Origin: Antedon bifida
Taxonomy: Eukaryota; Echinodermata; Crinoidea; Comatulida; Antedonidae
Direction: 5' to 3'
NCBI GenBank assembly: GCA_963402885.1
Contig: OY727097.1
Coordinates: 30,125,401-30,189,400 of the forward strand
Length of the DNA stretch: 64,000 nucleotides
How positions within the stretch are numbered: the stretch's first letter is position 1; every line of letters begins with the position of its first letter. The notes beneath the pieces were generated by a model. That model saw nothing but the letters and a program-made list of their open reading frames with translations, was not told the origin of the DNA and searched no databases. Positions 1 to 64,000 of this stretch are shown one piece after another. The position numbers were made by a program, and so were the translations under genes.

Positions 1-111
1 ACTTTATGTGACATGATGATGTCATATCACTACCATATTTGGGCATATCACTACCATATTTGGGCACATCACACTTTTTTTGTCAAACAAGTTTGATAGT
101 GTAGACAGGGC
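1..111. mobile_element. MITE family A copy 1, cut by the window edge
   Basis: This is the right part of a palindromic non-autonomous element found 14 times in the window. It shows the family hallmarks: TATGTGACA, GATGTCATATCACTACCATA, CACATCACACTTTTTTTGTC and the terminal TTTGATAGTGTAGACAGGGC. The CATATCACTACCATATTTGGG block is tandemly duplicated here. The left terminus lies outside the window. No coding capacity is visible. Confidence 0.8.
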
Positions 112-498
112 ATAACACCCCCAACCCCCTCCTCTTAACTACCTGATAGCACCGCTATCTTGGGCCAACATCCTTAACATCCAATTCGCATGGTGAACTG
201 TACAGTTTGAACATTCTGTCACGATTTTCGACAGAAAACAGTACATGCACTTTTATGCACATTATCATTGCATTCTCCTATTTCATGAAACAGATGGCAA
301 TTTCATAGAATTTAATGCAAAATAAAACAATAAATAACTTTTCAAATGGATGCATTTTCAGTCCACTTCTTCTTCAAGGGAAAACAGATAATAAAAAATG
401 AATACTCATCACAGTTTAAACAGTATGCATTTTTTTACACAGAGTTATATTAATTTATAACATATATAAAAACTTAATGTTTTAAATATGATGTTTTA
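112..498. other. Non-coding AT-rich interval
   Basis: Between two copies of MITE family A. No conserved frame, repeat or RNA gene recognised. Confidence 0.6.
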
Positions 499-631
499 AG
501 CTCTGTCTACACTATCAAACTACTGTAGTTTGAAAAAAAAGTGTGATGTACCCAAATATGGTAGTGATACCAAATATGTCAATATGGGCACATTTTTTTG
601 TCACATGAAGTTTGATAGTGTAGACAGAGCT
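499..631. mobile_element. MITE family A copy 2, full length
   Basis: A complete palindromic element. The left end starts AGCTCTGTCTACACTATCAA and the right end is its inverse, TTGATAGTGTAGACAGAGCT. Both sides are flanked by TTA (496-498 and 632-634), a likely 3-bp target-site duplication. The interior is a diverged palindrome with GTGTGATGTACCCAAATATG. There is no coding capacity, so it must be mobilised by a transposase supplied elsewhere. The TTA duplication suggests a PIF/Harbinger-type enzyme (inference). Confidence 0.85.
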
Positions 632-634
632 TTA

Positions 635-2048
635 AACCATACAGTACACTACCATAATTGTTTAGGTGGTCGCAGGGAATTATACAGTATTTTGTATTAA
701 ACAGAAATTTGCCTACTAAGCTTAGTTATAAGATTACTTACTTACTACTGTATAAGTAAGCCTGTCCAGATTACAGGCTTTTCTACAATAACTTGAAGGT
801 TTTTGCCTATATCCTTCTTTCTGGCAAACCTGTTGTTCCCAGCAGAAGAAGACTACTGGCAAGGCCAGTTTACAGAGTAGCTTTTGTTCCAGGCTGGGGA
901 TATCTCGCACTCTAGGAGGTCTTATGCAGATTACTTTTAAAGGCAAAAACAGCAGAAATTAAAACTGTTAATTAACAAAATGCATAGACAAATTTCATCT
1001 TGTTTTTTACAGGTTTTTTCTTTAGGGATAATCTTTCAACTTAATTGTGAAGCTGGTTCACAGGAAGTGATTGGTGCTAAGATAATTGAATATTAATTAT
1101 TTCCTCCCCAACTGAATCTTATTATAGAGAGCTGATTTGCATACAGGGGAGTGCATTGGGCCTCAGATTGGATATTGCTTCTTGCCTCAACATCACTTCT
1201 ACCAAACTACTGGTACCTCATCTGGAGATGGGTAGAGGATCTTGGAGGAGGAGGATACCAGATTGGATATTGAATATTTCCTCCACTGTCACTTCTACTT
1301 TTTATGAACTAACCCTCTTAAATTGTAGAAAAAAATACAATTGTGTTCTCTGTTAAAATAAACACTGTATTTACACATGGAAAAACCCCATCCGAACGTA
1401 CACACAAACAATGTCGCCTGTAAACACACTAGGTCATAGATCTCTCTAAAATAAATAAAAACTAAAAGCTGTCCTTATAGATGGAAACCTTATACAATAC
1501 TCACAATTTTAATTGTCATGAAGTTAATAGTACTTATAGTAATATTTGGGACTTTATCCAAAACATCAAGGGTAGTGTATTGAATATAATTGCACTTTCT
1601 CCTTTTGTTATTTCGTTCAATACATAGAAGTACTCCTACACACAATAATGCTTTTCATTTGTACATATAAGGGACATTATTACTTTGGCAAGGGATCAAT
1701 TGGCATTGTAAAAGCCTTTCCTGTTCTTTGTATTCCAAAAAACTTTTTACTTTTTTACTCTTTTCTTCAAACAGGAAGTCATGATTTCTTTGATTAATCG
1801 ACATAAAAAATTTAACCGCAATATAGTAACCACGGTAACCTTGAATAAATGTAGGTGTCATATAAACCCATTTTATATCTCCTGCTTGCGTTTGTCTTTT
1901 TGACATTTATTGGTTTAGTTAATTACCATCAGTTGGTAATATTTATTTATGATATGAAAAATACACGCAACAACCAAAAGGTTGAAATGTAGAGTTTTAG
2001 AAAATATTACAAAAAAATATTTTAAAAAACAGTATAGATCCAACGTAA
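635..2048. other. Non-coding interval
   Basis: No conserved gene recognised. A weak internal duplication sits at about 1160-1300, where AGATTGGATATTG and CACTTCTAC each occur twice. Short frames here have no features of a known protein. Confidence 0.55.
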
Positions 2049-2214
2049 AGCTTGGTTCCCACTAGGGTTGATGCAAGACAAGAATACTCCATGGGGCAAC
2101 GCAAGTAAATTGGCCAATCATGACGCGATAAATCATCATCATCAGCATCGTGATTGGTCAAATTACATGCGTTGCTCGCTGACTAAACATTCTTGCGTTG
2201 AGTCCTAACTTAAG
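2049..2214. mobile_element. Palindromic MITE (second family)
   Basis: The left end reads CTTGGTTCCCACTAGGG, then GCAACGCAAGTAAATTGGCC and AATCATGACGCGAT. The right half is the inverse: ATCGTGATTGGTCAAATTAC, ATGCGTTGC, ATTCTTGCGTTGAGTCCTAAC. The centre is an ATC-rich loop. The near-complete dyad symmetry over about 165 bp and the absence of a frame indicate a non-autonomous DNA transposon. The superfamily is not assignable from this copy. Confidence 0.65.
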
Positions 2215-3110
2215 TTTACTGTACATGTTGATAAAGTACTGGTACTGTTGGAGCATTGGGACATAACCAGTTCAACTTTTCAAGTTCAGTCGCTTTAAAA
2301 TTTTATAGTTTATGAATGAATGAAACATCATCTGCTTGTTGTTATCCTTTGTTTCAATGTATGTGTCAAGTATTAGTGTCTATTTTTGTATTTCTATGGA
2401 ATAAACATTATATAGTTCATTATATTTTGTTTATATTAGTTTAAAGAATGTATTTAAAGCATACTTCCTAAAATCTCTATTAATGTTTGCTAGTCTATTC
2501 CTACAAAGTCCAACATTTCCCTCTATTTCTCCACAATTTTGTCATTTCTCATTATATCTTGTATTGCAACAAAGTTTTTTTTTCTCTTTCTGTTTCTTTG
2601 TAATAGTGTCAGTAGTCTCACATGTGACCAGTTTGTAGAAATGTATCATTATTGTTTCTGATAGATCTATTTATAATTTTGTCGCTTCTTACGGAAGTGA
2701 ACTTTCAATACGTTTCTTTACTTGAATGGTCTTTTAATTACTTTTGGTCAATCAAGCATGTAGGCATAAGTTAATTATTTCCTGAAGTTAATTGATTATA
2801 ATTAATTTGATTTAAAACCCATCTTACAAGGTGTAATATGCAAATATGTCTTTGTTGAAGCATGAGTATAGTGGTTTAAGTAAATTCATATTTCTCACAC
2901 ACTTTTCTGAATTACTAATGCTCCAGCACCTCTCTTATAGAAATTAAGATTATAATGTATTATATGTGAAACACATAGCAAAAATGTGGAGTACAGTTTG
3001 CCTATAACAAACCAGTGTCACCAAGAGGAAAATGTGGTTGGGGTATTGGCAGGGATAAACAGGGGTGAAATTAAGGAGGTTAGGAAGGTTTGACAGCATT
3101 TGTGGATCTC
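2215..3110. other. Non-coding AT-rich interval
   Basis: Nothing recognised. T-rich with scattered homopolymer runs. Confidence 0.55.
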
Positions 3111-3114
3111 AGGC

Positions 3115-3535
3115 CTTTGGTTTTGTATCATTGTAGAGGGTGGAAGGGGTGGGGGGGAGAGATATAGAGAGTAAACGCTTGATCTTATGTTTACAGTAAA
3201 TTGTATGTTGTTAGATATACAGTAGTGTTTTTCAGTAATAGTCAATGTCCTGTAATGGTGATATTTGTAATAAATAATTCTAAAATACTGGATCCACTAC
3301 TGGACATCCCACTTTGAAAGGGTCATATAAAGTTGTTGGTATCATTGAAACTCCCCACAAAGAGGTGGAGTTCAGGGGAAAGATAGAGATATAGAGGGAA
3401 AAGGCTTGATGGTATGTGTACAGTATTGTATGTTGTATGTTGTTTAAATATAGTCTTTTTCAGTAATAGTGTACTGTACTGTAATGGTGACATTTGTAAT
3501 ACTTTATAAAGGAAACACATCCTAAAATGTAGATT
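3115..3535. repeat. Tandem duplication, ~210-bp unit, two diverged copies
   Basis: The segment at about 3115-3300 (GTATCATTG, a G-rich run, AGAGATATAGAG, GCTTGAT, GTATGTTGTTAG, TTTTCAGTAATAGT, GTAATGGTGA, ATTTGTAATA) is repeated in the same order at about 3335-3535. The copies differ by many substitutions and small gaps, so the duplication is not recent. Confidence 0.65.
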
Positions 3536-3539
3536 AAGA

Positions 3540-6240
3540 GCATTGCTGTAGCATGGTCATTGACACCATCATTCCTGAAGCAAAATAAAAAACCTATTAC
3601 AAGTCAACGTCCGTTACTTACAACACAATACTATAAGAATAAAGTTTAATACCCATGCTCCATTGGGCATACAAGTACGCACTAAAAGCTAAGAAAATAT
3701 ATAAAGAACTTTAACACTCCGGGGCAAATTTCATAGCTGAAAATCTATATAGTGTTGCACAATACTGTCCATACAATACATTTTCTTTCTTACATTTTAA
3801 CATTTAATTTACCTTGTAATCAGATTTCTTATTTATTGTTCTGGGCATTATTCTCTTCATTATTCTACCTAAAATGTGGATAATTACCTATGTTTTGTGG
3901 TCTATTAGTTTTATTGATTGCTTTTTTCATAGCAAGGACAAACTGTGTTATTGTGTATAACAGAATACTCTGTAAATGGCATGATTATGAATGTTTTCAA
4001 TTTATTTTTAATCGTATTATAATACTTTTTTTTCCTGTAGTGCTTGCTTATTTTGACTTAGTAGGCTTACAACAGTTGTAAACAACAGAGAATGCAAACA
4101 TTATGCACATTTTTGTTTAAAAATCATCTTCAGAAATCTATCAAATTTGATGCTGAATAGAACTGAAACTCTGAAAAAAAACCTGAAACATTAGATGTTA
4201 GGCTTGTATGCCCTGGATAGTAGGCCTATATATACAGAGTAAATTGATATATTAATAATGAATAATTTCAGTATTTCAATATTTTACACTCATCTATGTG
4301 TCTAGTACTGAAAATACTGAAAATGATAATTCTTTTTTAGGATTATTGGGTTGTCCTGAATTCATCATCAAATGTTTTTCCTTTGTTTTTTCTCTGATGT
4401 TTTTCATTTGACTGTTTTTATGTATGACGTATGAGATGGATTCGAAATAAAAACAAACAAACAAAATCATCACCTCTAAAAACCATAACAATATGCAAGC
4501 CCAGGAGGTTAGCAATTTGAACAGAAAAGGTTTGACATGTGGAATATGTAAATGGTCTATGGGATCCAGAAATAGCAATTCTTAAAAGTGATCTGTTGAA
4601 TTTAGGGGGTAACCACCCAAATTACCCCTAAAATTGGATTTAATTACATATTGAGTACATTGACCAAACCAATTCTGAAATGTTCTCTTTTAAGAACACC
4701 AATAGTTAATAAAGTATCTTTATCAAGATTATACCTTTATCATGTGACATCGGTTTGAACCATATAAAACAGGAAGTTATCTCGATAAAAATTATATGAA
4801 ATATTTGTAGAATAATCACAAAATCTAAATATAGCAATATTTAATGATAAAGCCAACAGGAATTGGCGGCAAATTGTAAAACAAGTTAGAAATATTAAGT
4901 AGGAGCACCAGAATGTCTGGTAGGGTTCAGAGAGATCAACAAATGAAACGCTGATGCAACAGTTGTATTTAACATAATTATGATAACAGAAAAATAAATT
5001 GTTGGTTTACCCCATGATGGTTGCATCCATATTGTTAGGAAATGCCTGTAGTACCTTTGGGATACACCCTTCTTAAAGGTACACCTTTTTGTGAAAGGAA
5101 TGAGAGAGCTACAGTGATTAAGTTCACTTAGGTTGGCCCTGGTCTCCCCAATTTCATTGTTTTTTGTTATGTATATATTGAAATACACCAAATAAATAAT
5201 GAAATGAGAATATATGTTTTAACAAAGTGTCCAACCTCTATTTAAATGACGCCGATATTAAAGGGAACAATTTGTTTGGTCCCAAAAGTGTATTTCGTAA
5301 TTAGTGTTCTACTGTATAGGAAGAAAAGTGAACAAATAGACAAAAAGTTTTGTTGTTGCTTTTTGAAATACAAAGAATTTGTTTCAACTGTTTTTTCTTA
5401 CTTATGATGTAATGTTGCCAAGTTTTTAATAAAATAAATGTACAGTAATGTCTGTCGCACCCACTTTCCCCCATTAGTGATAATTGTATTGTGTGCACTT
5501 GGCATTTCCACATGCCTAATACACATAACAAAATTAATGTGAAAAAATGAGTAAAATAAGTTTTCATACTTTTGACCTCTTGGTTTGTAGGTCAAGACAT
5601 GTGACCTTATTAGTTATGAGAATTGAGAATGATACAGTTGAAGTAACTAGATCATATTATGATTTGGCCAATGGGGATAGTTGAAACTTTTCTATCGGGC
5701 ACAACACCTGATTTTATAAATCGTCGCTCGTCCTACAGCAATACATTCCAGCCTTATCGCAAGCTGTAATCCAAGGAAAAAGTTATTGATACTGAAAAAA
5801 AAATTCTTACAAAAATCAAGCTGAAAATTTAACAAACAATGTTTATTTCCATAAATTAAAAATACAGTAAATATCTAACTATGTTTACAAATGTTTACAA
5901 AATTCAATGTAAAATTCTTTAAAAAAAAACATTTGTAAAAAGAAAAATTACGTATAGAATAATTAAACTATCATCAATTGTAGTAGAACTGGGTCTGGGT
6001 CCCATGTTTTGTTGATTTAGCTTCTAAACTAATAATACATTTTAATTAATAAGCAGAAACTTATTTATTAGACATACTTTTTCAATATATTAAATTTTTG
6101 AATTTGTCATTCTTGTGATTATAAAACCTGCTTAAGAAAAGGAAGGGAATTCAATACAATTACACAAACAGCAATAGAAGTCAAGGTACTCGTATTATTA
6201 TGAATAGAGGTTAAGCTAGCCCAAGGGCTCCACCGAGTGG
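3540..6240. other. Non-coding AT-rich interval, no gene seen
   Basis: Short frames on both strands show no conserved domain, no codon-like conservation and no splice-site-bounded exon that I recognise. Confidence 0.5.
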
Positions 6241-6339
6241 AGCGCAACTTCAAAGTACTACGTGGGCCGTTACTGCAGGGGTAATGACTACCGAATAACC
6301 GTGATTATAGATGGTGCATCTAGAGGTTAACCCTACACA

Positions 6340-6540
6340 AAAGTCGAAAAATGAAAGGGTCGAAATGTTGTGAAAATATCTCTGTGCTAAAGTAGTACAG
6401 GGACATTTTTCAAAACACTCTTTTATTTCTTGAAAAATTGACATGCGCAGAATCACGTAATGTGTTATGCGCATGTTAACTCAACAATTTTCAAAAGTCG
6501 ATATTTTTGCCATTTTCCGAAAAAAAATTTTTTTTTTAAA
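6340..6540. repeat. Diverged left edge of the palindromic satellite
   Basis: Contains GTCGAAAAATG, GTAGTACAGGGACA and the palindrome ATTGACATGCGCAGAA ... TTATGCGCATGTTAA, which are degenerate versions of both palindromes in the array to the right. Its loop word AATGTGTT and the following CTCAAC reappear at the right boundary of the array (10427-10445). Confidence 0.6.
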
Positions 6541-7030
6541 TGGCAAAATTTTGACCCTTTTATTTTTCACCATAACAAGTTTCTATGTCACTATAAGTAT
6601 AGGTGATGATAACGCAATATATGATCATATATAGCAATATTATCGCAAAATAATTGAATTTAAAAAACTAGATATTTTGGCCATTTTTCGAAAAAATCCC
6701 TATACTATAGTACATGGATTTTTTTCAAAAATGGCCAAATTTCGACCCTTTTATTTTTTGCCATAACAAGTTTCTATGGCACTATAAGGTGATGATAACG
6801 CAATATATGATAAAATATAGCAATATTATCGCAAAATAATTGAATTTTAAAAACTTGATATTTTGGCCATTTTTCGAAAAAATCCCTGTATAGTACAGGG
6901 ATTTTTAAAAAAATCGCCAAATTTCGACCCTTTTATTTTTTGCCATTACAAGTTTCTATGGCACTATAAGGTGATGATAACGCAATATATGATCAAATAG
7001 GCCTATAGCAATATTATCGCAAAATAATTG
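6540..7030. repeat. Short variant array, ~182-191-bp units
   Basis: About 2.6 units marked by GTTTCTATG at 6579, 6770 and 6952. Each unit carries the CGAAAAAATCCCT ... ACTATAGTACA ... GGCCAAATTTCGACCC palindrome. In place of the GCGCAGA hairpin of the main array it carries GTGATGATAACGCAATATAT and AGCAATATTATCGCAAAATA. It is a distinct subfamily sharing one of the two palindromes of the main array. Confidence 0.75.
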
Positions 7031-10000
7031 AATTGCCAAATTTCGACCTTTTTATTTTTCGATGAAACTGGTTACTATAGCATAATTGACATGCGCAGAA
7101 CCCAATATTCGACTATGCGCATGTTTATTATGCTATAGTAACCATTTATGACAAAAAATAAAAGTGTAGAAAAATGGCCCTTTTTCGAAAATTTCCCTGT
7201 ACTATAGTACAGGGACTTTTCCAAAAATTGCCAAATTTTGATAAAACTGATTACTATAGCATAATTGACATGCGCAGAACCCAATATTCGACTCTGCGCA
7301 TGTTTATTATGCTATAGCATGGATTAAAGAATATTCTATTCTTTAATCCATGGCTATAGTAACCATTTAAAATAAAAGGGGCGAAAAATAGCTCTTTTTC
7401 GAAAATTTCCCTGTACTATAGTACAGGGACTTTTCCAAAAATTGCCAAATTTCGACCTTTTTATTTTTCAAAAAAACTGGTTACTATAGCATAATTGACA
7501 TGCGCAGAACCCAATATTCGACTCTGCGCATGTTTAGTATGCTATAGTAACCATTTATGACAAAAAATAAAAGTGTCGAAAAATGGCCCTTTTTCGAAAA
7601 TTTTCCTGAACTATAGCACAGGGATTTTTTCAAAAAATTGCCAAATTTCGACCTTTTTATTTTTTGATAAAACTGATTACTATAGCATAATTGACATGCG
7701 CAGAACCCAATATTCGACTCTGCGCATGTTTATTACGCTATAGTAACCATTTATGGCAAAAAATAAAAGGGCGAAAAATGGCTCTTTTTCGAAAATTTCC
7801 CTGTACTATAGTACAGGGACTTTTCCAAAAATTGCCAAATTTCGACCTTTTTATTTTTCAAAAAAACTGGTTACTATAGCATAATTGACATGCGCAGAAC
7901 CCAATATTCGACTCTGCGCATGTTTAGTATGCTATAGTAACCATTTATGACAAAAAATAAAAGTGTCGAAAAATGGCCCTTTTTCGAAAATTTTCCTGAA
8001 CTATAGTACAGGGATTTTTTCAAAAAATTGCCAAATTTCGACCTTTTTATTTTTCGATAAAACTGATTACTATAGCATAATTAACATGCGCAGAACACAA
8101 TATTCGACTCTGCGCATGTTTATTATGCTATAGTAACCATTTTTGACAAAAAATAAAAGTGTCGAAAAATGGCCCTTTTTCGAAAATTTTCCTGAACTAT
8201 AGCACAGGGATTTTTTCAAAAAATTGCCAAATTTCGACCTTTTTATTTTTTGATAAAACTGATTACTATAGCATAATTGACATGCGCAGAACCCAATATT
8301 CGACTCTGCGCATGTTTATTATGCTATAGTAACCATTTATGACAAAAAATAAAAGGGGCGAAAAATGGCTCTTTTTCGAAAATGTCCCTGTACTATAGTA
8401 CAAGGACTTTTCCAAAAATTGCCAAATTTCGACCTTTTTATTTTTCGATAAAACTGATTACTATAGCATAATTGACATGCGCAGAACCCAATATTCGACT
8501 CTGCGCATGTTTATTATGCTATAGTAACCATTTATGACAAAAAATAAAAGTGTCGAAAAATGCCCCTTTTTCGAAAATTTTCCTGAACTATAGCAGAGGG
8601 ATTTTTTCAAAAAATTGCCAAATTTCGACCTTTTTATTTTTTGATAAAACTGATTACTATAGCATAATTGACATGCGCAGAACCCAATATTCGACTCTGC
8701 GCATGTTTATTATGCTATAGTAACCATTTATGGCAAAAAATAAAAGGGGCGAAAAATGGCTCTTTTTCGAAAATTTCCCTGTACTATAGTACAGGGACTT
8801 TTCCAAAAATTGCCAAATTTCGACCTTTTTATTTTTTGATAAAACTGATTACTATAGCATAATTGACATGCGCAGAACCCAATATTCGACTCTGCACATG
8901 TTTAGTATGCTATAGTAACCATTTATGACAAAAAATAAAAGTGTCAAATAATGGCCCTTTTTCGAAAATTTCCCTGAACTATAGTACAGGGATTTTTTCC
9001 AAAAATTGCCAAATTTCGACCTTTTTATTTTTCGATAAAACTGATTACTATAGCATAATTAACATGCGCAGAACACAATATTCGACTCTGCGCATGTTTA
9101 TTATGCTATAGTAACCATTTTGACAAAAAATAAAAGGGGCGAAAAATGGCTCTTTTTCGAAAATTTCCCTGTACTATAGTACAAGGACTTTTCCAAAATT
9201 TGCCAAATTTCGACCTTTTTATTTTTCGATAAAACTGATTACTATAGCATAATTGACATGCGCAGAACCCAATATTCGACTCTGCACATGTTTAGTATGC
9301 TATAGTAACCATTTATGACAAAAAATAAAAGTGTCAAATAATGGCCCTTTTTCGAAAATTTCCCTGAACTATAGTACAGGGATTTTTTCAAAAAATTGCC
9401 AAATTTCGACCTTTTTATTTTTTGATAAAACTGATTACTATAGCATAATTGACATGCGCAGAACCCAATATTCGACTCTGCGCATGTTTATTATGCTATA
9501 GTAACCATTTATGACAAAAAATAAAAGGGGCGAAAAATGGCTCTTTTTCGAAAATTTCCCTGTAGGTACTATAGTACAGGGACTTTTCCAAAAATTGCCA
9601 AATTTCGACCTTTTTATTTTTCGATAAAACTGGTTACTATAGCATAATTGACATGCGCAGAACCCAATATTCGACTCTGCGCATATTTATTATGCTATAG
9701 TAACCATTTATGACAAAAAATAAAAGGGGCGAAAAATGGCTCTTTTTCGAAAATTTCCCTGTACTATAGTACAGGGAATTTTTCAAAAAATGCCAATTTT
9801 CGACCTTTTTATTTTTAGATAAAACTGATTACTAAAGCATAATTAACATGCGCAGAACACAATATTCGACTCTGCGCATGTTTATTATGCTATAGTAACC
9901 ATTTTTGACAAAAAATAAAAGGGTCGGAATATGACCCTTTTTTGAAAATTTCCCTGAACTATAGCACAGGGATTTTTTCAAAAAATTGCCAAATTTCGAC

Positions 10001-10425
10001 CTTTTTATTTGTTGATAAAACTGATTACTATAGCATAATTGACATGCGCAGAACCCAATATTCGACTCTGCGCATATTTATTATGCTACAGTAACCATTT
10101 ATGACAAAAAATAAAAGTGTCGAAAAATGGCCCTTTTTTTCAAAAAATTGCTAAATTTCGACCTTTATATTTTTCGATAAAACTGATTACTAAAGCATAA
10201 TTGACATGCGCAGAACCCAATATTCGACTCTGCGCATGTTTATTATGCTATAGTAACCATTTATGACAAAAAATAAAAGGATCGGAATATGACCCCTTTT
10301 CGAAAACTTCCCTGTACTATAGTACAGGGATTTTTTTTTTAAATTGTCAAATTTCGACCTTTTTATTTTTCAATAAAACTGATTACTATAGCATAATTGA
10401 CATGCGCAGAACCCAATATTCGACT
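7031..10425. repeat. Satellite-like array of alternating palindromes, ~195-bp unit
   Basis: Eighteen cores of ATGCGCAGAA start at about 7091, 7270, 7500, 7696, 7890, 8086, 8282, 8477, 8672, 8869, 9064, 9259, 9453, 9652, 9849, 10043, 10205 and 10402. Spacing is mostly 194-199 bp. Each unit holds palindrome 1 (TTACTATAGCATAAT, GACATGCGCAGA, a 14-15-nt loop, TCTGCGCATG, TTATGCTATAGTAACC) and palindrome 2 (AATAAAAG, GTCGAAAAATGGC, a centre CCTGTACTATAGTACAGG, GCCAAATTTCGAC, TTTTTATTTTT). The array is therefore nearly strand-symmetric. Units alternate between a GTGTCGAAAAATGGCCC form and a GGGGCGAAAAATGGCTC form. Short frames beginning at the internal ATG of palindrome 1 are by-products of the repeat. 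Confidence 0.93.
7311..7359. repeat. 35-bp hairpin insertion inside one satellite unit
   Basis: A perfect hairpin at 7318-7352 (ATGGATTAAAGAATA, spacer TTC, TATTCTTTAATCCAT) interrupts the right arm of palindrome 1. It is flanked by the direct repeat GCTATAG (7311-7317 and 7353-7359). Neighbouring units have a single GCTATAG and no insert. Confidence 0.85.
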
Positions 10426-11280
10426 CAGAATAATGTGTTCTCAACAAATAAGGATTTTTTTTCGAAAAATGTCTAAAACATCGACTTTTTAAAATTAAAT
10501 TATTTTGTGATTAAGTTACTATATCGCAATATCATTAATCTTGCACGACAACAGTTTATTTTTAGAACAAACCCCATAGAAAGACAGTCGATTTTGAAAA
10601 CATGATGCTCAGCCAGGTTGAAACGATTAATAGCTTCCTATAAAGTTGGATCCACAACATCGATCTACCTTGTTGTTATATTTGTTGGGTAATTGGCTCC
10701 CGCGGATTAAACGACATCCGACAACTAATACAGCCTTTTATCCTTTTTATTTGGAGTCAGTTTTAAACTAAGTCATACAATAACGAAAGCGCGCATTGTT
10801 GAGCAGACGACAGGTTGATTATCATTCAACCTTATAAATAGCAAGTCTCAAAGACAAACAGCGCCTACTGGAATTTTTAAAAATAAAATAAAAATTCAAT
10901 TCATTTCCTCACCAGATAAAGGTATAATTGTTCAATTTGTCTTTTATTGCGAAATGGTTGACTTCCGTTTTTGTATCGAACTTCTTTCATCTCTGTTGAG
11001 CCCATAGAAGCTCTAGGTTAAAATTAGGTTTACGATGGCTTTGTACGATTTCAATACCTTTCCACTTGCCCAGTGACAAGAATACTGTAGGCCTATATTA
11101 TATGTTTATAGTAGGTCTACCATAATGTTAATTATAGAGCTAGCAAGAAGTTGCATAAATGCTTACGGTAGATTTTCAGATTTCAAGTCATTAATGATTC
11201 GTTCTTGTTCGCAATTTTACAATATCGGCCTAAGATCGAAAAGAAAAAAGAGCTCAAACAAGGTGGTCGCCTAAACGATA
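10426..11280. other. Non-coding interval after the satellite
   Basis: The first ~60 bases still resemble satellite flanks (TTTTTTTTCGAAAAATGTC). The rest is unique-looking AT-rich DNA with no recognised gene. Confidence 0.5.
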
Positions 11281-11285
11281 CATAT

Positions 11286-11319
11286 AACAGATATAACAAA
11301 ATAATCTAATATAATAATA

Positions 11320-11368
<49 letters not shown>

Positions 11369-11398
11369 TATTATTATAATATAATATATATCTGTTAT
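11286..11398. repeat. (AAT)n microsatellite inside an inverted repeat
   Basis: An ATAATAATA tract of about 60-70 bases (about 11305-11370) passes into TTATTATTATAATATAATA. The block is flanked by AACAGATATA on the left and TATATCTGTT on the right, so the whole segment can fold into one hairpin. Confidence 0.8.
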
Positions 11399-11648
11399 AA
11401 AAACAGATATCTAGATATTAAACAGGTATTTTTGTCCACAAACAAACAATTGGCTGTCATTTCAGTTTTTCCGTTAAATTACGTTTTTTTTGGGTAATTA
11501 TTTCATTTTTCCAATCCAATTTTTATCAATGTTAATAATATTTAACATTAAAATGACATGACATGCATCTTTATTCCATTGCATTTTAGTTGCAATTCAA
11601 TTGTTTGGAGGTGACAATTATCGCGATACTTCAGAAAACAGATTTATC

Positions 11649-11784
11649 TATATAAGGTATACCTGCTTAATACTTGCAATCTTTAGTTAGCAGGCGGTGA
11701 ACCAAAATGAGGTGAAATATGACGGAGACATTAGAAGTGTTGTTTTGCTGATGAAAATAGACAGACGTTAGGTGGAAATTCTAG
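11649..11784 (+). promoter_or_regulatory. Possible TATA promoter and 5' non-coding exon
   Basis: TATATAAG at 11649-11656 is followed about 30 bases later by a pyrimidine/adenine region suitable for a start site near 11680. At 11784 the sequence CTAG|GTAAGTG is an excellent splice donor. The 100-base interval has only short upstream frames: ATG AGG TGA, an 11-codon frame starting ATGACGGAG, and ATG AAA ATA GAC AGA CGT TAG. If it is an exon, it is 5' UTR. No matching downstream coding exon was found, so this is a weak prediction. Confidence 0.25.
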
Positions 11785-12440
11785 GTAAGTGTCGCGTTAG
11801 TTTACACAGATCCTGCTTTACTTTACCAGGTGTATTTTCTCAGAAAAATGTAAGTTCGTGCTTGTTATAAACATGGAGAATGTTCTTACGTGACTTCCTT
11901 AAAAAGACCAGGAAGCACTTAGTATGGCCAGGGAGTTGCTTATTTTACAACTCACTGGTATGGCCGCTGAGCCTGAGAGTTCTGAGGTGTTCTGTTATTC
12001 AAATCACGAAGAAAAGCTGATAAAATACGTATTAAAAAATGAAAGAACAATTATAAAAATTATAAATTTTAAGTTATTTTAAGAATTAAAGTGTGTTGAC
12101 AGAAGAAAACAGGTCCTATAAATAACACAATAGCTTTGAAAAATCTGAAAAACTTCCATGAAATGTGTATCATGCCATGCGTGAATGACGAAGACAATAC
12201 AAGAGCTAGGCCAATAAATCATTAGGCTTAATCCCGGAAAAGAGTCGTGACAGAAGTCACGATAGAGTCAACAAAAACCCCCTTCACTTTTGTACATAGT
12301 TTGTCCTCCAGAGTGTGTTCTATTATAAATAGTTTGTTTTATCTTCTTTACTAAATCAATCTTTTATGAAATCTATCAATGCAACTGTCATTGTGAAGGA
12401 GTTATTTTCTCCTCCAAAATAAACTATATTTAAGTATACT
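11785..12440. other. Non-coding interval
   Basis: No recognised exon or repeat. Includes the inverted pair GTCGTGACAGAAGTCACGA at about 12244-12262. Confidence 0.45.
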
Positions 12441-12780
12441 TTGTAATGATTTAAAAAATGTTTGTTGTTAAATATGCCATTTCAATGTCCCCCTGAAAAA
12501 ATAATTTTGCTGAATATGGCATTTTAATGTCACATAATATAATAAATAAAAAAAAGTTAAGTATAATAATAATATTAATAATAATTCACTTTGACCAAAA
12601 ATTGGGTAGGAAAAATAATTATTTACCTGAAAAAACTAATTTAAAGCAAAAAATAATCATATAGGCTAGGTTTTTGGTTGAATTTAACCATTTATTTTGT
12701 CATTTTATAAGTGAAAATCTTTTTCTACAGAAGTGATTAACTTTATCATGTTTTTGGGGGACAATCCATCTTTAATAGTT
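12440..12780 (+). mobile_element. Dispersed repeat family B, copy in + orientation
   Basis: The ordered blocks TAAATATGCCATTTCAATGTC / GCATTTTAATGTCACATAAT, CACTTTGACCAAAAATTGGG, GAATTTAACCATTTATTTTG, TCATTTTATAAGTGAAAATC, AGAAGTGATTAACTTTATCA and GGGGGACAATCCATCTTTAA recur elsewhere in the window in both orientations. No reading frame is present. Likely a non-autonomous transposon of unassigned class. Confidence 0.65.
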
Positions 12781-13109
12781 GTTAACTAGTTATCATTACT
12801 ATATTTGTAATTGCCATGCGGAAGATGAAGGATGAAAAACAGTATAGTGGTATCATGTAAGTCATATTCTAGAAATGAAGAAATACCATCTGAAAAATAT
12901 ATACTTTTATTGGGATATTTATTACTTAAATTCTATATAATTTTATATTAAAAAGTACAACATTATGAACAATTATTTTATTATTTTTTTTACACCATAT
13001 TTAATGAGGGTGATCCATCCAGCAATTGCTGATCACTAGGGACCCTCAGAGGTTTACAAGACAAACATATACACAAGATGCTCTACATAAACATTATAGT
13101 TAAATAATA

Positions 13110-13260
13110 ATTCTTGATTGGACATTCACTTTGAATAGGTCATCTATACAGGAAATGGCTTATGATATTATTAGCATGGACATTAGTACACTCATGGAAA
13201 ACTCTTTGATTTATTACTTTCCCAGAAGTGGTTAATGACAAAATACTTCCTGGCTAAATT
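13110..13260 (-). mobile_element. Repeat family B, partial copy
   Basis: Carries the reverse-orientation blocks GGACATTCACTTTGAATAGG, CCAGAAGTGGTTAATGACA and CTAAATTTAACCAATTTAAC. These match the order seen in the fuller copies at 13440 and 47180. Confidence 0.4.
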
Positions 13261-13439
13261 TAACCAATTTAACACATGCATTTGTGTATGCATAAGTAAT
13301 TATTCATAATTTAAAAAGCATAATTAAAGCAGGAAGGCTCAGATGGGAATATTCCAAGGCCAACTAAGCATGGTGCTTGCGAGTGCTGTACGGTTCCTGC
13401 ATCAACTTTAAAAAAAACTTTTAGAATGTATATTTTTAT

Positions 13440-13700
13440 CATCATTTGCTTTAAAGATGTATTGTCCACCAAAACATAAAAAGTGAAGATCACACTTTGA
13501 ATAGGCCATTTGATAGGTTAAATAAAGTTCTATTAGAACGAAAAAATAAAGATTTCACTTATAAAAAGACAAAAAAGGGTTAAATTTAACAAAATATACC
13601 ATTGGCAAAACATTGGCTAGAAGCCAAGTCCACAATTTTTTTGCATTAAATTACAGTTTTTTTATGTAAATATTTTTTTACATAAAATGGCATATTCAAC
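13440..13700 (-). mobile_element. Repeat family B, reverse copy
   Basis: Begins TTTAAAGATGTATTGTCC and continues ACCAAAACATAAAAAGTGAA, CACTTTGAATAGGCCATTTG, TTTCACTTATAAAAAGAC, GGGTTAAATTTAAC and, near the end, ACATAAAATGGCATATTCAA. This is the inverse of the 12440 copy, with the same block order. Confidence 0.65.
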
Positions 13701-14347
13701 AAAATAATTTTAACAAAAGTTGTTTTCATGGGGTACAATATAATTATCTCTTAATTACTGCTTTCCTGGATTCATTTGTTCAAAATACTTTTAGAATTTA
13801 TATTCTATACTGTAGGCCTTTATCATTAATAATAATAATTCTATTATTAAATTTAATATCACTCAGGGTAACAAACATTATATATTTCAAAGGAAATGCA
13901 ATATTTTAATATATTATGCTGTATTGTGAGTGACTTGCAAAATTGTAAAAAAAAGAAATGTTCATAAATAGGTACTTCTAATTTTCTCATCCCAACTAAC
14001 TAAATAAATGGCCTGTAATCATTCAGTCTTCCACCCATTTCTTTAATTTTCTTCTCTCACCTGAACGACTTCCACACTGCCATTGATATCCATATCCAAC
14101 CTATATTATGACCCAAATATCTTCGTGAATAAATAAAGCATTATTGAAATAGAGAGAAAAAAACCAAAAAGAAAGTTTTATTAATTTCACAAAAAGTAAG
14201 GGTATGCTTCCTCTTCTATAATAAATTTAAACAAAGGAAACGTGACCTAGTTTGTTGTAGTATACTTTTATGATTGCAATGTAACTATCAGTGGAATATA
14301 CAACATGTAGTGCCCAGCACGGCCTTCGTTGCTTTCTTTCTCTCTAT
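13700..14347. other. Non-coding interval
   Basis: No recognised exon. AT-rich, with a short AATAATAATTCTATTATTAA palindrome at about 13830-13849. Confidence 0.45.
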
Positions 14348-14771
14348 ATTTTGTTGTCTTTGTTGAGTGGGATGACCATGAACAATTTATGTATTCAGAT
14401 TGCCTTCTAGCAAGTGAGCCTCAAATCAATAGTCAATATACAGTACTGTATTAAGTATATATTTTGTTCTTATTTTCAATACACATACAGTATGGAGATA
14501 AGTTTATATCCAGGGATTATTACAGTCAACCACTTCATTTTTAAACCTTCTTTTTTATTTGTTGGGTGGATGACCATCTGGATTGCCTTTTAGCAAGTGA
14601 GATCTTCTCAAAGTCAAATCAATAGTCAATATAGTTAACATTATGACTACAGTACTGTATGAAGTATATATTTTGTTTTTATTTTCAATACATATACAGT
14701 ATAGAGATACGTTTATATCCAGGGATTATTACAATCAACCATCTCATTATAAACCTTCTATTTTTATTTTA
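14348..14771. repeat. Tandem duplication, ~205-215-bp unit, two copies
   Basis: Copy 1 (about 14348-14553) and copy 2 (about 14554-14771) share, in order, GGATGACCAT, GATTGCCTT, TAGCAAGTGAG, TCAAATCAATAGTCAATATA, ACAGTACTGTAT, AAGTATATATTTTGTT, TATATCCAGGGATTATTACA and TAAACCTTCT. Divergence is modest. A short plus-strand frame inside copy 2 has no known features. Confidence 0.85.
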
Positions 14772-14774
14772 AAA

Positions 14775-15488
14775 TGCTTGAACCTCAATTGCCACATTTT
14801 ATCCAAAATTTGTTTTATGGTTTGATGAAAGCGTCAGTAGCAAAGGTATATTTAAAAATACAATAGTTGTACAGTAATATTAAACATTGAATATTGAAAT
14901 AAAATAATTATATTGTAATAGTATTGATAATAACATAGGGTTTTCTTTTATGTAAATGGGAAGGCTGACTATATTCCTAGTTACAAGTGTCATCTACCTA
15001 CAGTATTTACTTATCGGCCGTTCAACTTTTTCGCAGGATCTGCAATGTTTTCATAGTACCAACCTTTTGTGACAAGACAGTTACTGTAAAGAGTTCTAAG
15101 GTGTTCAATTATTAAGTTTAAACAGGATAAGGAGAAAATTTAAAACTTTAAGTAAACATATTCAAGGCTGGCTCAGTGTCCCCGAAGGATTGGAAGATTG
15201 AAAATAATGTATTAAATAAGTGCATAGTACTATAAATGTGCAGAGAAATATAAAGCCTGGTTTCCATTATCAATGCTACATTGCATTTGTGACAGTTGTC
15301 AATGCAGCTTGGTGTTAGTGGGTTCATTTCTTGATGAAACAGAGAACTTTATTATATTCTCCATGCAGAAATAAGTATACTGTACTGTATTTAGTTGTTA
15401 TCTTTTGTATAGTATATCTTTTTTCTTTTTCTTTTTTACATTTCATGCCAGTTTCATTTACATTTTTTTCACGCGACTCTACAGCTCA
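14775..15488. other. Non-coding interval
   Basis: No recognised gene. At 15258-15325, CCTGGTTTCCATTATCAATG faintly resembles the MITE end at 2049 and may be a decayed relative. Confidence 0.4.
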
Positions 15489-15539
15489 CTATGTCGGTCG
15501 GTTGGTCGGTCGGTCAGTTAGTCTGTCGGTCGGTAAACA
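15489..15539 (+). repeat. (TCGG)n-like microsatellite
   Basis: ATGTCGGTCGGTTGGTCGGT continues as CGGTCAGTTAGTCTGTCGGT and CGG, a degenerate tetranucleotide tract about 45 bp long. Confidence 0.85.
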
Positions 15540-16455
15540 CTAACTTGAACATGCGACTGTAGCCATGTATATGGCCTTGTTATTACTATGGAAAGAATAT
15601 CAGTATCAGTAATTATTACAATTTAAATTATCTATGAAAAATAAATATATAGAACTTCATTACATTCTCCAATGGAAAATAAGTAGACAAATAAATGCTC
15701 TATTATTAAGATTAAGATTTACAGAAAAGACAGGTAAACAATTATATATTTATAGAAAGTGTCCAAATGGATTTAATAAGTGTAATGCTTGTATGCTTCA
15801 CCTCAGTCAATAACCTTCATCTCACCAACATTTATTTAAAAAAAAAAACCTTTTACACGGTTTACTGAGTACGTTTTCCTAAAATCTCTAGCCCTAGAAC
15901 TCAACAATAATATAACCCTTCTGTCTGACTGGGCATTTTGTTTGCCAACCTCTCAGTCAATAGCATGCTTCCTGTCGAAATAATAACTTGTTTATTAAAC
16001 TAGAAATTAGCGTTATTTTTACTTTTTGTTTGTTAACTGATGTAAATTCCGCCTTGGTGTATGCACCTTTAGGCGACCCTGCAACTTTTGTCTCAACATG
16101 AGAGTTGTTGTTGCAGATTTTTCCCCTGAATGAACAAAAATCGACTGGAAAACGATGAAAACAAAGACAGCTTAATTAGTTGATAATAATCAGAGACTGG
16201 ATATGCAAACGTGACATTTGCAAAACTTTTTGCATTTGTATTAGTTTTTACAAAATAAAAGTTCAAATATATTACAGTACAAGAATCTATAAATTGTTAT
16301 AATATAACAGTGTAACTGTGTTATAAAACAAATAGGATTAAAAATAAGTTTTATATTTTGACTTTATTTTTAGTTTAAGACAAAATTCACCATTTTAAAA
16401 CCATATATAATAAGTTTATTTGGAATAACCTTTCTCCAATAGTCACACAAACTGA
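15540..16455. other. Non-coding interval
   Basis: No recognised exon, RNA gene or repeat. Confidence 0.45.
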
Positions 16456-16467
16456 TCTAATATTAAT

Positions 16468-16632
16468 AAGATAGTCTCAAGTTAAATTAAAGTTAAGTTA
16501 ATCTCAAGTTAAGTTAATATCAAGATAAAATAGTCTCAAGTTAAGTTAATTTCAATATAAGTTAATCTCAAATAAGTTAATCTAAAGTTAAGTTAATCTC
16601 AAATTAATGTAGTCTCAAGTTAGATTTCTCAA
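16468..16632 (+). repeat. Degenerate minisatellite, TTAAGTTAATCTCAAG-like unit
   Basis: About ten imperfect copies of a 15-17-bp word (AGTTAAGTTAATCTCA and variants), including versions with ATAGTCTCAAG. Heavily mutated, so old. Confidence 0.7.
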
Positions 16633-17168
16633 GATTTTTCAACTTGATTTTCAAAATTGCTCCCTTGAAATTGAATTCACTTCTGTATATACATTATTAC
16701 ATTTATAAAAAATTATCTTAACTTTGTTTTAAGTCTATGAATTTTCAAGATTACCTAAGCAAATATATATAAAATAATATTAAGTTTATTTAATTTAACA
16801 GATCTTAGATGACAAAGTTTGTTACATAAAAAGAACTGGTTTGTTTGAAAAAGATTTTCATTTAAGCACTTGCTAACTATCTTGACTTAAGCAAATCACT
16901 TGGTATTAAATACCAGCCTTGGTACTGCAGCCTACCATAGAGGAAATCCACCATGCACTTCATATTCTTTATTTGCACTAATTAATTATTTCCGTTTCAG
17001 AGGACTTATTTTCTCAAGTCTGCACTTAATAGTTTTAACCTTGTACGAGCAAACCTCAAAAAGCATAATATCTTTGTTTCTTGCAATGGTTAATTTTTTA
17101 AATACATCAACACTTGTAGTTTGTCGTAATTATTATTTTTCTCATACTGTTATTTCTGCGATTAGATC

Positions 17169-17280
17169 GAGGAATTCCGTTGGGTTTACAGGGAAACGCC
17201 ACGATCAGAACAACAACTAATTTGAACAACATTTGTGGCAGGAAGCAATTAATTAGGCACAGTGATGAGATTGAAGGACA
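17169..17280 (+). other. Exon-like segment of unknown identity
   Basis: A segment bounded by TTTACAG on the left and GACAG|GTACAAAGG on the right is open in one frame (GNATIRTTTNLNNICG ... RHSDEIEGQ) and has a higher GC content than its surroundings. I do not recognise the peptide and no partner exon was found. It may be chance. Confidence 0.15.
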
Positions 17281-17939
17281 GGTACAAAGGCCTAAGGTTG
17301 TTAACATTATTGACAGGCTTGTGTTACAGGTAATTTTAGATTTGCTTTACAAACAAGGAATGCTAAACAGAAAAGGAACTACGTGCTCGCTTCTCCATAC
17401 AACATTATTCTATAAATAGAATGAACATGATGACTCGTAGGGCGTTATTGGAAACAAATCGATCAATCACTCACTTTACTATTTTATGTTACAGCAATTA
17501 AATACATATATTTACAACCATATATTTTTATATTTAAAATGATAAAATATTAAATTTTATTGAATGAAAAATTCTACAATTAAGCTACAATAAAAATACA
17601 GTACTGTATAGGCCTACATTTCTTTTTGGCATATTCATCTTCATGCAAAAAACAATACAACACTAAAACATGCACTCCCATATTTCAAAATCCTGGATCC
17701 GCCACCAGGCCTTTTCTTTTGAGGTGAGCGAATGCGATCACTCACCTAACACACTCCTAAACTGCACGTTGACACACTTAAATTTATACAATAAACTTCT
17801 ACACACCAAAATACAAACAGCACACCTACAGCACCCCTAAATGTATTGAGGAGTGCAATTTGTAGCACACCTACAATTTTAAAAAGACAAGGCCTGCGCC
17901 ACCCGATCCGCCACTAAAAGGTGGAGGTGATTTGCAAGC
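17281..17939. other. Non-coding interval
   Basis: At about 17690-17930, AAAATCCTGGATCCGCCACC and CCCGATCCGCCACTAAAAGG bracket an A/C-rich stretch. This looks like a repeat fragment rather than a gene. Confidence 0.4.
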
Positions 17940-18571
17940 TTAAAGACCCCTTCCCTGCAATTTTGGACGTTTTTTGGAAAATAATACATATATATCACTT
18001 TAAAAACATTAAACCATGTCATTTCTTGTCTTAAATGTACGTTTTATGGTAAATTATGATAAAAAGTGAGAAACAATGCACTACCTAAGTAGCTCGCGGC
18101 GATCGACCTCGTGGACGGTCTTAGGCCTAGCCTAGCTAGGCTTAGTTTTGTAGGCCTAGCTGGTAAACATCGGTAACGTACGAACATCGTACGCGAGCTA
18201 TATACCTAGCCTGATGTTGTATAGTTGCTGCATTAATTGTCTTTCTATTTTTGCCAGACTCCGTTGATACAAATTGGGGAAAACCCGGTATTTTCGCTGA
18301 AAAGTTAGGAGTCTTCCATTTGTTTTGGCCTCACGATCGATCGAAAAGTGGGCGAATTACAGGTGAAAAACAAAAATATCAATCCGCGCGCAATGCATTT
18401 TGGGATTTATAGCGGGCCGCTATAATTATTAGAATCGACTTATTTTTCACATTTTTAACCGTTTAAAGACGAAAAAAGTTATCGCAATAGGACCATATAG
18501 TATTATTTTTACATTAAATATAGTTTGTGATCTTAAATTAGATCTAAAAAACGTAGGGAATGGGGCTTTAA
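17940..18571. mobile_element. TTAA-flanked inverted-repeat element (~630 bp)
   Basis: The left end reads TTAAAGACCCCTTCCCTGCA followed by ACGTTTTTTGG. The right end reads AAAAAACGTAGGGAATGGGG followed by CTTTAA, an imperfect terminal inverted repeat of about 30 bp. TTAA occurs at both borders (17940-17943 and 18568-18571). The interior is unusually CpG-containing (CTCGCGGCGATCGACCTCGT, CGATCGATCG, CCGCGCGC) but has no usable reading frame. Likely a non-autonomous DNA transposon. TTAA borders would fit a piggyBac-like enzyme, but this is one copy only. Confidence 0.6.
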
Positions 18572-18725
18572 CACTGTATTTAATTGTAATTAAGGAAATG
18601 ATTGGGCTTTCTCTTGAATATTCATTAACACTTTTTAAGATAACCTACTGCCTCATGTTCCATTACTGACTGTACTATTGTAGGTAGAATAGCCGAACAA
18701 AATTGTCTTGAGCTATGCCTATAAT

Positions 18726-18759
18726 CATAGAGATATTATAGCACTATAATATCTCTATG
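18726..18759. repeat. Perfect 16-bp-arm hairpin
   Basis: CATAGAGATATTATAG, a CA spacer, then CTATAATATCTCTATG. The arms are fully complementary with a 2-nt spacer. It may be a cruciform-prone site or the remnant of a tiny foldback element. Confidence 0.85.
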
Positions 18760-18784
18760 CTATAATATAGGATATATTGACTAG

Positions 18785-19018
18785 CACTTTCGATGCTGGT
18801 CTAAATTTACTTAATTTTTTTATTAAACCTTATTTAGTGAGGGTAACCCTAAACAGCATATGCTGACAAACAAAAGGCCAGAGGGTTTGTTCGAACTTCC
18901 TGGCCACAAGCTTGTGTACCCCATCATTGCACTAGCACTTTTGATGCTGGTCTAAAAGGCCAGAGGGTTTGTTCGAACTCCCTGGCTACAAGCTGGTGTA
19001 CCCCATCATTGCACGAGG
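18785..19018. repeat. Tandem duplication, ~85-bp unit
   Basis: Two copies of AAAGGCCAGAGGGTTTGTTC ... CTGG(C)CACAAGCTTGTGTA ... CCCCATCATTGCAC, separated by CTAGCACTTTTGATGCTGGT. A third partial ACTAGCACTTTCGATGCTGG lies to the left. The copies are about 95% identical, so the duplication is fairly recent. Confidence 0.85.
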
Positions 19019-20148
19019 CTTGTATGAAGTATGATAACACAAATTGATTAAGAGTTCCCACGCTTTTTCGTGAAGGCATCCACAGCAGTGCTCATTCATC
19101 AAGAGCAACACTGCTGTCCAATCAAAATGCTTAATAAATTCCATCTTAAGAATTATCCTCTCATTACTTAATTCCTTTCTGTTGAAATAATTTCAGCTGG
19201 TTCCGATATGTATAAATAATCACAGATTATTTTATTTCAATTTAGGAAATGGGTAATTAAAATCTTGGTTTGATTCAAGGAATCTATAATTATTTAATTA
19301 ATTTCTGGTTTCTACAATAAAACATTTGTTAATTCGGAGTGCTGTTTTTCAAGTAAATTAATTTTTAGTTTCTTTGAATATTTGTTTCTATAAGGTTAAT
19401 GAACTTTTCCGAAAATGGACTTGGGCCAGTCTTTTTTTTCTTTCTTGGGCCAGTTACATAGGCCTACAATAATGGAGAGCTTTTGCGATGTAATGCTGTT
19501 ACATCATGTTAATTCATTACATGTAGAGGGCCGAGCTTCCTCAACGATTCCTTGACAAAATTTAGGCAGATTCTAGTTCCAGGCAATGGCCGACGATATT
19601 ACCTGGTATTACCCACAAATCAACAAAACCCTAAAATACTAATGAATTTATTCTATACTATAAAAGTTTTATGCTTTTTTTGTGCAAAATAAACTCATGG
19701 GGATAGTATACCAGCTACTGGGCCACTAGAGTGGGTACAGATTTAATATTATATTTTACATAATTTTTAAATTATTTATTAAAAAAGTGCTTCGCACTGA
19801 CACCACACCTGTTGACAGGTCGATGAGCTGACCTTTGACACAGAGTTTGTTTTCCTCTTGGAGTAGTGATATATCTTCATCTAGTGTTGAACTTTGTATT
19901 GTTCGTAAGCCTTAACTTCCTGTGTCTAAGTTCCAAGGTAAATTGTCAATGTTGACATTATGGAAAGTGTTAGTATTTTAGTAATAACACTGTGTGTTGT
20001 GAAGTCTATGGTTGGTTAGTTAACAATCATCCAATCTCTCGAATGATCCGTCCAGGGTTCTAATATTGTTGACCAAATTCTAAATAATATAAAAAATCAA
20101 CAGTCTTCAATATTTGGAACAGACATACTCTATGTGTCTACTGACCTT
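19019..20148. other. Non-coding interval
   Basis: No recognised gene or repeat. Confidence 0.45.
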
Positions 20149-20326
20149 AGTATGGGGTACTTGAGTATGGGGTACTTGAGTATGGAATACTTGAGTACTG
20201 GGTACTTGAGTATGGGGTACCTGAGTATGGGGTATCCAAGTATGGGGTACCCAAAAGTATGGGGTACCTGAGCATGGGGTACTTAAGTATGGAATAACTG
20301 AGTATGGGGTACCCAAGTATGGGGGT
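20149..20326 (+). repeat. 15-bp minisatellite (AGTATGGGGTACTTG)n
   Basis: About twelve copies of a 15-16-bp unit with CTTGAG, CCTGAG and CCAAGT variants. Because the unit is divisible by three, it produces an artefactual repetitive Tyr/Pro/Ser/Thr frame on the minus strand, which should not be read as a gene. Confidence 0.95.
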
Positions 20327-20339
20327 GACAATAGACATT

Positions 20340-20585
20340 TTTTATCAATAAACCATACGACTAAACTGGTTTCTGGAAGATTGCGTGTATATTTTTTTCT
20401 TTTTTAACCTGAATTAGAGAGAAGAGATGAAGTTATAAAAATTCATTTTGTCGTCAGCGTGTCATAAATTTTGACAGAGTTGTAGTAAAAAACACACTCA
20501 AGTTTAATATCACCTAGATATATATTTTTATATTAGAATAAAAAAATAGTTCATGGCAAATAGGAAAGTATATTAACAAGTAAAA
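20340..20585. other. Non-coding interval
   Basis: Nothing recognised. Confidence 0.4.
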
Positions 20586-20587
20586 AC

Positions 20588-20840
20588 TTTGCAACGCGAA
20601 GAGTGCAAAATGAACACACAGGTTTTTCCTGCAATGACCATAAAAATGTTTTGGGTCTCAGGAAGTTTATCAAATTAAACAAAGAAAGGAAAGTACATAG
20701 AGAAATATTTACAGTATTTTTAAATTTTGTAAATTTGAAGAGTGAAAAATACAAGGTTGTACTGCAACAACCATAAAAATGTTAGTTGATCAAATTAAAC
20801 AAAGAAAGCAAAGTACATAGAGAAATGTTGACAGCGTTTC
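20588..20840. repeat. Tandem duplication, ~125-bp unit
   Basis: GAAGAGTG(C)AAAA, CAACCATAAAAATGTT (CAATGACCATAAAAATGTT in copy 1), TCAAATTAAACAAAGAAAG and AAAGTACATAGAGAAAT occur twice in the same order (about 20598-20708 and 20738-20827). Confidence 0.85.
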
Positions 20841-21120
20841 CTTCAGGTAATTAGAATGAAACCCTGGTCCATTGCTTGGTATCCTTCTAGTAATTACTTC
20901 AGCAACATAAGGAAATGGAATGTTACTCCTAATTAGCATCAATCCTCCTCAGTGTGATTTTTGTTGTCTGTTAATTATCAACCTGTAGTCTAGCCTGAGG
21001 GGAAGCACCAAATGGCTTGTAAATAAACAAGAGTGACCAGCACCAGATCAGAGTGGTCAATCAAAAACATGTTCCTTTACAATACTTAGGAAGCTATTAA
21101 TTTAACACTTTCATTGATGG

Positions 21121-21585
21121 AGTTGAGTAAAATACAGTTACTGAGTGAAATACAGTTACTGAGTGAAATACAGTTACTGTGTGAAATACAGTTACTGAGT
21201 GAAATACAGTTACTGTGAGTGAAATACAGTTTCTGAGTGAAATACAGTTACTGAGTGAAATACAGTTACTGTGAGTGAAATACAGTTACTGAGTAAAATA
21301 CAGTTACTGAGTGAAATGCAAGTTACTGAGTGAAATATAGTTACTGAGTGAAATACAGTTACTGAGTGAAATACAGTTACTGAGTGAAATACAGTTACTG
21401 AGTAAAATACAGTTACTGAGTGAAAAGCAGTTACTGAGTGAAATGCAGTTACTGTGTGAAATATAGTTACTGAGTGAAATACAGTTACTGAGTGAAATAC
21501 AGTTACTGAGTGAAATACAGTTACTGAGTGAAATACAGTTACTGAGTGAAATACAGTTACTGAGTGAAATACAGTTATTGTGTGA
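21121..21585 (+). repeat. 18-bp minisatellite (GAGTGAAATACAGTTACT)n, ~26 copies
   Basis: A long and very homogeneous array. Variants include AGTAAAATACAG, TGTGTGAAATACAG, a 20-bp unit (ACTGTGAGTG), ATGCAG and ATATAG. Low divergence implies recent expansion, so copy number is likely polymorphic. No open frame of interest arises. Confidence 0.97.
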
Positions 21586-21669
21586 TTTATATTTTGTAAT
21601 ATGTGTTACACATTTACTTGTAACTGTTTATTTAATTTCATGTCTATAATTTAATAATTCAAAGTTTTT

Positions 21670-21990
21670 AAAGTTAAATAAGCCATTTCAATATAACATA
21701 GTAGTAGTTTTCCTTTTGATCAAAAATTGGGTTTAAACAAAAAGTTTTTAGCCTACCTGTTAAAATCATATTAAGGGAAAAAAGTCAACCGGAAGACCAT
21801 TGTCGGGAAATCAATGGGTATCTGGTTAAATTTAAATGCCTTTTGTCTTTTTTTATATAAAGTGAAATTATATTTTTTGTTGGCAAAAGTGAATAACTTT
21901 ATCAAAACTCCAAAATGGTCTATTCAAGGTTGAATTTCTTCATCTTTATCATTCATTTTGGGGGACAATACATTTTAAATTAAATTATTA
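21670..21990 (+). mobile_element. Repeat family B, + copy
   Basis: Shows AAATAAGCCATTTCAATATA, GATCAAAAATTGGGT, GGTTAAATTTAAATGCC, AAAGTGAAATTATA, AAAGTGAATAACTTTATCAA, AAATGGTCTATTCAAGGTTG, TCATTCATTTTGGGGGACAA and TACATTTTAAAT. These are the same block order as at 12440. Confidence 0.7.
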
Positions 21991-22396
21991 GATCATATGG
22001 ATCCCAATTTATATTGTTAGTGTATTGTTGTTAGATTATAGGAATCAAAATTGAAATAAATTTAAATGAAAAGAACTGATTTTATTTTGAAACGTGATAT
22101 TGAACAAGTCTGTAAAGTTTGTCCAACCTTGCATGATTGAACTTGTCAAAATTGTCCCTGGTTTATGAACATGTTTTGTACATCAATACTACTTATAATA
22201 TATAAAATAGCAAAGGCTTATAAAGGTAGTGTAATATGTGTAAAAATGCTTTATATAAATGCATGGACAGATTGTCTTCCGAGCGATCCACTGTCGACTG
22301 TGTCTTTTACAACTGAGTAGTTAGTGTGGGAATCGGAAACCAATGTGGACTGAAAGAAAGGGCTGATCAATGGGGCGAAACAAGTCCTTGTGTGGC

Positions 22397-22458
22397 CGTG
22401 TTCTATGAATGGCCACGATGAATACACCGCGTTCTATCAATGGTTACGATGAATACAC
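22397..22458. repeat. ~32-bp tandem duplication
   Basis: CCGTGTTCTATGAATGGCCA plus CGATGAATACA is followed at once by CCGCGTTCTATCAATGGTTA plus CGATGAATACA. Confidence 0.8.
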
Positions 22459-22794
22459 TTATTTGTGCTTGGTTAAGCCGTGTTTACGCCACAATCTGGC
22501 TTCAGAGCTCTTGTAACCTAGTTTTTGACTTTTTAGAGTTCAGGAGTTTGGAGGTATTGTTCGTGATCTTAGCTGCTAGAATTATTAACATTGTCGATGA
22601 ATAGACTTCCTTTCTCTAGTACCATACATGCTCACTGATGATTAAATGCTCTCTATATTACTGTACCGTAAAAGCATGATTGTTATTCTAAAGCAAGTGC
22701 TGGATACACAGGCTGTGTATCACTAATGCATGCAGAGGCTCAATGATAAGCACTTAATAAGCACTGTAGTGAAGAGTACCTTTACTTTGGAGAG

Positions 22795-22872
22795 ATGAAT
22801 GAGGAGGAAGGGATGAGGGAAATGGAGGGATGGAAGGATGAGAGGGAAGGATAGAAAGGGAGGGAAAAGGTG
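22795..22872 (+). repeat. Purine-rich GGA/GGAA tract
   Basis: A nearly pure A/G strand (GAGGAGGAAGGGATGAGGGA and similar) of about 75 bases. It may form triplex or G-rich structures. No unit is strictly repeated. Confidence 0.75.
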
Positions 22873-22929
22873 CAATAAAGATTTAAATAAAAATCCGACC
22901 TGTAATAAATACTGTAAATCAAAATTCAT

Positions 22930-24240
22930 ACAACATATAGAAAAAGGAAATAATTACTGTTCATAGTAACTTACTTGTTTATGCAATTAAACAAATTATA
23001 AGACATTTTATTAACACTAACATTATAATATATGTTATGATCATTTTGATCGAACATACTGGAGGAAAAATATTATTTAAGGACAATGTCCGAGCAGGGC
23101 TGTAGTCACCTGAATGTTTGGTAAGGTTTCAACCTGACCACTTTTTCACTTTGACAACCCAGTGGCTTGAACAGAGATTGTTCCCTTTTCTTGCAAAAAC
23201 CGGACTACTTTGTTTCTTTGCCGAGAGCACACATTCTGTCTTAACATGTATATTTTTTTGATAAACCTGTACTATCATATAACTGACATTGAAATCAAAC
23301 TTGTCATCTATATAGTATTTTATATATTCATGTGATAACAATATAACTTCATTATACCATGTTAAAATCAACTTCAGTAATCGGATTTTTTTTGCTGGCC
23401 ATATATTTACTACAATACAAAAGTGCATTAATAAATTACAATGACATTTGTGATTCTACAACATGATTTACCAACAGGAAGTAAAAGTGACAAACTAGAA
23501 TGCGACCAAATGATTGATAGTGAAAATACGCCAGTTGTCACTGAAGAAACAAACATCTAATTGATGCAAGTCTATTGAAAATATGATGGGGCTCTTGCTT
23601 GGTTTTTCAACTTGAATTATTACAACAAAATATGATTGATTAACCTGTACATAATTTGAAAATAAATAAATAAACGCATAAATTATCAGACGCAATATGG
23701 AAAATGGGGAAGCATGAGGTAAATCAAGAGTGGGGAAACGCTAGTGGCACATGCTTCCCTGTTTGATATCCATTTTTACAGACTATTAACATTATGTATG
23801 TTTTTTTTAATCTATATTTCATTTAGCATTTTTATAACTTTATGTGTCAGTTAGTGTTTAAAAATCCTGAATCCACCTCCTCAGACAGGGTTGTAAAATG
23901 GATATTTTGAGAAACACCCACAATATTATAATAGTCTAACAAAATAATTTGGCTTGAGTAAATAAAAATGTAGTGCATACATATAAATCAAGGGTCACTT
24001 CGTGTCGAGGCACAAAGGGCACATCAACCGGAAGGGGGTGGAAATAAAAAATATGACCAAAACCACCTAGTATACTAATTTAGCTATGAATTGAAGACTA
24101 TTTATTTGGTTTCCGGTTTGTAAAAATTAGTGTAAACATTAATGTAAACATACCATTCACAGTAATATTTACAGCATCATTAGTCCTTTGTATCTTTTAT
24201 ACACTGCAAACAAAGCGGTCATAAAGTAATGATTTATGGT
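22930..24240. other. Non-coding interval
   Basis: No recognised exon. Frames on the minus strand around 23.1-23.7 kb have no identifiable domain. Confidence 0.45.
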
Positions 24241-24244
24241 GCTT

Positions 24245-24545
24245 CCTGCCATTACATTAGTCTTATCTTGTATAATAGGGCCTACATGCGTACAGTCACC
24301 ATGAACCAGCTTAGGGGACCAGCTGCGCTAAGGGGACATTGATAGGCCATCCTCTGTCAGACATCAAGACTATTTCTTTTTAATATTAATCTTATCTTAT
24401 GTATAATAGGGCCTACATGGGTACCATAAACCAGCTTAGAGAACCAGCTTAGGAGACCAGCTTAGGGAACCAGCTTAGGAGAACAGCTTAGGGAACCATG
24501 ACTAGGCAATCCTGCGACACACAGAAATACAGGCTATTTCTTTTA
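24245..24545. repeat. ~135-bp tandem duplication with an internal 13-14-bp minisatellite
   Basis: TCTTATCTT(A)TGTATAATAG / GGCCTACATG(C/G)GTAC / ACCAGCTTAG / GGCAATCCT-like / CAGACATCAAGACTATTTCT occurs twice. In the second copy ACCAGCTTAGGGA has expanded to about six units. Confidence 0.8.
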
Positions 24546-24584
24546 TCTTATCCAATTTTTATTCACAAAGTAAATAACTATTAT

Positions 24585-24632
24585 GTGACATAGAAATGGC
24601 ATATTAAAAAAAATGTTTTTATACAAATTACA
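24585..24632 (-). mobile_element. Repeat family B, terminal fragment
   Basis: AACTATTATGTGACATAGAA followed by ATGGCATATTAAAAAAAATG matches the terminus of the copies at 12440 and 47180. Confidence 0.45.
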
Positions 24633-24639
24633 TCCTAAT

Positions 24640-25560
24640 GTTTCAAATTTGGAGTTTTTGGTCCAAATCATACACAGAGCATTAACTCTAAACTAATTCT
24701 AATATAAATTCAAGCTTCCATGAAAGATCACTTTACTTATCTTCAATACCACGAACCTTGCATTTTAGAAAATCACTGCTCGCAAATATATGCCAAAGTG
24801 TTCTATAAATATGTATTTTTATCCTACTTTTTGATAACTATCTCTGTACTTAATCAAGAGTAAATATTAGTCAACAAAAGATAAACATTATTTTTTATTT
24901 GAACTGTGACTAACAGAAAAACAAACAGTGTCATTAATACATTTCTTTACGGATTAGCGAGTATTAAAATTACACCAGTATCATTTACACTTTATAATAT
25001 TCTGAGCATTGAATTTAGTGTAATTATGAAAATAAAGGGAATACAGTACTGCACTATCATTGATTGAATACAGATTTTCAAGCCCATATCTGATGGGGTT
25101 CGAGGTTTCAAATAACTCCCTTTTTTCCTCAAGCGGATCAAGGATTTCAAAATGTGGAAGGTGTATTGGTCCTCAGGCCTGAAAATGGATGAAGAAATCT
25201 TTGGTATTTAAAACTAAGGTTTAGGGAGGGCTGGGGCCCCCTGGTGCCCTTTTTCTAATAGAGACTGAAGTTTTAGTAATGATTAGAGTCATAGAGGGCT
25301 CACTATAATAATGACTTACTCTGCATTATAATTAACATTTTTAAATGATTTTCATTCCAAACAAAACAATTACAATTGTTTTATTACAATTAAAAATCTT
25401 GAATGAAACAATATAATGCACTATATAATAAAACAAATGAATAGGAAAGTTATAAATATTGTGTAATGTAGGCCGAAGAAGAAAACAATTGATACTTTGA
25501 AGTTTAAAATGGTAAAAGTAGGCCCAACTATGACCTCATAGCATGGTAGGTATACCACAA
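24640..25560. other. Non-coding interval
   Basis: At 25080-25150, ATGGGGTTCGAGGTTTCAAA and CTCCCTTTTTTCCTCAAGCG resemble the reverse strand of 29175-29255, indicating a shared repeat. Otherwise nothing recognised. Confidence 0.4.
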
Positions 25561-25564
25561 ATAA

Positions 25565-27028
25565 TTGATATAGTCATAGTCATATAGTCATATATACTTT
25601 ATTGTCCATTTAAAAAACAGAAATGTGATTTGAAAACTGGCAAAATACAAAAATATAAAATACAATTTACAAAAACACACACAAAAAGTTAAGAGGCTAA
25701 AAATTGTTAAAATTAGATAAAAATTATTATTATTTAATTATATTATATGATTTATTATTATATTGCACTAACGATGACTTAAAGTTTAAATAAAAGCATT
25801 AAAATTACATGTGTGAGCTATAAAAATAAACAAAAGCGGTTACATTTTATCTTTGTACTCTGGAGTTATATAAGTGTATAGCATTAGGTACAAACGAGCA
25901 CCTAAACCGTTTTGTTTTGGTATTAAGTGCACGTAGTCTTATGCCAGAATTCATGAGAGCAAATTGTTTGTGAAGAGGATGTGTTTCATCATCAATGATA
26001 CTTTTTACTTTTTTTAACACATTTTCTTTATACAAGGATTCAACATCAGGTAAGTGCTCTCCTACTAGTCTAATTGCTCTATTTCCTATTCGATTAAGTT
26101 TAATTTTATCTTTTTGCATTGTATTACCATAAAAACAAACATTACAAAAAAGTATTACACTGAGAATTACAGAATTATAAAACAATTTAAGTATGGTTTT
26201 GTCAATTTGTAGGTACTTCATTTTTCTTAAAATAAACATCCTTTGGTTGGCTTTGCATGTGGCTTTATTTACATTATTTATCCAATTTAGCTTATTGTCA
26301 ATTATACAACCCAGATATTTGTACTCATTTACTACTTCTATCTCATTTTCATTTATAATCAGAGGTTCTAAGGGTTCTTTAATTTTCCTAAAATCAATTT
26401 GCATTTCTTTTGTTTTCTTTATGTTTAGTTTCAGGTTGTTATTGCAGCACCAGTGATAAAAATCACATCCTAGTTGTCTATAGCTTGTTTCATCATTGCC
26501 AGTAATGTATCCAGTGATGACTGTGTCATCTGCATATTTTACTATACAACATTCATTTGAATTGGCTCTGAAACTGCTGGTGAACAGTGAAAACAACATT
26601 GGGGAGATAACAGACCCTTGTGGCGTGCCAATGCTAACAGTTCTTTTATCAGATAAAATACCGTTTAGTTTAACATACTGGAACCTATTTGTTAAGAAAT
26701 TATATATCCATGAAGTCAATGTGTCGTTTACGTTCATTTCTTTAAGTTTGTGTACTAATGAACCAGGTTCAACGGTATTAAAAGCACTAGAAAAATCTAT
26801 ATACAAACATCTTACATATGATTTAGGCACATCTAAATGTTGGTAAATATTATGTAAGTGGAAGAGCACAGCATCTTCAACACTTCTATTACTCTGATAG
26901 GCAAATTGGAGAGGATCGAGAAAAAATTTCGTCTGATCAAGCAACTGCCTAAGTACAATCTTTTCTAGGCACTTACCAACATTGGATGTGATAGCTATTG
27001 GCCTATAGTCATTAAGTTCCTTGGGATA
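25565..27028 (-). mobile_element. 5'-truncated non-LTR retrotransposon (CR1/L2/Rex-like LINE)
   Basis: The element runs on the minus strand. It has an open ~393-codon reverse-transcriptase segment (27028 to the stop at 25847), a 3' UTR of about 280 bases, an AATAAA signal near 25600 and a short-tandem tail of TATGACTATA-type repeats ending at about 25565. The upstream APE endonuclease and ORF1 are missing: a TAA lies in frame immediately before the first RT codons (27029-27031) and no homology is visible beyond. Tandem-repeat 3' tails instead of poly(A) are typical of the CR1/L2 group (established). The exact clade is inferred from motif style only. The intact frame suggests a recent insertion. 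Confidence 0.85.
25847..27028 (-). CDS. LINE reverse transcriptase, C-terminal part of ORF2 (partial)
   Basis: Copies LINE RNA into DNA at the target site (target-primed reverse transcription). Motifs in order: ELNDYRPIAITS (RT block 1), FLDPLQFAYQSNRSVEDAV (block 2), YIDFSSAFNTVEP with the first catalytic Asp, GTPQGSVISPMLF (block 4), YADDT with the catalytic Asp pair, LNIKKTKEM (block 6), EYKYLGCIID (block 7), then a thumb-like region and C-terminal tail ending ...LYNSRVQR. There are no frameshifts or stops over about 390 codons. The open region begins right after an in-frame TAA at 27029-27031, so there is no proper start codon. The TTG at 26944 is only an arbitrary start within the domain. 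Endonuclease and ORF1 are absent, so it is not autonomous in this copy. Plus-strand frames across the region are shadows. Confidence 0.9.
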   Translation of the reverse strand, partial: YPKELNDYRPIAITSNVGKCLEKIVLRQLLDQTKFFLDPLQFAYQSNRSVEDAVLFHLHNIYQHLDVPKSYVRCLYIDFSSAFNTVEPGSLVHKLKEMNVNDTLTSWIYNFLTNRFQYVKLNGILSDKRTVSIGTPQGSVISPMLFSLFTSSFRANSNECCIVKYADDTVITGYITGNDETSYRQLGCDFYHWCCNNNLKLNIKKTKEMQIDFRKIKEPLEPLIINENEIEVVNEYKYLGCIIDNKLNWINNVNKATCKANQRMFILRKMKYLQIDKTILKLFYNSVILSVILFCNVCFYGNTMQKDKIKLNRIGNRAIRLVGEHLPDVESLYKENVLKKVKSIIDDETHPLHKQFALMNSGIRLRALNTKTKRFRCSFVPNAIHLYNSRVQR

Positions 27029-27043
27029 TTACAGAGAAATGTT

Positions 27044-27063
27044 GATATGAGTATCAACATTCT
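27044..27063. repeat. Small hairpin at the LINE 5' border
   Basis: TGTTGATA TGAG TATCAACA: 8-bp arms with a 4-nt loop, just beyond the truncated end of the LINE. Confidence 0.6.
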
Positions 27064-27256
27064 TTTGTGGAGTCACATCAACTAAATTTATTCAAAATGT
27101 ATTCACATGCAATTGATGTAATATATATTTTACTGTTTTCTGTGTTTTCCTTCTTTTTAAAAAATTTAACACTTTAACACAAGTCACATTTGTTGGAAAG
27201 CAATAATTTTTTTTTTTTATGAAAAAAAAATCTTATAATTTGAATTTTTAAAGTAA

Positions 27257-27387
27257 AGCTCTGTCTACACTATCAAACTAGTTTGACAAAAAAGTGCGAT
27301 GTGCACAAATGTAGTATATAACATCATCATGTCCAATAGGTACATCACATTTTTTGTTACATAAAGTTTGAGAGTGTAGACAGAACT
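27257..27387. mobile_element. MITE family A copy 3, full length
   Basis: Left end AGCTCTGTCTACACTATCAA, right end AGTTTGAGAGTGTAGACAGA plus ACT. Flanks are TAA (left) and TTA (right), both of the TWA type. The interior GTGCGATGTGCACAAATGTA is shorter than in other copies. Confidence 0.85.
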
Positions 27388-27389
27388 TT

Positions 27390-28150
27390 AGACAATACAA
27401 TTTCCATTCATTAGAAACACACAAAATAATTAATCAAAGAAATGTTTTCCGAACATCTTATATTTTCATCTTACTCGCGGTTTGAGGTTTTAAACATAAT
27501 GTTGATCATAAATATGGAAGAAACAGGTGATTTTGGAAACAAAAAGTTATATTTATTTAAGAAAGAGTTAAAAATGTGAGGTTTTAAAAATTAATTTGAT
27601 GTGGTAAGGAAATGAATTTGCTAATAATTTCCTCATTGGTTAAGCAAGCCACATCCTGGTCCTGTGATGGTACCAAACAGAGACCAGATTAAATTACAAA
27701 CCACTAGATATCATCAATGGTTTAACCAGTTGGAGCTGTCAAAAAACATCACAATTGATTGTTATTTAATAGGTTAAATTAGATTGAAAGGGTGCATGGT
27801 GATATTGAGGGGGCACATTAGTAAGACTGTATCCAGGATATGATGGCAAGATGCTGTGAGAGTTATTTTTACAGAAGATGGTTTCAAATAATTAACAATT
27901 ATTCTTTATTTAGAACTGAAAACAAGAAGTAGACGAATGTCTACAGAAGACAGAATCTTTCTTCGTTGATAATGGACAAACTTAATTAATACATCCAACA
28001 CGTACATCTACACTCGGCTGATTAACGTCAGCAAAACACATTTTTTCTTAGAAAATTTTGTTTGTCTTTGAAATGTTTAAATAATTGACATCTTTACAGA
28101 ATTATACTTTACCTAGAAAGGAGACATTTCAAAATTGCAAACTATTTATC
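27390..28150. other. Non-coding interval
   Basis: Nothing recognised. Confidence 0.45.
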
Positions 28151-28345
28151 TAACAAATTATGTAATTGATATCAATAATTCCCCATGAAAAAAACAATTT
28201 AAAAAAAACATTATGCTATTTTATTTCACCAAAAATTGGATAAAAAAATAATCCTAAAAAAACTGTAATTTGACGCGGAAAATAGACAAATTGTCTGTTT
28301 GTTTGGTTAAATGTAGCAGTTTATTTTGTTTTGTCTTTAAGCTTG
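28150..28345 (+). mobile_element. Repeat family B, diverged partial copy
   Basis: Shows ACATTATGCTATTTTATTTC, ACCAAAAATTGGATAAAAAA, GGTTAAATGTAGCAGTTTAT and TTTTGTTTTGTCTTTAAGC. Order and spacing match the left two thirds of the 12440 copy. Confidence 0.45.
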
Positions 28346-28549
28346 TTCAGTTACCTTGAATCTGACTTATCTGTCGTTAAGTCTGATAACCGGGGTAATA
28401 ATGTGAAGTACTTTATAAGCATTGTGCAATAACCGCTATATAAGAACCAATATTATTATCATAACGTTCTTCCAATCTTACTGATTAGTTTCAAAATCAT
28501 GTAAGGGGATATACTGGATGTTTAACTTGTGTATTTCAAACTGAAATGT

Positions 28550-28682
28550 AACTCTGATAGACCGCAATTTAACTTCGATAGATTGCAATTTAACTCCGAT
28601 AGACTGCAATTTAACTCCGATAGACTACAATTTAACTTCGATAGACCGCAGTGTAACTCCGATAGACCACAATTTAACTCCG
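28550..28682 (+). repeat. 21-bp minisatellite (AACTCCGATAGACCGCAATTT)n, 6.3 copies
   Basis: Six full units and one partial unit, with CC/TT/CT and CCG/TTG/CTG/CTA variants. The unit is divisible by three, so it generates an artefactual repetitive FNSDRLQ-type frame on the plus strand. Confidence 0.95.
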
Positions 28683-29068
28683 TAACTTATATAAAACAAG
28701 CCGAAATGGTCTATTCATATTCCATATAGCACTAAATTCAAAATATAGCACCACAAAATATTTTGACTCTTTGATGTCAATGCAGGCTGCTGTTATCTTC
28801 AACCTTTAACTAATGTTATTGTTCTTGGCCAATCATCATATCATGTAGGCCAATGTTCCTGTTGCAACAAGCAGCCACTAGAACTATAAACAACAGTACG
28901 TATTAGATAACAGGAAGAGATTACAAAAACAACTTGCCCATATACCAATGTTATTGTAATCAATGCTCACCGGATGTGCTATATCCTAATATTTTTTTTG
29001 TTCTGTTGTTGTGGGAACTTAACTACCTTCTCAACTTGTACACTTCTCATGTTTTATTACCTTGCCAA

Positions 29069-29275
29069 GCATGTAGCCAGGATTTTTACACAGGGTTTGT
29101 TTTTCCACAAAATATCTCGTTTCCCCACCCCCCCCCCTCCAAAAAACTTTTCTAGTTAAGCATAATTTATCTTCACTTTTGCTGTTGGTCTTTAGTTTAA
29201 AAATGGCACTGCTTCGAGGAAAAAGGGGTTAGTTTTAACTTTCGAACCCCACTGGCTACACCACGCTTACATGTA
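29069..29275. mobile_element. Possible inverted-repeat element (GTAGCCAGG ends)
   Basis: CATGTAGCCAGGATTTTTAC at the left is answered by CCCCACTGGCTACACCACGC and TTACATG at the right. Between them are a C-run and TCGAGGAAAAAGGGGTTAGT. A fragment with the same internal words, in the other orientation, lies near 25080-25150. The class is unknown. Confidence 0.4.
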
Positions 29276-29840
29276 GGCCTACTTATGTTATTATAATCAA
29301 TAATTACCGGAAACTACTGTTTCGACCGTATTGATTTTTCTTTGGGGTAATGATTTGTATTTTACTGTTTGTGTTTTCTGTCAAATGAACAAACATCTTT
29401 CCATGCTTATATAATATTGAATGAGAAATAAATCTTAAGTGAATCTTTAACAATAGACAGGTCTAGTTGTTTTACGCAGGTGGATGGCATTTGTCAACCT
29501 TTAGCAATCTGCTCTTAGACGTCATCAGTTTTGTTTGTCACCTATCATTTTGTTTTTCTTGTTGGTCAAAAATGATAGAACACACTAATTAACTGGTTCA
29601 TCAATCAGGAGATGAATATGGACTATCAATAAAAGAGTGGGGGTGGGGGTTAGAAGGTTTCTCTTGTGTGGTGATCTTGGTTTTGTATGTTTTTCTTGGC
29701 AATAAAGAATAAGAATGTAATAAGATGGTGGAGATAACAATTGTAATGAGCTAAATCTAATTAAACATGGTTTATAGCCTAAATAAACAAAATACAGCAA
29801 TAAAACAAACTTGTCAATAATATTAAACATCATCATTACA
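29276..29840. other. Non-coding interval
   Basis: Nothing recognised apart from a G-rich stretch at 29636-29650. Confidence 0.4.
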
Positions 29841-29846
29841 CTCTAA

Positions 29847-29932
29847 AGCTCTGTATACACTATCAAACTTTATGTGACAAAAAAAATATGATGTCATATC
29901 ACTTCTACCATGTTATTTGGGTACATCATCTT
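29847..29932. mobile_element. MITE family A copy 4, right half missing
   Basis: Starts AGCTCTGTATACACTATCAA and continues through TATGTGACAAAAAAAATATG and ATGTCATATCACTTCTACCA to GGGTACATCATC, then stops. The right terminal repeat is absent. Confidence 0.8.
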
Positions 29933-29949
29933 AAACCAACAATAAAATA

Positions 29950-30025
29950 AATCGGTGTAGCTTGGTGGTTAACATGACTAAAACCAGTGTCTTAGGTTCA
30001 AAGACCAAGACCAAGTTAGTGATAT
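29950..30025 (+). repeat. tRNA-derived SINE fragment
   Basis: TGTAGCTTGGTGGTTAACAT resembles a pol III A box and TAGGTTCAAAGACCAAGACC a B box, about 40 bases apart. No intact cloverleaf can be drawn, so it is a SINE head rather than a tRNA gene. It begins about 20 bp beyond the truncated end of the neighbouring MITE. Confidence 0.55.
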
Positions 30026-30039
30026 GATAGGAGAAGCAT

Positions 30040-30930
30040 GAGTTTTTTTCCATTTAGTAATCAGTAGATGCTGTATAATTATTTAAAGGTATGTAGTTCT
30101 AATTAATCCCATCCTTATTGCTGTCTGTAGTTGTTTACTCCTCTTACTTTAAGGACATTTGATTTCATGCTTGGTGGATAAAATGGCATATCTCATATAT
30201 GTTTCTCCCATGTTGATATTTTTTCTTATTCCAATAAAAAACCAGGCTAAATTCACAAATCAGATTAAAATGTGTCCCAATTGCTTGGCTAACTGATTTG
30301 CCTAGACTTTGAAAAAACAACATAGTTTACTCGCATCCAGCAGGGACTCAAATGTGTTGGTAATAAACGGTAAATTTTATTATGTACGCCTGTAACTGTC
30401 ATCATGGCTATATTTCATAGCAACACACCTGCCTACCTCACTGTACAGGGCTTCAGGAGATCTGCATGCAGACTTGCTGGCTGCTGCCTAGCTCTTGAGT
30501 GTAGCTAGTCTATGGAGGCCTATGACAACCCTGTCATTTACCCTTCAGAGACTGATGATAAAAGTTGTCCCAGAAATGGGTATTGGAGTTTGTGAACTTC
30601 ATTGAAAGTAGTATGTTTTTCTTTCTGACTCTTGACCAATTTTTGTTAATTTGGTATCTTCTATCTTTATGATTTGGTATTGATATGCTTTCTATAGCCA
30701 TTTGTGTCTTTTTAGTGTTTGGTAATAGTTTCAATTTAGAAAATATTTAAGGCATCTTTTGATGACAGTTGATGATGAAATGCAGATGCTGTAAATGATA
30801 ATTCATGATAATATATGCCTAAAGAAAAAATAATTTTAATTTATGGTACAGTATTATGCTGTGCCATCGTGCTATTTTTAGTCAATTCCATCAATTTATT
30901 TCAGAAATCAATAGCAGATATTGGTTTTCA
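30040..30930. other. Non-coding interval
   Basis: Nothing recognised. Confidence 0.45.
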
Positions 30931-30936
30931 AATATA

Positions 30937-31098
30937 GTGTTATTTTAAAGAATTTGCAACTTGTTTGTGTTGATTTAAAATAGAAGATCTTTTTTAATTT
31001 CATCATTTAGTCCCTCAAAATTATAATGATGAAATAAAAAAGATATATCTTCTATTTCAAATCAACACAAACAAGTTGCAAATTCTTTAAAATAACAC
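30937..31098. mobile_element. 162-bp foldback element, ~72-bp arms
   Basis: The left arm starts GTGTTATTTTAAAGAATTTG, then CAACTTGTTTGTGTTGATTT and AAAATAGAAGATCTTTTTTA. The right arm is the near-perfect inverse, ending CAAATTCTTTAAAATAACAC. The loop is about 18 bases (TAGTCCCTCAAAATTATA). Few mismatches separate the arms. Transcription would give a long hairpin RNA, but no evidence of transcription is visible. Confidence 0.9.
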
Positions 31099-31099
31099 T

Positions 31100-32365
31100 G
31101 GTAAAAAAGTTCTAATTCTTAGTAGTAAAATCATCCTTTATTTCAAATAAAATACATAATGTAACAAACATCCCAGGTCACAAGACAGCAAATACAAAAT
31201 ATTTCTAAAAAGTTAATTTTTATCCAAAATGGAATAAAAATATTAAAAAGAATAACCTATCAAATCGATGTTTTTACGATTTCCTGTATTTCTGGTAATT
31301 TCATAAAGTACAGGAAATGGACTTTAGTAATGACGTCCTCGACAGATCTATAATTTCCTCGCCAAATTCCATAATATCCTTTCCAGGTTCTTAGAAAATG
31401 TAAATACAGTCCATAAATGACAGCAGGAACACGCAGTTGGTAAAATTACAACCATTTTATTGTTTTATCATAGTACAGTAGGCTAGTATGTGTAATTAAA
31501 ATTTATTTTGCTTTTCTATATGTCCTAGGCCTACACTTATTTTAAAGGTTTGATGTTATTTAGAAAATAATTTTAAGAAATACGTATAGGGTTAACTTAT
31601 ACTGACATTACCAAGAAATCCATTTATAGAAGGTTTTCCAAGATAGTCCAAAAAGATTAGTAGCTTATTTATTTTCATTGGAGTCCTTTCAAAACAGTTT
31701 TAATTGAAACTCAAGATATGTCAGTCCATTTGTCCAGATACTGTCCTGGTAATAATATGAAGCTAATTATAGCTTTTATTTTTTGTTATAAATATTTTTT
31801 TTCCTGGTAGAACTATCTTTAAGCCCCCTGGGCTTATTCTGAGCCTCCAGCACATTTAAACAATTAAAATCTATAAATAATATATTGAATTTGAAATTGA
31901 AAAACTTAGGTATTTTTCAATTTAAATGTTGCTTCCATCTGTGACTATAATTTTGGGAAAGTTTTATAAATTAACTTTCTTTACCAAAAAAAAAAAATCT
32001 TCTGATGAAATAATTCTTGATGCACTCACTGCCACAATAAACTGTTGAAGTTTTTAGGCAACCAATTTCATATGTCAAATTACAGGAAAAGTCATTTCCG
32101 AATTTAGTTTGATTGATTACGGGTAAAATTGCTTCAAGAGAGCCACCTGGTGTCTGCCACAAAACCACTATTACCTGTCAACGAGGCAGGTCAAAGGTAA
32201 ATTCTTCAGTCAATGTTGAAACAACATCATGCTACAACCACAACTTGCTACTAGATTATTCATGATTCAAATGCAGAGTTAAAACCTAGATTGCTTACGT
32301 GCTACATTGTTGACAGTGTAGCAACAAAAAGATTTCAAAAACACAATAGTAACAAACTAAAGATC
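31100..32365. other. Non-coding interval
   Basis: An imperfect inverted pair (GATTTCCTGTATTTC / AAAGTACAGGAAATGG, about 31278-31320). No recognised exon. Confidence 0.45.
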
Positions 32366-32370
32366 TTTCA

Positions 32371-32588
32371 ACTAAACTATCAAACTTTATGTAAAACAAA
32401 CAAATGTGATGTGCCCATCAATTGTTAAATAGTTAATTTAATTTTTTGTATGATGTCTTACGTGAACAAGTGTTACTGTGATTAAATAACGTTTATTATT
32501 ATAGATTTGATGATGTCATATCACTACCATATTTGGCCACATTACAATTTTTTTTTGTGAAACTAATTTGATAGTGTAGACAGAGGCT
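32371..32588. mobile_element. MITE family A copy 5, with internal insertion
   Basis: The left part (ACTATCAAACTTTATGTAAA, ATGTGATGTGCCCATCAATT) and the right part (GATGATGTCATATCACTACC ... TTTGATAGTGTAGACAGAGG) are separated by about 90 bp of unrelated AT-rich sequence (about 32422-32508). The left terminus is worn. Confidence 0.75.
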
Positions 32589-32686
32589 ATGATCACACCA
32601 ATCTCACTTCTTGTTATCATATGAAATTGTCTGATTGGCTACAATTACATGATCATCATAAGCTAAACTAGTGTGAACAGGGCCTA
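32584..32686. mobile_element. Short MITE with GGCCCTGTTCACACT-type ends
   Basis: AGGCTATGATCACACCAATC at the left and CTAGTGTGAACAGGGCCTAA at the right form an imperfect inverted repeat around TGATTGGCTACAATTACATG. It abuts the end of MITE family A copy 5, so the insertions are adjacent or nested. Confidence 0.5.
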
Positions 32687-32699
32687 AGTTCCAGAAGCT

Positions 32700-33520
32700 G
32701 TCCATCATTAAAATCTTGTGCAATATTCATGTGTGAATTCATAATTTCAGAATGTAACATTTAACGTGTATAACCTTTGATATTCAAATTGTTGTGCTAC
32801 AAGGGGATCAAAACAGAATGGCTTCAACAAAAATGAAGGAGGAGATTAGTTGGAAGTAGGTCACTTGAATTTCTTAAAGAGGAAGTTGTCTTCATTGGTA
32901 TGTTATTATATTAAAGGGCAAATATCAGATTTATTAATATCACATTTTATTTATGACGAAGAAAATATTTTATTTATGACGAAGGAAGTAACCTTATTTG
33001 TTCTTTATTCATATATAATATGTATAATGGATAATAATATTGGAACGAATGTGAGGTTGGGAGGTAGGCCTAGGGTGGATTACTCTATGAATATGGTTGG
33101 GGCTGAATTTCAAAATATCAGATTTTTTCTTTACTCCAAAACCTTGTAACTGGACCATTTTGAAAAGCAGTACTTACGCTACTGAAAATGCAATAGAGTC
33201 AAAAGAAATAATAAATAAATGTTTAAAAAAAAATCTAAATTAATACAGAAAAAAGGGTTGTTCACGCCCACCTAAGCCCTGCCCTGTACAGCATCATTAT
33301 GAACCAGTACAAAAGTATTTTTCAACACCAGGTAAAGCATGTTAACTGACTCAGGTGATCACAGGAGACATACAGCTATCGGCTTACAAATTACCAGAGT
33401 CACTGACAAGCTCTGACCCTAATCATAAAGGGGACAGGATAAATATTCAGTGACATTCTGAGCAAGCACATTCTGCCCATGGTTGGCCTAGATAATATCC
33501 AAAAGTTAAATCACATTTTG
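32700..33520. other. Non-coding interval
   Basis: A roughly 100-codon plus-strand frame near 32.85-33.15 kb shows no domain or family resemblance and is not called. Confidence 0.4.
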
Positions 33521-33524
33521 GATA

Positions 33525-33677
33525 CTCTACTACACTATCAAAGTTTGTGACAAAAAAAGTGTGACGTGTCAAAATGTGGTAGTGATATGTGCAAATATGG
33601 TATTGATATGCACAAATATGGTAGTAGTATGACATCATCATGTCCATATATGGGCACATCACATTTGTTGTCACATA
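33525..33677. mobile_element. MITE family A copy 6, interrupted
   Basis: Left part CTACTACACTATCAAAGTTT, with three tandem copies of the AATATGGTA(G/T)TGATATG block, then GACATCATCATGTCCATATA and CACATCACATTTGTTGTCAC. The expected right terminal AAAGTTTGATAGTGTAGACA is missing. The sequence changes at TCACATA into the tail of a minus-strand LINE. Confidence 0.8.
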
Positions 33678-34060
33678 TTTATTTATTTGTTCTTTCTTTA
33701 AACTGAAATACACTTTCAATACAAATGTACTGATTTCCAAAGTGGTTCAGTAAACATATTTACAACAAAAATAAAGTATTAAAATTAAAAGAAAAACAAA
33801 AAGAAACAAAAGAGATTTAAAACTATTTACAATTGTGAAGGCAAAAAGGTTAATACATATATGTTTTCTATAGTGAAGATTTAAAAGTTGCCAAAGACAT
33901 ATTATGGAGTTCTGATTTTATGTTAGTTGGTAGTATAGAGAATTCCATAGTTTTGTTGATCTATATTAAAACAAAAGTTCTTTTACCCTGAGAGTTATTC
34001 CATAACGGAATAGATAAGTCATTATTACTTTAAAGTTTGAAATGTAATTGGCAATATTGC
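33678..34060 (-). pseudogene. Decayed LINE 3' end (RT C-terminus and 3' UTR)
   Basis: On the minus strand, from about 34055, the frame reads SIPLWNNSQGKRTFVLI, stop, INKTMEFSILPTNIKSEL, then HNMSLATFKSSL and a stop. This matches the general plan of the LINE ORF2 C-terminal tail (G-x-RTF ... LW-x-SLP ... S-x-x-FKS-x-L). It carries an in-frame stop, so it is dead. The 3' UTR ends in an (AAATA) tail at about 33680-33690, inside MITE family A copy 6. A 22-bp word of this UTR (33731-33752) recurs at 57664-57685. Confidence 0.6.
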
Positions 34061-35069
34061 TGTTGGATATACATAATTGAGATAAAATAAATTGAAATAA
34101 AATAATAATTTTGATTTCATAAGAGATTTCCATGTATAAGCAATTTTTTTTGTGAAATTTTACACTTTAATCTCATTTTAATGTCAGTGTAAGGATAAAG
34201 CATCAAACATTTAGTGATTTAATGTAAACTACATAACCATATGGTTTTTCATGTTCATTGAATGTTTGTAGGTCACTAAAGAATCTATACTTAAGACTCA
34301 AGTACAGAAATATCTAGGTTAAATGCACATTGTTACAACATTAAATCAGGATATTTGCAAATGTGTGTGTATTTTTGCTGTTTTACTCCAAATACTGTCG
34401 TCAGTTTTTAGTCAGTTTTATTAAAATCATATTTTATATATATTCTGTAAACAACAGACTGCATTCTGCAACAATTGTTGTTAATAAATAAACTGGTATA
34501 TTGGGTTTTTAACCATAGCCTTGTTTGACATTTACCAATTTCTGAATGTATAATTTATTCACAGGCTATTCATTCATTTATTTACTTACACCAGATACAG
34601 GCCATTTCATATGTCACATCAATACATAAACAAGTGCTGAAATTGAACTATTTCAAAAGAACTATTTCTATTACTTCCTAAAATGTGTCATAAACGGTAA
34701 CATTAAATACTGACATTGAGACGGCCTAACCGAAGCAGAGACAATGATGTCAGCCCCATCTAGCCTAATGATCTTAACTCTGCTACTAACAGCTGAGGGT
34801 AAAATAACACATTCCGTATGATCTAACATAACATCTGTCCTTGCACCTAATTTTGACAGGCCCTGCATCTGTCAGTTCCTGGTAGCTTACTGCTTTTGAT
34901 GGTAGGGTGCTTCAGTATTATCTAACAATTTGAGGATGTTTTTACTTAAATTTAAATTGAGGAGAAGGTCAACTCTTTTATCTACTTAATATTACAATTA
35001 TATCATACAACATATTCATTTCTGTAGTTTTTTTGTAATATATGTGTATCATGTACTGCTCTCATGTTA
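34061..35069. other. Non-coding interval with one unexplained minus-strand frame
   Basis: 34671-34868 on the minus strand is open for 65 codons (MQGLSKLGARTDVM ... VSASVRPSQCQYL) with more coding-like composition than its surroundings, and a CAG immediately precedes its ATG. I do not recognise it. A LINE-like tail (GAATGAATAG on the minus strand) lies near 34568. Confidence 0.3.
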
Positions 35070-35072
35070 GTT

Positions 35073-35294
35073 AAGGAGCATTCGATTTGCAGGAAACTTT
35101 CTACTTACGATGACCTACGACCTAGACATTGATGTGTTGCCGGTCGTTGCCAGGACCTACAAACTATCAAAACTATGTTATTTATTTCACCATAATTCAA
35201 GGGGTGTCAAGGAATAGAGTAAGAAAGCACATCCTGCATGTTCATGGATTGACCTGACCTAAGTCATTCCTAGGTCATCGAAGGCTCCCTAATA
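35073..35294. mobile_element. Possible short inverted-repeat element
   Basis: AAGGAGCATTCGAT on the left and ATCGAAGGCTCCCT on the right form imperfect terminal inverted repeats. ACGATGACCTACGACCTAG and TTCCTAGGTCATCGAAG extend the symmetry. Single copy in the window, so tentative. Confidence 0.35.
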
Positions 35295-35299
35295 TTAGG

Positions 35300-38200
35300 A
35301 TGTGGTTGACATTGCATTCTCTTCTGTCAATCCATTGATGTGTATGTGTGCATAATTTACAGTATTTTCATTGCATAGATGGCATTATAACACACAAATA
35401 CACAACATATAATTTAGGCCAAATTTTGACTAACTTACTGTAATTTTAGCTAATTGTGTTGTTTAATTAATTATCTATATAAATTATATTTATTGATTCA
35501 ATCCTGTTATGGGCAACTTTGGTCGCTGTTGGAAGAAGATGAAATAAAATTTAAAAAAAAAAATTTTCATTGCCTAGATGCCTGGATTTATATAGTGCCT
35601 AATGTTGTGAAACCTCTAAGCGCTGAACATTTTTGCATCAAACAGGTATGGAAACATACTCCCATAATGCAGCTAGTAATAAGCGCAAAGTTGTGTCTTG
35701 ATCTACAATAATATATAATTAATAATTTCACTTTTCCCTGCAAACACACATCATAATTCAAGTCAAATTTTAACTTTGAAATTGCCGGTCATTCATGAAC
35801 CAACGAACCGTTAAACACCATCCATCAAGAATTCATATATGTGTAGTTTCCTCATGGTTTCCTCAATGTCAAATTTTCAATTTTTTCGGAAATTGAGTTA
35901 ATGTTAAGCATTGAGATTTAATCATGTTCTCATGGAATGAAGTATGTGACCTTTTAGTTTTTTAAGTCACACACAGACAGGTGTTTGGGTACAAAACACT
36001 GATGCAATTGGTCTTTTTGAATCTTAAGTAATCAAGGACTAACACGAATATCACCTGGGCCTAATCACCCTGGGCCTAATCACCCTAAGCCATAACACAT
36101 CTGTATACAAAATACTGTACAAAAAGACCGGAAACAGAGAAATTACTACAAGTCCTCCATGGCTAAAATTCTTGATCTAATTTTTGTTTTGCCTTTCTGA
36201 CATTGATAGAATAATCACAACTTGATTAAATCAGTTTAGGCATAATCATGCACGACTTTTGGTTCATGCTGCTTTGGCTAAAACTTTAATGGCATAAAAG
36301 ACAAAACGGAACTGTGATGCTTTGACTCGGACTCAATCATAGGATTTGAACACATGCTAGATAGAACCACCAAGTTATTCCTACAATAAGAAATATCAAC
36401 TACATTGCAGTACTATATTACGAAGTGTCCATCATTAATTAATATATTAAACAAATATATATTATATATGTTTATTCATATTTAAATAAAAAACGTTTAT
36501 AGCAATTTCTGAATTAGTGTATTTTTGTATAAAGGATTAACAAATTCATACAAATATATTAAACCGACTAAAAAAACTACATCAAATTTATCCATACCAA
36601 CATAAATAGGGAAATGGAAACTTTAATAAACAAACTTTAGGAAGTTTAAATCCCCAAAGAATACGTAAGAAACCAACAATGATAAGAACCATTTCAGTAT
36701 TTTTGTCTCGCTGTAATGTTGTTTTTTTAGTTGTATAAAAAACACATTTTGTCGGCATTTGTTAAATAAATTGAACTGGCTTGTTTCTCACAGTTGGCGC
36801 TCTACTACAAGGCCATCTTGTAAATTTGAAAAGAAAAATACGATGTTAAAAGAAAAGGAAAAGTTCTTTACAATATAAATATTTTTCTTTAATCAAACAT
36901 CAAGGACCTACTCAAATGATCTTAATATGATAACACTTTTTAAACTCATAATTTTCATTTTCTCTGTCTTTTTTAATTAGGATATTGGAATCTTTTAACA
37001 ACTAACACTTATTTTAATACTGATTTTAAAATAAAGGATGTTAAGAAAGTGCTAACCATTCCACTTCTTATTTCAATTATAAAAATAAAAAGTTAATTAA
37101 ATTGAGTTTTAATTTAGGCATAATAATTTATAATTATTCTTTAATTAAATAATGGATTTTCATATAGGTAATTTATTATGTAAAACTATCTGTATTTTAT
37201 ATGGTTTAAAGTTTCATATTGAATATGCATTTTTTTCAGATGGAATTAATTTTATAAAATGTTTATAATCATTTTTTAATTAAGATCCTCATTTGCATAA
37301 TTAAACATCACATGTGACTTATTATGCGAGACTATCTGTATCAACTTTTAATTATGCATCTTAAATATTCAATATTTTAATATGCGTTTTTATTCTTAAC
37401 GCAGGTGGAACTAATTTGCATACTTTATTAAGTTCAAGGGAAAATTAACAGCAAAACTAAATGTGTTTTATAAATCAATCAAAGTGTGGTTAAAATTTGG
37501 AATAATTTAACACTTTGTCACGTTCAAATTTAGCACAAACTTTGATTTACGACATGAAAAGTATAACAAATTTTGCGTATCAGACAAATGAACCACACAA
37601 CGCTTGGTTAGCGATCAAAAATTGATATTTATCCGAAGTGGAAACAGATTAATAGAGTACAAGAACATAATGACTGTGCCTTGATGGAGTTAGGGTTAGC
37701 TCACATCAACATTTCTCCTTGCACTTCTGCCAATTTCCCACTTTAAAATTCTCAATTTGAAACTGGTTTAGTGTTTTAATCGCTAAAACAAATATCTTAA
37801 AAAACAAAGTTTTAAATATTAATCACGATTTAAAACAATGTACACTTGCAGTTGTATTCTTAGTAAAATAAAATACTCAGATCACAATCTGCTAATCTTA
37901 ACCTAACTACAACTTAACCAAAGGGGCTTTTTCCCAGGCAGATTAATAACAACGCTTTAACCTGAGATCACCCTAAGCTGGTAAAACCATCAAAGTATTA
38001 AAAGCTACCTTTAAACAATCCTGATGAATTTAAGCTACAAATATCGTCTGTTGATGGTTTAACCTACACAAGGCTGCTCCTGATGAAAAAACTGATCTTG
38101 TTTGTCAATTTTCATTCTGTAAAAACATAGATGGATCCACTGAGGGCAGCCAAACCGGGTTCTCCCCTCCCCCACCCCTCCTAAATTTCGGAAATTACTT

Positions 38201-39650
38201 TGCATGCAAAATATAGGACATCAACATCAATAATTTAACAATTTTAATAAGCCCTTGGCTCATTTTGGATCTTCAATGATAAAGTTTACCATGCAGATGC
38301 TGTGAGTGGTATAATTCAATGTTTTGCAATATTTTCCATATTTTATAAACACTGTGTTTTTACATTTTGTTTTCTGTTTTTTTATCTGTACTTCTAGATT
38401 TGAACGCACACCTTTTGGGCATTAATGATTAGAGCATTATTACAAGCGTAGAGGAAATGCGTAAATGAGTTTTATCAATGTTGTGTCTATGGAACATTAG
38501 ATCTTAGATCATTAGTCTTATCTTGCCAAATTAACCATAGGACCGATAACTAATGAACCATTGGATGAGATACAATTATCATAATGGATGTGACAGAGTC
38601 CTCTTTCTTATTCCAATTAACGTCAACTTCAGCCTCCTAAAGTATGTAACTATGATCACTCCTTCATGTTGCTATACATACTCCATCAACGTGTGACAGA
38701 CCGGAAGACTCCGGAGCCCGATGTAATTTCACACCCGGCCTAACATGTCAATCACAAACGTAGAGGGGAACTATACTCAAGTTCATTTACCAGCCTCGTT
38801 CGTCGCTAATATTACTAACTCCATTGAACAGTGGTAGGCCAAGAGAGCTAAGTATGTGGAGCCAGCTAGACTAGCCTCAAATTAACTTAAGTATAAGAAA
38901 ATATTAGATATAATTTTTTTCATAGCAAATTTAGAAAGTTATTCGAAAATGGTTAAGCTCATATTTTGTGTACATTGAATAAACACAGCATTTTAGATAG
39001 CTTGTTTCAAATATTAAACCATTTCAGTCAGCCAGTATTTCTGTCTCCATGCTTTAAAATAAATTCATTTTTAAATAAATTAATTAGAGCTTATATTTCA
39101 CCTGATATTCAACACAAGTTAATATTTAGAAGGTGTATTTGATTTTCCAATAATTAAATAAAAGGAGAAAAAACAAAATATCAATATCAACTGCAAACCA
39201 AAATGGTGAACTTGGGAAAAATATTACTACCTTTGTGGCCCCAAAATTGAATCATAATCATATTTATGGAAAATATATTTCTTATTTCCTGTTGAAAGTG
39301 GGAAAATTGGATGGGAATCAAATAAATAAATTAACACTGTTTTATACTTAACTTAAACTACTGCTTTCTTATTCTTTATTGCCAAAAACATTTTTAAAAA
39401 AACAACAAACAAACAACTACAAAGTAAGTGGCAGGAAAGACAAAAGGGAATAAAACCCCTATGGCTAAGAGCCAGTGTAACCCTCTTACCGGGGGTACAA
39501 CTGTTCTTTTTGGCATCATAGATTAAGATTATATTGTTTACATTTAATTATTTAAAACACATCAGTAATTCCACACACTAGCATAACAGCAAAAACAGCT
39601 AGATGAGCAATAAATTGTGTCTTTTTTTAATTACATTTTTTATTGAAACT
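35300..39650. other. Long non-coding interval, no gene seen
   Basis: AT-rich DNA with one 16-bp direct repeat (CTGGGCCTAATCACC, 36056-36088). No exon with conserved peptide was recognised on either strand. Small or rapidly evolving exons could be missed. Confidence 0.4.
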
Positions 39651-39661
39651 AAAATGTACAA

Positions 39662-39712
39662 CAACCTCCCTCCCCAAACCCACCCGACCAACCCCCCATC
39701 CCCCCCCCCAAT
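39662..39712 (-). repeat. C-rich tract, possible G-quadruplex on the minus strand
   Basis: Runs of 3 to 10 C (CCTCCC, CCCC, CCC, CCC, CCCCCC, CCCCCCCCCC) lie within about 45 bases. The minus strand therefore has at least four G-tracts with short loops. Confidence 0.6.
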
Positions 39713-40157
39713 CCCAACATTCAATTTCAACATAAATTAATGTGAGCATGATCCATTCTTAAGCAAAGGAAAACACTTTTAACATTTAAAACCTGTCCTA
39801 TCTAAGTCTAAATCTACTTGGTATTTCACTTAAATGTGATTATGGACACTGGTTCTTACAAAAAAAGTTTGCGTAATTCCCCTTTGTGGCAAAGTTTCAA
39901 ACGATGCACTTTCTTTACCTTACCACACTTCAGGTTTTCATACGATATCTTTTGATGCTATCTGGCACATACATATTTCACATCCTTAAATGAAGATTTA
40001 AAAGCTTCAAGTAAAAGGTCAAAGGGTGATGATGTGGAAACATGAAGGTCACTTCCAGGTCATGTAGGCATTACAACATTCATTGACATCAGGTAAACTA
40101 AACGTGACATCACAAATCCTCACGTCTTCATCGTCTTAAAAATGTGTATTTCATTTC

Positions 40158-40345
40158 TATTGTCACAAAACTTTTGTGACAATCATTTAAATTTAGTTTT
40201 GTGACAATTTGTGTTATTGTCACAAAGGTTTTGTAATAACTTTTTGTTTAAAGTGAAACAATTTTAAAATTTGGATGTATTTTCACAAAATGTTTGTGAC
40301 CATTTTGTTTTACTAAAAATGTGTTTTATTGTCACAAATTATTTC
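40158..40345. repeat. Cluster of TTGTCACAAA palindromic words
   Basis: ATTGTCACAAAACTTTTGTGACAAT is a 25-bp palindrome (40159-40183). TTTTGTGACAATTTG, TTATTGTCACAAAGG, TTTTCACAAAATGTTTGTGA and TATTGTCACAAATT follow within 180 bases, forming a local family of inverted short repeats. Confidence 0.7.
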
Positions 40346-40349
40346 TGAA

Positions 40350-41158
40350 AAAAAAGTGGAATATTTATCTATGAAAATACTAAATTTATAGGAAAACAAT
40401 TGAATTATTGTTTTTGAACAGAGATATTTAAAAAAAAACAAAATATTGAATTTTAAATTGATTTTGCAGTTGCCGAATAGATGCAGTTAACTACTAACAC
40501 GCGTTAATTACCGTTCCATCGTTAGGGGATACAGACGAGACTAATTATAACAGCATCTGTTGGCTTGCTATATCATCTCCCTGTTTATTTTTATCGACAA
40601 CTCGCTCGGTCTTCCGAGGAGAACAAATTTAGTTTGGTGGGCGCCCTGCAGTGCAGATTAGGCCGTGCGCCCTAAAGGATTTAGTAACTTCCTTGCCGAG
40701 GTCAATGTCAAATGACACCATTCACAGCAGGGGGTCAAGCTCTGGCTCAACGACTCCAAGCCTCAGATTATAAGATGAAATTCTGCACATGTATACAGGG
40801 CTAACGTTTCACTGTCAAGAAAGGCATGGTATTGCAAGGAGTAGGAGCAGAAAATAATGTTTTAATCTATGTTGAAACATGAGTAATCTTGTTTTTTACC
40901 AACTTGGCCAAAAATACAGATCAGAGTAAATATTACAAGCACCAAATATGGTATTCAAAACTTCAAGAGCATTAGGGATAATATAAAAAGTATTCTACTG
41001 CAGTAAATCTTGTTTTACTGCAATAATGTATGATTTCAGTTCATTTCAATCTTTATGAGGTTGTCATAGAAATAAGTGTATTATTACCCCCCAAAAACAT
41101 GCTAAATAAGACTAAACAAAAACTGCAGTAATTGCAGAAGAATCATTTTAATATGGTC
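40350..41158. other. Non-coding interval
   Basis: 40610-40780 is GC-richer (GGGCGCCCTGCAGTGCAG) but no frame was recognised. Confidence 0.4.
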
Positions 41159-41159
41159 A

Positions 41160-41316
41160 CTAGTTTGACAAAAAAGTGTGATGTGCCCAAATACGGTAGT
41201 GATACTCCCAAATATGGTAGTGATACTCCCAAATATGGTAGTGATATGACATCATCATGTCCATATATGGGCACATCACATTTTTTTGTCACATAAATTT
41301 TGATAGTGTAGACAAG
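41160..41316. mobile_element. MITE family A copy 7, left end missing
   Basis: Begins at CTAGTTTGACAAAAAAGTGT without the AGCTCTGTCTACACT terminus. Three tandem AAATA(C/T)GGTAGTGATA blocks, then ATGACATCATCATGTCCATA and the right end TTTTGATAGTGTAGACAAGG. Confidence 0.8.
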
Positions 41317-41736
41317 GATTTATTATTATACAATTATAAATCAATCAACTAGTATTAGCCATTCATATAGATAGTTAAAAAACAATATTTTTATTTCAAT
41401 TTTGGTGTAAACAAACTATTTTAAATACACCTCTTTAGGAATGCATTGAAACATTTATGTTACTGTAGATAAAAGAAAGTGGGTGAAATTTGTTTCAAAA
41501 TAGAAAAGGAAATACCAAGTCAACACCAGTATCTAGTTTAAGCGGCAGTTGCTTTAATATCATTTAAATTGGTCCTGACCTTTTAATGGGCCAAGTTCAA
41601 AGACTTTATTTTAATGGAAGTTTTAAATATTCAAAGGTGTACTCAGTTTTACAGATTATTATTATTAAGCTTTTATATGGTGTCCTACCAAGAACAGAGC
41701 GCCATTACAATTTACATATCGTGAAATTTGTTCTTA

Positions 41737-41868
41737 AGCTCTATCTACACTATCAAACTTTATGTGACATAAAATGTGATGTGCCCATAAATGGACATGT
41801 CATATCACTACCATATTTGGGCACATCACACTTTTTTGTCAAACTAGTTTCATAGTTTAGACAGAGCT
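41737..41868. mobile_element. MITE family A copy 8, full length with TTA duplication
   Basis: AGCTCTATCTACACTATCAA at the left, TTTCATAGTTTAGACAGAGC plus T at the right, flanked by TTA on both sides (41734-41736 and 41869-41871). Opposite orientation of the internal blocks relative to copy 2. Confidence 0.88.
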
Positions 41869-41879
41869 TTATACAGTTT

Positions 41880-42500
41880 TTTTTTTATCAGGAATTAAAA
41901 AATAAATATACCAAGCTGTGAATTTAGCCCCACAACTACAAATTCTGCAGATTTACCGAAACCTATCAGAGTTATATCGGTGTTACTGACGACGTAGAGG
42001 TACAGTATAACAACGTTTACTGTCACAAGAGCACTTACACGGATGTAACTTACTCCAGTATAAACATAGCTGTAGTGATTACGGTATTCTATAGTTGAAA
42101 AAGGCTTAGCTTCAATCTAGTGTCATTATTATTTAAAATACGGTTAAAAGTAAACATGTTTATTTTAGATAGATTTAAAAACATGTCCATCAAGCCTAAT
42201 ACATGTGTGAATTCTTTCCAATGTTTAAATCCTGTTTATATTAATCAAAGTCATTTTATGAGTTGACACCAAGTAGTAGTAGAGTGACTTTTCATGTTTC
42301 TTGTCACTAGCCCCTCTTGTCACAGTCTGCCAATCAATAAGACCGCATCCCTTGGGGTCAAAGCTGGCTTGTCAATCACAGGATAAATTGACAGTTGTAA
42401 TGGTGGGGCTAGCTAGCTACCTGGTTAGTAAGCTATTTAAAAGTCATAATAGTCATTCCATTATGAGGTCTGTATTTTTTGTCTGTGTTTGTGTTATTGC
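41880..42500. other. Non-coding interval
   Basis: Nothing recognised. A pyrimidine-rich run ending TATTGCTAG (42471-42503) would make a good splice acceptor but leads only into the GAT-rich repeat. Confidence 0.35.
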
Positions 42501-42537
42501 TAGTTGATGGGTTCTCTTATTGGTAGTGGCAGGAAGA

Positions 42538-42815
42538 TGGTATGGGTGATGACGACTATGATAATGGTTTATTGCGATGTGATGAGGGTGATGAGGATGA
42601 TGAGGAAGATTTTGATTATGATGGGGATGATTTTGATTATGATTAGGAAGATTTTGATTATGTGTAGGAAGATTTTGACTATGATTAGGAAGATTTTGAT
42701 TATGATTAGTAAGATTTTGATTATGATGATGATTTTGATTGTGATTATTATGATGATGATTTGGATGAGGATGATTTTGATTATGAAGACAATTTTGATG
42801 AGGACAATAAAAGGA
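42538..42815 (+). repeat. GAT-rich minisatellite (GAAGATTTTGATTATGATTAG)n, possible decayed acidic coding repeat
   Basis: Imperfect 15- to 21-bp units. In one frame they read as acidic peptides (DDDYDNG, DEGDEDDEEDFDYDGDDFDYD), but TAG codons recur in each later unit (EDFDYD, stop). Another frame is open as a Met/Ile-rich repeat and is a by-product. The acidic frame could be the fossil of a low-complexity coding exon, or simply a minisatellite. Confidence 0.75.
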
Positions 42816-42859
42816 ATGATAAGGAGGAGAGTTGAAGTTAGTATTATGAAGATACTGTA

Positions 42860-45800
42860 ATAATGAGGTCGTTGAGATTACGGTAAACTAGATGGAATGA
42901 TCTTGGAGGAGGAAGAATAATGAATAAAGTAACATTTCTTTTTTACCTAAATAATTCCTATTCATAAGGGTTGAAAATGAAATAATCTAATGACTAGACC
43001 AAAACAAATATTTAGACCAAATACAGAGAATGACTGGTTTCATATTTGGAATAAAAAAAAACCCCTATGTTTTCATTTTATCTGTGATCATTTCCTAGTT
43101 GTCAAATAGCATGATCCGCATCACAGCTGTCACTCTGGTTTCCTGTCGTTTCCAGAGAACAGCATCAGCACGCCATCTTTCAAGACCTATGCACATCATC
43201 TTCATATCTATCAGGACTGACACGTTTACATATCATATCACTCAGGTTCGCAGGTCCCTGTCAAAACACATGTATTTCAACAGAAAAACACAAGAGATAG
43301 CATTGATGTATCCGTTGAAAGTCATGTTAAAACCACACAGGAGGTGTCGCCCTCCGTGACAGCGGCTTCTTGTAACCTAGCAACAACTTCCACGTACAAA
43401 TATAATGCATAGAAACTCACAAAATAAAACAATTATAATCGTCAATTGATGTCGGCTGGAAGCTGCGAAGAGGAATGTTAATCGTTAATTTGATAAAGGG
43501 TTTGAATTCAATAGTAACAGAGCTTATATGAAATTCTTTTTAAACTTAGTATTTTTTATATATCACTAGTCAGAATTAGTCCAATGGATGGGCATCATCT
43601 AGTTAGTGTATTTGAGGTTTGGGAAAGTTATAGTTTGGGAAGTTTGGGAAATATACAGTACAGTTAATATGTATCTAGAAATGTATGTATTTTGTGTAAC
43701 ATATTAAGTATAAAAAGAATTTCTATGTCATGTTGCGAGTTGTTATTTTTTTTCCATAAATGGAAAATATTAAAAACAAGTTTGATCCAAAATGAAGTTT
43801 TGCAAAGATTTTTATTTTAATGATGAAATACACCATATGTAAATCTTTCTTTATATTCATCGGAAAACGCCTATAATGTGTTGTTTAAGAAGAAGATGAA
43901 AGGGATGGTAGGGGCCTCACAAAATGTGGGTAGTATCCATATTAAGAACCGATACTTATGATTTACATTTCAGTACCTTTAGAGTTGGCTTGGTAATAAT
44001 TGAATTATAGCAACAACTGGCACAAATACCAAACCTAAAACCCTTTTCCGGATGTACTTATGTTATTTGGGTGCCAAAACTTAACAGCAGCTTAATTCAA
44101 GAACTCAGATACAGCTAGTCAAACTATTCACAATTGAATACTCTGTTTGTGTCCCATATATTTTTTATATATCGTACTATAGACACTAGTAAATGTTGTG
44201 TAAAAAATTATTTTTATCAAACCAATGGTAAAAAGAATTTCTTACACATTGTTAATTACAAACCAGAGGAACATTTACAATTTACAAACTAGTAAAAAGT
44301 TAACTACAGTTTATTTTTCATCATTTTAAAAGCTGTGGTCAGGCAGATTTGAGGAGCAACCAACTTACAAACTACATTAAACTTTGACCTTTCCACACCA
44401 GACAGTCTGACCAGTTTGACGATTGCTATTAGATTTTATGAAAGTTAATGAACATGAAGCAACTTACAGTTAGCCTAATGTCAATGACCTTATTAAGAGG
44501 AATGTCATTTTTAGTAATTTCATTATGACTAAAAATTGTTTGTAAAAATCTATTGTTTATAAATGTTTTAAGATTTTCTTATTACTTTCCAGTTATATTA
44601 CACAACTGAGAAAGTAATCTCTTGAAAATTGGAATAATCATTAAAACCTTTCCGGAGTTAAATTAAAAATTCTCCCAACGGAGTTTGAGATTTGCTTGTT
44701 GATGGTATCATATGTGATAAATGACTTGATAGCGACGAGCAAGTCCTCATACGAAGACGGACACAGCTGGTGTCATTGCTAGCCTGCGTAGCAACACATT
44801 AGATATCATACCAGTTCTTGATAAATCCATCTAACATGTAAACAAACCGGCTTGGCTCAAGCTTCGACCAGTAATGAAAAAATAAACGCAAGTTTCCGAT
44901 AGTAATTTCAGCATCATAATTCAATTTGGTTTTCTGTATCACTTGTCTTGATGGTTGCTGGCTCGAGGGCAACTTATAGATTATTAAAAGCCTCCGATGA
45001 CGTGAACGGAAGGAAGCGTTACATTCAACTTTTTTTTTTATTCTTAGAAATTCCAAGGATGTTGGTCTACGGGTATGGTTCTCCCGTGTGTTTGTAATTA
45101 TCTAGTTAAAGGGATCATCTATTAAACCCATATAAAACAGAAATAATGATGATTAAAAAGGAACCATAAAGGGACATTTACAAAATACCAGTGCATAATT
45201 CAATGGCCAACCCTCATTAAAAAAACACTTTAAAAAAAGATAAAATGGCTATAAAAAAATGCCAAACCTTCATAAAAAGGCATATGGATACTTTAAAAAA
45301 GGGATAATACAGCTAACAACAAATAATTGAGAAGAAATAGGCATTTGAAATACTCTATTTCTGTTGGTATGAAAAAATAGGCTTTATAGTATTGGCATCT
45401 TGACTTCTATCAACATAGTAGTAATTTATTTTACCATTTCAAATTCATAAAAGATAGATAACAAATGCTGGTATGGATGACCATAAGAGTAAAGCTTGTT
45501 TACCAGTCACCCAATAGAGCAGTACATTACAAACAACACGATATTTTTGGCTTGGCCCACGGTATGTCACAAAAATTGTATAAGATTTGTTATATCGGTG
45601 ATTTGTCATAACCAGTCTGTTATAACCATTTACAAAATATATTTTCTTTTTTTTCATAACATAATCTAGATCCATCTTTTATCACTTATTGGCATTGAGG
45701 CAAAAGTTAATTTTCTAATTATAAAATTCCTTTAATATAATGATGATTTGTACAGTAAGCATAAGCCTATGGCATTTTAATGGGTCACTCATTAGTGATG

Positions 45801-46180
45801 TTGGTATAGCTCTATACCTTTTCAACAATGTTGATGTATCTTTCAGTGAGGGATTGTATTAAAAACCTATTTATCATTTTCATGGAATTAGGCCTGTCAA
45901 TTATTATTTTTGTTTCCGATATTAAAAAATGTACAGTATTTTATGGAGGAATGTTTTAGCCCGCAAACTGCTATACAGTCAATATTAAACTAAAGGTAAC
46001 AGAGTAACATTGTTTATTTCAGTGACAGACTGAGTGATGAGATGACGGAGGATGATAGCATATGCTGATGTAATGACTGATGGAATAGGAAACAAGTAAA
46101 ATAGGTTGAATGACTGATGGATAGGAAAAAAAATAGACTAGAGACACCATGTTCAATAGAACATGAACCCAGCCAGTCAT
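42860..46180. other. Non-coding interval, no gene seen
   Basis: GC-richer stretches at 43.1-43.38 kb and 44.7-45.06 kb carry frames of 85-86 codons on opposite strands with no recognisable domain. Neither is called as a gene. Confidence 0.35.
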
Positions 46181-46184
46181 TTTG

Positions 46185-46333
46185 TGCTATCAAACTAGTT
46201 TGAAAAAAAAGTGTGATGTACCCAAATATGGTAGTGATATGCCCAAATATGGTAGTGATATGACATCATCATGCCCATATATGGGCACATCACATTTTTT
46301 TGTCACATAAAGTTTGATAGTGTAGACAGAGCT
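46185..46333. mobile_element. MITE family A copy 9, left terminus trimmed
   Basis: Begins TGCTATCAAACTAGTTTGAA. The middle has two AAATATGGTAGTGATATG blocks and GACATCATCATGCCCATATA. The right end TTTGATAGTGTAGACAGAGC plus T is intact and followed by TTA. Closely matches copies 7 and 10. Confidence 0.85.
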
Positions 46334-46339
46334 TTAAAT

Positions 46340-47180
46340 TAGTATAACTGAATAGGTAAGAATCTAAGTATTATTTCAGTAAGGGAAAAAAAGTGTGTTA
46401 TTAGAAAAGTGGGTGAATGGATGCCCTAAAAATATCACTGCTACTACAGTACAGTATGTTTATTCCATGTAAAGATTTTCTAACTGTTTGCAGGTTTTTA
46501 TCCAGCCCTTAAAAAATGCCATCATCAGCAGTACAGAAGAGTGATTTACATAAACACATGCTAAGTAAAAAACACAAGTGCTTAGTACCATTCAACAAGA
46601 AAGTTATTAATTTCTTTTAAAAATACATAGTCATAATTGAATATCTGAAATGATACAACATCTTTTTTCATTTCATAATCATATTATTACAAGACAAGCA
46701 GCACATTGTATAGCTTATAATAAAACTATCTCTGAACTCAATTGGTTTGAACTTAACAAAATTACATAGTGAATTCCAAGCAGCAAATTGGCGACCCATG
46801 GGGGTCATGTTTTCAAAGTTTTCATTGACCAAAATGAGATTAGATTTAGTATGGTAATTTTATTGCCAGGTGTGAATATAACTACACTGAAAAATTAGTG
46901 ATTGAAGATATAAGCAGTAAATTAAACAGTAGTGGATTGATGTGATCTCGATCTCTCTCTTAGTTCAGTGGCGCAAATCACACTGTAATGGTCATCACTT
47001 GATGTGGTTCACATCAAACTAATGTCCATATCAGTCTAATCGTCCTCCAATATTTTGGTGACCTGTGGCCGTATCAACAATTAAAATGAATACAGATATT
47101 TACATTAATAAAAAAGTTTATAAAAAGTTTTCACCCTATCCTTCTATAATGGTCATATTCATGCATCATACTTCACAGCA
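46340..47180. other. Non-coding interval
   Basis: Nothing recognised. Confidence 0.4.
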
Positions 47181-47395
47181 TTAAAGATGTATTGTCCCCA
47201 CAAAACATGAAAAATAAAGATTAAAAAAATCAGACTTTGAATAGATTATTTTGTAGTTTTAATACAGTTAATCACTTCCAAAAAAAAAAAAAAACTTGAA
47301 AAAATTAATGTTTTCACTTATAAAATGACTTTTTGGTCAAAGTGGATAACTATTAGGTGACATTAAAATGGCACATTAAAAAAAAATGTTTAAAG
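47180..47395 (-). mobile_element. Repeat family B, reverse copy (best preserved)
   Basis: ATTAAAGATGTATTGTCCCC, AAACATGAAAAATAAAGATT, CAGACTTTGAATAGATTATT, CAGTTAATCACTTCC, TTTTCACTTATAAAATGACT, TTTGGTCAAAGTGGATAACT, ATTAGGTGACATTAAAATGG and CACATTAAAAAAAAATGTTT. This gives the compact ~215-bp form of the family. Longer copies contain an extra internal block. Confidence 0.75.
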
Positions 47396-47984
47396 CTCAG
47401 GTACAGGCATGAATTTTAAATATAATATTTGGTTAATTGTACATAAATCAAATATTTGTAACAGAAATCAAGATGAAAAAACATGAATTTCCCTTAATAT
47501 GGTCAAATACAAAATTTGGCAAAATTCTTCCATAAAAACCAGGAAGACTTTTTTTCAGTAGTTAGGTAGTTAACCTAATGTATTAACATGTCTGGTGACT
47601 CCCCCTAGAAGGTGAAAAAAGATGGTGGATATACGGTGGATAATTTTTGCTATAGCATGAAAATAAAAATCTGAAGTTGAATAAAAATACCAGAAATGTA
47701 ATATTCAAGTTATATTACCTATATTTAGTCATCTGATAACATTTTTTACCACACCGTTTATTTTTCATAGCTTTTTAAAATGCCTCTCTATTTACAAAAT
47801 TTGTGTACAAAAGAATAGCGATTTTACTGTGTAATTTGAACTGATAAGAAAGTGCTTATTTTCAACAAGCTCGTGTAACACAAATAAAATCCCAAATATT
47901 ATGAAACATAGGGGAAACTATAGATCGATAATTATTGGAATGTATGATCAATAGAAATTTATTGCCCGCACCTGGCCTTTAAGA

Positions 47985-48020
47985 AATATTTTTTCAGGGG
48001 GACAATACATCTTTAGACAT
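47985..48020 (+). mobile_element. Repeat family B, isolated terminus
   Basis: TTTTTTCAGGGGGACAATAC followed by ATCTTTAGACATTAA: the GGGGGACAATACATCTTTA end of the family without the rest. It sits about 600 bp from the opposite-strand copy at 47180-47395, facing it. Confidence 0.45.
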
Positions 48021-48029
48021 TAATGTAAA

Positions 48030-48485
48030 ATCACAAGCAATGTTTGTACTCAAATACGTTTCAAAACAAAGAATGTAATCTATTGTTAGCGCTAAAAAAA
48101 AAAATCAAATCCACAAGGACTACTAAATGTGAGATGGTAATTTTGATACTACTTTAAAATTGTTAGCAACCAATTGAATGAAACGTTTATGGATAAATTT
48201 AAGTTACAGAAACTTGGAATTAGTTTCTTTATCTTCTTTGTGATCTTTAGCTTAATTTTAATTACTGTATTTTGTCAACAATAAATTTGATTTATTACAT
48301 CCGGTGAAAGATTGACCGATAAATTTATACATTTATGAATCAATATGAAGAAACTACAGTGGATTCAGACCCTGTGACATCAGTTATATAATATTCATTT
48401 ATAGTTTTATTATTGTTTGTATAAGTTTATTGGATCCGGTAGTTAAACACACCATTCACGATACGGCTTACTATACTGTACAATT
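48030..48485. other. Non-coding interval
   Basis: Nothing recognised. Confidence 0.4.
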
Positions 48486-48492
48486 AAATTTA

Positions 48493-48600
48493 AGAGCTGT
48501 AGGCAGTTGAATGTGCCTGCCTTCCAACCCCAAGGTCTTAAGTTCAATCCTGACCAAGTGTGATTCCTTAGCCTCAATTGAGACTGAGTTTATAAGCACA
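48493..48600 (+). repeat. tRNA-derived SINE fragment
   Basis: GAGCTGTAGGCAGTTGAATG / TGCCTGCCTTCCAACCCCAA / GGTCTTAAGTTCAATCCTGA: an A-box-like start and a B box (AGTTCAATCCTGACC, 48541-48555) at tRNA-like spacing. The following ATTGAGACTGAGTTTATAAG looks like SINE body. The acceptor stem is absent, so it is not a functional tRNA. Confidence 0.6.
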
Positions 48601-48748
48601 ATCAATTATAAGAGAATAAGTCGCCATAGCAGATTATGCAGTCCACTCCAATCATAAATTGGATAAAATAAAATCACTGACAGAGAATCAGGTAATAAGT
48701 TATATCCACCATGTAGCGTACGAAATATAATATATAATATTACTATTA

Positions 48749-48774
48749 GGGAAGAGTAAAATGTCACTCTTCCC
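48749..48774. repeat. Small hairpin
   Basis: GGGAAGAGT, 8-nt loop, ACTCTTCCC. A related GGGAAGAGTGAATATTCCC occurs at about 51838. Confidence 0.6.
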
Positions 48775-48779
48775 TGTAC

Positions 48780-49945
48780 CGTGTAAAACTAATAATCATA
48801 GTAAATACATAAAATAGCACACATACAGTAAACTGTACGAAAATTGTAAACAGACAACTACCACATTGGGGACAGACAGACAAACTAGAAACATGAGGAA
48901 TGAACTATCTTCAGATTCTGCAACTCATGGAACAGAAATTACAAGTTAGTGAAAACATTTTACTCTGGTTTCAATCAATGAACTGCAGTACATATCAATA
49001 TGCTAGTTGATTTTCTATGCCGAAACATACAATAATGAAATAACACATGGAATACAAATTATTTTGTTTGTTTACTGGTTGTAAGCAAGTTGATTTGTTA
49101 ACATGGTTTACACTAGTGGTTGCGGCAGCTGTTCTAAGGGCTCCACGATGTCATCGCTTCCAAATTGACGGTACCCAACAGGCAGATTTTTGAAATTATC
49201 ACATGTGTAGTGTTTTTTATTTCATTACTCTGGTCCTAATCACAGCTGTGTTCCCATAATGGAGGGAAATACACACAAGAAAATATTCTAACTCGTTGTT
49301 TAATTGTTTAATTTTGTCTTACCAGAGACCAGATGCTTTTTTTTTTGTGGTTAGCACGTTTTGTGTGTTTATTAAAGAGTACAAAATCTTTTGCTCTTAA
49401 TCGTACATTAACTGAATAAATTATTTTTTTTGTATCTTCCAAAATGTTCTTTATACAATTCTTAATTTATTCCAATAAGATTTGTCTAGTTGCATTAGAT
49501 GCATTATGCACAATACTTACTTAGTGTCTTCATAATTTATTGCAATGAAAATTCTTTTTGACACGGAGTTGTCACAGCCAACAGATGCTGTTCAACAACA
49601 AAACAATTTCAAGGTTTGGAATAATCTTTCCAGCCGATTTATATAAATTAAACTTAGAAATTTAAACGATAATTAGAGAGTACTGTATGTTGGCAAAAGT
49701 TCTCTAAAAAAATATAATCTACAGTGGGTCATTTTATATGGTTGGAAATCTGAATGTTAAAACTAGATATTTTACAGTGCATCAGTGTAACATTACATCT
49801 AGAGGGCTCACTAAACATAAAGACATGTTATTATGTTTGTTCTTATAGCCTAAAGAGGGCAGTAGACAACATTAAACCATACTAAAGCAAGTTTTTTTGT
49901 GTAATATTGTAAGTAAATTCTGTATCTTGAACTATTAGAGTTTTC
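48780..49945. other. Non-coding interval
   Basis: Nothing recognised. Confidence 0.4.
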
Positions 49946-49957
49946 CTTAACTTCATG

Positions 49958-50058
49958 AGGACAGGGAAGGGATTGACAAAGGGGGAGAAAAAGGTGTGAG
50001 AAACAGAGTGAGGAAAAGAGGGTGGGGAAGGGGTAGGAAAAGGGGAGGAGGCTTGTGA
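49958..50058 (+). repeat. Purine-rich tract (~100 bp)
   Basis: A nearly pure A/G strand (GGACAGGGAAGGGATTGACA, GGGGGAGAAAAAGGTGTGAG, GGAAAAGAGGGTGGGGAAGG). The minus-strand Ser/Pro-rich frame across it is a compositional artefact. Confidence 0.7.
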
Positions 50059-50468
50059 AGTACTCAAACTGCTACATGGTCATATCACAATTTTTCAAAT
50101 ACAAATTTACAGGTTTTATGATTGATTTTAGAAATCTGAAGTTTACAAAAAAATAGTTAAATACCAAAAAAGAAATGACATTCAAGAGGTATTCACATCA
50201 AGATGCTTGTACTTGTAATTTATTCTTGGTTACTGTATGATAATTCAGCTTAATCATCAGTGTTCATACACACTGTATTTGTACATTCTAAAAACTTAAT
50301 CAATTACTGTATCGCCTATTTCAATTCATGTTATGAAAAATGCATTCTAAATACAAGACTTTCCCAACAATCAGGTACTTTGGGCCAGCCCAAAGGTGTT
50401 CTGATTCTACCACAGTTGTAGAAAGGCAACCAGTATCAAAAATCAAGAAGTCAGAGACATGGAGACAC

Positions 50469-50593
50469 AAGGCATATTTGACTGGCCTGCACATAATCAG
50501 CAGATCTAGCTCCTTAAACTTCTCGCTGTTCATATGCTAACAGCGGGAGAAGATCACTGAGGTGTCTGCGAGTGACCAGTCAAATACGCCTAT
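50469..50593. repeat. Nested inverted repeats (foldback-like)
   Basis: The outer pair is AGGCATATTTGACTGG and CCAGTCAAATACGCCT. The inner pair is CTTCTCGCTGTT and AACAGCGGGAGAAG, with an 8-nt loop. The whole ~125-bp unit can form a two-tier hairpin. Confidence 0.65.
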
Positions 50594-50599
50594 AGGCTA

Positions 50600-51320
50600 C
50601 TTCACAATGGTCAGAACAAAATGATACATGCAATATTGTATGAAATGAATTATTATATTATTTTAAACTGAATACAATTTTTTATTGTAATAACGTCGTA
50701 GAATTTGTATATAATAAAATTCTATCAATTTAGCACTGAATCTGCACAAAGTGTGCATGCCAAGAATGTGTATTATTGCAAGGAGATATATAATGTTATT
50801 TATATTATAAACACTTTTAAAACATTTTATGATTGATCTTATCTTTAGATAAGAAAATTTCCCTTTTTATGAAATAAATTTAAAGCAACATTTTTTTTAA
50901 ATAATTAATTTCTTTGATAATAAATTAGGCAAAAAACTACTGTAATTTATACAAAAAAAAACACATTAAAATCATTTTTAAAAAAACACTAAAATGCAAA
51001 CTCTGCAACTCTAATACTTAAATGCAAAACTAAAATACAAATTATAAAACTCAATAAATCCTAAATAAATGTTTTCTTTATTTTTGTTGGTGTACTGTAC
51101 ACAGTACTGTAGTAAGGAACGTTTGAATTGTGGTGACCTACTGTACTGTTGTGTTATTGTGCCTACAGTACTTACTGTACAAGGACTTAGTTTAACGCCA
51201 TGTTATACAGTATATGCGTACATACAGTATGCATGTGCGTACAGAAACGTTCTTACAATAGGTTTTGGCGGATTCTAGGTTCACACAATATGTGTACAGG
51301 TCATTAAATTAAAAGTTCCT
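50600..51320. other. Non-coding interval
   Basis: Contains many TACAGTACTGTA-like words (51095-51235). No gene recognised. Confidence 0.4.
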
Positions 51321-51322
51321 TT

Positions 51323-51403
51323 CCGTACCTGTATACCGTACCTGAGGCTGTATAGCGTACCTGTATAGCGTACCTGTATAGCGTACCTGTATAGCGTACC
51401 TGT
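51323..51403 (+). repeat. 13-bp minisatellite (TATAGCGTACCTG)n
   Basis: About five to six copies, the last four near-identical, the first two variant (TATACCGTACCTG, AGGCTG). Confidence 0.92.
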
Positions 51404-51409
51404 ACTGTA

Positions 51410-52395
51410 TATTGTAATACTGGGCAGAGGATTGCTTGCAGTAGTAATACCAGATATTTAAAGGTGTATATTTTCAAATATAACATTTTAAAGATTAAAA
51501 TAGATATGTAATATAACTTGAAAAAGCAAGCACACAATATACTGTAATTGTAATTTTGAAAATTATTTTATACTTTTCCTGAAATAAATCCTTTGTTGTC
51601 CATGCTGAAACTGGACATTATTACTAGGGAGTTTGTGTAACTTCAAGAGAAATTGACGAGAACTATCAAACACCAGCTGAAACTTTGCACCCCTGGTTCT
51701 TCAATGCATGTACGACATGCCCCAATAAACACAAACTAATTTATTGCTGTACTTTATATTATTCCTTCTGAAACAAACCATGAACAGTTTCTGCCAGTGT
51801 TGCGTACAGAATGCCAATGTACCTTATTGGTATATCAGGGAAGAGTGAATATTCCCTGGTTATACAATCTTAAAATGGTGTAGCAAAAATTGTAGAAAAA
51901 AACTATGTTTCTTACTCACACTTTAGATCGATCGACTATCAATTACAGTATTGCTAATCACATTTTTTAATAAGTAATAATTTCCTGAAAACATGTCTAC
52001 ATAGTACATGCTCTACAGCCTGTGAACAAGGTTTAAGTCCCCCACCCCTTTCCACCCACCAGCGATTCTTCCGAGTAAATCATGAATAAAAACCACAAAA
52101 AGTCTGTGGCCTAGCTAATAAATTTACATACGATATCTCTTAATATATACAAAGCCTTGAACAAATTTGTCTCATCATTTCAATAATATATATCTTTGGC
52201 AAGTATTGTGAGGAGATTATTTTACTGGAATCACTCCAAGAATTGAGATATGTAATCTCAAATCAAGTATCAATGTGATATTGGCATCTTACATCTCTTG
52301 ATCATTATGCTATATCAGTCAATTGAGCCTCATAAGACAAAATTACTGTCACCTTTTTATTGAATATTAAATTATCTGAATGTTAAGACCATCCA
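51410..52395. other. Non-coding interval
   Basis: Nothing recognised. TTTTTATTGAATATT (about 52355) would be an AATAAA signal on the minus strand, about 1 kb beyond the CHIC stop. Confidence 0.4.
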
Positions 52396-52400
52396 GAGTT

Positions 52401-52668
52401 TTTAGGATGTCCGTTTAGGTGTCAACATCTCCACGGTCCCCTAGGATGTCCCTTTCGGTGTCAACTTCTCCAAGGCCCCTGGGATGTCCCTTTCGGTGTC
52501 AACTTCTCCAAGGCCCCTGGGATGTCCCTTTCGGTGTCAACATCTCCAAGGCCCTTAGGATGTCCCTTTCGGTGTCAACATCTCCACGGCCCCTAGGATG
52601 TTCCTTTCGGTGTCAACACCTCCATGGTCCCCTAGGATGTTCCGTTCGGTGTCAAAACTTCCATAGTT
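52401..52668 (+). repeat. 38-bp minisatellite, ~7 copies
   Basis: Unit GTCCCTTTCGGTGTCAACAT plus CTCCAAGGCCCCTAGGAT. Unit starts are near 52409, 52448, 52486, 52524, 52562, 52600 and 52639, so the period is 38-39 bp. It lies about 0.7 kb 3' of the CHIC stop codon. Since 38 is not divisible by three, the long plus-strand frame across it reads the unit in three rotating frames and is not a credible protein. Confidence 0.95.
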
Positions 52669-52937
52669 GTTTCCGGTATTAAAAATATTTCACGACACCA
52701 ATTTGGATAACTCCAATATGTACAACCACGATTGCTGTACTGTAATGGTTTTAAGAATAACACACTCAACTGGAAGAACTGCTCGTTATTTTACCCGCAA
52801 TAAAAGCATGTTACTTGGTATCAATCAATTTAAACCTCTTCTGACATATCCTACTGTATGTCAGGAAGAAGTCATACAGTATAAAATGCCTTTGGCTACT
52901 GTATCCTTGTTAAATGGCCAATTTTAATGCGCCATTT

Positions 52938-52943
52938 TTTATT
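52938..52943 (-). promoter_or_regulatory. Candidate CHIC polyadenylation signal (AATAAA)
   Basis: AATAAA on the minus strand, about 410 bases beyond the CHIC stop codon at 53351. Other A/T-rich hexamers lie nearby, so the true site is uncertain. Confidence 0.35.
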
Positions 52944-53350
52944 CTGATCTTGACGAGATCACATGGCAAGCAACATATCAATGTATAAAAACTCTTCTTT
53001 CATTCTGAATCAGTTTTAAAACAATTTCATCTTTACCCGACATCGAATGGAATTATAGCATATTTCGTAACGTTCAATCGACAATTAATTCACGTAGTAT
53101 TTTCCCAAGACATCTTTGACAAAAACAAACGATGTCTCATCCAATTGTTAAGTTTCTTTATAATTTCTTTATAAAAGAAACATATAAAAAGTTGAGTATT
53201 AAGAAAGGAATATGATAGACCTATCTTTGAGAGATGAAGACGATACCAGCAGCAGGATCTAGGCATGATTTGTACGCCATGTTAGACCAGCTAGCAGTGT
53301 GGCTTGTTTGGTACTTGCTCACCCAACCCCTTGCATGTATACTGCCCTCT

Positions 53351-59689
<6,339 letters not shown>

Positions 59690-59694
59690 GATGA

Positions 59695-59780
59695 TTGCAT
59701 TTTTCTCGCGGAACGCGTCGTGTCGTCGATCGTGGTGGTCGTCGTATGTGTGGTGGTGTGATAAACACATAGAGGGCGAA
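59695..59780 (-). promoter_or_regulatory. CpG-rich CHIC 5' UTR / proximal promoter region
   Basis: About 80 bases with many CpG (CTCGCGGAACGCGTCGTGTC, GTCGATCGTGGTGGTCGTCG) in an otherwise AT-rich window, directly upstream of the CHIC start. No TATA box at a fixed distance is evident. The element type is inferred. Confidence 0.4.
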
Positions 59781-59815
59781 CTCGAGAACTAAAATAAAGT
59801 TTATTTATTATATAA

Positions 59816-59960
59816 AGCTCTGTCTACACTATCCTTATCAAACTTTATATGACAAAAAATGTGATGTGCCCATATATGGACATGATGATGACATATCACT
59901 ACAATATTTGGGCATTTCAAACTTTTTTTGTCAAACTAGTTTGATAATGTAGACCGAGCT
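59816..59960. mobile_element. MITE family A copy 13, 127 bp upstream of CHIC ATG
   Basis: AGCTCTGTCTACACTATCCT (with TTATCA inserted) to TTTGATAATGTAGACCGAGC plus T. Flanks TAA and TTA. It lies between the CpG-rich stretch and the POMP 3' region, so it may contribute promoter sequence. Confidence 0.87.
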
Positions 59961-60049
59961 TTAAAGTACAGAGTACTATAATGTGTATAGCAAAATAAGT
60001 TTAAATGGACATTTTGAATTGTGTTATAATTCTGTTAATGTTTACATTT

Positions 60050-60116
60050 TTTATACATACAAGAATCACTTTGTGAGAGAAGAATCATGTCAGAAGTCAG
60101 GGAATGTAGCACTTCA
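60050..60116 (+). repeat. ~65-bp segment duplicated at 61246-61320
   Basis: AAGAATCACTTTGTGAGAGA, AGAATCATGTCAGAAGTCAG, GGAATGTAGCACTT. The other copy has GTGGGGGAAGGATCATGTCA plus a short TAATTGTCA-containing insertion. Confidence 0.8.
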
Positions 60117-60119
60117 CAT

Positions 60120-60581
60120 AAAAATCATCAGCCAATTCGATGCAGGAAAAAAAAGAATGCAAGAATAAAGTTCTAAGTCAAAAACAAATTTTCACAGTGA
60201 TGATTTTCTGATCTTGAGTGCATATGCTGGCATATCATATGATACAGTATGTATAAAATGATATGTATTACAATGTTAAAAGCAGCTAAAAAAACAATAT
60301 TTTAAACATTTTGACCATTATTTCAATGATTTATTTCTTCAAAATAGTAACATAATACAAATTAAATTACACTTTCAGGTTTTGAGAAAACATTCTTTAC
60401 CAAACCTACTAGGACTAGAGTCACTTTACTAGTGCTAGCAGGTAGGAACTTTATGTATTCATTCATACCTTCTTATTGTAATTTATAATAGTAAATTTTA
60501 AAAGGATCTCCAATTGATGCAAAGCATTCATCGGAGAATACAATACACTTAAGAAAATAGGGAATCAATAACTGGACTAAA
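60120..60581. other. Intergenic interval between POMP and CHIC
   Basis: Nothing recognised apart from a minus-strand AATAAA near 60330, a possible alternative POMP polyadenylation signal. Confidence 0.45.
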
Positions 60582-61029
60582 GGGGATTTCACATCGCGCC
60601 TGGATTCGGTCCGGTGCCCTGAGAAAAATATTGCGGAAAATGGTTTCAGTGCAGTGGTAAAGCATAGGATAGTACTTGATTTGGGCTCCAGATTCGTAGC
60701 AATGGATCAAGAAGCCATTTGTTTTCTGAGATTGATTCATACTTCATTTTTTTCATTTCATTTTTTATCAAATTTAATCACCCTTTTTAATTATGATTTA
60801 TTACAAAAATCACATAATTTATAATGTATTAATTTTATTTTAAATGAAAGAAAAAGATTTTGAATGTATTGAATCATATGATTTTTTTCTTTCGTCCAAT
60901 CAGCAATGAGCATGTATGACCTCACTTGACCGGATAACCAAATTCGTGCTCAATGTGAAAGCATGCGCAACGCGCATGATACATTTCTCAGGGCGCCGGA
61001 CCGAATCCAGGCGCAATGTGAAAGTAGCC
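60582..61029. mobile_element. 448-bp terminal-inverted-repeat element in the POMP 3' UTR
   Basis: The left terminus (60582-60626) has TTTCACATCGCGCCTGGATT, CGGTCCGGTGCCCTGAGAAA. The right terminus (60984-61029) is its inverse, TTTCTCAGGGCGCCGGACCG, AATCCAGGCGCAATGTGAAA. The 40-plus-bp arms differ at only a few positions. The middle is AT-rich and non-coding, and the short minus-strand frame running through it is not a gene. A clean target-site duplication is not obvious. The element begins 21 bases beyond the POMP stop codon. Confidence 0.85.
60797..60802 (-). promoter_or_regulatory. Candidate POMP polyadenylation signal inside the TIR element
   Basis: AATAAA on the minus strand (TTTATT on plus), about 250 bases after the POMP stop and within the inserted element. 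If used, the transposon would supply the 3' end of the mRNA. Confidence 0.3.
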
Positions 61030-61050
61030 ATAGAGTTGGGAAAGAGGAGC

Positions 61051-61118
61051 TCATATGAGTCCAAGTTGTCTCTCCATCATAGCTTGTGGGTGACCCATTA
61101 CTTCAGCATCTTCAGGTG
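61051..61118 (-). CDS. POMP: POMP last exon
   Basis: 68 bases. The first two complete an Ala codon, then PEDAEVMGHPQAMMERQLGLI and TGA at 61051-61053. Acceptor TTTTTTGCAG. Confidence 0.92.
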
Positions 61119-62049
61119 CTGCAAAAAATAAACCAAAATATTTCAGTATATTACAATATTGATCGAATCATAAAAATATAAAAATTCACTGTTTAATTGA
61201 ATATCTTCTGCATTCCCTTTATTTGTCCCCTTAATATTACTATTTTCCATACATATAAGAATCACTTTGTGGGGGAAGGATCATGTCAGAAGTCATAATT
61301 GTCAGGGAATGTAGCACTTTATTATTACTTTTAGATATACGTACCATTATACACATCTTTGACATCAATATCTAAGTCTTCACCAGTCAGTGTTTCCAGC
61401 CCAATGTTGGTACTGGCAATACATGGGCCTTTTGGTATCTAATTGTGTATAAAGAAATTTTCAATTTTATTATTTTTTTTCCATTATTACATTAGAATTA
61501 ATAGTATTAAGGATAACCTTTGCTGAGAAAAAAAATAAGGGGAAATTTGTGTATGTTTAAAACGCTATGGCCAACCTATTTTTAGGGCGACACCATTTAG
61601 GGGGACACCCCTATTCCAGGGACACCCCTATCAAGGAAAGATTTGTTGGGTCTTGAAGGTGTTACCTTAAGTACTGTACTTAATATTTGTGTTATCTAAT
61701 GTAGTTGTGTTTTACCTGTTTTAGCATATGTTTCTCCATTCTCAGTTTCAGAGGTGCGTGCAATCCCTGCGTGTTACGCAACATTCGCATCGTTAGTTCA
61801 TCCTTATTTCCATCATACTGAAAAATATAGATTCAAATGTTTATACATAGATACTATTAGTTAGGCAACTAGATGACAGCAAAGTGATGCAAACAAGGCA
61901 AGAACTTATATAGATCTGTTGTTTGATTGTGTAGGAGTTGACCTCTAGTATTTTACTAATTATCTCTTTGGTGTCTCATCTTACTTACATGCTTTTCTGA
62001 ATATTCCAATGGATGAACAGGAGTTAATTTACTCTTTGCATCTGATGGT
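61051..62049 (-). CDS. POMP: Proteasome maturation protein, last four coding exons (5' part outside or not found)
   Basis: POMP (Ump1 family) is a chaperone for assembly of 20S proteasome half-barrels. It is enclosed and degraded as the first substrate of the new proteasome (established). Exons on the minus strand: 62049-61989, 61817-61716, 61438-61345 and 61118-61051. They join in frame to about 107 residues: PSDAKSKLTPVHPLEYSEKH, then DELTMRMLRNTQGLHAPLKL with RME, then IGLETLTGEDLDIDVKDV, then EVMGHPQAMMERQLGLI and TGA. The signature LRN-x-QGL-x-APLK and the tail E-V-MG-x-P-x-x-M-x-x-x-LG-L are family hallmarks. Human POMP has 141 residues, so about 35 N-terminal residues are missing. The 62049 exon enters in phase 2, and I found no matching exon before 64000. 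Splice sites are all GT-AG. CHIC lies 1.36 kb downstream on the same strand. Confidence 0.93.
61246..61320 (+). repeat. Second copy of the 60050 segment, in the last POMP intron
   Basis: TAAGAATCACTTTGTGGGGG, AAGGATCATGTCAGAAGTCA, GTCAGGGAATGTAGCACTTT. Same orientation as 60050-60116. The copies lie on either side of the POMP terminal exon and its TIR element. Confidence 0.8.
61345..61438 (-). CDS. POMP: POMP internal exon (IPKGPCIASTN ... DVYN)
   Basis: 94 bases, 31 codons plus 1. Acceptor AATTAG, donor ATG|GTACGT. Corresponds to the human region after the APLK motif that reaches the D-x-L-N-D segment. Confidence 0.92.
61716..61817 (-). CDS. POMP: POMP internal exon (LRNTQGLHAPLKL signature)
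   Basis: 102 bases, 34 codons in phase 0. Acceptor ATTTTTCAG, donor CAG|GTAAAA. The most conserved part of the family. Confidence 0.95.
61989..62049 (-). CDS. POMP: POMP internal exon (LTPVHPLEYSEKH)
   Basis: 61 bases, entering in phase 2 and leaving in phase 0. Acceptor TTTATTTCTCAG, donor CAT|GTAAGT. The HPLE motif matches the human HPLELSEKN region. Confidence 0.9.
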
Positions 62050-62760
62050 CTGAGAAATAAAAAATAAAAAACAAACAATGAAAACTTTTTACAATAAATA
62101 CAACAACCCCCCTCTATAGTTTTCACCCACAAAAATAGTGCAAACTGTTGAAATAGCCCCCTCTATAGGAAAAAACTGTAGAACAATGACAATGTAGTTT
62201 TTCTGAAATTATATTATTGTTATTAATAGGAAGAGCATTATTATCTCCCACTTCCAGGGTGGTTTACTGGTCACTCACTATGCACCTGTAACATCTATAC
62301 AATCATCCCTCATCTAAGATCAGATGTTTTTTTTTCAGGGAACTGTAAAACTTCACTATTCCGTTCTGTTTTTTTTGTGTGTAAATAATGCCATTTTGAG
62401 CTTTTTGGAAAAAATAGCTAATACAGTACATTAGCAAATAGTAATTCTCCTCATGAATTGAATATATATTAATTAAAAACATTGAAATCTTGGAAATGAA
62501 ACACATTTTTTATTTTGCCTTATATGGCATTTTGTACTACAGGTACTACTGTAAAATAAGTACATTATATGCTTTTCAGCTAAAACCTCTACTACTTCTT
62601 TGTTCACTCATTCATAATTTCTTTTAATCCAATTAGCAAATTTATTAATTAGTAATTAATTTTTTAAGAACAAAACTTCCATAAAGGAAATTACATTGTT
62701 TGCCTAATTTGCACAAACATTGTTTTTGTTTTATTGTTGTTTGTCAATCAATCATTCAAT
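62050..62760. other. POMP intron, no upstream exon recognised
   Basis: AT-rich. The inverse complement was checked for a POMP N-terminal exon ending in phase 2 and none was recognised. Confidence 0.5.
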
Positions 62761-62766
62761 CAGTTA

Positions 62767-62892
62767 AGCTCTGTCTACACTATCAAACTAGTTTGACAAA
62801 AAGAGTGTGATTTGCCCAAATATGGTAGTGATATGCCCAAATATAGTAATGGTCATCATGTCACATAAAGTTTTGATAGTGTAGACAGAGCT
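62767..62892. mobile_element. MITE family A copy 14, full length, upstream of the POMP exons
   Basis: AGCTCTGTCTACACTATCAA to TTTGATAGTGTAGACAGAGC plus T, flanked by TTA on both sides (62764-62766 and 62893-62895). It carries a deletion in its right half (AGTAATGGTCATCATGTCAC). Confidence 0.9.
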
Positions 62893-62899
62893 TTACACA

Positions 62900-63320
62900 T
62901 CTTGGAAAGACTGAAATCACTTGATGCATCAATAAAATTACAGTACAACCTAATATATCACTATCCATAATGTACATGATTACCTTATTGAGTAACAACA
63001 TTTTTAGACATCTATCATAAGTGACAAAACATTAGTACTATGTGACAAATTAATGTCCCATCTTTGAACATTTTCAAGGGTCAATCACTGTATACGATAA
63101 TAAATGTTACTTGTAACATAGATTGATATGGATAGCATGGTTTACACAGCACAATTGGAAATACAACTTTGGTTAATTAATATTAAGTTGCTGTCAAATT
63201 ATAATAGAGTAATATACCAAAATGCATGAGGACGGCCATGTATTTCTATTTAAGGATAATTAGTGTTTCCTGCAGTGGTTGCATTAATCATAAAGTAATT
63301 GTAACGATCTTATTCAAATA
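62900..63320. other. Non-coding interval
   Basis: Nothing recognised. Confidence 0.4.
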
Positions 63321-63329
63321 AATAATGAA

Positions 63330-63708
63330 TTACAAATGTCTATCTGCAAATTTTTCTTCCAATTCTTTAATTGCCAGATTCTACATTACTACTAGACTTG
63401 TGTTTATAAGGAATACGGTTAATTCATCCTAATATAATTTGTATAATGCTCTACCAAGTTATGGAATAATTTAACACATAATGTAAATAAAAATCTAGAA
63501 ATTACTAAAATTCTGTATACATTGGACAAAGAGTAAACGACAGTTTTATCAAACACAGTATACAACTTATTAATTACTATAAATATAAAGGTATTTATCG
63601 TTACTGTCTGACTGTACATAATTAATGCATTATTGGTCTTATTTTACATTTATACATCTTATTGTTCTTATATTTGAATAAATGAACTGAATTGAATTGA
63701 TAACATTC
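63330..63708 (+). pseudogene. Possible decayed LINE 3' end
   Basis: On the plus strand a broken frame, with RLVFIRNTVNSS, a stop, then YNLYNALPSYG, resembles the C-terminal tail of CR1-like ORF2. It is followed by a 3' UTR and a short-tandem tail, TGAACTGAATTGAATTGA, ending at about 63703. Stops and probable frameshifts make it non-functional. Resemblance is weak. Confidence 0.35.
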
Positions 63709-63751
63709 ATTTCATTCAGATTATTAAAGCAAAAAAATAAATTAAAAGCAT

Positions 63752-63765
63752 ATATATATATATAA
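63752..63765. repeat. Short (AT)n tract
   Basis: ATATATATATATATA, about seven dinucleotides. Confidence 0.8.
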
Positions 63766-63935
63766 AGTTATATAAGATAGTCGACTTAGGCCTACTTATT
63801 GCTCTAAAGGTATGAAAAGAAATTGAAAAACAGTGGTAAATAGGAAGACAGTAAGGTCGGCCACGTGAAGTGACCAGGACCTCACTCAGTCATGTACTCT
63901 ACGAGTTCGTTCACTTATCATTGAAGGTCTCAGCG

Positions 63936-64000
63936 ATGGCGAACACAGCTGTACTGAGAAGGCCAAACCGTTCAGACGTTTTTCAGTTAATTTTTTTCGG
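63936..64000 (+). CDS. Possible start of a plus-strand gene, cut by the window edge
   Basis: ATG at 63936 in good context (CAGCG-ATG-GCG) opens a frame running to the window end: MANTAVLRRPNRSDVFQ and on. The local GC content is higher than its surroundings, and GTCGGCCACGTGAAG upstream contains an E-box CACGTG. The peptide is not recognised and only 21 codons are visible. It may be a new divergent gene, or chance within the POMP 5' region. Confidence 0.3.
   Translation, partial: MANTAVLRRPNRSDVFQLIFF

Follow-up and report, generated by a model that had tools for sequence, protein, structure and literature searches.

The window, a 64,000-nucleotide stretch of the Antedon bifida genome, carries a satellite whose monomer is a single imperfect palindrome of about 196 bp, built from two half units of about 98 bp in opposite orientation and repeated head to tail. 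Each unit of this family, P, presents two dyads: dyad 2, which lacks a spacer, and dyad 1, which encloses a 14-nt loop. Counts in 41 stretches of the genome show that dyad 2 and the spacer-less dyad 1 of a sister family, Q, are hot spots of small length change, and that the looped dyad 1 is not.

Architecture of the palindromic unit

The tandem array of ~195-bp units originally predicted at 7031–10425 is confirmed at 7031–10426, and TRF reports period 196 and 14.2 copies over 7369–10138 together with a 391-bp dimer level. The satellite is nevertheless longer than had been stated, extending over about 6345–10525 with the sister family included (Table 1). Within the P-family array, 18 dyad-1 and 16 dyad-2 centres alternate, as the original prediction had described; the one exception is near 10120, where a dyad 2 has been lost by deletion. 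Of the 32 intervals from one dyad to the next inside this array, 29 measure 97 or 98 bp.

Table 1. Satellite features in the window (positions of the 64,000-nucleotide stretch)
Position	Strand	Feature	Support or detail
6345–6415	+	Degenerate dyad-2 copy, left array edge	P consensus 75% over 77 bp, E 6e-9
6436–6479	.	Degenerate dyad-1 copy of a third type (S), arms CATGCGCAGAAT / TTATGCGCATG	blastn of P consensus at 6436–6452 and 6441–6479; type S by eye against L023
6486–7034	+	Sister family Q, three 186-bp units, dyad 2 as in P, other dyad 1	TRF 6527–7034, period 186; first unit without dyad-2 core, third core 3 bp shorter
7031–10426	.	P-family array, ~17.5 palindromic units of ~195.5 bp	
7086–7124	.	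Dyad 1 of first P unit, 14-nt loop, axis in AATATT	
7194–7215	.	Dyad 2 of first P unit, spacer-less TCCCTGTACTATAGTACAGGGA	
7318–7352	.	35-bp palindrome inserted into dyad-1 arm	Flanked on both sides by GCTATAG
9557–9582	.	Dyad 2 with 4-bp insertion at centre	
10100–10170	.	Unit with dyad-2 hairpin deleted (about 33 bp)	
10446–10525	-	Diverged, inverted Q copy, right array edge	84% over 68 bp, E 1e-15

The dyads far exceed chance: the P consensus is identical to its own reverse complement at 158 of 196 columns, whereas 40 Markov shuffles average 56% and never exceed 61%, and this self-identity reaches z 20.9 against 200 dinucleotide shuffles. The mirror partner is self-consistent at 194 of 195 positions, with 79 of 97 pairs complementary, and the consensuses of 21 stretches are 77.6–84.8% self-palindromic (joint consensus 166/196). 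Consistent with the predicted hairpin- or cruciform-prone character, the unit is calculated with DNA parameters to fold as a single hairpin of −59.6 kcal/mol (z −11.5), its inverse halves pairing with each other across the whole monomer. The two palindromes had been taken as unrelated, a view that these pairs contradict: because tandem repetition of a palindrome necessarily creates another dyad offset by half a period, a tandem palindrome always displays two dyads, and the alternation does not represent two coincidences. This corrects a trap in reading such arrays.

The motif CTATAG, formerly read as the common centre of both palindromes and a hint of shared origin, centres dyad 2 only; in dyad 1 it belongs to the two arms, and the axis falls on the loop's AATATT. 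Near strand symmetry holds in part. With 18 of the 97 pairs non-complementary and an array GC skew of −0.11, the array is about 80% strand-symmetric, and the loop is not its sole asymmetric part. Strand symmetry of k-mers was set aside as an ambiguous measure, being lower than in shuffles for 6-mers (0.39 vs 0.50) and higher for 10-mers (0.13 vs 0.024). The three CTATAG sites in the unit hinted at a 65-bp sub-period, but this is unsupported: the best internal self-match of the consensus lies at 53 bp (0.46).

Sister family and genomic dispersal

Family Q, with units of 185–186 bp, has dyad 2 in common with P and a different dyad 1, which is spacer-less and TATA-rich and in many copies mismatched at its very centre. 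The 315.6-Mb genome contains many dispersed arrays, with at least 640 matches to the satellite, and exact dyad-2 cores number 1145. Satellite stretches range from 0.3 to more than 10 kb and lie scattered at many sites across at least seven contigs. Many non-coding copies thus lie head to tail at several loci, as expected of satellite DNA; the very long array at one site per chromosome that marks a centromeric satellite is not seen in the stretches on these contigs. The comparative set comprises 41 stretches chosen for arrays or intact cores, including 20 picked by hand among about 150 listed of the 640 ranked matches and 20 further stretches from the first-listed of the 1145 core sites, all on one contig (C1); L016 and L017, two members of the set, may belong to a single array.

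No shared element was found beside the arrays in 30 flanks from 19 stretches, nor, in the same 30 flanks, the same element on both sides of arrays that a Helitron- or Helentron-borne repeat would show. Comparison of the flanks gives 100 matches, of which 87 belong to an unrelated MITE family, four are satellite remnants and nine are others (six among the far flanks of L010, L011, L013 and L016, one between L013 and L016, and two within L021). Separately, one flank common to L029, L040 and L044 constitutes one repeated segment. The satellite-like tandem arrays of the Pacific oyster are similarly short and spread through its genome; by the titles of the sources these are Helentron-borne (PMC7492417, PMC8268682), whereas no common flank was found beside the Antedon arrays compared.

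Exact-pattern scans of viral and prokaryote collections give no matches. Three stretches of the repeat's letters are unmatched in the open-licence literature, in keeping with a satellite not already catalogued, and the letters of the neighbouring MITE are likewise unmatched there. Pfam gives no match for 10 of the 30 window reading frames of at least 85 aa, and RVT_1 on one further window reading frame.

Length changes and array ends at the dyads

In the 41-stretch set, dyad-2 centres differ in length by at least 2 bp at 48 of 293 sites (32 locus-classes), with such changes at 20 of 39 loci; looser anchors, with both strands counted, give 96/498. The looped dyad 1 of P shows no such change at 551 sites, a one-strand recount of the 1102 on both strands, the pattern being self-complementary. 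Five control intervals, counted on both strands, change at 3/437, 2/1013, 1/860, 1/422 and 7/577 sites, and off-centre copies of CTATAG at 1/462 and 4/449 (8/1001 with looser anchors). With arms of 98 nt, the two P dyads have matched predicted hairpin energies (−70.9 and −71.4 kcal/mol). The spacer-less dyad 1 of Q is altered at 16 of 93 sites (14 locus-classes), part of which slippage could account for, since this dyad is TATA-rich with many centre mismatches; strict anchors find eight Q sites, one of them changed. Strict counts cover sites with exact anchors intact, and every figure tallies sites rather than independent events. Locus-classes are therefore given alongside, because arrays homogenise and one change can be copied.

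Among the altered dyad-2 spacers, 18 of 59 are palindromic. By locus-class the figure is 13/45, against null means of 8.1 (P 0.001) and 9.5 (P 0.03); the second null is slippage-like, and the excess over it is weak. In the window alone, five of eight indel events touch dyad 2, although that list was made after the events had been seen and is superseded by the multi-stretch counts. Rearrangement points at the palindrome centre, the mark of palindromic AT-rich repeats, are accordingly present in the form of sequence scars.

Array ends also cluster at this axis: 19 of 76 lie within 5 bp of dyad 2 (expected 4.4, p 5e-8), compared with three near dyad 1, and the remaining 57 lie farther than 5 bp from dyad 2. 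These 76 ends, 37 of P and 39 of Q, form a hand-compiled list that leaves out ends at the border of a fetched stretch. With repeated flanks and transposon ends dropped, 14 of 71 still fall at dyad 2 (p 5e-5). The replication or recombination hot spot proposed originally is supported to the extent that dyad 2 is where length changes and array ends accumulate. At one locus, L029, an inverted duplication with arms of at least 3.4 kb is centred on dyad 2; its arms differ by indels, and this single case might be an assembly error. L029 is also the only array with both ends at dyad 2, its flanks being inverted copies. At another locus, L012, a 1615-bp element sits exactly at the dyad-2 TATA, and transposon insertion and excision at this TATA may make some of the dyad-2 scars.

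Mechanism, origin and precedents

These observations are probably best explained by a selfish palindromic satellite whose spacer-less dyad is cut and resealed after extrusion. The dyad would emerge as a hairpin or cruciform and be cut at its tip; the ends would then be joined again with small gains or losses, many of them symmetric, and an occasional break would terminate an array or begin an inverted duplication. Amplification may proceed by ordinary unequal exchange or rolling circle, which would keep orientation fixed. Corresponding behaviour is described in yeast, where palindromes with spacers below 9 bp are MRX/Sae2 targets and fragility declines with spacer length (PMC8053094), and in human AT-rich palindromes, which break at the centre (PMC4940405).

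A transposon origin would account for part of the same evidence. The unit could be a foldback transposon ending at dyad 2 (terminal inverted repeat GTACAGGGA.., target TATA) that was tandemised or inserted repeatedly next to itself; the dyad-2 array ends would then be element ends, and the centre changes excision footprints. The unit is an inverted repeat throughout, although its ends are not fixed; P and Q have the dyad-2 half in common around different dyad-1 cores, which fits the originally proposed head-to-tail amplification of a MITE; 19 of the 76 array ends lie at dyad 2, where another element has inserted at the TATA of L012; and one described way in which transposons become tandem is for insertion to recur within a target duplication (PMC12628747). 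Against this, no single copy with a target-site duplication is recognised among the 41 stretches, 57 of the 76 ends lie away from dyad 2, the units share one orientation, which is unexpected for independent insertions, and end footprints leave the changes at Q dyad 1 unexplained. We regard this combined account as possible but less than an even prospect; descent of the satellite from a MITE, perhaps real, is unproven. Plain replication slippage in short AT-rich motifs, with the dyad position incidental, is unlikely. It suits the dyad-2 core (TACTATAGTA), the TATA-rich Q dyad 1 and the weak excess of palindromic products, but it would require comparable change in off-centre CTATAG, which is altered at only 1/462, 4/449 and 8/1001 sites, and in other AT-rich intervals, which change at about 1% or less (3/437, 7/577).

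That a host function keeps the palindrome, as centromere, protein-binding site or source of hairpin small RNAs, is very improbable, despite the strong predicted fold (z −11.5), the retention of TGCGCA in every dyad-1 type compared by eye and the lower variability of paired than unpaired columns (33/158 vs 15/36, p 0.017). Mutations at paired sites disrupt the pairing in 75 of 76 mutated cells, an asymmetric type makes up seven of the 16 dyad-2 cores of the P array, and the arrays are short and dispersed. The suggested small-RNA precursors find no backing in Rfam, which gives no match at gathering score over the window and, at 6300–10600, 71 sub-threshold matches at E up to 5, mostly to miRNA models. 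Pairing decays and is not maintained, and no host function is therefore proposed; mutated cells at non-complementary pairs, of which 19/42 are complementary, could reflect inter-arm exchange rather than plain decay. An assembly artefact is more improbable still. Palindromic repeats are hard to assemble, and L029 carries a long inverted duplication, yet matches number at least 640 and exact cores 1145, all units within an array differ from one another, and the flanks of different arrays are unrelated.

If extrusion, cutting and rejoining at the spacer-less dyad is the correct reading, breaks there might also drive the spread of the satellite by ending arrays, freeing palindromic fragments that seed new arrays and starting inverted duplications such as L029. 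This extension is speculative and, on balance, doubtful; equally doubtful is its pairing with the further idea that the satellite would be a natural, replicated and internally controlled assay of germline cruciform processing.

The claim that ordinary satellites are not built in this way is fair, but precedents exist. Long within-monomer dyads are described in Tribolium brevicornis (1061 bp), T. madens TmSat2 (704 bp) and Trichogramma brassicae (385 bp), in a source that terms long dyads of this sort not so common (PMC13081366). Compared by description, these satellites and the Antedon unit alike hold long inverted segments foldable as one hairpin; the Antedon palindrome differs in filling the entire 196-bp unit, in its short, dispersed arrays, in a sister family with one dyad shared and the second replaced, and in scars at the spacer-less axis. 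Satellites described as derived from MITEs or foldback elements, namely Xstir and miDNA4 of Xenopus and the Tetris TIR-220 of Drosophila virilis (PMC9659126, PMC12628747), likewise have inverted-repeat units, dispersed arrays and families sharing ends, whereas a single mobile copy or target-site duplication is unrecognised in the 41 Antedon stretches. Human palindromic AT-rich repeats and yeast palindromes share with Antedon break traces at the centre and a dependence on spacer length (PMC4940405, PMC8053094), the yeast effect changing near 8–9 bp (PMC8053094); in contrast to both, each Antedon P unit pairs a spacer-less with a 14-nt-loop dyad on the same arms, and its breaks are read from sequence only.

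To our knowledge, palindrome extrusion and cutting in ordinary chromosomes is known mainly from engineered yeast and bacterial loci and a few human translocation sites. In Antedon, hundreds of units in one genome set a spacer-less dyad next to a looped one of matched hairpin stability, and the same motif also occurs off-centre as a built-in control; the spacer rule is therefore countable in long reads and pedigrees. Scars at the loop-less tip and none at the looped tip would provide a natural test of the damage that palindromes do to chromosomes.

Structure of the unit and of the window array

The satellite is a half unit of about 98 bp repeated in alternating orientation. Aligned circularly with its own reverse complement, the 195-bp unit consensus matches at 158/196 columns, with a single gap; Markov shuffles of the unit (n = 40) reach at most 61% self-complementarity, and none of 200 dinucleotide shuffles attains the score of the consensus (z 20.9). 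Folding with DNA parameters gives one hairpin for the entire unit, at -59.6 kcal/mol (z -11.5). What the original prediction described as two unrelated palindromes proves to be the two axes of one object (dyads 1 and 2), with self-consistent mirror partners at 194/195 positions and axes 98 and 97 bp apart, since any periodic sequence with one dyad must have a second half a period away. Dyad-to-dyad intervals in this 196-bp family (P) array are accordingly 97 or 98 bp in 29/32 cases. CTATAG, proposed as a centre shared by both palindromes, marks the axis of dyad 2 only; at dyad 1 it belongs to the arms, the AATATT within the loop forming the axis.

Half units differ at 18/97 pairs, exceeding the divergence between whole units (about 4-7%), which suggests that the inverted duplication predates the present homogenisation. 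Consensus units of 20 first-set stretches and the window are 77.6-84.8% self-complementary, and because the joint consensus of these 21 stretches reaches 166/196, against 158/196 for the window copy, the ancestral unit was probably more symmetric.

The predicted array position holds, Tandem Repeats Finder (TRF) recovering periods of 196 and 391 bp. The array is nevertheless larger than predicted and modular, comprising P units, three 186-bp units of sister family Q beyond the predicted left limit, and degenerate copies; an inverted Q copy (84% over 68 bp) lies at the right edge of the P array. Eighteen dyad-1 loops span 7086-10397, with 14/17 loop-to-loop intervals of 193-199 bp. Mean identity is 95.6% between next-but-one units and 93.2% between adjacent units, accounting for the 391-bp dimer level. 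One unit carries an inserted 35-bp palindrome bounded by GCTATAG on both sides, whose arm words have no other occurrence in the window at ≤1 mismatch.

On balance, the evidence speaks against a selected hairpin. Specifically, 75/76 mutated cells at paired positions of the window array destroy the pairing, which survives in the remaining one. Where the pair is non-complementary, 19/42 mutated cells are complementary; these may be ancestral bases that have persisted, or products of arm-to-arm exchange. The asymmetric core type GAACTATAG stands at 7/16 of the P-array dyad-2 sites. Paired columns are nevertheless less often variable (33/158) than unpaired columns (15/36; p 0.017), but the unpaired class is partly defined by variability.

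Features located in the window
Feature	Position	Strand	Detail
Degenerate dyad-2 + dyad-1 copy	6345-6479		left of Q units
Q units	6486-7034		three, 186 bp
P array, TRF	7369-10138		periods 196 and 391
Inserted palindrome	7318-7352		35 bp
8-bp palindrome TAGGCCTA	4221, 6998, 11088, 17609		ten more
MITE-like family, ends like CTGTCTACACTATCAAA	23-72, 33572-33625, 41186-41246, 46213-46262, 53559-53611, 57437-57486, 62807-62848		TRF rows
Reverse transcriptase fragment	25847-26944	-	Pfam RVT_1, E 6e-25
Tandem array, 15-bp unit	20144-20324		x11.9
Tandem array, 18-bp unit	21124-21585		x25.4
Tandem array, 38-bp unit	52403-52655		x6.6

Among other repeats, the MITE-like family shows 19 end matches in the window at ≤2 mismatches and contains an internal 21-bp tandem repeat, CCCAAATATGGTAGTGATATG, of variable copy number (TRF). 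The 8-bp palindrome occurs 14 times, versus 0.54 expected from base composition; its copy at 6998 is inserted close to the centre of a Q dyad 1, and other arrays have it in a few of their altered dyads.

Genomic distribution and families

The genome-wide search that had been proposed reveals dispersed arrays. In the 315.6-Mb assembly (27 contigs), a 401-bp piece gives at least 640 matches, lying on seven contigs among the matches listed, and the exact dyad-2 20-mer occurs 1145 times (reversed control, 0). Arrays extend from about 0.3 to >10 kb, with units of 196 bp in P and 185-186 bp in Q. Comparison covered 41 stretches, 40 fetched and the window, which do not form a random sample. Thirty flanks from 19 of the 21 first-set and window stretches yielded 100 matches, comprising 87 to an unrelated MITE family, 4 to satellite remnants and 9 to other repeats, with no common element adjoining the arrays marked among them.

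Q and P have the dyad-2 half in common and differ at dyad 1. The Q unit is also more self-complementary than its shuffles (z 5.3), and its dyad 1 in one fetched stretch (L023) is a spacer-less palindrome around ATATATGCGCATATAT. A third dyad-1 type, S, was recognised by eye in two places, one edge of L023 and the left margin of the window array.

Length changes concentrate at axes without a loop

All 41 stretches were scored for the distance separating fixed anchors, a difference of ≥2 bp counting as a change; counts are of sites and do not imply independent events. At dyad 2 (anchors CCCTG..CAGGG, normal interval 10 bp), 48/293 sites changed, in 32 locus-classes and at 20/39 loci; looser anchors with both strands counted give 96/498. 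The P dyad-1 loop, normally 14 bp, changed at 0/551 sites, and five control intervals at 3/437, 2/1013, 1/860, 1/422 and 7/577. The loop-less Q dyad 1 changed at 16/93 sites (14 locus-classes); strict anchors find 8 sites, 1 changed. Off-centre CTATAG copies in the arms seldom change (1/462 and 4/449; 8/1001 with looser anchors), ruling out the motif itself as the cause of dyad-2 changes. Hairpin energies of the two axes are nearly equal with 98-nt arms (-70.9 and -71.4 kcal/mol) and 70-nt arms (-47.5 and -46.3), less so with 49-nt arms (-37.6 and -30.7), so that what chiefly distinguishes them is the 14-nt loop.

Dyad-2 spacers of other length are palindromic again in 18/59 cases; per locus-class the figure is 13/45, against 8.1 expected at random (P 0.001) and 9.5 under slippage-like indels (P 0.03). 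Units lacking the dyad-2 region have multiplied within arrays, through deletions of 74 bp (x23, L020), 64 bp (x19, L015) and 107 bp (x11, L024), so dyad 2 is dispensable for amplification. A 96-bp deletion of this region is likewise multiplied in L013.

Array ends, mechanism and known systems

Array ends are enriched at dyad 2, with 19/76 readable ends ≤5 bp from its axis (4.4 expected, p 5e-8); 57/76 lie beyond 5 bp, and 3/76 near dyad 1. The likeliest source of these changes and ends is that the spacer-less dyad is extruded, cut at its tip and rejoined, gaining or losing short pieces that are often symmetric. The main rival holds that transposon insertion and excision at TATA makes part of the dyad-2 scars, and a 1615-bp element with inverted ends CTGCCCTGATTTACGAAAGGGCATTATCTCAA indeed sits exactly on a dyad-2 axis with TATA on both sides (L012, 185-1799). 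With three same-flank ends and two inserted-transposon ends dropped, 14/71 ends remain at dyad 2 (p 5e-5). The longest internal reading frame of the L012 element is 126 aa.

One stretch (L029, with L049 and L050; G000:C1:530750-537750) carries a two-unit P array at the centre of a putative inverted duplication, a single case, with arms of at least 3.4 kb. The array is bounded symmetrically around dyad 2: its edges have their midpoint at 1510.0, and the axis falls between 1510 and 1511. Arm identity is 96.1% over 2364 inner columns and 99.4% over the outer 2244 bp; when the arms are taken in full, indels between them, one about 85 bp long, displace the axis by a few to about 45 bp. Part of this flank recurs beside the L040 and L044 arrays.

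The spacer rule matches that of yeast, where MRX/Sae2 targets are palindromes with spacers <9 bp and longer spacers lessen fragility (PMC8053094). It likewise matches the central breakage of human AT-rich palindromes, in which Artemis and ligase IV are implicated according to PMC4940405. In contrast to both systems, breaks here would be deduced from sequence changes.

Three stretches of the repeat's letters found no match in open-licence literature; the two papers listed there as joining satellite DNA with cruciform, palindrome and spacer length do not, by titles and abstract openings, concern such a satellite. Satellites derived from MITEs or foldback elements are known, as PMC9659126 and PMC12628747 report, and common ends with differing middles, as in P and Q, fit such a derivation. 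The MITE origin that had been suggested may hold; no target-site duplication or single copy was recognised in the 41 stretches. By structure, the satellite fits the long-dyad-monomer kind represented by Tribolium brevicornis, T. madens TmSat2 and Trichogramma brassicae, called "not so common" in PMC13081366.
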